A DNA stretch of 33,935 nt. Source: Clostridia bacterium. GTDB taxonomy: Bacteria; Bacillota; Clostridia; RUG12999. The translations under genes and the position numbers were made by a program. The notes under the pieces are model-generated. The model saw nothing but the letters and a program-made list of their open reading frames with translations. It was not told the DNA's origin and did not search any database. Location of the stretch: positions 1 through 33,935 of the forward strand of contig JAAWTG010000032.1 of assembly GCA_022801925.1 (NCBI GenBank). Reading direction: 5' to 3'. The stretch's first letter is position 1, and every line of letters starts with the position of its first letter. Below are positions 1 through 33,935 of the stretch, in pieces.

Positions 1-18
1 ATATCATTGCAATGATAT
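1..18. promoter_or_regulatory. Perfect 18-bp palindrome at window edge
   Basis: The first 18 bases, ATATCATTGCAATGATAT, are a perfect inverted repeat without a spacer. It lies about 50 bp upstream of the XRE promoter. It could be a dimeric repressor site or the remains of a feature cut by the window edge. There is no T-run that would make it a terminator. Confidence 0.3.
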
Positions 19-69
19 AATTGTCAAGTGGGATATAAGAAACAAGAAATTCAGACATTATAGAATTCT

Positions 70-98
70 TTGACAAAGTACCCCTTTAGGGGTATAAT
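70..98 (+). promoter_or_regulatory. Consensus promoter with embedded palindrome, for XRE gene
   Basis: TTGACA (70-75) and TATAAT (93-98) are separated by exactly 17 bp, a perfect sigma-A consensus. The spacer and the start of the -10 box form the palindrome TACCCCTTTAGGGGTA (79-94), a plausible operator that would block polymerase. Because the next gene is a helix-turn-helix protein, autoregulation is a natural inference. Confidence 0.75.
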
Positions 99-124
99 GT
101 AATTGAGGAAGGAGATGAAGTCTG

Positions 125-775
125 ATGATAAGTGCTTACGATAAAAACTATCTTGAAAAAGCGCGTACTTCTCTCGGAAGAATGCTTGATTTTGTGGTAT
201 ATGATTTGAAATATGATATTTCGGATTTCTTTGATAAGTTTATTCAGTCGGGCATAGCGGACAAATTCGGGAACGGCGATACGGGGACGCTTGCAGGCAA
301 ATCCGGAGTGGAACTTGCATATGAAGTGTTGGAGCGAACCGGAGAAAACGCCAGAGATATAAAGCCTCATTTTTCAGCCAACCGAAGTGAAGAATACTGG
401 ACAGGCTGGGCGCTTGCATATTACCAATGGAAAACGTCACTGCCTTTTGCTGAAATTGTAAAATATGTTCCAATAAAAGAAATCATGGCGTTATATTCGC
501 CTTATCACGAAATGGATATCAGACACTTCGTAGACAAAATGAACGAGCTTTACAGAGCTGCAAAGCCTGAGACAAATCTGAAAATTTACAGAAAAAGAGC
601 GAACTTGAGCCAGAAAGAATTAGCTGAAGCTTCTGAAATACCTTTAAGAACGATACAGCACTATGAGCAACGGCAGAAAAATATCAATAAGGCGCAGGCA
701 GAATATCTGGTTAAGCTTTCTAAGACGCTGAACTGTAACGTTGAGGATTTACTTGAATATGTAGACGAAAATTAA
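125..775 (+). CDS. XRE-family HTH regulator with long N-terminal domain
   Basis: 216 aa. The C-terminal third (about residues 150-210) is a Cro/C1-type helix-turn-helix: LSQKELAEASEIPLRTIQHYE is the core, with the usual Gln/Glu and Tyr-Glu positions. The first 145 residues form a separate acidic, aromatic-rich domain with NRSEEYWTGWALAYYQW (86-102). From memory, this N-terminal type accompanies DUF3990/DUF3791 gene sets in Clostridia, and such a set lies 2.7 kb away, so the protein may be the regulator or antitoxin-like partner of that module (inference). The start at 125 follows AAGGAG with good spacing. A consensus promoter containing a palindrome lies directly upstream. DNA binding is well supported; the biological role is not known. 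Confidence 0.8.
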   Translation: MISAYDKNYLEKARTSLGRMLDFVVYDLKYDISDFFDKFIQSGIADKFGNGDTGTLAGKSGVELAYEVLERTGENARDIKPHFSANRSEEYWTGWALAYYQWKTSLPFAEIVKYVPIKEIMALYSPYHEMDIRHFVDKMNELYRAAKPETNLKIYRKRANLSQKELAEASEIPLRTIQHYEQRQKNINKAQAEYLVKLSKTLNCNVEDLLEYVDEN

Positions 776-848
776 TTTTGAGTTTATACAAACGCTCTAT
801 TATTCCCATATTGTGTCGGATATATTTTCAAGTATGTAGCTTGTGGAA

Positions 849-906
849 TTAGTCAAGTATGATTTACCAAATCGTACTTGACTAATTTTATATAGTATGA
901 TATACT
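849..906 (+). promoter_or_regulatory. Long inverted repeat overlapping the promoter of the ATPase gene
   Basis: Two 17-nt arms (849-865 and 869-885) separated by ACC pair with one G-T wobble. The right arm contains the -35 box TTGACT (878-883), which is 17 bp from TATACT (901-906). The hairpin could end transcription of the XRE gene (a short T-run follows) or serve as an operator for the ATPase gene. The overlap with the -35 box favours a regulatory role. Confidence 0.55.
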
Positions 907-934
907 ATAATCAGCCTAAAATGGAGGTAATGTT

Positions 935-2332
935 ATGTTTATCGGCAGAGAACGGGAGCTTGATGCTCTCGACAAGCTATATAACTCAAATAAATTCGAG
1001 TTTGTGGTTATCTACGGCAGACGTCGTGTCGGTAAAACTGCGCTCATAAATCAGTTTATCGATGACAAAAAAGCGATTTACTTTATGGGTGTTGAAAGTA
1101 ATGCAAAGCAAAATCTTGAAAACTTCTCAAAAAGTATTATGGAGTTTGCAAGCGGTATTGAAACGGAATCTGCTTTCCTTTCCTTTCAGGCGGCGTTGGA
1201 GTATGTATTCAAGCTTGCGGAGAACGAAAGAATCATTCTTGCAATCGACGAATATCCGTATGTAGCCCGTTCATCAAAGAGTCTTGCATCTACCTTGCAG
1301 CTCTTAATTGATAAATATAAAGATACATCAAAATTAATGCTGATTCTCTGCGGTTCGTCTATGTCGTATATAGAAGACCACGTGCTTGCATATAAGGCGC
1401 CTTTGTACGGCAGAAGGACAGCACAGATGAAGATTTTACCCTTTGACTTTGAAGAAGTCTGCCGATACTTCAAAAATTTCTCAGATGAGGATAAGGCGCT
1501 GATTTACGGTGTTGCAGGCGGTACACCGCAGTATCTCTTGCAAATGGATGATAAATTGAGCATTGAGGATAATATCAAGAACACATACTTAAATCCGATT
1601 TCCTTCCTTTACGAAGAACCGACAAATCTTTTGAAGCAGGAAGTCCGTGAACCGGCTATTTATACAGCAATTATCACAGCTGTTGCAACCGGCGCTTCGA
1701 GAATGTCGGAGATTTCAAGTAAGGTCGGCGAAGATACAAATGTATGTGCAACCTATATCAAGAATCTGATTAACTTCGGCATCGTACAGAAAGAAACGCC
1801 TTACGGTGAAAAAGCTTCCCGCAAGTCGATATACTCCATTGAGAACAATATGTTTCGTTTCTGGTATCGCTTCGTACTTGATAATAATTCAATTATCGCC
1901 CGTGGTGCTGCCGATTTGGTTTATAAACGGATTGAACCGCAGCTTTCGGACTATATGGGTAAGGTTTTTGAAGAAATCTGCAAGCAATATCTTTGGAAAC
2001 AGCTCCTTTGCGGTAAATGCCCGGTAGCGTTTACTTCACTCGGTCGTTGGTGGGGTAACGATCCAAAAGAAAAGAGCCAAGCTGAAATTGATATTATGGG
2101 CGAACAGGATAAAAACACCGCTCTTTTTGCAGAGTGTAAATGGACAAATGAAAAGGTTGATCTTGGCGTTTTAGAAACTCTTGTAAAACGCAGCAACCTG
2201 TTCTCATACAAAACAAAGCATTACTATCTGTTCTCAAAATCCGGCTTCATAAAAGGCTGTATTGATAAGGCAATAGAGATGGGTAATGTGACACTGGTGA
2301 GATATGTAGATATAATTGATCAAGTAAACTGA
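935..2332 (+). CDS. AAA-type ATPase with DUF234-like, nuclease-like C-terminus
   Basis: 465 aa. Opens with FIGRERELDAL, typical of the archaeal-type ATPase family (ATPase_2/DUF234). Walker A is GRRRVGKT (28-35); Walker B is ILAIDEYPY near residue 100; CGSSMSYIED fits sensor 1. A winged-helix-like part follows (about 240-310, ISSKVGEDTNVCATYIKNL). The C-terminus (about 380-405) has AEIDIM followed after 12 residues by FAECKW, the E-x-D...E-x-K pattern of PD-(D/E)XK nuclease folds, as known for DUF234 proteins. The start at 935 has GGAGGT 9 nt upstream. The family is common in anaerobes, often as lone genes; its function is poorly known, and mobile-element or defence roles have been considered. 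The gene lies beside the XRE gene but has its own promoter. Confidence 0.8.
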   Translation: MFIGRERELDALDKLYNSNKFEFVVIYGRRRVGKTALINQFIDDKKAIYFMGVESNAKQNLENFSKSIMEFASGIETESAFLSFQAALEYVFKLAENERIILAIDEYPYVARSSKSLASTLQLLIDKYKDTSKLMLILCGSSMSYIEDHVLAYKAPLYGRRTAQMKILPFDFEEVCRYFKNFSDEDKALIYGVAGGTPQYLLQMDDKLSIEDNIKNTYLNPISFLYEEPTNLLKQEVREPAIYTAIITAVATGASRMSEISSKVGEDTNVCATYIKNLINFGIVQKETPYGEKASRKSIYSIENNMFRFWYRFVLDNNSIIARGAADLVYKRIEPQLSDYMGKVFEEICKQYLWKQLLCGKCPVAFTSLGRWWGNDPKEKSQAEIDIMGEQDKNTALFAECKWTNEKVDLGVLETLVKRSNLFSYKTKHYYLFSKSGFIKGCIDKAIEMGNVTLVRYVDIIDQVN

Positions 2333-2369
2333 TATGCGGACTCCCACTTTGATACAATTAAAACATTTC

Positions 2370-2400
2370 CCTGTACAGAAGTATTTTACAGGATAAGTTT
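2370..2400 (+). terminator. Weak terminator after ATPase gene
   Basis: CCTGTA (2370-2375) pairs with TACAGG (2387-2392), followed shortly by a run of T. The stem is only 6 bp, so this is a tentative call. Apart from this hairpin and the one at 2563, the stretch 2333-2608 shows no gene. Confidence 0.35.
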
Positions 2401-2562
2401 TTTGTAAGGTAAGTTTGGTAGAGTTGTGTGTAAATAAAACTTATGGAAATACTTGCCCCATATTACAGAAACATAGGTCAAAAATCTGAAAATGCTATTA
2501 TTAAGCTACAACGGTATCTCCAGACACAAAAAAATATTTAAAGCAGTAGCATAACAAAGTCA

Positions 2563-2597
2563 AGAAGCCGCAAGGAAAATCCCAGCGGCTTCTTTTG
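2563..2597 (+). terminator. Hairpin terminator beside the tRNA-Ser remnant
   Basis: AGAAGCCGC (2563-2571) pairs perfectly with GCGGCTTCT (2585-2593), followed by TTTT on the plus strand. A similar CCGCAAGGA hairpin lies at the same distance beyond the intact tRNA-Ser (4437-4456), so this hairpin may belong to the duplicated tRNA 3' flank. Confidence 0.6.
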
Positions 2598-2608
2598 TAT
2601 AAAAAATA

Positions 2609-2661
2609 CATTGGCGGACGGAGTGGGATTCGAACCCACGTGCCGGCGTTATCGACAAACT
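2609..2661 (-). pseudogene. 3'-half remnant of tRNA-Ser(CGA) (att-like repeat, left copy)
   Basis: These 53 nt match 4481-4533 at 50 positions. The match covers the CCA end (2612-2614), acceptor 3' strand, T arm, variable arm and the 3' side of the anticodon arm, then stops abruptly. A copy running from near the anticodon loop to the tRNA 3' end is what tyrosine-recombinase integration into a tRNA gene leaves at the distal end of an element. No 5' half is present, so it cannot make a tRNA. Confidence 0.85.
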
Positions 2662-2672
2662 AAGCTCAAAAG

Positions 2673-3416
2673 TTATTTTATATTCGGATCCTCATCTTTT
2701 GTTTCTGCTATATTTTTGATTTCATCCATGTATCCGGCAGTAATGATACCAGCAGGCAACGCAACGATTGCGATTCCAAAAAGTGATGATACCATGGTTA
2801 CAATTCTGCCAATCTCAGTCACAGGATAAATATCTCCATATCCCATGGTGGTCAAAGAGACAGTAGCCCAGTAGATTGCATCGAAAAAAGAGTTAAATGA
2901 ATCCGGTTCCACGTTGAAAATAATCAACGCAGATATCACGATGTATCCGACTGCAAGAATCAGTACATAGCTGAGAGGGCCTTTTTGACGTTTAAAGATA
3001 TTCATAATAATGCGTGCATTTTTTGAATAGCGAAATAATTTGAATGCACGAAATACCCGCAAGGCGCGGAACAGTCTCAGCAGACGAAGGAGTTTAAAAC
3101 CTTGATTCAGAACGGTTAATGACGGTAAAATGGAAACCAAATCTATAATTGCCATTACTGAAAAGGGATATCGCAGATAGGCTGTCGCACTATGATTTTG
3201 AAATTTGTAATCAGCCGTTATCCATCGTAATATGTAGTCGATAATAAAAATACTTACACAGATTTTATCCATGATGTCAAAAGCTTCAAACGACTGCTTA
3301 AATACCAGAGGAACTAAACTTATTATGATAACTGCCATCATAAAAATATCATAAACAGAACTAAGCTTGTCATTACCGTTTGAAGCAGAGATGATTTCGT
3401 ATAATCTTTTTCTCAT
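2673..3416 (-). CDS. Voltage-gated potassium channel (six-helix Kv type)
   Basis: 247 aa. Membrane helices S1-S3 span about 20-105. S4 (108-131) carries a basic residue at nearly every third position (K-LLR-LLR-LFR-ALR-VFR-AFK-LFR), the voltage sensor. S5 is near 148-167. The pore loop holds TTMGYGD (189-195), the canonical K+ selectivity filter, followed by S6 (about 204-228) and a short acidic tail without an RCK domain. Length and layout match small prokaryotic Kv channels such as KvAP. A GGCGGTG ribosome-binding site precedes ATG at 3416. It lies 61 bp downstream of the DUF3791 gene and may be co-transcribed with it. Its place between tRNA repeats suggests it is cargo of a transferred segment. 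Confidence 0.9.
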   Translation of the reverse strand: MRKRLYEIISASNGNDKLSSVYDIFMMAVIIISLVPLVFKQSFEAFDIMDKICVSIFIIDYILRWITADYKFQNHSATAYLRYPFSVMAIIDLVSILPSLTVLNQGFKLLRLLRLFRALRVFRAFKLFRYSKNARIIMNIFKRQKGPLSYVLILAVGYIVISALIIFNVEPDSFNSFFDAIYWATVSLTTMGYGDIYPVTEIGRIVTMVSSLFGIAIVALPAGIITAGYMDEIKNIAETKDEDPNIK

Positions 3417-3476
3417 ATATGGTCACCGCCTAACTAGGAAATGAGGTCACTTCCAATCAGTGACTTAGTTCGATTT

Positions 3477-3680
3477 CTATTGCTCTTCTTCCATAACATA
3501 CTGTGAAAATATAAATAATGCACTCTGTCCATATAATCCGGTTTCCGGATCGTTCAGAGCCTTTGCAGTTTCTGATTTGTAAAAAGTGTCCATCGCTTCC
3601 TTTTCGGACAAATTGTACTTTTCCACAATCAATTTAATGATTTCTGGGATAATCGTTGCGTTGTATAATGCTTTTGACAT
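3477..3680 (-). CDS. DUF3791 family small protein (distal copy)
   Basis: 67 aa from the ATG at 3680, which follows AGGTGATT; the frame extends upstream to 3701, but that start lacks a ribosome-binding site. Visible pattern: IIPEIIKLIVEKYNLSEKEA, then FYKSETAKALNDPETGLYGQ and a C-terminal FSQYVMEEE, which I recognise as DUF3791. It starts 4 nt after the DUF3990 stop, so the two are translationally coupled. Small proteins of this family regularly accompany DUF3990, which suggests an immunity or accessory role for the larger neighbour; no function is established. Confidence 0.75.
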   Translation of the reverse strand: MSKALYNATIIPEIIKLIVEKYNLSEKEAMDTFYKSETAKALNDPETGLYGQSALFIFSQYVMEEEQ

Positions 3681-3684
3681 ATAA

Positions 3685-4179
3685 TCACCTGCAATCTTCA
3701 TAACCGATATGCTTCAAATACCGTAATGCCGTCTCGGTATTAAAGCAAATCTGGTTGTTGATTTTCTCAAATTTCAGCCGTTCGACCGCATCTTCTTTCC
3801 GCATAATACCTTGCAGAACATATGTTACAGTCTCACCAACATTATCGTTGGCAATTTTTCCTGTAACAATGTCGTATCCATGAGAAAAGGAAATGTCACC
3901 GCGACAGGCGCAAACCATATTAAGCCACTCCATAGATGGCTCATCATAATGGATGCAATTGAGCTTTTGATAATTTTCTTCATCAAATTCAAAAACAGAA
4001 ATATATGGCGTATACGGCTGACCTTTTCTTTGCATCAGTTTTGCTTTGCGAATAGCCCAACGTATCGCCTGCTCCTTGATATCAGTAGTATAAAATCCAA
4101 ATCCAAAATCTCGCCCGTGTTCTGCTTTAATGATTTTTGGTGTTTCAACAATTATATTGGAACCGTGATACAGAATCAT
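3685..4179 (-). CDS. DUF3990 protein, putative ADP-ribosyltransferase-like toxin
   Basis: 164 aa. Begins MILYHGSN and continues with [19 protein letters not shown] (about residues 25-43), the two signatures of DUF3990. The YHGS...GFYTT pattern resembles the NAD-binding start of ADP-ribosyltransferase folds, in which the His and Tyr contact NAD; this relationship is inference. No signal peptide or membrane helix is seen, so it should act in the cytoplasm. The start codon overlaps the stop of the upstream DUF3791 gene by 4 nt, and the downstream DUF3791 gene follows after 4 nt, so all three form one tight operon. The arrangement suggests a toxin-antitoxin-like module, possibly with the XRE protein at 125-775. 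Confidence 0.8.
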
Positions 4180-4376
4180 ATTTGACCTCCCGCTAAGTAA
4201 TCATCAAAGAACTGCATCAGATATTCCATAGACATTCCATGCAAATCCTCATAATCTGTGTCCAACAATTCAAGAAGTCCACTTTTCTCAAACATGGAAT
4301 AGACATCTGTACTGTCTTTTTTGATATGCTCTGCATACAACTCTATGCAAAAAATTTTGAAAGATATTTTGCTCAT
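4176..4376 (-). CDS. DUF3791 family small protein (proximal copy)
   Basis: 66 aa. [20 protein letters not shown] and [20 protein letters not shown] give the other typical face of DUF3791 (small acidic helical protein with a YxxLHGM motif). AGAGAGGG precedes the ATG at 4376. It is the first gene of the operon and overlaps the DUF3990 start by 4 nt. It differs clearly in sequence from the 67-aa protein at the other side of DUF3990, so the module has two unlike DUF3791 members around one DUF3990. No strong promoter is visible between it and the tRNA terminator at 4431-4456. Confidence 0.75.
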
Positions 4377-4430
4377 AATAATTGATCCCTCTCTTGCAAT
4401 AACTCTAGTAGCAATTCAATAAAATATGAA

Positions 4431-4456
4431 TAAAAACCGCAAGGATTTCCTTGCGG
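4431..4456 (-). terminator. Terminator of the tRNA-Ser(CGA) transcript
   Basis: CCGCAAGGA (4437-4445) pairs with TCCTTGCGG (4448-4456); read on the minus strand, the stem is followed by TTTTTATT. It lies 28 nt beyond the tRNA CCA end and separates the tRNA unit from the DUF3791 operon. Confidence 0.8.
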
Positions 4457-4483
4457 CTTTACTTAGTGCGGTCAAAGCCGCAT

Positions 4484-4575
4484 TGGCGGACGGGGTGGGA
4501 TTCGAACCCACGTGCCGGTGTTACCGACAAACTGATTTCGAGTCAGCCCCGTTATGACCACTTCGATACCCGTCC
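4484..4575 (-). tRNA. tRNA-Ser(CGA), intact
   Basis: Acceptor GGACGGG (4575-4569) pairs with CCCGTCC (4494-4488), followed by discriminator G and an encoded CCA. The anticodon loop CTCGAAA gives CGA, decoding UCG. The long variable arm GTCGGTAACACCGGC is typical of serine tRNA, and the T loop is TTCGAAT. Its 3' half is duplicated at 2609-2661, which marks it as an integration target. Transcription probably comes from the promoter at 4790-4818, through the tRNA-like element. Confidence 0.93.
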
Positions 4576-4696
4576 GTATATGTTAACCCCGAAAAATCGG
4601 GAGATAACGCTTATTCAGTTTTATTAGAATTCCTATTAGAACTCAGCTTGTTTTCTGTCAGCCGATGTGTCTCAAACCCGCATAAATTAAGGCTTT

Positions 4697-4768
4697 GAGA
4701 AGTTTTGGCTTCCGTTTACCCTGACACATTTCGAGTCAGGCCCGTTATGACCACTTCGATACTTCTCC
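4697..4768 (-). pseudogene. tRNA-Ser-like element with expanded anticodon loop and no T arm
   Basis: From position 8 through the anticodon loop the minus-strand sequence matches the intact tRNA-Ser(CGA) at 33 of 34 nt. The acceptor strand is different (GGAGAAG, 4768-4762), yet CTTCTC at 4702-4697 can pair with six of its seven bases. The anticodon stem CCTGA...TCAGG is closed, but the loop is CTCGAAATGTG (11 nt rather than 7). There is no T arm or serine-type variable arm between it and the acceptor. It lies just behind the promoter at 4790-4818. Most simply a recombined tRNA pseudogene; a structured tRNA mimic is the alternative. The remaining sequence 4577-4696 shows only a small CCCGA/TCGGG hairpin. 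Confidence 0.6.
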
Positions 4769-4789
4769 ATATTTTGCTTACAGCATATC

Positions 4790-4818
4790 ATGATACCATA
4801 AAAGCAGAAAAAAAGCAA
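4790..4818 (-). promoter_or_regulatory. Promoter of the tRNA-Ser unit
   Basis: On the minus strand TTGCTT (4818-4813), 17 bp, TATCAT (4795-4790), with an upstream TGG forming an extended -10. The predicted start is about 15 nt before the tRNA-like element, which is therefore first in the transcript. Confidence 0.6.
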
Positions 4819-4888
4819 GATATAAATGAAAAAAAGTTAAAATTTTGCTGGGAATTTGCCAAGAATCGGATAAATCTGTAAAATATAT

Positions 4889-5073
4889 TTGATTTCCCAT
4901 GTAAATCGTGGTATAATAGTCACATAGTGACTATTATACGGATTTGAAAAGTGCCTCCGCCGGTTGCCGCGCATAAAAACGCGGCAACCGGCGGAGATGC
5001 ACGAAATTATACCAGTCCGCGTTGCGGACATGGTATAATAAATGCATAACGACTATTATGCCACGATTTACAT
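4889..5073 (+). repeat. Structured promoter/leader element A (upstream of metG)
   Basis: Promoter TTGATT (4889-4894), 17 bp, TATAAT (4912-4917) with TGG before it. Then a palindrome with 13-nt arms around ATA (4911-4939), a central hairpin closed by GTGC/GCAC with a 17-bp inner stem, loop CATAAAAA and an AT bulge (4951-5002), and a third stem (5006-5039) made of ATTATACCA-GTCCGC and its complement. The ends, 4899-4921 and 5051-5073, are inverted repeats matching at 22 of 23 positions, like a MITE. No clear target duplication is seen. Related copies lie at 14504, 22195 and 31662. It fills most of the metG leader. Confidence 0.85.
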
Positions 5074-5129
5074 ATAATACTTTAAAATACTATGACAGAT
5101 ATTTTATACGATAAAAAGGGGCGGAAAAA

Positions 5130-7073
5130 ATGGAAAAATTCTATATCACAACGGCAATTACGTATACCTCAAAAAAGCCGCATATCGGTAATACCTATGA
5201 AATTATTTTAACAGATGCGATTGCGCGGTTCAAAAAGCAGATGGGCTATGATGTATACTTCTTAACCGGAACGGATGAGCATGGGCAGAAAATTCAGCAG
5301 GTAGCGGAGGAAGCCGGCGTTACACCAAAGGAATATGTAGACGGTATTGCAGGTGAAATCAAAACCATTTGGGATATGATGAACTGTAAATATGACAAGT
5401 TTATCCGCACGACAGATGATTACCATGTAAAAGTCGTTCAGAAGATTTTCAAAAAACTCTATGACCAAGGCGATATCTATAAAGGAGAATATGAAGGGCT
5501 TTATTGCGTACCGTGCGAATCATTCTTCACGGAAACGCAGTTGGTAGACGGGTGCTGCCCTGACTGTGGACGTCCGGTAGAAAAGACCAAAGAAGAAGCA
5601 TATTTCTTTAAGATGAGCAAATATCAGGACAAGCTGATGCAATATATTGAAGAACACCCTGATTTTATTGTACCGGAGTCGCGTAAAAAAGAAATGGTCA
5701 ACAATTTCTTGAAACCAGGTTTGCAGGATTTATGCGTATCCAGAACATCGTTTTCGTGGGGGATTCCGGTGGAATTTGACCCGGGACATGTTATCTACGT
5801 TTGGATTGACGCGCTTTCCAACTATATCACGGCGTTGGGCTATGCTACTTCCGGAAGCGGAGAAAACTATAAAAAATATTGGCCGGCAAATGTACATGTG
5901 ATTGGAAAGGATATTTTGCGTTTTCACACAATTTATTGGCCCATTATGTTGATGGCGTTGGGAGAACCGTTGCCGAAACAGATTTTTGGTCATCCCTGGC
6001 TGCTGTTTGGCGAGGATAAAATGAGTAAGTCCAAAGGCAATGTTATCTATGCGGACGATTTGGCAAACCGTTTTGGCGTAGACGCTGTCCGGCATTATTT
6101 GCTCAGCGAAATGCCCTATGCACAGGATGGAACTATCACCTATGAAAATTTTGTCACGCGCTATAATTCAGAACTTGCCAATACCTTGGGTAACCTTGTG
6201 AATCGAACCGTGGCAATGGTGCATAAATATTTTGACGGAGAAATTTTGCCGCCGGCAGAAGCGGAAGCGGTCGATAAAGAATTGATACAAACAGCACTAG
6301 AAACGGTGAGCGGGATGGCGAAGAAAATGAACGAATACCGTGCAGCAGAAGCAATCGGAGAAATTTGGAATCTGGTGCGCAGAAGCAATAAATATATCGA
6401 CGAAACCATGCCGTGGGCGCTGGCGAAAGATGAAACGCAGAAACAACGGCTGCAAACGGTATTATATCATTTAATAGAATCCATTCGTATCATTGGCGTG
6501 CTGCTGGGTTGCTTCATGCCGGAAACCAGTGAAAAAATTCTGGCGCAGATTGGCGCGAAGGAAACGGATTTTGACAGCATTCAAACATTTGGCAAAACCA
6601 AAGCGGGAATGCATGTTGGAGAAGCGGCTGTATTGTTTGAACGGCTGGATGAAAAAAAGGTGCTGGAAGAGTTGGCGGGTAGCGTGAAAGAAGAGGAAAA
6701 AGAAAAGAAAAAAGAAAAGAAGGAAACGCCGAAGGAACAATCCAAACAAGAGTATATCACCATTGATGATTTTGCAAAGGTGGAAATGAAAGTCGGCGAA
6801 GTGATAGGAAGCAAAAGAGTAGAAGGCGCGGACAAGCTGCTGGTATCTCAGGTGAAAATCGGGGAGGAAGTACGACAAATTGTGTCGGGAATTGCAAAAT
6901 ATTATGACCCAGCGGATTTTGTGGGTCAAAAAGTGATTGTTGTTACAAACCTGAAACCGGTGAAACTGCGCGGTGTGCTGTCGGAAGGCATGATTTTGGC
7001 AGCGTCGGAAGGCGATAAACTATGCATTTGTGCGCCGGAGGGCGACATTGCATCGGGCGCGGAAGTTCGCTAA
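5130..7073 (+). CDS. metG: Methionyl-tRNA synthetase with C-terminal tRNA-binding domain
   Basis: 647 aa, cytoplasmic; charges tRNA-Met with methionine using ATP. The class I signature is PHIGN (17-21), the second motif KMSKSKGN is near residue 298, and a zinc knuckle CVPC...CCPDC lies near 126-147. The catalytic core and anticodon-binding domain end near 515. A Lys/Glu-rich linker (about 520-545) joins a Trbp111/EMAPII-type OB domain (about 547-647, starting ITIDDFAKVEMKVGEV) that aids tRNA binding and dimerisation. Length fits the long bacterial form. GGGGCGG precedes the ATG. Expression likely starts at the promoter inside element A; no Met T-box or SAM riboswitch is seen. First gene of a run with tyrA, tatD and a radical SAM gene. 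Confidence 0.97.
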   Translation: MEKFYITTAITYTSKKPHIGNTYEIILTDAIARFKKQMGYDVYFLTGTDEHGQKIQQVAEEAGVTPKEYVDGIAGEIKTIWDMMNCKYDKFIRTTDDYHVKVVQKIFKKLYDQGDIYKGEYEGLYCVPCESFFTETQLVDGCCPDCGRPVEKTKEEAYFFKMSKYQDKLMQYIEEHPDFIVPESRKKEMVNNFLKPGLQDLCVSRTSFSWGIPVEFDPGHVIYVWIDALSNYITALGYATSGSGENYKKYWPANVHVIGKDILRFHTIYWPIMLMALGEPLPKQIFGHPWLLFGEDKMSKSKGNVIYADDLANRFGVDAVRHYLLSEMPYAQDGTITYENFVTRYNSELANTLGNLVNRTVAMVHKYFDGEILPPAEAEAVDKELIQTALETVSGMAKKMNEYRAAEAIGEIWNLVRRSNKYIDETMPWALAKDETQKQRLQTVLYHLIESIRIIGVLLGCFMPETSEKILAQIGAKETDFDSIQTFGKTKAGMHVGEAAVLFERLDEKKVLEELAGSVKEEEKEKKKEKKETPKEQSKQEYITIDDFAKVEMKVGEVIGSKRVEGADKLLVSQVKIGEEVRQIVSGIAKYYDPADFVGQKVIVVTNLKPVKLRGVLSEGMILAASEGDKLCICAPEGDIASGAEVR

Positions 7074-7102
7074 AGAAATTCCCAAAGGATGATTGAAGGC
7101 AA

Positions 7103-8173
7103 ATGAAAGTAACGATTATTGGTCTGGGGCTGATTGGCGGATCTCTTGCAAAGGCACTGCGGTGGCGCGCGGGAGTGGACACTGTCTATGCTATTGATAT
7201 GAATGAGACCTATATTAAACAAGCCATGCGGGACGATATTGTAAAAAACGGCGCGACAGATTGGCAGGGATATATGGAATTCAGCGATATCGTTTATGTC
7301 TGCACGCCGGTGGGCGTGACGCGCAAGTGGATTGATTTTTTATCCTGCAATGTGGGGAACCGCTGTATTGTCAGCGATGTTGGCAGCACAAAGCAAGAAA
7401 TTATGGCGTATGCCGAAACCAAAGAAATCCGATTTGTGGGCGGACACCCCATGACAGGGTCGGAAAAATCAGGGTATCCCTATGCGCAGGAAGGACTGTT
7501 TGAGAACGCCTATTATATTCTCACGCCGGGCAGGGATGCGGAAGCAGTGGAGACACTGCGGGAACTTACGCAGAAAATAGGCGCTTTGCCGCTGGAACTT
7601 GACCCGGAAGTGCATGATTTCGCAGTAGCGGCAGTGAGCCATGTACCGCATGTATTGTCCAGTGCGCTGATGAATTTGGCGGCGGAAATGGACGAGAAGG
7701 ACGGCATTTTGCGTCTGGCGGCAGGAGGGTTTCGTGATATGACGCGGATTGCGGCGGCAGACCCCACAATGTGGGCGGATATTTCGTTCAGCAATCGGGA
7801 AAAAATTCTGAAAGTGCTGGAGGCATATCAGAAGACGCTGCGAACCTATGAGCGGCTTGTGGGCGGCAGCGACAAAGAAGCGGTGTGGAAATTTTTCCAA
7901 GCCTCCAAGACAAACCGCAATAAATTGCCGCAAAAGGCGGTGGCAGTGGGCGGACGCAGCACGGAATGCGTGGTAGATGTGCCGGATAAAGTGGGCGTTT
8001 TGAGTGAAATTGTGCAAAAGATAAGCGCAATGCAGGTCAATATCAAAAACCTATATATTTCCAATAGCCGCGAAGACTACGGAGGAACGCTTATCATTGG
8101 ACTGGAAGGCAGCAGTGATGCGGAGAAAGTGCGGCAAATGCTGAAAATAGAAGGATATCCGGTCGTGCGTTAG
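7103..8173 (+). CDS. tyrA: Prephenate dehydrogenase with C-terminal ACT domain
   Basis: 356 aa. Oxidatively decarboxylates prephenate to 4-hydroxyphenylpyruvate in tyrosine synthesis, using NAD(P)+. The N-terminal Rossmann motif is GLGLIGGSLA (7-16). GGHPMTGSEKSG (about 113-124) holds the conserved catalytic-site residues. A helical dehydrogenase domain follows, and a final ACT domain (about 285-356, CVVDVPDKVGVLSEIV) probably senses tyrosine or phenylalanine, as in Bacillus-type TyrA. It starts 29 bp after metG with AAAGGATG upstream. Its place between metG and tatD is unusual: tatD normally follows metG directly. With the downstream T-box/paaK unit it makes an aromatic-metabolism neighbourhood. 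Confidence 0.95.
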   Translation: MKVTIIGLGLIGGSLAKALRWRAGVDTVYAIDMNETYIKQAMRDDIVKNGATDWQGYMEFSDIVYVCTPVGVTRKWIDFLSCNVGNRCIVSDVGSTKQEIMAYAETKEIRFVGGHPMTGSEKSGYPYAQEGLFENAYYILTPGRDAEAVETLRELTQKIGALPLELDPEVHDFAVAAVSHVPHVLSSALMNLAAEMDEKDGILRLAAGGFRDMTRIAAADPTMWADISFSNREKILKVLEAYQKTLRTYERLVGGSDKEAVWKFFQASKTNRNKLPQKAVAVGGRSTECVVDVPDKVGVLSEIVQKISAMQVNIKNLYISNSREDYGGTLIIGLEGSSDAEKVRQMLKIEGYPVVR

Positions 8174-8227
8174 ATAGGGTCGCCGGAGATTCTGTTTATG
8201 CCCGAAATATAGAAAGGAACAGAAAAA

Positions 8228-8998
8228 ATGCTATTTGATTCTCATGCACATTTGGACGATGAACGGTTTGGAGAAGACAGGATTGATGTAATCGGAGCTA
8301 TGTCGGAAGCGGGTGTTGGACTGATTATGAATGTCGGCGCAGATATGCCGTCCTCCCGCCGCAGTATTGTTTTGGCAAAAAAATATCCGTTTATTTATGC
8401 GGCAGTTGGCGTACATCCGCATGAAGTGGAAGAGATGACAGATGAGGATTTGCAGGATTTAAAGGAACTTGCTAGAGAAGAAAAAGTGCGGGCAATCGGG
8501 GAAATCGGTCTGGACTATTATTATGACAATTCGCCGCGGGACAAGCAAAAAGTGTGGTTTGAAAAACAAATTGAACTGGCGCAAGAACTGGAACTGCCAA
8601 TTATTATCCATTGCAGAGACGCTATGCAAGACTGTTTGGACATTTTGAAGAAATATGATTTTTCACACACCAGCGGTGTGATGCATTGTTTTTCCGGCAG
8701 TGCGGAAACGGCGGCAGAAATTGTGAAAATGGGATTTTATGTTGCATTTGGAGGTGCGATTACTTTTAAAAACAACAAAAAAGCGTGCGGCGTGGTACAA
8801 TCTGTCCCAATGGAACGTCTGCTCATTGAAACGGATTGCCCTTATTTAACGCCGGAACCACATAGGGGAAAACGAAATGACAGCCGATATGTCAAGTATG
8901 TGGCGGAGAAAGTGGCAGAATTTCGTGGAATAACGGTAGAAGAAGTGGAACAGGCAACCATGTTCAATGCAAAATGCCTGTTTCAAATTGAGCAATAG
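8228..8998 (+). CDS. tatD: TatD-family metal-dependent hydrolase (DNase)
   Basis: 256 aa, the normal family length. Metal-binding motifs appear in order: DSHAHLD (4-10), GEIGLDYY (near 96), IIHCRDA (near 130), MHCFSG (near 155) and ETDCPYLTP (near 204). The family are TIM-barrel nucleases with 3'-5' exonuclease or D-aminoacyl-tRNA-related activities described for some members. AAAGGAAC precedes the ATG. It is followed after 19 nt by the radical SAM gene that is its known genomic partner; the metG link is also conserved in Bacillota. Confidence 0.95.
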   Translation: MLFDSHAHLDDERFGEDRIDVIGAMSEAGVGLIMNVGADMPSSRRSIVLAKKYPFIYAAVGVHPHEVEEMTDEDLQDLKELAREEKVRAIGEIGLDYYYDNSPRDKQKVWFEKQIELAQELELPIIIHCRDAMQDCLDILKKYDFSHTSGVMHCFSGSAETAAEIVKMGFYVAFGGAITFKNNKKACGVVQSVPMERLLIETDCPYLTPEPHRGKRNDSRYVKYVAEKVAEFRGITVEEVEQATMFNAKCLFQIEQ

Positions 8999-9017
8999 AG
9001 AGAAGAAGGGAATTTCA

Positions 9018-9614
9018 GTGGAAAATCAACTGTTTTATGAACTGGGTAACAGCTTATATGTGAATGTGACCAACCGTTGTACAAACTGCTGTACATTTTG
9101 TATCAGAGACCATAGCGGCGTGGGTGGATATGATTTATGGCTTGCGCAGGAACCGACTTTAGAGGAAATGATAACGGAATTGGACACGATGAATTTGAAA
9201 CAATATGAGGAAATTGTCTTTTGTGGGTATGGAGAACCGCTTTTGCGGCTGGAGGAAGTCGTGGCGCTTGCGGCGGAAATGAAAAAACGGGCGGACATTC
9301 CGGTTCGTGTGAACACAAATGGACATGCCAATTTGATATTTGGGCGCAACGTAACGCCGCAGCTAAAAGGGATTGATACGCTGTCCATCAGTTTGAATGC
9401 GCGTGACCAAGCGCAATATGATGAAATATGCCAGCCATCGCTGGAAGGGGCGTATGAAGCGGTGAAAGAATTTGCACGTCTTAGCAAAAAACATGTGAAA
9501 CAAGTGGTTTTATCGGTAGTGGACACCATTATATCAGAGGAAGATATTGCAAAATGCCGAAAAATTGCAGCGGAAATTGACGTGCCATTGCGTGTGCGGC
9601 ACTATGAAGATTGA
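9018..9614 (+). CDS. TatD-linked radical SAM protein
   Basis: 198 aa when read from GTG at 9018, which has GAAGGG upstream; an in-frame ATG at 8967 lies inside tatD and is less likely. The iron-sulfur motif is C-TNC-C-TF-C (CxxxCxxC) in NRCTNCCTFCIRDHSG near residues 18-33. GYGEPLLRL supplies the SAM-binding GEP-like motif, and VRVNTNGHAN follows. The short length and context match the TatD-associated radical SAM family, whose substrate is unknown. It ends the metG-tyrA-tatD run; a new promoter and T-box follow. Confidence 0.88.
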   Translation: MENQLFYELGNSLYVNVTNRCTNCCTFCIRDHSGVGGYDLWLAQEPTLEEMITELDTMNLKQYEEIVFCGYGEPLLRLEEVVALAAEMKKRADIPVRVNTNGHANLIFGRNVTPQLKGIDTLSISLNARDQAQYDEICQPSLEGAYEAVKEFARLSKKHVKQVVLSVVDTIISEEDIAKCRKIAAEIDVPLRVRHYED

Positions 9615-9652
9615 ACAAAAATGAATGTTTTTTGTTTTTGTGAGACCACGCC

Positions 9653-9682
9653 TTGACTTTTTGAAAATTCTTAGAGTATAAT
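9653..9682 (+). promoter_or_regulatory. Promoter of the T-box/paaK unit
   Basis: TTGACT (9653-9658), 18 bp, TATAAT (9677-9682). Transcription would start near 9689, at the front of the T-box leader. Confidence 0.75.
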
Positions 9683-9688
9683 AAATAC

Positions 9689-9998
9689 AAACAGAATAGA
9701 GAAGAAAAGCTAAGATGGAGAGGAGTAGCCGGTGTTTGCTTTGTTTTAGAGAGGAACCGCTATAAGCTGAAAACGGTTCTATCAAAGACGGCGGTGAAGT
9801 TCGCTCCTGAGCTCGCATATTGAAAGAACAGTAGGTATGCGCGGAATTTTCCACGTTACAGGAAAAGGATATCGGTTATGAAAACCTGTATCTGCCAAAC
9901 GAGGGTAGTGTGTGCGCACTGCTGAAATTGGGTGGTACCACGAATTAGAGACCAAAGTCTGTCGTCCCATGTTGTTGCATGGAATGGCGGGCTTTTTT
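9689..9998 (+). promoter_or_regulatory. T-box leader, specifier probably TTC (Phe)
   Basis: Contains the T-box sequence GGGTGGTACCACG (about 9930-9942), which binds the uncharged tRNA acceptor end, followed by a terminator hairpin (9956-9992) and seven T. Stem I shows GGAGAGGAGTAG (about 9717-9728), the distal hairpin GGAACCG...CGGTTC, and the 3' strand TGAAGTTCGCTCC. Pairing GGAG with CTCC places TTC (9800-9802) in the specifier loop, followed by G, as is usual for a purine there; GTT (Val) one base earlier is the alternative. Uncharged tRNA-Phe would then turn on the downstream paaK and ACT genes. Confidence 0.92.
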
Positions 9999-10027
9999 TG
10001 ATGAAGGAAAAGGAGGGAGCAGGCAAA

Positions 10028-11329
10028 ATGTATTGGAACGAAGAAATTGAGTGTATGGACAAAGAACAAATGCGAAAGCTGCAAAGTAAACGCCTGATTG
10101 ATACGGTGAGACGGGTCTATGAAAACGTGCCGTTCTACCGTAAGAAAATGGAAGAAGCGGGTGTGACACCGGAAGATATCCGGTCGGTGGAGGATTTGCA
10201 CAAATTGCCGTTTACGACCAAAATGGATTTGCGTGACAACTATCCGTTTAACACATTTGCCTGTCCGATGGAAGATGTGGTGCGTATCCATGCCTCCAGC
10301 GGCACGACAGGAAAGCAGACGGTTGTCGGATATACGGAGCAAGATTTGGAAGTATGGGCGGAGTGTGTGGCACGCGGCATGACTTCGTTGGGTGTTACCA
10401 AAAAAGACAGAGTGCATGTTTCCTATGGATATGGATTGTTTACTGGCGGACTGGGAGCGCACGGCGGCGCGGAATATTTAGGAGCAACGGTTGTACCGGC
10501 TTCCACAGGTAATACCAGCCGCCAAGTGCAAATGCTGGTGGATTTTCAATCGACTGTGCTATGCTGCACGCCTTCTTATGCGCTGTATATTGCAGATGAA
10601 ATGCAAAAAATGGGAATTACCAAAGACCAGTTGAATTTGAAATTCGGTTGTTTTGGTGCAGAACCATGGACGGAACACATGAGAGCGGAAATTGAGAATA
10701 AATTAGGGCTGGAAGCGCATGATATCTATGGGCTGAGTGAAATCATGGGACCGGGCGTGTCGATGGACTGCACAGAGAAAGACGGATTGCATATCCATGC
10801 AGACCATTTCATTCCGGAAATCATTAACCCCGAAACGGGCGAGGTGTTGCCAGAGGGTGAAAAAGGCGAGCTTGTGTTTACTTGTATCACCAAACAAGCG
10901 CTGCCATTGATTCGCTACCGTACCAAAGATTTGTCCAGATTGACATGGGAAACCTGCGGCTGCGGCAGAACGTTGCCGCGCATGGAAAAAGTAACAGGAC
11001 GCTGCGATGATATGCTCATTATCCGCGGCGTGAACGTGTTCCCGTCGCAAATTGAATCCGTGTTGTTGGAGTACGGACAGGTGGAACCGCATTACATGAT
11101 TTATGTAGACCGCAAAGGACTGCTGGATACAATGGAAGTTCATGTGGAAATGACAGAAGAACTGTTTTCTGATGCAGTGCGTAATATTGAAGCGCAGGAG
11201 AAAAAACTGCGGCAGAGACTGGAATCGGTGCTGGGCATCAGCGCGGCGGTCAAATTAGTAGAACCGCGCAGCATTCCGAGAAGTGAAGGAAAAGCAAAAC
11301 GAGTGATAGATAATCGAAAATTGGTTTAA
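10028..11329 (+). CDS. paaK: Phenylacetate-CoA ligase (arylacetate-CoA ligase)
   Basis: 433 aa from ATG at 10028, which follows AAGGAGGG at a 10-nt distance; the frame opens further upstream but inside the T-box terminator. AMP-forming ligase of the PaaK type: SSGTTGKQT near residue 95 (ATP/AMP loop), [12 protein letters not shown] near 237, YRTKDLSRL near 298 and a C-terminal lid with [14 protein letters not shown]. It converts phenylacetate, or a similar arylacetate, plus CoA and ATP to the thioester. In anaerobes such ligases can work with indolepyruvate ferredoxin oxidoreductase to rebuild aromatic amino acids from arylacetates; control by a Phe-type T-box fits this role. No iorAB is in the window. 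Paired with the ACT gene 15 bp downstream. Confidence 0.92.
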
Positions 11330-11344
11330 ACAGGAGGCGGGTTT

Positions 11345-11770
11345 ATGACAATTAAACAAGTATCTGTGTTTTTAGAAAACCGTCCGGGACGGCTGGCAGA
11401 AGTTTTAGGACTTTTAAAAGAAAACGAAGTGAATATTTATGCATTATATGTTTCCGACACCACACAATTTGGTATTTTACGGCTCATTGTGGACAAACCG
11501 GAAGCAGCATTTGCGGCGTTAAAAGAAAACAGCATGACGGCGACGCTCACGGACGTGATTGGTGTTTCTATGCAGGACGAATGCGGCGCACTGTATGAAA
11601 TCATACAAACCATTAAAGAAGAAGGCGTTTCGATTGAATACATGTATGCTTTTGCGGGACGGCAGGGAACCAATCCGGCTGCGCTGGTGATTCGTCCGGC
11701 AGATATGCAAGAAATGATAGATATGCTGCAAAGCAAAGGATTTAAACTGCTGTCGCTGGAGGAAATCTAG
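11345..11770 (+). CDS. Tandem ACT-domain protein
   Basis: 141 aa with two ACT domains (about 1-68 and 71-141): QVSVFLENRPGRLAEVLGLL opens the first and DECGALYEIIQTIKEEGVSI the second. ACT domains bind amino acids. Stand-alone double-ACT proteins are often encoded beside phenylacetate-CoA ligase genes, where they are taken to sense aromatic amino acids. The gene starts 15 bp after paaK with AGGAGGCGG in front, so it is in the T-box-controlled operon. A strong terminator follows at 11917. Confidence 0.9.
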   Translation: MTIKQVSVFLENRPGRLAEVLGLLKENEVNIYALYVSDTTQFGILRLIVDKPEAAFAALKENSMTATLTDVIGVSMQDECGALYEIIQTIKEEGVSIEYMYAFAGRQGTNPAALVIRPADMQEMIDMLQSKGFKLLSLEEI

Positions 11771-11916
11771 AAATAGAGACAGTATATCTATAAGCTGAAA
11801 AAAAGAATGTTTCGGACATTCCAACATGATTTTACAGATAAAATGGTATATTTATAGGCAACCCTTATAAAGCAGCAAAGTCATTGTTTTATGGTTGTTT
11901 GTCAAATAGGATTCAA

Positions 11917-11953
11917 AAATCGTCTATCGTACAAAATGCGATAGACGATTTTT
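11917..11953 (+). terminator. Terminator of the paaK-ACT operon
   Basis: AATCGTCTATCG and CGATAGACGATT form a perfect 12-bp stem around TACAAAATG, followed by TTTTT. The flanking sequence 11771-11916 and 11954-12052 shows no gene. Confidence 0.92.
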
Positions 11954-12052
11954 CTATGTTATATGCTGCAATAGTAGAAATTTTAGCCGCGCGTCAACTC
12001 TTGCAAACCGCGTAAATATGCACTTTTGGGTTAGGAATTTGTTTAAAATCAA

Positions 12053-12079
12053 GGGGGGAATGGTTACACCTGCTCCCCC
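12053..12079 (-). terminator. Possible terminator of the M6 protease gene
   Basis: GGGGGGA (12053-12059) can pair with TCCCCC (12074-12079). On the minus strand the stem is followed by TTGATTTT, a weak T-tract. It lies about 70 bp past the stop codon of the gene at 12150. Confidence 0.4.
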
Positions 12080-12149
12080 AAATTGGCTTCTGCGTGTCCA
12101 AGCAAAACGCTGTTCCGTGAGGAATGGAGTATATATATAGTAAGTTTAA

Positions 12150-14480
12150 TCATTCATTTCCGTCTGCCTCGCAAAGCGGTTTCATTTCTTTTAAACTGTC
12201 CCAAAGCATAACCTTAACTTTGCTGTTTGTATTAAAATTTTGCGGAGATACAGCGGGATTTTCACCTTTTACAAACTGTATATTCTGTGCATGAATGGCT
12301 AATAATTTGCCATTATCATACGCAGCAAAAATGACCGTATATAAGCCGTCTTGCGGAACGGTTATAACAGCTTTTTCGTTTTCGTACGTTATGTTATAAT
12401 CATATTTAGGATTCGGTGCAAGAATGATAATTGTCACATTGCCGTATTGTGATGTATAAGTTACCGAGCCATTTTCTGTTTCAGTAGGTTCGATTTTTAA
12501 GTCCTCTGTCCATACTGTTGTATCTGTTAAAATCGGCAAGTCAATAGTATCCTTATGTGTATTATCATTTTCACAAATATGCTCTGCCTTTCCGGTCATG
12601 CTAAATGTCGGCTCTGCGGTAATCATCCAAGCGCCCCAACGATGATGTAGCTTTGGTATTATCGTTTGCGCTGTAATAACCGTATTACATACGCTGCAAT
12701 GACTGCCTGCTGTTTTGCCGTCTGTTTCACAAGTAGGCGCAATTGCTGTGTCTGTTACTTCCGTATGTCCTGTTGCGGTTGTGATTGGAATTTCCGCAAT
12801 TTCTATCAAACCGTTTGCGTCCGAGAACATTTTATGGCAAGCGTCTGTACCTTCGCATTTCCAATATTCGCCGGTACCTGTTTTTGTACAAGTTGCAGCT
12901 ACTGCTGCATGATGTACAAGTGTATGTGTATGCGTTTCAACCGTTTCTCCCACTTTATATTTATCATCAACACGGACTTTTATCCGCATTGACGGACTGC
13001 TGTCGTCCAATACCTCTATTGATATTCCGCTTTCTACTGTTTGCGGGTGACAATCTTCCGACAATGAACATTTTTCGCCCGGTAATCTTGTGATATGAAA
13101 ATTAGAGTTTGGCGTTGTTTCAGAATTGAAGGTATTTCTGCCGTCCTTATTCAAATAAGCCCATGAGTAGTCATACGCACTTTTGTTATTGCTTTGCTCT
13201 ATACTGATAAATGGGTGCATTTTGGCTTCGTTGTTATGCTTACTGTACCCAACGTTTTCATCAATATGCCATATGATAACTCCGCCGTTAAAAAGATTAT
13301 CATATGGGTACTTAGCCATGATATTTAAGCATTCCAAGCCTTTATCAAAGCCTGTAAGCTGGCGATTTTCGATAAGGAAATACTGTTTGGGATCAGCTTT
13401 GCTCTGTACTTTGATTACGTTATATTTACTGTTCATTCCCATATCGGAAATACTATTTATAGTTCCGTCCCAATTGTTTACAAGCGTGGGCGTTATAAAA
13501 CCGCATTGCATTTTACACCACGGATCTAAATGTGTCGGTACATGTCCTGTACATTGTGCATAAGGGTCATCATAGTGTTTATCTCTGTCGGTATAGTCAA
13601 ACCGTCTTCCACTGTTGCCGTTTGCCATAAGGGTATACTTATTATCAGCCCCCATTGCTTTTTGAAAATACAAATCAGGGAGATTAAAAACAGAATGTCC
13701 AAGTTCATGGCAAATAGTACCAATACCGTAGGGAATATCTAAAGAATACATTTCAGGCTGAACGGTATATCTGTTGAGACTTATACCGCCCGGAGTTTTT
13801 ATACCGGAGCCGGATGTGAAACCTCGGATATGTCCTTTTCCTGCTGTCCCTTGTGCTATTAATTCCCCATATCCTGCGAATATTGTTACAATATATGGAT
13901 TTTCAACTGTAAAGTCGAAATTTTCCTCCATAGCGCCTGCTACCATCATAACCACTTTATGCAAGTCGTTGCTTTTCGCATCACCTGTCGGAGAGGGATG
14001 CGGAATATCAAGTGAAATCCTGACAACACCATCGCGGCATTCTGAAATTTCATATGGAATATGAGTGTAGTCACTATAGCTTACAGTACCTTTGCCACCC
14101 GTATTGACACTTGAAGTATCGGCAGGCTCAAAAATATCCAAACCGTTTGAATTTTCTTTCCAATAATTCACAACACTGAGCTTGCCGGGCGTTATATCAA
14201 ACATTTCCTTATTCCAAAATTCACTGTCCATTGTAATTTTAACATCATTAAATTCTATTAAAATTGCAAGCAGTTTCTGATGTGTAAGCGGTTTTTGTTG
14301 TTTGGCTTCGGTTGAAAAAAGTGCAATATCGGTATCACCGATGAACTGTACACAGCCCGTCTGCGGAATCATGAATTCATCAAATGACGAAAAAATCGGT
14401 GCGGCAACTGCTGTATTTCCAAACAATAAAATAAACGCAAGACTTAACATTGTCAATAGCGAAATCTGTTTCTTTTTCAT
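12150..14480 (-). CDS. Secreted M6-like metalloprotease with Cys-rich repeats
   Basis: 776 aa. A classical signal peptide (KKKQ, hydrophobic 8-22, AVAA cut near 29) sends it out. The zinc motif HELGHSVFNLPDLY (near residue 258) is the HExxH with downstream Pro-Asp of the M6/immune-inhibitor-A group. IENRQLTGFDKGL and GGVIIWHIDE also fit M6 proteins. From about 520 to 690 there are repeats with paired cysteines and histidines (ATCTKTGTGEYWKCEG, PTCETDGKTAGSHCSVCNTV, AEHICENDNTHKD), a pattern common in clostridial surface proteins. A small beta domain ends the protein; no LPXTG or SLH anchor is visible. AAGGAGGGG precedes the ATG. Promoter element B lies directly upstream. Probably degrades extracellular protein; substrate unknown. 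Confidence 0.85.
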   Translation of the reverse strand: MKKKQISLLTMLSLAFILLFGNTAVAAPIFSSFDEFMIPQTGCVQFIGDTDIALFSTEAKQQKPLTHQKLLAILIEFNDVKITMDSEFWNKEMFDITPGKLSVVNYWKENSNGLDIFEPADTSSVNTGGKGTVSYSDYTHIPYEISECRDGVVRISLDIPHPSPTGDAKSNDLHKVVMMVAGAMEENFDFTVENPYIVTIFAGYGELIAQGTAGKGHIRGFTSGSGIKTPGGISLNRYTVQPEMYSLDIPYGIGTICHELGHSVFNLPDLYFQKAMGADNKYTLMANGNSGRRFDYTDRDKHYDDPYAQCTGHVPTHLDPWCKMQCGFITPTLVNNWDGTINSISDMGMNSKYNVIKVQSKADPKQYFLIENRQLTGFDKGLECLNIMAKYPYDNLFNGGVIIWHIDENVGYSKHNNEAKMHPFISIEQSNNKSAYDYSWAYLNKDGRNTFNSETTPNSNFHITRLPGEKCSLSEDCHPQTVESGISIEVLDDSSPSMRIKVRVDDKYKVGETVETHTHTLVHHAAVAATCTKTGTGEYWKCEGTDACHKMFSDANGLIEIAEIPITTATGHTEVTDTAIAPTCETDGKTAGSHCSVCNTVITAQTIIPKLHHRWGAWMITAEPTFSMTGKAEHICENDNTHKDTIDLPILTDTTVWTEDLKIEPTETENGSVTYTSQYGNVTIIILAPNPKYDYNITYENEKAVITVPQDGLYTVIFAAYDNGKLLAIHAQNIQFVKGENPAVSPQNFNTNSKVKVMLWDSLKEMKPLCEADGNE

Positions 14481-14503
14481 AGCTTCCCCTCCTTAAAATG
14501 TAT

Positions 14504-14638
14504 GGTATGAAAAAATACAATTTCGTGCATCTTCGTCGGTTGCCGCGTTCTTATGCGCGGCTTTGGCGGAGGCACTTTCGATTCCGTATTAATATACGCC
14601 TTGTGTATATATTATACCATGTTTTGCATACATTTCAA
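14504..14638 (-). repeat. Structured promoter/leader element B (upstream of M6 protease)
   Basis: Read on the minus strand: TTGAAA (14638-14633), 16 bp, TATAAT (14616-14611) with TGG before it, then a hairpin closed by GTGC/GCAC (14575-14525) with loop CATAAGAA, an AT bulge before GCAC, and the box GAAATTGTA. It aligns with element A over most of its length, but the third stem is missing and the inner stem has mismatches. Orientation relative to the downstream gene is the same as in A, C and D. The rest of the 14481-14857 gap holds only the terminator at 14791. Confidence 0.8.
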
Positions 14639-14790
14639 TAAGATTTCATCAAAAGTTTTATTTATAAGAATGAACACCCGCCGCAAGAAACGATATAGTG
14701 AAATGGATTGAAGTCCATAAACCTAAAAAAGATTAATATTTACTATGATTTCGTAGATATCTGCCGTTGTCATTGTTAACACCGAACAGC

Positions 14791-14818
14791 AAAACGGCAT
14801 AGAAAGTCTATGCCGTTT
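14791..14818 (-). terminator. Terminator of the M16-SLH gene
   Basis: AAACGGCATAGA and TCTATGCCGTTT form a perfect 12-bp stem around AAG, with a short T-run on the minus strand. It lies 40 bp beyond the stop codon of the gene at 14858. Confidence 0.8.
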
Positions 14819-14857
14819 CACTTATTTTTATAGTGAGAGAGAATCTGGCAGCGGATT

Positions 14858-17800
14858 TTATTTGTTTAGCATTCGGTCTATCATGATTTTGGTTTCACCT
14901 CTTGTGACGAATTGGTCGGGGCGAACGGAACCGTCTTCATAACCATGGATATATCCGGCGTTTATCATTTTTGCCAAAGCGTCCGCGTACCATGCGCCGC
15001 TGTCCACATCAGCCGCTTGCAGCGATGTATCGCCGTTATAGATGAACTTTGAAAGGATTGCAGCCAATTCTGCACGCGTAATATTTTGATTTGGTCTAAA
15101 ACTACCGTCTTCATAGCCGGTCATAATGCCTTTTTCACAAAGCGAGGCAACTGCGCCGCAGTACCAGGCGTCGGACGTAACATCTGAAAAGGCAGTGCCG
15201 CCCGACGCTTTCCGTGTATCGGCAATAATGCGCGATATCATCTGTGCCGCTTCGGCACGTGTGATATTGTCCTCCAGCGCAAGAGAACCGTCGCTTCTGC
15301 CCTGCATATAGTCGGTCGGATATTTTGTGAGCCGCGGCGTGACTTCTAAAGTATCGGCATTGCCATAGTAGGCAAAATCAAATTTTGCGCTGTCTGCTGC
15401 AGATTTGCCAAGTACGGCAAACACTCTTTTTTGGTTTACCAAACTGTCGACAAAATCGGCGTATTCCTTGATATCCTGAACGGTGGTTTGCAGCATTTCG
15501 TTTCTGCGCTGCTCACATTCCTCAGGCGTTCTTTTTTCCAGCGCGAACGTTGCACCATATTCCGAGGAGGTATATTCCCATTCATCATATTCCTGAACAG
15601 CGGAAACAATATAGGAGTTCAGTTCATTTTGCGTCATGTTCATGCTGCGCAGATAGTCGCCGATGCCTTGCCATAGTCCAATGGCAAAATCAATATCGGC
15701 AAGACCTGTCACCGCGCAGACCATTCCGTCCTCGCGAAAAGATATGCTTGCGCCATACGCACCGTGTTTTCCGCGCATGATGGGATAGATATATTTCGTG
15801 GTCAATACTTTGCCCAGAACAGCCATTTTTCCGGAATATTTTTCTTCGCCGTAAGCTGCCGCCAGCATGAAATGGTTCGCATCGGCGAGTTTGGTAATCG
15901 TTGCCGCGCTGTAATAACCTGCCGGCAGGTTCAGCGCCGCGCTTTTGTGGTTTTCGGCATCCTGAAACAGTTCGCACACGGTGTTTTTAAATTCGCTATA
16001 ATCCGCACTGTTTCCAACATATCCTATAACAGGCTTATTGTTTCGTATGATTTTTTCTGCTTGCGCTTTCATCTTTCCCAGTATTTGTTCCGCGTCGTTT
16101 AGGTCAAGGCTTTGCAAAAAACGGCAGTATTGCGGAGAGTCTTTCACAATGGTATTCGCAGGAACAAAAATACCGAAACGACCGCCTGCCGACAGTGCGG
16201 AACCTTTCAGTTCACTGCTTACAAAATACGGGTCGTAATAGCTATCAATGATTTCTTTGGGCGTTTTGGAGATATACTCTTTCAGCGCATCTGCATTCCA
16301 CATTTCTTCTGATTCCAAAAACGATAGTGCTTTTTGCAGGCTGTCAGATTTGTTTTCTCCTGAAAGCCATAGTTGGAGATGGGGATTGATTTTTTCGCTG
16401 TTTTGCGCATTTTCCAGCGGCAGAATAGAGGCAAAAAAGCTGCTGCCCGATTTGTCCGCCTGATACTGCCAAAACGCATACATGAGGTGTACATAGTCCA
16501 AATCTTTCGTTTCGATGTCGAGCGGAAAATATAGGCTTGCGGAGGATTCATCGCTTTTCTCGGTAAAATAGAATGGAATACCGTCTTGTTCCGCATAAAC
16601 GGAATCCGATTTTTGAGGCGCGTCTTTCACTTCATCAAGCGTCAAAAATGGAATTTTGCCAATTACGGAAGGGTCGTCCTCGGTATCGTTCCACTTTTGA
16701 AACGCTTCCGTTTCACTCTTGATGCGCTGCAATTCCTCTGCACTTACCTTCACAACGCTGTCCTCCGCGTCAAATGTGCCGTTTCCTGAAACAACGGTCA
16801 CGCTGCACGGATTTTCGGTGAAATATTTTTGTAAGAGTTCGTGAAAATATTCCTTGTGATTTTTGTAATACTCCCGCATGGAGTGGATTTCCGTATACGC
16901 AAGCGGATTATCCTGATAAAGCAGTCCGATAAACACATTGTCATAATTTTGATAGAAATAACGGTCGTCATTGTCAACAAACGCGTCAATGTCCGCGCTG
17001 TCTATGCCGTTTTCATCAAGGTCTTTTAAAACTTCATTATATGCCTTAATGATGTCATCTTTTTGTTGGAGTGGCACTTCGGAAATCATCAATGCCAGTG
17101 TGGATATACCGCCGGTATTTCCGCCTGAAATATAAGTGTTTGTCAGACCTGTTTTCTCTTCCATTTTTTGTTTGATAATGTCAAAAACAATTTCATTCGC
17201 AAATCGTTCTTTGGGGTCAGCCGCTGCCGGAACACCGGAAGACATAAAACCGATATCAACGGTTTTGGTGGTTTCATTGATGTTGTATTCCTGCAATTTG
17301 TTTTGGGGAATTTGCTTTGTGTCATCAAAGGAGATATCCGGCGCTTTTGCAGTGTTTTCAGAGAAAAATACATCAAGCGCGTCCAGTGTTTTGTGGATGT
17401 CCTGCTTGCCGGAAAGATAGGTCATGCTGTTGGAAGGGATATAAAAGGTGTTGTAAACGCGAAGTAAATCTTCATAGGTCAGATTTTTAATGTCGGCAAG
17501 TTCGCCACCCGCGCTGAAAACAGGCGTTGTATCGCCATAAATGCCGCGATATAATTTATCGGCAAGGAAATTGACGGAATTTTCCGCGGTATTTAAGTTT
17601 TTGATTCTCAGTTCGTTATAGACCACGCCGTTATACCGCGCCGCGCCGTCCGCATATTCAATGCGGATACCCTGCTGCCGGAAAATGTTTTCATCGGTTA
17701 GGAAAAGCGGGTGGAAGATGCCGTTTAAATAAACGTCAATCATGTTGTAGTATTCCGTGGTATTTTGGGTTTGTATGAGATAATAGGTACAGTCGTCAGC

Positions 17801-18163
17801 GGTGATGCCGTTTAATCTGAGAGAGGAGGAGCCGTTCTGTATGTAGTGCATGATATTCTTGGTCGGATATTTCTCGCTTCCGCAAAAAAGCGCATGTTCC
17901 AGAACATGGTTTGCACCTTTGCTGTCTGTGGGCGGTGTTTTAAACCCGAGTACAAATTCGCGCGTTTCACTGTTGTTGTCGTTATAAATAACTTCCGCGC
18001 CGGTTTTGTCATGTCTGTAGCGATATACAGTTCCCCCCAATGCGTCGCTTTTCTCCGTGCTAATCAAGGTGAATGTGTCCTTGTCCGCTGCCAGTACGGC
18101 AGTAAACATGGTGTTGCACACCAAAATTGCCGCAAGAGCCATCAAAATGAGTTTCTTTTTCAT
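14858..18163 (-). CDS. Secreted M16C (PreP-like) metallopeptidase with SLH anchor
   Basis: 1101 aa from ATG at 18163, preceded by AAAGGGAG; the frame extends 20 codons upstream without a ribosome-binding site, and only the inner start gives a clean signal peptide (KKKLILMALAAILVC, cut near AAD26). The inverted zinc motif HVLEH is at 86-90, in GANHVLEHALFCGS, with the second-half acidic region NSVNFLADKLYRG following, as in presequence-protease-type M16C enzymes; the tandem M16 halves run to about 960. The C-terminus has two clear SLH repeats (GIMTGYEDGSFRPNQNITRAE and GYIHGYEDGSVRPDQFVTRGE) plus a partial third, which bind the cell-wall polymer. PreP relatives are mostly cytosolic or organellar, so an exported, wall-anchored form is notable. 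Likely clears extracellular peptides. Confidence 0.9.
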   Translation of the reverse strand: MKKKLILMALAAILVCNTMFTAVLAADKDTFTLISTEKSDALGGTVYRYRHDKTGAEVIYNDNNSETREFVLGFKTPPTDSKGANHVLEHALFCGSEKYPTKNIMHYIQNGSSSLRLNGITADDCTYYLIQTQNTTEYYNMIDVYLNGIFHPLFLTDENIFRQQGIRIEYADGAARYNGVVYNELRIKNLNTAENSVNFLADKLYRGIYGDTTPVFSAGGELADIKNLTYEDLLRVYNTFYIPSNSMTYLSGKQDIHKTLDALDVFFSENTAKAPDISFDDTKQIPQNKLQEYNINETTKTVDIGFMSSGVPAAADPKERFANEIVFDIIKQKMEEKTGLTNTYISGGNTGGISTLALMISEVPLQQKDDIIKAYNEVLKDLDENGIDSADIDAFVDNDDRYFYQNYDNVFIGLLYQDNPLAYTEIHSMREYYKNHKEYFHELLQKYFTENPCSVTVVSGNGTFDAEDSVVKVSAEELQRIKSETEAFQKWNDTEDDPSVIGKIPFLTLDEVKDAPQKSDSVYAEQDGIPFYFTEKSDESSASLYFPLDIETKDLDYVHLMYAFWQYQADKSGSSFFASILPLENAQNSEKINPHLQLWLSGENKSDSLQKALSFLESEEMWNADALKEYISKTPKEIIDSYYDPYFVSSELKGSALSAGGRFGIFVPANTIVKDSPQYCRFLQSLDLNDAEQILGKMKAQAEKIIRNNKPVIGYVGNSADYSEFKNTVCELFQDAENHKSAALNLPAGYYSAATITKLADANHFMLAAAYGEEKYSGKMAVLGKVLTTKYIYPIMRGKHGAYGASISFREDGMVCAVTGLADIDFAIGLWQGIGDYLRSMNMTQNELNSYIVSAVQEYDEWEYTSSEYGATFALEKRTPEECEQRRNEMLQTTVQDIKEYADFVDSLVNQKRVFAVLGKSAADSAKFDFAYYGNADTLEVTPRLTKYPTDYMQGRSDGSLALEDNITRAEAAQMISRIIADTRKASGGTAFSDVTSDAWYCGAVASLCEKGIMTGYEDGSFRPNQNITRAELAAILSKFIYNGDTSLQAADVDSGAWYADALAKMINAGYIHGYEDGSVRPDQFVTRGETKIMIDRMLNK

Positions 18164-18308
18164 GTTCAAATTCTCCCTTTCTGTGCTTTTGTTAAGTAAT
18201 GATATAGATAGTATATAAAACAAATATTAAGATTTTCATAAATAAAATATAAAATAGTTGTAAAATTTGATGTAGAAACTATTAAATGACGCAGATAAGG
18301 AGGAAGGA

Positions 18309-18337
18309 TTGAAAAGAATATGTTTTCATGGTATAAT
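18309..18337 (+). promoter_or_regulatory. Promoter of the small membrane protein gene
   Basis: TTGAAA (18309-18314), 17 bp, TATAAT (18332-18337) preceded by TGG. CATGGTATAATAGTC matches the ends of elements A and C, so this may be a promoter-only relic of that family. Confidence 0.75.
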
Positions 18338-18379
18338 AGTCGCAAATAAGAATGTACAAAAAGGGGTGGGGTGTTTCAA

Positions 18380-18538
18380 ATGGAGGAGGAACGCAAAAAA
18401 ATAAAAAGGATAATTGTCATTGTTTTATCTGTTTTCTGCCTATCTGTTGTATTGGTTTTTTTGGGAGTTTTCGTTTTTGGTACAGTTATAGAGTTATTGG
18501 GAAGGAAAGCGCTTTCACTGTTTTTTGAATCTCTGTAA
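18380..18538 (+). CDS. Small single-pass membrane protein (52 aa)
   Basis: ATG at 18380 follows GGGGTGGGG at good spacing and a near-consensus promoter 43 bp upstream. The peptide begins MEEERKKIKR, continues with about 28 strongly hydrophobic residues (IIVIVLSVFCLSVVLVFLGV...) and ends ELLGRKALSLFFESL. The charged N-terminus and uncleaved helix predict a membrane-anchored peptide with a short amphipathic tail. I recognise no family. It is alone between the divergent M16 gene and tRNA-Ser(GGA). Candidate roles are a membrane regulator or a small toxin; neither is shown. Confidence 0.6.
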   Translation: MEEERKKIKRIIVIVLSVFCLSVVLVFLGVFVFGTVIELLGRKALSLFFESL

Positions 18539-18639
18539 TGACAGAAATATTTTTTTGTATTAGTGTATGGACGTTTATTGCCCTGTGAAAAAATCCGATG
18601 GCTTGGATATCTTTTTTATTAATTTTCAAAGAGAAGATA

Positions 18640-18956
18640 TAGTTTTCAGGGAAACATAGCAAATGACTGTTGCCACTTTATGCGCCGTAGGTGCGTATTC
18701 CTGTGAAAGGTTGCTAGCGCCGTGAAGCTGTTATGCCCGCGTTTACAAGGGCATAGGCGAAGCAAGCGAGACCTTTCACTGAAGAGGAGTAGCAACGAAG
18801 CATATGAAAAATGCCCACGCTTTTGCGTGGGCATTTTGAATGCAGCGAAGTTTGCTGCGATGTGGAGGAAAGGAAGAGCTCGCTTTTCTGCGGAAAAGCC
18901 ACGGCGCGGCAAACAGTCCACCGGACTGTTTGCTAGGACGCGCCTTTCGAATCCCT
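18640..18956. repeat. Palindrome-rich non-coding segment
   Basis: Three perfect inverted repeats: TATGCCC/GGGCATA near 18731; ATGCCCACGC/GCGTGGGCAT (18811-18834) flanked by A and T runs, a bidirectional terminator type; and GCAAACAGTCC/GGACTGTTTGC (18909-18933) nested inside GGCGCG/CGCGCC (18903-18944). Parts (GGGCATAGG, AAC-GA-GAGCATATG-type words) recur in degenerate form, in reverse orientation, in the gene-free stretch after tRNA-Leu (24414-24600). Translations of it are not credible genes. It looks like a decayed dispersed repeat that settles near tRNA genes. Confidence 0.5.
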
Positions 18957-18965
18957 TAAATCAAA

Positions 18966-19006
18966 ATAAAAAAAGAAGCTATCCTAACGGATAACTTCTT
19001 TTTTTA
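18966..19006 (-). terminator. Terminator of tRNA-Ser(GGA)
   Basis: GAAG-CT-ATCC and GGAT-AA-CTTC form a stem around TAAC, flanked by A7 and T7, so it works in either direction. It begins directly past the tRNA CCA end. Confidence 0.85.
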
Positions 19007-19098
19007 TGGAGGAAAGGAAGGGATTCGAACCCTCGAACCGCTACTAACGATTACACGATTTCCAATCGTGCGCCTTCAACCAACTCGGCCACCTCTCC
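19007..19098 (-). tRNA. tRNA-Ser(GGA)
   Basis: Acceptor GGAGAGG (19098-19092) pairs with CCTTTCC (19017-19011) including one G-T pair. Anticodon loop TTGGAAA gives GGA, decoding UCU/UCC. The long variable arm confirms the serine type. CCA is encoded. The discriminator base is T (19010), whereas bacterial tRNA-Ser normally has G. Confidence 0.93.
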
Positions 19099-19125
19099 AT
19101 AGGTCGTTTGTTGCTTTACTTTTCT

Positions 19126-19154
19126 ATTATAAGATAAATATTCCATTTTGTCAA
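19126..19154 (-). promoter_or_regulatory. Promoter of tRNA-Ser(GGA)
   Basis: On the minus strand TTGACA (19154-19149), 17 bp, TATAAT (19131-19126), a perfect consensus, directly after the pflA stop codon. Confidence 0.85.
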
Positions 19155-19168
19155 GTGTTTTTATAATT

Positions 19169-19897
19169 TTATTCATGAACAGGAAGATAGTAGGAACGCA
19201 AGATATCTTTTGCGCGCTGCATCTCTTCCGGTGTAGGCGACTGTATCCTTGACAGCTTATAGTCTTGCCGCATTTGCTCCCATTTATACTCACCCAGCTT
19301 GTGAAATGCCAGCAGTTCTATCCGCTCAATAGAAGAAAACCGGCTGAGATATTTGCCCATCTGATGAAGGTGTTCTTCATGAAGCGTATATTCCGGAACA
19401 ATCACATGACGAATCCAAACCGGCTTGCCGGTCTGCTCGAGATAGTCCAAAAGTCGCAGCGCATTTTTATTAGAAGCACCGGTTAGCATTTGGCACATTG
19501 CATCGTCAATGGATTTGATATCAAGCAAAACGAGATTGCATTTGTCCACGCAGCTTTGTATCTGTTCCAGCGGCATAATACCGGAGGTGTCAATTGCCAC
19601 ATGAATTCCTTCTGCCGCGAGCAAATCTTCCATTTCTGAAAGAAAGGAATGTTGCAGCAGCGGTTCGCCGCCGGAAAAGGTGACGCCGCCGCTGGCAATA
19701 AAATGGCGATAGGATAAAATCATTTCCAGAAGCTGCTGTGGTGTCATGTGCTGAGCTGCTTCCGCCGGATTCCACGTATCGCAGTTGTGACAATACAAGC
19801 AGCGCAGCGGACAGCCCTGCATAAACACAACAAAACGAATGCCGGGTCCGTCTAATGCACCAAAGGACTCCGTGGAATGAATGTTTCCTATCGCCAT
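19169..19897 (-). CDS. pflA: Pyruvate formate-lyase activating enzyme
   Basis: 242 aa radical SAM enzyme that puts the glycyl radical on PflB under anaerobic conditions. The iron-sulfur motif is CPLRCLYC (near 29-36) in QGCPLRCLYCHNCDTW, and GGVTFSGGEPLLQ (about 71-83) is the glycine-rich SAM-binding motif. The opening GNIHSTESFGALDGPGIRFVVFMQG is characteristic of PflA. GGGGATTATC precedes the ATG. It lies 47 bp after pflB on the same strand and is surely co-transcribed with it. Confidence 0.97.
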   Translation of the reverse strand: MAIGNIHSTESFGALDGPGIRFVVFMQGCPLRCLYCHNCDTWNPAEAAQHMTPQQLLEMILSYRHFIASGGVTFSGGEPLLQHSFLSEMEDLLAAEGIHVAIDTSGIMPLEQIQSCVDKCNLVLLDIKSIDDAMCQMLTGASNKNALRLLDYLEQTGKPVWIRHVIVPEYTLHEEHLHQMGKYLSRFSSIERIELLAFHKLGEYKWEQMRQDYKLSRIQSPTPEEMQRAKDILRSYYLPVHE

Positions 19898-19944
19898 GAT
19901 AATCCCCTTTCAGCGTATAGCAAATGTGCGGTACGTTTTTTCTG

Positions 19945-22131
19945 TTAGAACCGTGTGTGGAACGTACGGTTGATAACATCAAGCTGCTGTTCGCGCGTCA
20001 ATTTAATAAAATTGACGGCATAACCGGATACGCGGATAGTAAGCTGTGGATACAGTTCCGGATGGTCCATTGCGTCCAGCAAAACTTCTTTGTTCAAAAC
20101 GTTGACATTAATATGATGTCCCGTTTCTTTAAAATAACCGTCCAGCAGATTTGCCAAATTCACAATTTTTTCGTCTTTGGATTTACCCAATGCTTCCGGT
20201 ACAATGGAGAAGGTATAAGAGATTCCATCTTCACTGTAGTCATAGGGCAATTTGGCAACCGATTTCATGGAAGCAACGCAGCCGTGACTGTCGCGCCCAT
20301 GCATGGGATTTGCGCCGGGCGCGAACGGTTCACCCGCTTTACGTCCATCCGGCGAATTTCCTGTTTTTTTACCATAAACAACATTAGATGTAATTGTCAA
20401 AATGGAAAGCGTGGGTTTGGAATTGCGGTAGGTGTGGTTATTTTCCAGCTTTTTCATAAAGTTTTCAACAATGTCCATCGCCAGCCGGTCTACGCGTTCA
20501 TCGTTGTTTCCAAACGCCGGATATTCGCCTTCAATTGCATAGTCCACAATCAGTCCGTCCTCGTTGCGAATTGCTTTCACTTTTGCATATTTAATGGCCG
20601 CCAAGCTGTCTGCAACAACAGACAGTCCTGCAATGCCGCAGGCAGAAGTCCGCAGAATCTTTTCATCATGCAGCGCCATCTGAATGCGTTCATAGCAATA
20701 TTTATCGTGCATATAGTGAATCACATTCAGCGTATTGATATAGAGTTCACTCAGCCAGTTGCAAATTTTGTCGAATTTACCCCAGACGTCGTCAAAATCA
20801 AGATAATCTCCCTGAACAGGTTCGCTGACCGGCGCGATTTGTTCGCCAGTTTTTTCGTCTTTTCCGCCGTTAATAGCATAGAGCAATGCTTTTGCTAAGT
20901 TCGCACGAGCACCGAAGAACTGCATTTGTTTGCCGATTTCCATTGCGGAAACACAGCAAGCAATACCATAGTCGTCACCGAATTTTGCGCGCATCAGTTC
21001 ATCATTTTCATATTGAATGGAAGAGGTTTCAATAGAGATACGGCTGCAAAAATTCTTGAAGTTTTGCGGCAGGCTGGGGGACCACAGAATGGTCAGATTG
21101 GGTTCCGGTGCGGGACCTAAATTTACCAGCGTATGCAGAAAACGGTAGGACATCTTGGTGACCATGTGACGACCGTCCAGACACATCCCGCCGATGGATT
21201 CTGTGACCCAAGTCGGGTCGCCGGAGAACAGTTCATCATAGGAGGGGGTACGCAGAAACCGTACCATACGCAGTTTCATAATGAAATGGTCAACGAACTC
21301 CTGAATTTCTTCTTCGGTATATTTGCCGCTGTTTAGGTCTTTTTCCGCATAGATATCCAAAAACGTGGAAATACGGCCAATAGACATAGCGGCGCCGTTT
21401 TGTTCTTTGACTGCTGCCAAATAGCCAAAATAAACCCATTGAATCGCTTCTTTGGTATCCTGCGCAGGCGCTGAAATATCATAACCATATTTGGCTGCCA
21501 TTTCTTTGAGTTCGCCAAGCGCGCGGATTTGTTCCGCCATTTCTTCAATTTCGCGTGTTTTGTTGCCATCAATGCGCCCTTTGGAATGCGCATCTTTCGC
21601 TTTCTTTTTCTGCTCAATTAAGAAATCAACACCATAGAGCGCTACGCGGCGATAGTCGCCAATGATACGCCCGCGTCCATAAGCGTCCGGCAGACCGGTG
21701 ATAACGCCGGTATGGCGCGCTTTACGCATTTCTTCGCTATAAACATCAAATACGCCGTCATTGTGCGTTTTGCGATATTTGAAAATATCCTCTACGCGCG
21801 GATCCATTTCCTTACCATATGCTGCCAAAGAGGAACGAACCATACGGATTCCGCCAAACGGCATAATGGCACGTTTGAGCGGCGCATTTGTTTGAAGACC
21901 GACAATATCTTCCAACGCTTTATCAATATAACCGGCATCGTGGGCAGTGATGGTGGAAATGGTTTTTTCATCAATATCCAACACACCGCCGGCTTTGGTT
22001 TCCTGCTGCATGAGGTCTTTCACTTTACCCCAAAGTTTTTGTGTTTTTTCCGTCGGCGAAGCGAGAAAACTGTCGTCTCCGTCATACGGTGTGTAATTGT
22101 CTACGATAAAATCTCTGACACGAATTTCCAT
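19945..22131 (-). CDS. pflB: Formate C-acetyltransferase (pyruvate formate-lyase)
   Basis: 728 aa. Cleaves pyruvate with CoA to acetyl-CoA and formate. The catalytic cysteine pair is in [12 protein letters not shown] (about 400), and the C-terminal glycyl-radical motif is RVSGYAVNF near residue 706. Length is close to that of other family members. The gene is followed by pflA, the normal two-gene operon. Element C fills most of the upstream region and contains the likely promoter. This and malic enzyme place anaerobic pyruvate metabolism at this locus. Confidence 0.98.
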
Positions 22132-22194
22132 TTATATGAACACTCCTTTTCTGAAATATCTATAAAAATAAACGATATACAATTGGTTTTTTAC

Positions 22195-22345
22195 TATATG
22201 ACTATTATACCATGTCCGCAGCGCGGACTGGTATAATTTTGCGCATCGCCGGTTTCGAGCGAAGCGATGAAACAATTCGGCGGCGCTTTTTATTCTATAA
22301 TAGTCACCATATGACTATTATACCATAGTTTCTGTTTCCTGCCTA
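22195..22345 (-). repeat. Structured promoter/leader element C (upstream of pflB)
   Basis: Read on the minus strand: TAGGCA (22345-22340), 17 bp, TATAAT (22322-22317) with TGG; a palindrome with 11-nt arms (TATAATAGTCA); a central hairpin closed by GCGC/GCGC (22286-22241) with the AT bulge kept; then the third stem (22237-22204), nearly identical to that of element A (ATTATACCAGTCCGC with one loop change). The inner hairpin sequence is quite different from A although its position and shape are the same. A second extended -10 box lies at the gene-proximal end. Confidence 0.85.
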
Positions 22346-22575
22346 GGGGAAATTGTATACAAAATATCCTTCTATTATCATACCAATTTAGTATATATTT
22401 TGAAATGACGATGAATAAAGGAAATTGGGAGTGTTAGACTGTGATTGGAATGCGGAAATGTTCTTTTTTTAGAATGTGCCGAAGCAGAAAAAAGAGAAAA
22501 TAGCGGGAATGGTAACGATTCCTTGGCAATGGTGCACAAATATAGAAATTTCCGCAAAATCTGACGTTTTCACTA

Positions 22576-22604
22576 TGGACAAGCATGGCATAAATGTGTA
22601 TAAT
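22576..22604 (+). promoter_or_regulatory. Promoter of the malic enzyme gene
   Basis: TGGACA (22576-22581), 17 bp, TATAAT (22599-22604), 113 bp before the start codon. The rest of 22346-22717 shows nothing recognisable. Confidence 0.65.
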
Positions 22605-22717
22605 AAAAAAGAACGTAAAAGATTATGAAAAAAGATGACAGAATCAATCTCCATGGCGTAAACAACTTTTGAAGATTGATAGCGTTAATGTCTGTTTGAA
22701 AAAGAGGAGGATGCGGG

Positions 22718-23890
22718 ATGACCAATCAGGAATTGGCAATGCAGAAACATGAGGAATGGAAGGGCAAAATTGAAGTAGTAAGCCGTGCACAGGTAGCGGA
22801 TAAAGCTGATTTGGCAATTGCTTATACGCCGGGTGTGGCGGAACCTTGCAAAGCCATACAGGATGATGTGGATTTATCCTATCAATATACCAGACGCCAC
22901 AATTTAGTGGCAGTTGTAACAGATGGAACGGCTGTGCTGGGACTGGGGGATATTGGACCGGAAGCGGGTATGCCTGTGATGGAAGGAAAATGCGTACTGT
23001 TTAAGGAATTTGGCGGCGTGGATGCGTTTCCGCTGTGTATCCGTTCAAAAGATGTTGATGAAATCGTGAATACGGTCAGACTGCTGGCAGGCTCTTTTGG
23101 CGGCGTTAATTTAGAAGATATTGCTGCGCCGCGTTGCTTTGAAATTGAACAAAAATTGAAGGAAGTATGTGATATTCCGATTTTCCATGACGACCAGCAT
23201 GGAACGGCCGTGGTGACGCTGGCAGGTATTATGAATGCACTGAAACTGGTGGGAAAAGACATGTCCGAAGTGGAAGTGGTTGTCAATGGCAGCGGCGCGG
23301 CAGGTATTGCAATTACAAAATTGCTGATGAAAATGGGACTGAAAAACGCGGTTCTGTGCGATACAAAAGGAGCCATTTATGAAGGACGCGAAAATCTCAA
23401 TGCCGTGAAAGAAGAGATGGCAAAACTGTCTAATAAACAACAGAAGAAGGGGCAATTGGCAGATGTTATCAAAGGGGCTGACGTGTTTATCGGCGTATCC
23501 GCACCGGGCGTTTTGACGGCGGAGATGGTAAAGACAATGGCAAAAGACCCCATTGTGTTGGCAATGGCGAATCCGGTACCGGAAATCATGCCGGAGGAAG
23601 CGAAAACGGCAGGCGTGAAGGTGATGGGAACAGGACGCAGCGATTTCCCAAACCAAATTAACAATGTTTTGGCATTTCCAGGCATTTTCCGCGGCGCATT
23701 GGACGTTCGGGCAAGCGATATTAATGATGAAATGAAGATTGCAGCAGCAAAAGCAATTGCAGAGATTGTATCGGAAAAAGAACTGGCGGCGGATTATATC
23801 ATTCCGGATCCGTTTAACAAAGCGGTGACACCGGCAGTGGCAAAAGCAGTGGCAGAAGCGGCGCGCAAAACGGGTGTTGCCCGAATCTAA
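22718..23890 (+). CDS. NAD(P)-dependent malic enzyme
   Basis: 390 aa, the short bacterial form without a phosphotransacetylase domain. Converts malate to pyruvate and CO2 with reduction of NAD(P)+. AYTPGVAEPC (about 35-44) and GPEAGMPVMEGKCVLFKEF hold the catalytic Tyr and Lys; EDIAAPRCFEIE and IFHDDQHGTAV are the metal-site motifs; VNGSGAAGIAITKLL (about 188-202) is the nucleotide-binding fold. GAGGAGG precedes the ATG. A monocistronic unit with its own promoter and terminator. Whether NAD or NADP is preferred cannot be told from the sequence alone. Confidence 0.95.
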   Translation: MTNQELAMQKHEEWKGKIEVVSRAQVADKADLAIAYTPGVAEPCKAIQDDVDLSYQYTRRHNLVAVVTDGTAVLGLGDIGPEAGMPVMEGKCVLFKEFGGVDAFPLCIRSKDVDEIVNTVRLLAGSFGGVNLEDIAAPRCFEIEQKLKEVCDIPIFHDDQHGTAVVTLAGIMNALKLVGKDMSEVEVVVNGSGAAGIAITKLLMKMGLKNAVLCDTKGAIYEGRENLNAVKEEMAKLSNKQQKKGQLADVIKGADVFIGVSAPGVLTAEMVKTMAKDPIVLAMANPVPEIMPEEAKTAGVKVMGTGRSDFPNQINNVLAFPGIFRGALDVRASDINDEMKIAAAKAIAEIVSEKELAADYIIPDPFNKAVTPAVAKAVAEAARKTGVARI

Positions 23891-23917
23891 GGGTATATAA
23901 AATGTGAAGGATATATA

Positions 23918-23957
23918 GAAACAGTGTGTATGAAGTGGTTCTCATGCACACTGTTTT
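23918..23957 (+). terminator. Terminator of the malic enzyme gene
   Basis: AAACAGTGTG pairs with CACACTGTTT, extended by ATGA/TCAT beyond one mismatch, followed by TTTT-G. Confidence 0.85.
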
Positions 23958-24010
23958 GACTTAAAAATATTAGATTTCTTTCGAGTTAAAAGAAAAAATG
24001 GTTTTATCTC

Positions 24011-24038
24011 TTGACAAATCAATCTTGTATGGTATAAT
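24011..24038 (+). promoter_or_regulatory. Promoter of tRNA-Leu(GAG)
   Basis: TTGACA (24011-24016), 16 bp, TATAAT (24033-24038) with TGG in front (extended -10). Start about 20 nt before the tRNA. Confidence 0.88.
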
Positions 24039-24063
24039 AATACTGTTACAATCTAATTGATAT

Positions 24064-24148
24064 GCAAAGGTGGCGGAACCGGCAGACGCGCACGTTTGAG
24101 GGGCGTGTGGAGCAATCCATGGGGGTTCAAGTCCCCTCCTTTGCACCA
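24064..24148 (+). tRNA. tRNA-Leu(GAG)
   Basis: Acceptor GCAAAGG (24064-24070) pairs with CCTTTGC (24138-24144), discriminator A, encoded CCA. The anticodon loop TTGAGGG gives GAG, decoding CUU/CUC. The variable arm is the leucine type, and the T loop is TTCAAGT. Its 3' end and terminator are duplicated 200 bp downstream. Confidence 0.95.
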
Positions 24149-24213
24149 GGAAGTTCTTGCAGCGAAGCTGCAGGAACTTTTTTATAAAAAGAGGGACTTG
24201 AAGGCTAAGAGGG
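24131..24213 (+). repeat. tRNA-Leu 3' end plus terminator, repeat copy 1
   Basis: The tRNA 3' strand (GTCCCCTCCTTTGC) and the following sequence, including the terminator GTTCTTGCAGC-GAA-GCTGCAGGAAC with six T (24153-24183) and GAGGGACTTGAAGGC, recur almost unchanged at 24330-24413. The terminator presumably ends the tRNA-Leu transcript. Confidence 0.85.
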
Positions 24214-24329
24214 CACGAGAGCGGAGAGGAAGGTTGCCGGTGGCAAGCTTCCAGCGAACGTGGTGCGCAGGCGGGCACCATGCCGAAGGGTATGGTCGCC
24301 GAGCAATGCGAATTGCGGGAGCAAGGCGC

Positions 24330-24413
24330 GTCCCCTCCTTTGCTACCGGAAAGTTCTTGCAGCGAAGCTGCAGGAACTTTTTTATAAAAAGAGGGACTTG
24401 AAGGCCAAGAGGG
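24330..24413 (+). repeat. tRNA-Leu 3' end plus terminator, repeat copy 2 (remnant)
   Basis: Second copy, offset by 199-200 bp, carrying 14 nt of the tRNA 3' strand (GTCCCCTCCTTTGC) then TACC in place of ACCA. There is no tRNA body in front of it. A third, shorter piece (24646-24702: GTTCC-ACA-GGAAC, six T, GGACTTGAAGGCTAAG) lies just before the radical SAM gene. The gene-free stretch 24149-24736 is otherwise low-value sequence with the faint similarity to 18640-18956 described there. Confidence 0.8.
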
Positions 24414-24736
24414 AACTACGTCGGAACAGACTTTGCTTCGTTCCGATTTTTGTTTGCACAAAAATCAGTCGCATGCTCCGTCGTTCCTCCTTTTTCGAAA
24501 AAGGTCACGCCAAGTCGCTCGGCGCACTTACCTATGCCCTGAAGAGGTATAAACGCGTTCGCTGGCGCTTTGTTGGCTACTAGCCTTTTTCGGGTTTGCG
24601 CGCTTCGCGTATTTGAAAGTCCTTGGTTTTGCTGTGTTCTCGATAAGTTCCACAGGAACTTTTTTATAAAAAATGGACTTGAAGGCTAAGAAGGCACGAG
24701 ATATCATTTGCAAAAGAAGTATATGAGGTGGATATC

Positions 24737-26077
24737 ATGTACATAAAATTAATACAGCCTAAGATGATAAAAAGACCCATGGATACGGATATCAAAATCC
24801 ATATGGCGCCGCCGCTCGGACTTTTAACGGTTGTTCATATTCTTCAGGACCGGCATACTGTTGTGCTGGAAAATGAAAACATTCAAGACATTCACTATGG
24901 CGATTCGCCCGATATTGTCGGTATCTCTGTCACAGTAGATACAATGCCCAGGGCGGTTGAAATTGCTAAAAAATTTCGGCGCAAAGGCGCAGTTGTGGTT
25001 GCGGGCGGTATTCACATAACAACTGCGTATGATACGATTCTGGAAGAGCGTTTCGATGTGTTGTGCGTGGGAGCAGCAGAGGGAACATGGCCTAGTATTA
25101 TAAAGGACTATGAAAATGGACTGCTGAAAAAAATATATATGTGCGGCAAAGAATTCGGAGGAGAAGATATTGTTTCTCCGGCTTATGATTTTTTGAAAAA
25201 AGAACAATATTTATATTGTAATGTGATTCACACCAGTAGGGGCTGCCCGTTTCGATGTGATTTTTGCTATAACAGTGCGGCGCAGCGTATGTATGTGAAT
25301 CGGAATATTGAGGATGTTTTGCAGGATATAAAAGCGGTTCACTCGAAGCATATCATGTTTATTGACGATAATTTTGCTGGAAATCCTGCATGGACAAGAG
25401 CGTTTTTGGAGACCATCAAGCCGATGGGGATTCAATGGAATGCGGCAGTGTCAATCAATGTTGCTGATGATGAAAGTCTGCTTGATTTAATGAAAGAAAG
25501 CGGCTGCCGGAGTTTATTTATCGGATTTGAAAGCATTAGCCCATCGTCTATTGACAATGTTCATAAAATACAAAATAGCACCGCCCAATATGAGCGGGCA
25601 GTGCGCGCGATTCATGACAGGGGAATCATGATTAACGGAAGTTTTGTATTTGGACTTGACGGCGATACCCCTGAAACGTTCCGGCTGACGCTGGACTGGA
25701 TTGTGAAAAACAAAATTGAAACAGTAACCTCTCATATTTTAACACCCTATCCGGGCACGGTGTTATATGATAAATTAAAAAAAGAGGGACGTATTGTATC
25801 TGATGATTTATCCAAATATAACACGGCGAATGTTGTGTTTCAGCCGGCCGGTATGACAGCACAAGAGTTATATCGCGGCTACATATGGATATATCAACAG
25901 ATTTATAGTCTGAAAAATATACTGAAAAGAATGCCGGAAAACAAACAGCAAAGAGCCTCCTATTTGTTGTTTAATCTGTTGTATCGCAAATATGGGCGTG
26001 TGACAGATTTTATTTGTAAGATAATGACCTACAAACGCATTGGGAGAATTGCGCAGCGGATATCACATTATTTGTAA
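24737..26077 (+). CDS. B12-binding-like / radical SAM protein of unknown substrate
   Basis: 446 aa from ATG at 24737, which has GAGGTGG 5 nt upstream; a GTG at 24728 is possible but lies over that ribosome-binding site. N-terminal 140 residues look like a cobalamin-binding Rossmann domain (APPLGLLTVVHIL, IVGISVTVDTMPRA, VVVAGGIHITT), without a DxHxxG cobalt-ligand motif that I can see. The radical SAM domain holds CPFRCDFC (near 174-181), then HIMFIDDNFAGNP and GSFVFGLDGDTPETF. The C-terminus is basic. This layout is shared by BchE-like and hopanoid/lipid-modifying enzymes and many uncharacterised ones. No partner genes flank it, so the substrate is unknown. Placed directly after repeated tRNA-Leu 3' fragments, it may have arrived by transfer. 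Confidence 0.85.
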   Translation: MYIKLIQPKMIKRPMDTDIKIHMAPPLGLLTVVHILQDRHTVVLENENIQDIHYGDSPDIVGISVTVDTMPRAVEIAKKFRRKGAVVVAGGIHITTAYDTILEERFDVLCVGAAEGTWPSIIKDYENGLLKKIYMCGKEFGGEDIVSPAYDFLKKEQYLYCNVIHTSRGCPFRCDFCYNSAAQRMYVNRNIEDVLQDIKAVHSKHIMFIDDNFAGNPAWTRAFLETIKPMGIQWNAAVSINVADDESLLDLMKESGCRSLFIGFESISPSSIDNVHKIQNSTAQYERAVRAIHDRGIMINGSFVFGLDGDTPETFRLTLDWIVKNKIETVTSHILTPYPGTVLYDKLKKEGRIVSDDLSKYNTANVVFQPAGMTAQELYRGYIWIYQQIYSLKNILKRMPENKQQRASYLLFNLLYRKYGRVTDFICKIMTYKRIGRIAQRISHYL

Positions 26078-26204
26078 ATCAGAATGACAAAAGAATGCTT
26101 AAGCACAGCAACCCGAGTAGGTGGTGTTATATGTTTTTTTGTGTCGCGGAGTCAAACGGCGGCAGGTAAAAAATCTGAAAAACAGTCTCTCCGATGCAGC
26201 CAAT

Positions 26205-26249
26205 AAAAAAACAGTTCACCCTCTTATTTTGGGAGTGAACTGTTTTTTT
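26205..26249. terminator. Bidirectional terminator between radical SAM and transketolase genes
   Basis: CAGTTCAC and GTGAACTG form the stem, extended by CTC/GGG past a mismatch, with A7 before and T7 after. It serves the converging genes ending at 26077 and 26260. Nothing else is seen in 26078-26204. Confidence 0.9.
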
Positions 26250-26259
26250 ACTTGCAATA

Positions 26260-27195
26260 TTACAGATTCGTTTTCACTTGACGGACAATGTTTTCTGCCG
26301 AAAGTCCATATTCTTTCAGCAGCACATAGGGGTCGCCGGAACGCCCGAATTCATCTTGCACACCAATACGCAACAATTTTGCCGGCGCATTTTCGCAGAG
26401 CACTTCTGCAACGGCGCTGCCCAGTCCGCCAATGATGGAATGTTCCTCCGCAGTAACGATAAATGAAGTTTCTTTTGCCGCTTTGACAATAATATCCTTG
26501 TCAATCGGTTTAATCGTATGAATATCAATGACACGTGCATGAATCCCCTCCTGTGCCAAAGTGTCGGCTGCGTCCAGCGCTTCCGGCACCATCAGTCCAG
26601 TGGCGATAATAGCCACGTCGCTGCCGTCGCGGAGTTGTTTGCCTTTGCCCAGTTCAAAGGTATAATTTTCTGCATCATAGATAACAGGCGTCGCCAGCCG
26701 TCCAAACCGCAGATAGACAGGACCGTTATGCAAAATTGCCGCTTCCACTGCGGCGCGCGCTTCCACGCTGTCAGCAGGATTGATAACCGTCATATTAGGA
26801 ATGCTGCGCATGAGAGAAATATCTTCAATTGCTTGATGGCTTCCGCCGTCTTCGCCAACGGAAATACCGGCATGTGTCGCACCGATTTTCACATTCAGGT
26901 TGGCATAGCAAATGGAATTGCGCACTTGTTCAAAGGCACGTCCCGCCGCAAAGATTGCAAAAGAACTTGCAAACACAGTTTTGCCGCAGCTTGCAATACC
27001 TGCCGCAGTGGACATCATGTTTGCCTCAGCAATACCGACGTTGACAAAACGGTCGGGATATGTTTTTTTGAAGCCGTCTGTTTTTGTGGACTTGGAAAGG
27101 TCTGCATCCAGAACGACAATATCATATTTTTCGCCAAATTCTTTCAGTGCATTCCCGTATGCCTCACGGGTTGCAACTTTTTTAATGTCTGCCAT
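26260..27195 (-). CDS. Transketolase, C-terminal subunit
   Basis: 311 aa. Contains the pyrimidine-binding and C-terminal domains of transketolase as a separate chain: VNVGIAEANMMSTAAGIASCGKTVFASSFAIFAAGRAFEQ (start of the Pyr domain, about 50 onward), THAGISVGEDGGSHQAIEDI, and the C-terminal IIATGLMVPEALDAA...TAEEHSIIGGLGSAV. The conserved Glu of GIAEANM activates thiamine diphosphate. It needs the N-terminal subunit encoded 99 bp upstream. Split transketolases of this type are usual in Clostridia and Archaea. GGAGTGA precedes the ATG. Confidence 0.95.
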   Translation of the reverse strand: MADIKKVATREAYGNALKEFGEKYDIVVLDADLSKSTKTDGFKKTYPDRFVNVGIAEANMMSTAAGIASCGKTVFASSFAIFAAGRAFEQVRNSICYANLNVKIGATHAGISVGEDGGSHQAIEDISLMRSIPNMTVINPADSVEARAAVEAAILHNGPVYLRFGRLATPVIYDAENYTFELGKGKQLRDGSDVAIIATGLMVPEALDAADTLAQEGIHARVIDIHTIKPIDKDIIVKAAKETSFIVTAEEHSIIGGLGSAVAEVLCENAPAKLLRIGVQDEFGRSGDPYVLLKEYGLSAENIVRQVKTNL

Positions 27196-27246
27196 AGTTC
27201 ACTCCATTCCGCCGCCGGCGGCAGCGCGGCAAAAATTGACCGGTCA

Positions 27247-27274
27247 CATGCGCTTGCCGCCGAATAAGCGCATG
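27247..27274 (-). other. Hairpin in the transketolase intersubunit spacer
   Basis: CATGCGCTT (27247-27255) and AAGCGCATG (27266-27274) form a perfect 9-bp stem in the 99-bp spacer. No T-run follows, so it is more likely an RNA processing or stability element than a terminator. Confidence 0.45.
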
Positions 27275-27294
27275 AAGAAAGAAACGTTCCGTCT

Positions 27295-28146
27295 TTATGC
27301 CAATGCAGCGGAAAGCTGATGGATTTTTGCGTCAATTTCCGCGATTGCTGTTTCATATTGCTTCTGATTGGGCGCCATGCCGTGCCATGCCGCTTCGTTT
27401 TCCATGAAAGAAACGCCTTTTCCTTTAATGGATTTACAAATGACGACAGTGGGCTTGCCTTTGCATTGCTTTGCATGATCCAGCGCGCCGCGCAGGGCGG
27501 TTAAATCATGCGCGTCTACGCAAATCACATTCCAGCCAAATGCCAAGAACTTTTCATCAACCGGCATGGGATTCATGACGTCGCGCACATCACCATCGAT
27601 TTGCAATAAATTGAGGTCAATGAACGCGGTCAAGTTGTCCAGCTTGTGGTGGGCGGCAAACATAGCCGCTTCCCATACTTGCCCTTCTTCCAGTTCGCCG
27701 TCTCCTAAAATGGTATAGACACGGTAGGATTTTTGGTCGAGTTTTGCGGCGATTGCCATGCCGTTTGCACAGCAGATGCCCTGCCCGAGAGAACCGGTGG
27801 ACATATCCACGCCGGGAATTTTGCGCATGTCAGGATGCCCTTGCAGATAGCTGTCCGCTTTACGCAGCGTTTTGAGATCCTCCACAGGAATAAACCCTTT
27901 TTCTGCCAACGCGCCATAGAGTGCGGGCGCGCAATGCCCTTTTGACAAAACGAACCGGTCGCGATCCTCCCATGCCGGATTTTTGGGGTCTACATGCATT
28001 TCGTCAAAATATAAAACCGCCAAAATATCAGCAATGGAAAGTGAACCGCCCGGATGTCCGCAGCCGGCGCTGAATACGCCTTCCAATACATGCCGGCGGA
28101 TTTTATACGCAACGAGTTCCAGCATGTTTTTTTGTTTTTCATCCAT
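27295..28146 (-). CDS. Transketolase, N-terminal subunit
   Basis: 283 aa. The thiamine-diphosphate-binding half: GCGHPGGSLSIADILAVLYF (about 24-43), KGHCAPALYGALAEKG, and the GDGELEEGQVWEAAMFAAHHKLDNL motif (about 147-171) that binds Mg2+ and the diphosphate. With the next gene it makes an active transketolase for pentose phosphate interconversion, which anaerobes use to make pentoses and erythrose 4-phosphate, the latter a precursor of aromatic amino acids. AGGAGGAAC precedes the ATG. Confidence 0.95.
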   Translation of the reverse strand: MDEKQKNMLELVAYKIRRHVLEGVFSAGCGHPGGSLSIADILAVLYFDEMHVDPKNPAWEDRDRFVLSKGHCAPALYGALAEKGFIPVEDLKTLRKADSYLQGHPDMRKIPGVDMSTGSLGQGICCANGMAIAAKLDQKSYRVYTILGDGELEEGQVWEAAMFAAHHKLDNLTAFIDLNLLQIDGDVRDVMNPMPVDEKFLAFGWNVICVDAHDLTALRGALDHAKQCKGKPTVVICKSIKGKGVSFMENEAAWHGMAPNQKQYETAIAEIDAKIHQLSAALA

Positions 28147-28209
28147 TCCATGTTCCTCCTACCGTTTTAATATCGTGGTGCAAACTGTATACAATTTCTC
28201 TATCTATAG

Positions 28210-28218
28210 ATTATACCA
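28210..28218 (-). promoter_or_regulatory. Extended -10 promoter of the transketolase operon
   Basis: TGGTATAAT on the minus strand (28218-28210), 64 bp before the start codon; no good -35 box is seen, as allowed for extended -10 promoters. Confidence 0.45.
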
Positions 28219-28259
28219 CATCTGTGAAGTCGGGTGTAGTGGCTGATTTCACAAAATTT

Positions 28260-28664
28260 TCAGTGATGTGCAATAATTTTTTTGAGAAAATAAAAAATCC
28301 GTTCGCTTTGCCCTGTTAAATAAAGGTATCCCATCAGCGTTTCCAGTCCGGTAGCGCGTTTATAATCAATAAGTTTGGCGTTTTTGGGAACCGTGGCGGA
28401 TTTCGCATTGCGTCCGCGTTTATAAATCGCCGCTTCCTCCTCGGTGAACTCTTCTTCAATCCATTCCAGCGCCTTGCTCTGCGCTGCTGCGCTGACATAG
28501 TCGCGCGCCATCATATGTAACCGGTGAACCGGATAATTGCCTTGTGACACCAGATAGCTGCGGACAAACAACTCATAGACATTGTCGCCCAAATAGGCAA
28601 GCGTCAAAGGCGAATATTGGCTTGCCGGCAGTTCCGGCGAAAATATATCCGAAATAAAATCCAT
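28260..28664 (-). CDS. mrnC: Mini-ribonuclease III
   Basis: 134 aa from ATG at 28664, which follows AAAGGAG; the frame extends upstream into comF, so the inner start is chosen. It is an RNase III catalytic domain without the dsRNA-binding domain: LAYLGDNVYELFVRSYL holds the catalytic Asp, and KRGRNAKSATVPK and ATGLETLMGYLYL the remaining conserved positions. Known in Bacillus to mature 23S rRNA ends. Usually next to cysS; here it follows comF by 17 bp in a recD2 operon, a less common place. Confidence 0.93.
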   Translation of the reverse strand: MDFISDIFSPELPASQYSPLTLAYLGDNVYELFVRSYLVSQGNYPVHRLHMMARDYVSAAAQSKALEWIEEEFTEEEAAIYKRGRNAKSATVPKNAKLIDYKRATGLETLMGYLYLTGQSERIFYFLKKIIAHH

Positions 28665-28681
28665 ATCGGAATCAACTCCTT

Positions 28682-29410
28682 TTAGGTATGTGCAAGCGTG
28701 ATGACACAAACATATTTTGCGCCCGCGCGTTTGAGTGTTTTTGCCACTTCAATCGTGGTGGCGCCGGTGGTGAATATGTCATCGAGCAGAATGATACATT
28801 TGTTTTTAATCAGTGCGCGTTCGTTGACGGAAAACACGCCGACAATATTTTTAGCACGCTCCTGCGCTTTCAAAGTGCTTTGCGCCGGTGTGCTTTTATT
28901 TTTCTCCACAACGTGGTCTTTCACAGGAATTTTGGTATATTTTCCAACATATCCCGCGATTTGTTTCATGTGGTTGAAGCCGCGGCTGCGTTCCCTCTGT
29001 TTATCGGAAGGAACATAGGTGATATACTGAATATTGCTTTTGGAAAAGCCCAAACGCAAAATAAAATCGGAAAGCAGGAACCCAAAATCCGCGGCAGCAG
29101 CAGTTTCGCCGCTGAATTTGAACCGCAAAATAGCGTCTCGGACATTGTCTTTATAGGGAAAAATACTAAACGCCGCGTCATATTGCCGTCCGACGCTTTT
29201 GCAGGTATAACAGTGGAACCGTCCGTCTGACAGGTGCATATTGCCGCCGCATTTCACGCATTTAAGACTATCTTCCGGAATGTTGTTGAGACATTCATAG
29301 CAAATCACAGGACGCGTGCCGGGCGACTGTAATTTTCCGCAAAAAACGCATTTGGGCGGAAAAAACAAATCGGTCAAATAAGTCCATGGATGCACTTTTA
29401 TTTTTATCAT
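28682..29410 (-). CDS. comF: ComF family phosphoribosyltransferase-like protein
   Basis: 242 aa. N-terminal zinc fingers: CVFCGKL, CYEC, CVKCGG and HCYTC (about 18-70). C-terminal phosphoribosyltransferase fold with the PRPP loop ILLDDIFTTGATTIEV (about 205-220) and RSRGFNHMKQIA. In naturally competent bacteria ComF/ComFC takes part in DNA import and processing, but the gene is also common in bacteria not known to be competent. Its ATG overlaps the recD2 stop by 4 nt. Confidence 0.93.
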   Translation of the reverse strand: MIKIKVHPWTYLTDLFFPPKCVFCGKLQSPGTRPVICYECLNNIPEDSLKCVKCGGNMHLSDGRFHCYTCKSVGRQYDAAFSIFPYKDNVRDAILRFKFSGETAAAADFGFLLSDFILRLGFSKSNIQYITYVPSDKQRERSRGFNHMKQIAGYVGKYTKIPVKDHVVEKNKSTPAQSTLKAQERAKNIVGVFSVNERALIKNKCIILLDDIFTTGATTIEVAKTLKRAGAKYVCVITLAHT

Positions 29411-31635
29411 ATTGCGTTAGTTCCTTCCTCTGATTGAATTTTTTCCTGCAGCAGCGTTGCCAGTCCGCTGTAGCGCATGGATTCGCGGTTGTTGTCCGTC
29501 ATGTAGCGAATCACTTCCTCCCGTCCCACCAGCACAACCAGACGGCGGGCGCGGGTGACGGCGGTGTAGAACAAGTTGCGGGACAGCAGCATGGAACTGA
29601 CAGGATAGGCGGGCATGACCACGGCGGAAAATTCACTGCCTTGACTTTTATGTACCGTCATGGCATATGCCAAATCAATGTCGTCCAGCAGTTCAAACGG
29701 ATACGTCACCTGCTTGTCCCCATCAAATATAATATATAGCACGCCTTGGCGTTTGTCAATATCTTCAATGAATCCGATATCGCCGTTGAAAATACCGGTT
29801 CCCTTTTGACCAATGGAACGCGTCCATTCAATGTCGTAGTTGTTGCGTACCTGCATAATTTTGTCGCCGGTGCGCAGCATATACCGCGGGCGTTTCACTT
29901 CTTTTTTGTCTTTGGCGGGCGGGTTGAACACCTGCTGCAATTGTTTGTTCAGGTTTTCCACGCCGGTTTCCCCCTTTTTGACAGGCGTGAGCACCTGTAT
30001 GGCGTCCAGCGCGTCCTCGCCCAAAAATTTGGGAAGCCGCGTCCGGCATAGTTCCAAAATTTCCGCCACACCCTGCGCGGCAGACGGACGGCGGAGAATG
30101 AAAAAATCTCCGTTTTTGGAACTGGTTTCGGGATATTGCCCCTGATTGATGCGGTGTGCATTGACAACAATCATGCTCTGTTTTGCCTGCCGAAAAATTT
30201 CGTCCAGACAAATCACCGGCACCGCGCCGCTTAAAATAATGTCGCTGAGGACATTGCCTGCGCCGACGGAGGGAAGCTGGTCGCTGTCGCCCACCAAAAT
30301 CACACGCGCGCCGTGTTTCACTGCCCGCAGCAAATAAAACATCATGGTGATGTCCAGCATGGATACCTCGTCAATGATAATCACGTCTTGCTCCAGCGGA
30401 TTGTTGCGGTCGCGCTTGAATACCTGACCGCTTTGCACACTGTCAAACTCCACCTCCAGCAAACGGTGAATTGTTTTGGCTTCTTGGTGACACATCTGCG
30501 TCATGCGTTTTGCCGCGCGGCCTGTCGGTGCGGCGAGCACAATATCCAATCCGCGCTGTTCCATGAGCGCAATCATGCATTGGATAATGGTGGTTTTTCC
30601 GGTTCCGGGCCCGCCGGTTATCACCAAAATTCCGCTGGTGAGCGCATATTCCACCGCTTGTTTTTGCTTTTCTGCAAGCTGAATGCCCTGTTTTTGTTCA
30701 AAGGCGGCAATATCGTTTAGTATATCCTGCTTTTGAATCTCAAATACCTGTCGGCGCAGCGATTTTAGGAAATGCGCCGTGTGTTCTTCGGCAGTATAAA
30801 ACGCGGTCAAATAAAGCGCATGAAAATCCGCCTGTTCCACAATGCGGATACGACCTGTCATGTGCAACTGATAAATAGCGGTCTGTACTTGGTCGGCGGA
30901 GACATGCAGTAGTTTTGCCACATAGTCCTCCACCACAGGCTGTGGTAAAAAAGTGTGTCCGCTGCCCGCGCCATCACTCAGCGCGTGCAGGACAGCGGCT
31001 TCCATGCGCTGGCGGCTCGCAGGGTCAAACGACAGCGACGCCGCAATTTTATCTGCTGTGGCAAACGTGATGCCGTCAATGTCGTTGCATAGGACATAGG
31101 GATTTTCCTGAATTTTTTCCAGTGCGTCCTCGCCCAGCGTTCGGAAAATTTTGTATGCCATGTTGGTGCTGACGCCGTTTTTGCCCAAAAATACAACGAG
31201 TTCGGAAATGGCTTCGCTGCTGATGAATTCCGCGTGGATTTTGGACGCCTTGTCCATGGAAATACCGGAAATACGCGCCAGCTTTCCGGGCTCTTCGCGC
31301 ATGATACGCAGCGTGTCCGCGCCGAAGGCTTCCACGATTTTTTGCGCCGTTTTTGCACCAATGCCATGAATCACGCCGGAGGAAAGAAAAATCAAAATAT
31401 CCTCGGCGGTTTCCGGCAGCACCTTTTCATAGTGCTCCACCTTGAACTGCTCGCCGTATTCCATGTGCATGACCCAACTGCCGGTCAGCTGCAGCTTGTC
31501 TCCGGGCGCGATAAACGGCAGACAGCCGACAATCACCACGTCGTCCTGTTCTTCCGTGACAAATTCGCAAACCATATATCCGTTTTCACGGTTTTCAAAA
31601 ATGATGTCCGCTACTGTTCCGCTTAAACTTTCCAT
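29407..31635 (-). CDS. recD2: RecD2-type 5'-3' DNA helicase
   Basis: 742 aa. N-terminal OB-like region, then helix-hairpin-helix motifs (VIHGIGAKTAQKIVEAFG near 92-109), the P-loop GGPGTGKTTI near residue 345, Walker B IIDEVSMLD, and the C-terminal AMTVHKSQGSEFSAVVMP motif. The long N-terminal extension separates it from RecBCD-type RecD. RecD2 acts in DNA repair and replication-fork maintenance in bacteria without RecBC. First gene of the recD2-comF-mrnC operon. Element D lies directly upstream and carries its promoter. Confidence 0.97.
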   Translation of the reverse strand: MESLSGTVADIIFENRENGYMVCEFVTEEQDDVVIVGCLPFIAPGDKLQLTGSWVMHMEYGEQFKVEHYEKVLPETAEDILIFLSSGVIHGIGAKTAQKIVEAFGADTLRIMREEPGKLARISGISMDKASKIHAEFISSEAISELVVFLGKNGVSTNMAYKIFRTLGEDALEKIQENPYVLCNDIDGITFATADKIAASLSFDPASRQRMEAAVLHALSDGAGSGHTFLPQPVVEDYVAKLLHVSADQVQTAIYQLHMTGRIRIVEQADFHALYLTAFYTAEEHTAHFLKSLRRQVFEIQKQDILNDIAAFEQKQGIQLAEKQKQAVEYALTSGILVITGGPGTGKTTIIQCMIALMEQRGLDIVLAAPTGRAAKRMTQMCHQEAKTIHRLLEVEFDSVQSGQVFKRDRNNPLEQDVIIIDEVSMLDITMMFYLLRAVKHGARVILVGDSDQLPSVGAGNVLSDIILSGAVPVICLDEIFRQAKQSMIVVNAHRINQGQYPETSSKNGDFFILRRPSAAQGVAEILELCRTRLPKFLGEDALDAIQVLTPVKKGETGVENLNKQLQQVFNPPAKDKKEVKRPRYMLRTGDKIMQVRNNYDIEWTRSIGQKGTGIFNGDIGFIEDIDKRQGVLYIIFDGDKQVTYPFELLDDIDLAYAMTVHKSQGSEFSAVVMPAYPVSSMLLSRNLFYTAVTRARRLVVLVGREEVIRYMTDNNRESMRYSGLATLLQEKIQSEEGTNAI

Positions 31636-31661
31636 GCCGCTTTCTGACCTTTCTGTTTTTT

Positions 31662-31747
31662 GGTATCATTTCGTGCATCTCTGCCGACCCGCGCACGCAT
31701 ATACGCCTTTTCCAATATATTATATCGAAAAACGTACGTTTGTTCAA
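31662..31747 (-). repeat. Structured promoter/leader element D (upstream of recD2), degenerate
   Basis: Read on the minus strand: TTGAAC (31747-31742), 17 bp, TATAAT (31724-31719); the outer stem GTGC/GCAC (31696-31673) with the AT bulge; then the box GAAATGATACC, the same closing sequence as in A and B. The inner hairpin is much reduced. Shortest and most decayed copy, same orientation relative to its gene as the others. No terminator or other gene is seen in 31636-31843. Confidence 0.7.
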
Positions 31748-31843
31748 TAGGAAATGAAATATTTTTTTGCGGAAGGGAACCAAAAACAGGTGGAAAACGT
31801 CTAACAAAGTAGTCAAATTTTACATAAGAAAGGGGACAAAACG

Positions 31844-33871
31844 ATGAAAAAGGGACTTAGCATGGCTTTAGCGTGTCTCATACTGCTGGGAAGCTTTGGT
31901 GCGGCGGCGCAAAACGAAACCTACAAAATCGGAACATGGGACGTGCCATATCAGCAGCAGGCAGCGGAGCAGCTGCAAGGACTGGGACTGATGTGGGGGA
32001 CGGAAAACGGCTTTGCGTTGGAGGAACCGGTCACACGTGAACAGGCGGCGACTATGGTAGTGCGTTTGATGGGCGAAAATGTGCAGCAGGCGGGAACCGA
32101 ATTTTATGAGAAAAGTTCGTTTACGGATATTTCCGGAAGTTGGGCGCGGAATTTGATTGCCTGTGCGGCAGAAAAAGGGTATATCAAAGGCGTGAGCGAA
32201 ACGGCGTTCGAGCCGGAACGCGGCGTGACGGGACAGGAATTTGCGACCATGCTGCTGCGCGCCTTCGGCTATGCGGCAGAACCGGATACTGCCTATGAAA
32301 TGGGCATTGCAGCGGGTATGCTGCTGAACAACTACAGCAAAGCGGCGGTGACACAGGCGGACTATGCGCTGATTCGCAGCGACATGGCGAATATCTGCAA
32401 CGGTGCGCTGCTGGCAAAAACCGCGGACGGCGAACCGGTACGGGATATGCTGATTGCAAAAGGCAAGTTTACGGAAGAACAGTGGAAAACGGTCATGACA
32501 CAGGACGAAACCTTGAAAAATACAGGTTTTACATGGAAACTGAACGCACAAATGCCGCAGGACGAAAACTATATGTTTTCACCGTTCAGCATCAAAATGG
32601 CGTTTGCCATGGCGGCAAACGGCGCGGCGGGAGAGACGCGGCAGGAGATTTTAGACGCGCTGGATATTGACGATTTGGACGCGTTCAACAAGCAGGCGGC
32701 GCAGGTGATGGAAACCTATAACGTGAAAGACGAACTGAAATTGCAGGTTGCCAATTCCATTTGGCGCAACACAGATAAAATGCAGGGACGTTCCTTTGCG
32801 CCCGATTACCAAAAGAAAATAAGTCAGTTCTATCAGGGAACCGCAGCAGATGTGACAAATCAAAATGCGGTGGACACGGTGAACAGTTGGGTGGAAGAGC
32901 ACACGAACGGTAAGATTGACAGCATTATTCAGAAAAGTGAATTTTGGACGCTGCTGGTGAACGCAGTCTATTTCAAAGGGACTTGGGCAAATCAATTTTC
33001 GGAGGGCGCGACGCGGCCGGATACCTTTGTGAGCCGTGACGGCAAAGAAACAGAAATAGATTTTATGCACGAAACAGGGTATATGGACTATTATGCGGAC
33101 GAGAATATGCAAATGGTGCGTCTGCCCTACAAGGGCGCGGATATCAGCATGTATATTGCTTTAACCGATCAGCCGAACGGCAATTTGGAGCAGGCAGCGG
33201 AACACATGAGCCGCAGCTATGTGGCGCTGTCGCTGCCGAAATTCCGTACAGAATTTTCTACAGACTTAAATGATATGATGAAAAACATCTGTGCTGCGAA
33301 AGCGCGAAAAGAAATCAGGCAGGGCCTATTGGTGGGCTCTGCATCTCTGGTGGCTGGGACACTTAGCTTTTACTTCGGGAAATTTTTCTCAGGACCGCTC
33401 CTGGAGGTATTAGACAATCTGGGCAAGAATTTTGTCTTTATATGCGTCAGTCTCTTTCTCATTCTAGGTGGTGCATACCTGCTGTTTCATGGCCTTCAAG
33501 GTTTGATCCATCTGAAATCCACCGACGTATGCAAGGCCATCCGCAGCCAACTCCGGCCAGAGGAAGAACATTTGACGGGAAAAGAAATGATTGCCTTGGT
33601 AGATCAGGATCTGACATATGCTCAGAAATACGCTAATGGGAAGATTCTGATTGGACGGGAGTGGCTGGTTGTTCCAAATTCAATGGGACAGCTTGTGGTC
33701 CGTTTAGAAAATATTAAGCAAATCGAGCGTCGGGGCAAGGACAGTACAGGGTTATATCTGAAATTCAACGATCAGCATGGACGCGGGCCTGTAACGGGAG
33801 AGCTTACGCCGGTCGAGGCAAATTCAATCGAATCTTATGTGCAGGGACGCATAGCTGATTTGAAAAATTAA
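31844..33871 (+). CDS. SLH-serpin, truncated and fused in frame to an unrelated membrane protein
   Basis: 675 aa as read. Residues 1-22 are a signal peptide (KKGLSMALACLILLGSFGAAA). About 50-190 are SLH-like repeats (PVTREQAATMVVRLMG; FTDISGSWARNLIACAAEKG). From about 220 a serpin begins: YMFSPFSIKMAFAMAANGAA, LLVNAVYFKGTWANQF, ALSLPKFRTEFSTDLNDMMK. It stops near residue 480, before the reactive-centre loop and final strands, so no inhibitor could be formed. The frame continues without a stop into two membrane helices (about 492-514 and 529-550) and a C-terminal domain with GREWLVVPNSMGQLVVRLENI that looks PH-like. AAAGGGGAC precedes the first ATG. Either a real recombination or an assembly joint. 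Confidence 0.75.
   Translation: MKKGLSMALACLILLGSFGAAAQNETYKIGTWDVPYQQQAAEQLQGLGLMWGTENGFALEEPVTREQAATMVVRLMGENVQQAGTEFYEKSSFTDISGSWARNLIACAAEKGYIKGVSETAFEPERGVTGQEFATMLLRAFGYAAEPDTAYEMGIAAGMLLNNYSKAAVTQADYALIRSDMANICNGALLAKTADGEPVRDMLIAKGKFTEEQWKTVMTQDETLKNTGFTWKLNAQMPQDENYMFSPFSIKMAFAMAANGAAGETRQEILDALDIDDLDAFNKQAAQVMETYNVKDELKLQVANSIWRNTDKMQGRSFAPDYQKKISQFYQGTAADVTNQNAVDTVNSWVEEHTNGKIDSIIQKSEFWTLLVNAVYFKGTWANQFSEGATRPDTFVSRDGKETEIDFMHETGYMDYYADENMQMVRLPYKGADISMYIALTDQPNGNLEQAAEHMSRSYVALSLPKFRTEFSTDLNDMMKNICAAKARKEIRQGLLVGSASLVAGTLSFYFGKFFSGPLLEVLDNLGKNFVFICVSLFLILGGAYLLFHGLQGLIHLKSTDVCKAIRSQLRPEEEHLTGKEMIALVDQDLTYAQKYANGKILIGREWLVVPNSMGQLVVRLENIKQIERRGKDSTGLYLKFNDQHGRGPVTGELTPVEANSIESYVQGRIADLKN
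33275..33300 (+). other. Junction between serpin and membrane-protein coding sequence
   Basis: Serpin-like coding ends with LNDMMKNI and the unrelated protein begins around CAAKARKEIRQG. The ATG pair at 33275-33280 could start the second protein but lacks a ribosome-binding site. Downstream wording also changes: CTC, GGA and mixed third bases become more frequent than in the AAA/GCG-rich serpin part. Confidence 0.55.
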
Positions 33872-33894
33872 ACCGCTATGGATGGGATAGACCT

Positions 33895-33935
33895 ATGGAT
33901 ATGGACAAAATGATGCAGCAGCTTAGTACCCACCC
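33895..33935 (+). CDS. Start of a further gene, cut by the window end
   Basis: ATG at 33895 opens MDMDKMMQQLSTHP up to the edge, 24 nt after the preceding stop. The upstream GATGGGATAG is a poor ribosome-binding site. Too short to identify. Confidence 0.3.
   Translation, partial: MDMDKMMQQLSTH

What the first reader, a model, noticed from the sequence alone, without database searches (positions are those of the whole stretch)
4951..5002. Paired base changes keep the outer stem and AT bulge of the central hairpin
In A, B and D the outer stem is GTGC with GCAC; in C both sides have changed together to GCGC with GCGC, and the AT bulge before the 3' strand is present in all four. The inner stem is wholly different in C (CGCCG...CGGCG, GTTTC/GAAAC) but still closes, while A has a 17-bp perfect stem. 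Keeping shape while the sequence changes is the mark of selection on RNA structure. With only four copies the evidence is thin, and DNA palindromes can also be kept by gene conversion or hairpin-dependent transposition.
Basis: partly seen in the sequence, partly recalled or inferred. Interest (0 to 1): 0.7.

Follow-up and report, generated by a model that had tools for sequence, protein, structure and literature searches.

The report
Hairpin mobile element inserts into promoters
The paired hairpin changes are real, but they belong to a small gene-less repeat, found about 40 times per genome in one genus of gut Clostridia, that inserts into the -10 box of gene promoters and duplicates it, so the hairpins ride in mRNA leaders as passengers rather than as evident gene switches.

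Summary
The four copies are part of a genus-wide family of about 125-bp, gene-less, palindromic repeats: 118 copies in DNA from three genomes, with two hairpin types (T1 = A, B; T2 = C). Within T1 the paired changes are statistically real (0 of 500 shuffles; 5 of the 11 best-covarying column pairs are base pairs), but they lie in the middle and inner stems. D is a decayed copy whose GTGC is not the homologous strand. The copies sit in sigma-A promoters: 35 of 58 unique left ends have a native -35 at the right spacing (about 15% expected), against 1 of 44 right ends. Five orthologous sites in sister species lack the element; in four it lies between two copies of the native -10 region (9-18 bp, one copy diverged). 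The strand bias follows from the promoter target. Some palindrome arms copy unique native flank, the footprint of template switching, and G-U does not exceed A-C. No Rfam family and no IS4, IS256 or Y1 transposase was found. Distant Oscillospiraceae relatives keep the AT bulge and internal loop while stems covary.

The parts
4889..4894 (+). native -35 hexamer TTGATT of the metG promoter, outside the element
   Evidence: scan: TTGATT-17-TATAAT, 10/12, with TG before the -10
4909..4918 (+). left copy of the duplicated -10 region, TGGTATAATA
   Evidence: sequence; left/right ends correlated within elements
4912..4938 (+). left palindrome TATAATAGTCAC-ATA-GTGACTATTATA
4951..5002 (+). copy A, T1 central hairpin with AT bulge (the finding)
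   Evidence: model R1 hit 4948-5010
5005..5040 (+). right palindrome AATTATACCA-GTCCGC..GCGGAC-ATGGTATAATA, ending in the right copy of the duplicated -10 region (5031-5040)
5051..5073 (-). inverted copy (22 of 23 bp) of the native left flank plus -10 box (4899-4921)
14517..14578 (-). copy B, T1 hairpin upstream of the M6 metalloprotease gene 12150-14480; native -35 TTGAAA 14638-14633, -10 14616-14611; right end lost
22203..22325 (-). copy C, complete T2 element upstream of pflB (19945-22131); left -10 22322-22317, right -10 22209-22204
31661..31747 (-). copy D, decayed T1 remnant in the recD2 promoter (TTGAAC 31747-31742, 17 bp, TATAAT 31724-31719); 5' half of the hairpin deleted
18309..18349 (+). 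empty site: intact promoter TTGAAA-17-TATAAT without element; the orthologous site in sister species G001 carries a T1 element

Best explanation
The hairpins are the cores of a family of small (about 125 bp), non-autonomous, MITE-like palindromic elements that have spread in one genus of gut Clostridia. An element enters the -10 box of a sigma-A promoter and ends up between two copies of that box (usually about 9-11 bp, TGNTATAATA). The native -35 plus the left -10 copy still form a promoter, so the element becomes the start of the mRNA leader, read mostly in one orientation because the target has an orientation. Further units join at the duplicated box, giving tandem and mosaic arrays. The paired changes arise as subfamilies diversify, mostly as multi-base blocks; replication template switching between arms probably makes many of them, and the fold itself is probably also kept because the mobilising machinery reads it as single-stranded DNA or RNA. 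Shown: copy number, promoter position, empty sites, duplication, covariation. Inferred: transposition by a machinery in trans, template switching as source of the paired changes, continued promoter activity, function of the bulge.
For: About 40 copies per genome in three congeneric genomes, many T2 copies in G002 with the top score; no full-length match outside the genus in 148 relatives. Unique left ends: -35 match of 4/6 or better at 16-18 bp in 35/58, about 15% when shuffled, 1/44 at right ends. Five empty orthologous sites: window 18309-18349, L248, L279 (TGCTATAAT duplicated), L275, L267. Left and right -4..-1 bases agree within elements beyond permutation (p = 0.0005). Deduplicated context: 19 divergent against 6 convergent gaps (p = 0.015), codirectional sense 16 against antisense 7 (p = 0.09). 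Inner arms match the individual native flank (p = 0.0002), with 5-9 bp extensions in L150, L153, L177, L221; a 23-bp inverted copy of native flank at metG. TC to GGTT in copy A is the exact complement of the opposite AACC. Module turnover at the same site between species.
Against: No transposase with matching ends was found; IS4 (PF01609), IS256 (PF00872) and Y1 (PF01797) families are absent in all three genomes, and most of each genome was not read. The duplication length varies (9-11 bp for T1, 18 bp in a composite), and one empty site has a weak -10, so a single clean rule is not proven. In most elements the bases after the left and right box differ. An empty site could in principle be a deletion between the repeats. 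Extension of arm 2 into native flank is not significant over all elements (p = 0.49). About a quarter of loci are not upstream in sense.
Confidence: 0.68

Rival explanations
1. A cis-regulatory RNA in the 5' leaders of metG, pflB and other genes, kept by selection on RNA structure.
For: Covariation within T1; sense orientation in most loci; promoter directly upstream; AT bulge, TC/AACC loop and outer stem kept in distant copies while stems change; one distant copy lies in a valS leader.
Against: Unrelated downstream genes; empty sites and module swaps between sister species at the same gene; inverted copies at metG in G002; no G-U excess; no covariation and broken outer stem in T2; no Rfam match.
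Confidence: 0.12
2. No dedicated machinery: the element spreads by recombination or template switching between natural TGNTATAATA promoter sequences and the same sequence at its ends.
For: Shared TATAATA at both ends and at every tandem junction; inverted copies of native flank; no transposase of three families found.
Against: The 18-bp perfect duplication of a non-consensus target (ATGATACAATAAATACAG) exceeds the homology with element ends; relatives in other families have another kind of target.
Confidence: 0.15
3. Mobile element recognised as a folded single strand, as in IS200/IS605, REP or integron attC systems, the asymmetric AT bulge marking the strand.
For: Conserved bulge and internal loop with covarying stems; inner arms complementary to the target.
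Against: No Y1 transposase in any of the three genomes; REP/IS200 insertion makes no target duplication (own knowledge); integron integrase not searched.
Confidence: 0.2

Closest known systems
BOX elements of Streptococcus pneumoniae (PMC3049150)
   Same: short interspersed palindromic mosaic of modules, strong predicted RNA fold, co-transcribed with neighbours, presumed non-autonomous
   Different: BOX sequences were not compared here; the site here is the -10 box of promoters, the unit is bounded by TATAATA direct repeats, and the host is a Clostridia genus
MITEs in general (Nezha, Correia, RUP)
   Same: no gene, palindromic ends, high copy number, target duplication, proposed trans-mobilisation
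   Different: target is a functional promoter element at a fixed register and mostly one orientation; no parent transposase found
Template-switch origin of compensatory changes (PMC8794818)
   Same: multi-base paired changes and arms copied from the opposite strand
   Different: described for RNA genes; here inside a mobile repeat and reaching into its target flank

Membership tests
MITE / miniature non-autonomous transposable element | short, gene-less, many dispersed copies | tested here: met
   118 cores of about 60 bp within units of about 125 bp in DNA from three genomes
MITE / miniature non-autonomous transposable element | inverted-repeat ends | tested here: met
   both halves fold on each other and each end is itself a palindrome
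MITE / miniature non-autonomous transposable element | target site duplication at insertion | tested here: met
   empty/filled pairs with duplicated -10 region; length varies, one right copy diverged
MITE / miniature non-autonomous transposable element | transposase with matching ends in the host | tested here: inconclusive
   IS4, IS256, Y1 families absent; no multi-copy transposase-like gene in the part of the genomes read; other families not searched
REP / IS200-IS605 (Y1 transposase) | Y1_Tnp gene in the genome | tested here: not met
   0 of 3 genomes, control genomes positive
Rfam RNA family / known riboswitch or leader | match above gathering score | tested here: not met
   no match over the elements
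cis-regulatory RNA | conserved association with the same gene across species | tested here: not met
   empty or replaced at orthologous genes
BOX element | sequence match to boxA/boxB/boxC | not tested
   no BOX sequence was compared
integron cassette / attC | attC consensus and integron integrase | not tested
   no search was made

The most novel reading that the evidence does not exclude
A previously undescribed class of bacterial element that uses the open promoter complex as target: it enters the melted -10 region, duplicates it and so restores the promoter, and carries a hairpin with a conserved AT bulge read as a single strand by its machinery.
Probability: 0.22. Interest if true: 0.8.

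Novelty: new variant of a known kind. Interest (0 to 1): 0.56.

Why it matters
It shows a repeat that spreads by settling in promoters without evidently destroying them, adding a strongly folded leader to dozens of genes. It is also a clean natural case in which covariation, the usual proof of a functional RNA, can come from mobile DNA and replication template switching, a warning for RNA motif discovery in metagenomes.

Tried and rejected
A loose regular expression gave mostly noise. Plasmid and phage collections held no match to the full element; the viral-contig hits were a chance match in a coding gene and 15-mers without the hairpin. G122 match judged chance. A general extension of the left palindrome arm into native flank was tested and is not significant. 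Purifying selection on unpaired against paired columns: lower diversity when unpaired (0.11 against 0.20) but not significant (p = 0.14). Literature searches on insertion into promoters gave nothing relevant.

Full report
What the finding is. They are copies of a dispersed repeat. DNA search of the window's own genome (2.95 Mb, 96 contigs) gives dozens of matches, two congeneric genomes hold as many, and covariance models built here for the two hairpin types (T1: A, B and the remnant D; T2: C) find them in all three. A profile scan of the DNA fetched around them gives 118 cores: 41, 40 and 37 in G000, G001 and G002. Among 148 relatives no genome outside the genus has a comparable set. Contig names and lengths match G001 and G002 to uncultured Clostridia MAGs CAMNSU01 and CATIYX01 (iMGMC-479).

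Anatomy. A complete unit is TGNTATAATA - palindrome (GTCAC or TACGC arms, 3-5 nt loop) - linker ending AAAA - central hairpin - GAAATTATACCA - small variable hairpin - ATGGTATAATA. Units occur in tandem and join at TATAATA. Copy A folds with z = -13.9 over the whole unit.

The observation. A and C are as described; B has two mismatches; D lacks the 5' half and its GTGC is not homologous. The outer-stem change is one difference between T1 and T2. In T1 the outer pairs show only G-U or broken cells; in T2 pair 5-52 is broken in 4 of 9 distinct rows. The middle and inner stems of T1 covary strongly, and base pairs are 5 of the top 11 of all column pairs by corrected mutual information, a control that includes shared ancestry. 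Changes come in blocks: pairs 23-35 and 24-34 mostly change together. In copy A (and L046) a TC is replaced by GGTT, the exact complement of the AACC opposite, turning an internal loop into a perfect stem.

Where the copies sit. For 58 non-redundant left ends the DNA upstream of TATAAT is unique to each locus, yet T, T, G are the commonest bases at -23, -22 and -21 (44, 39 and 33 of 58); 35 match TTGACA in 4 or more positions at a spacer of 16-18, against about 15% after shuffling and 1 of 44 at right ends. All four window copies follow: metG TTGATT-17, M6 protease TTGAAA-16, recD2 TTGAAC-17, pflB weak (TAGGCA-17). After removal of orthologous duplicates, 19 units lie in divergent and 6 in convergent gaps (p = 0.015), and 16 against 7 are sense in codirectional gaps (p = 0.09).

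Insertion. Five orthologous sites without the unit were found. Window 18309-18349 is an intact promoter (TTGAAA-17-TATAAT) where G001 has a T1 unit. L248 lacks a composite present in L226, and ATGATACAATAAATACAG is duplicated exactly. L279 reads TTGTGCTATAATGGGTGAC; the filled site reads TTGTGCTATAAT-unit-ATGCTATAATGAGTGAC, a 9-bp duplication. L275 and L267 are further cases; in L275 the right copy has diverged, and in L267 the native -10 is weak. Within elements the bases just before the left and right box agree more than permuted pairs (p = 0.0005). At the same gene, sister species carry different modules (metG, M6 protease, L177/L170/L225).

Why paired changes need not mean a leader RNA. 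G-U cells (28) do not exceed A-C cells (18) significantly (p = 0.18) and both occur at about as many pairs (13 and 12), although selection on the transcribed strand alone should favour G-U. Inner arms agree with the particular native flank of their own locus (p = 0.0002), with runs of 5-9 bp in L150, L153, L177 and L221, and at metG a 23-bp inverted copy of native flank lies right of the unit. Copies of unique flank cannot come from selection on an element RNA; they are what replication template switching makes, a mechanism shown to create compensatory changes (PMC8794818). It is not general: arm 2 shows no overall effect. I therefore hold template switching to be a probable, not proven, main source.

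Constraint on the fold. A pattern search over 391 Clostridia genomes found one more bearer, G042, whose single copy lies between a T-box and valS. BLAST then found relatives on secondary replicons of Vescimonas fastidiosa (88% over 90 bp) and Pusillibacter faecalis (75%, decayed). In G042 and Vescimonas the outer stem, AT bulge, TC/AACC loop and the palindrome with AAA loop are kept while several middle and inner pairs differ on both sides; the joint alignment again beats all shuffles. So the fold with its unpaired bases is older than the genus and probably matters, most simply for mobilisation. In G042 and P. faecalis the unit follows a terminator, so the promoter target may belong to this genus.

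What is not known. No mobilising enzyme: Y1, IS4 and IS256 families are absent and no multi-copy transposase-like gene appeared in the DNA read. Whether leaders are transcribed or affected was not testable. No description of an element with this target was found in the papers searched.

Noticed in passing
window 9703-9972 (+): T-box leader (Rfam RF00230, 105 bits) before a phenylacetate--CoA ligase-like gene (9932-11329), an unusual target for a T-box
   Followed up: no
L226:9900-10280, L146:15894-16281, L225, L170: Other repeated palindromic modules (TTTTCCAAGAAGGGATTC.., AGTTTTCTCGAAAGGGGGAC.., AGGAGGTTCCTCGTCGGGATACGACTCGGAAC..) join the T1/T2 units; several join at the same TATAATA boundary, suggesting a wider set of units in this genus
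   Followed up: partly
G001 C15, C35; G002 C70, C82, C251, C291: Many assembly contigs end inside these repeats, so true copy numbers are probably higher and long arrays are lost
   Followed up: no
window 24145-24701: Direct repeat family of 42-81 bp with spacing 200 and 281 downstream of a tRNA gene (24064-24145)
   Followed up: no
window 2609-2661 and 4481-4533: Duplicated tRNA 3' region (94% over 53 bp, spacing 1872), with a phage-repressor-like gene at 125-775; possible integration scar
   Followed up: no
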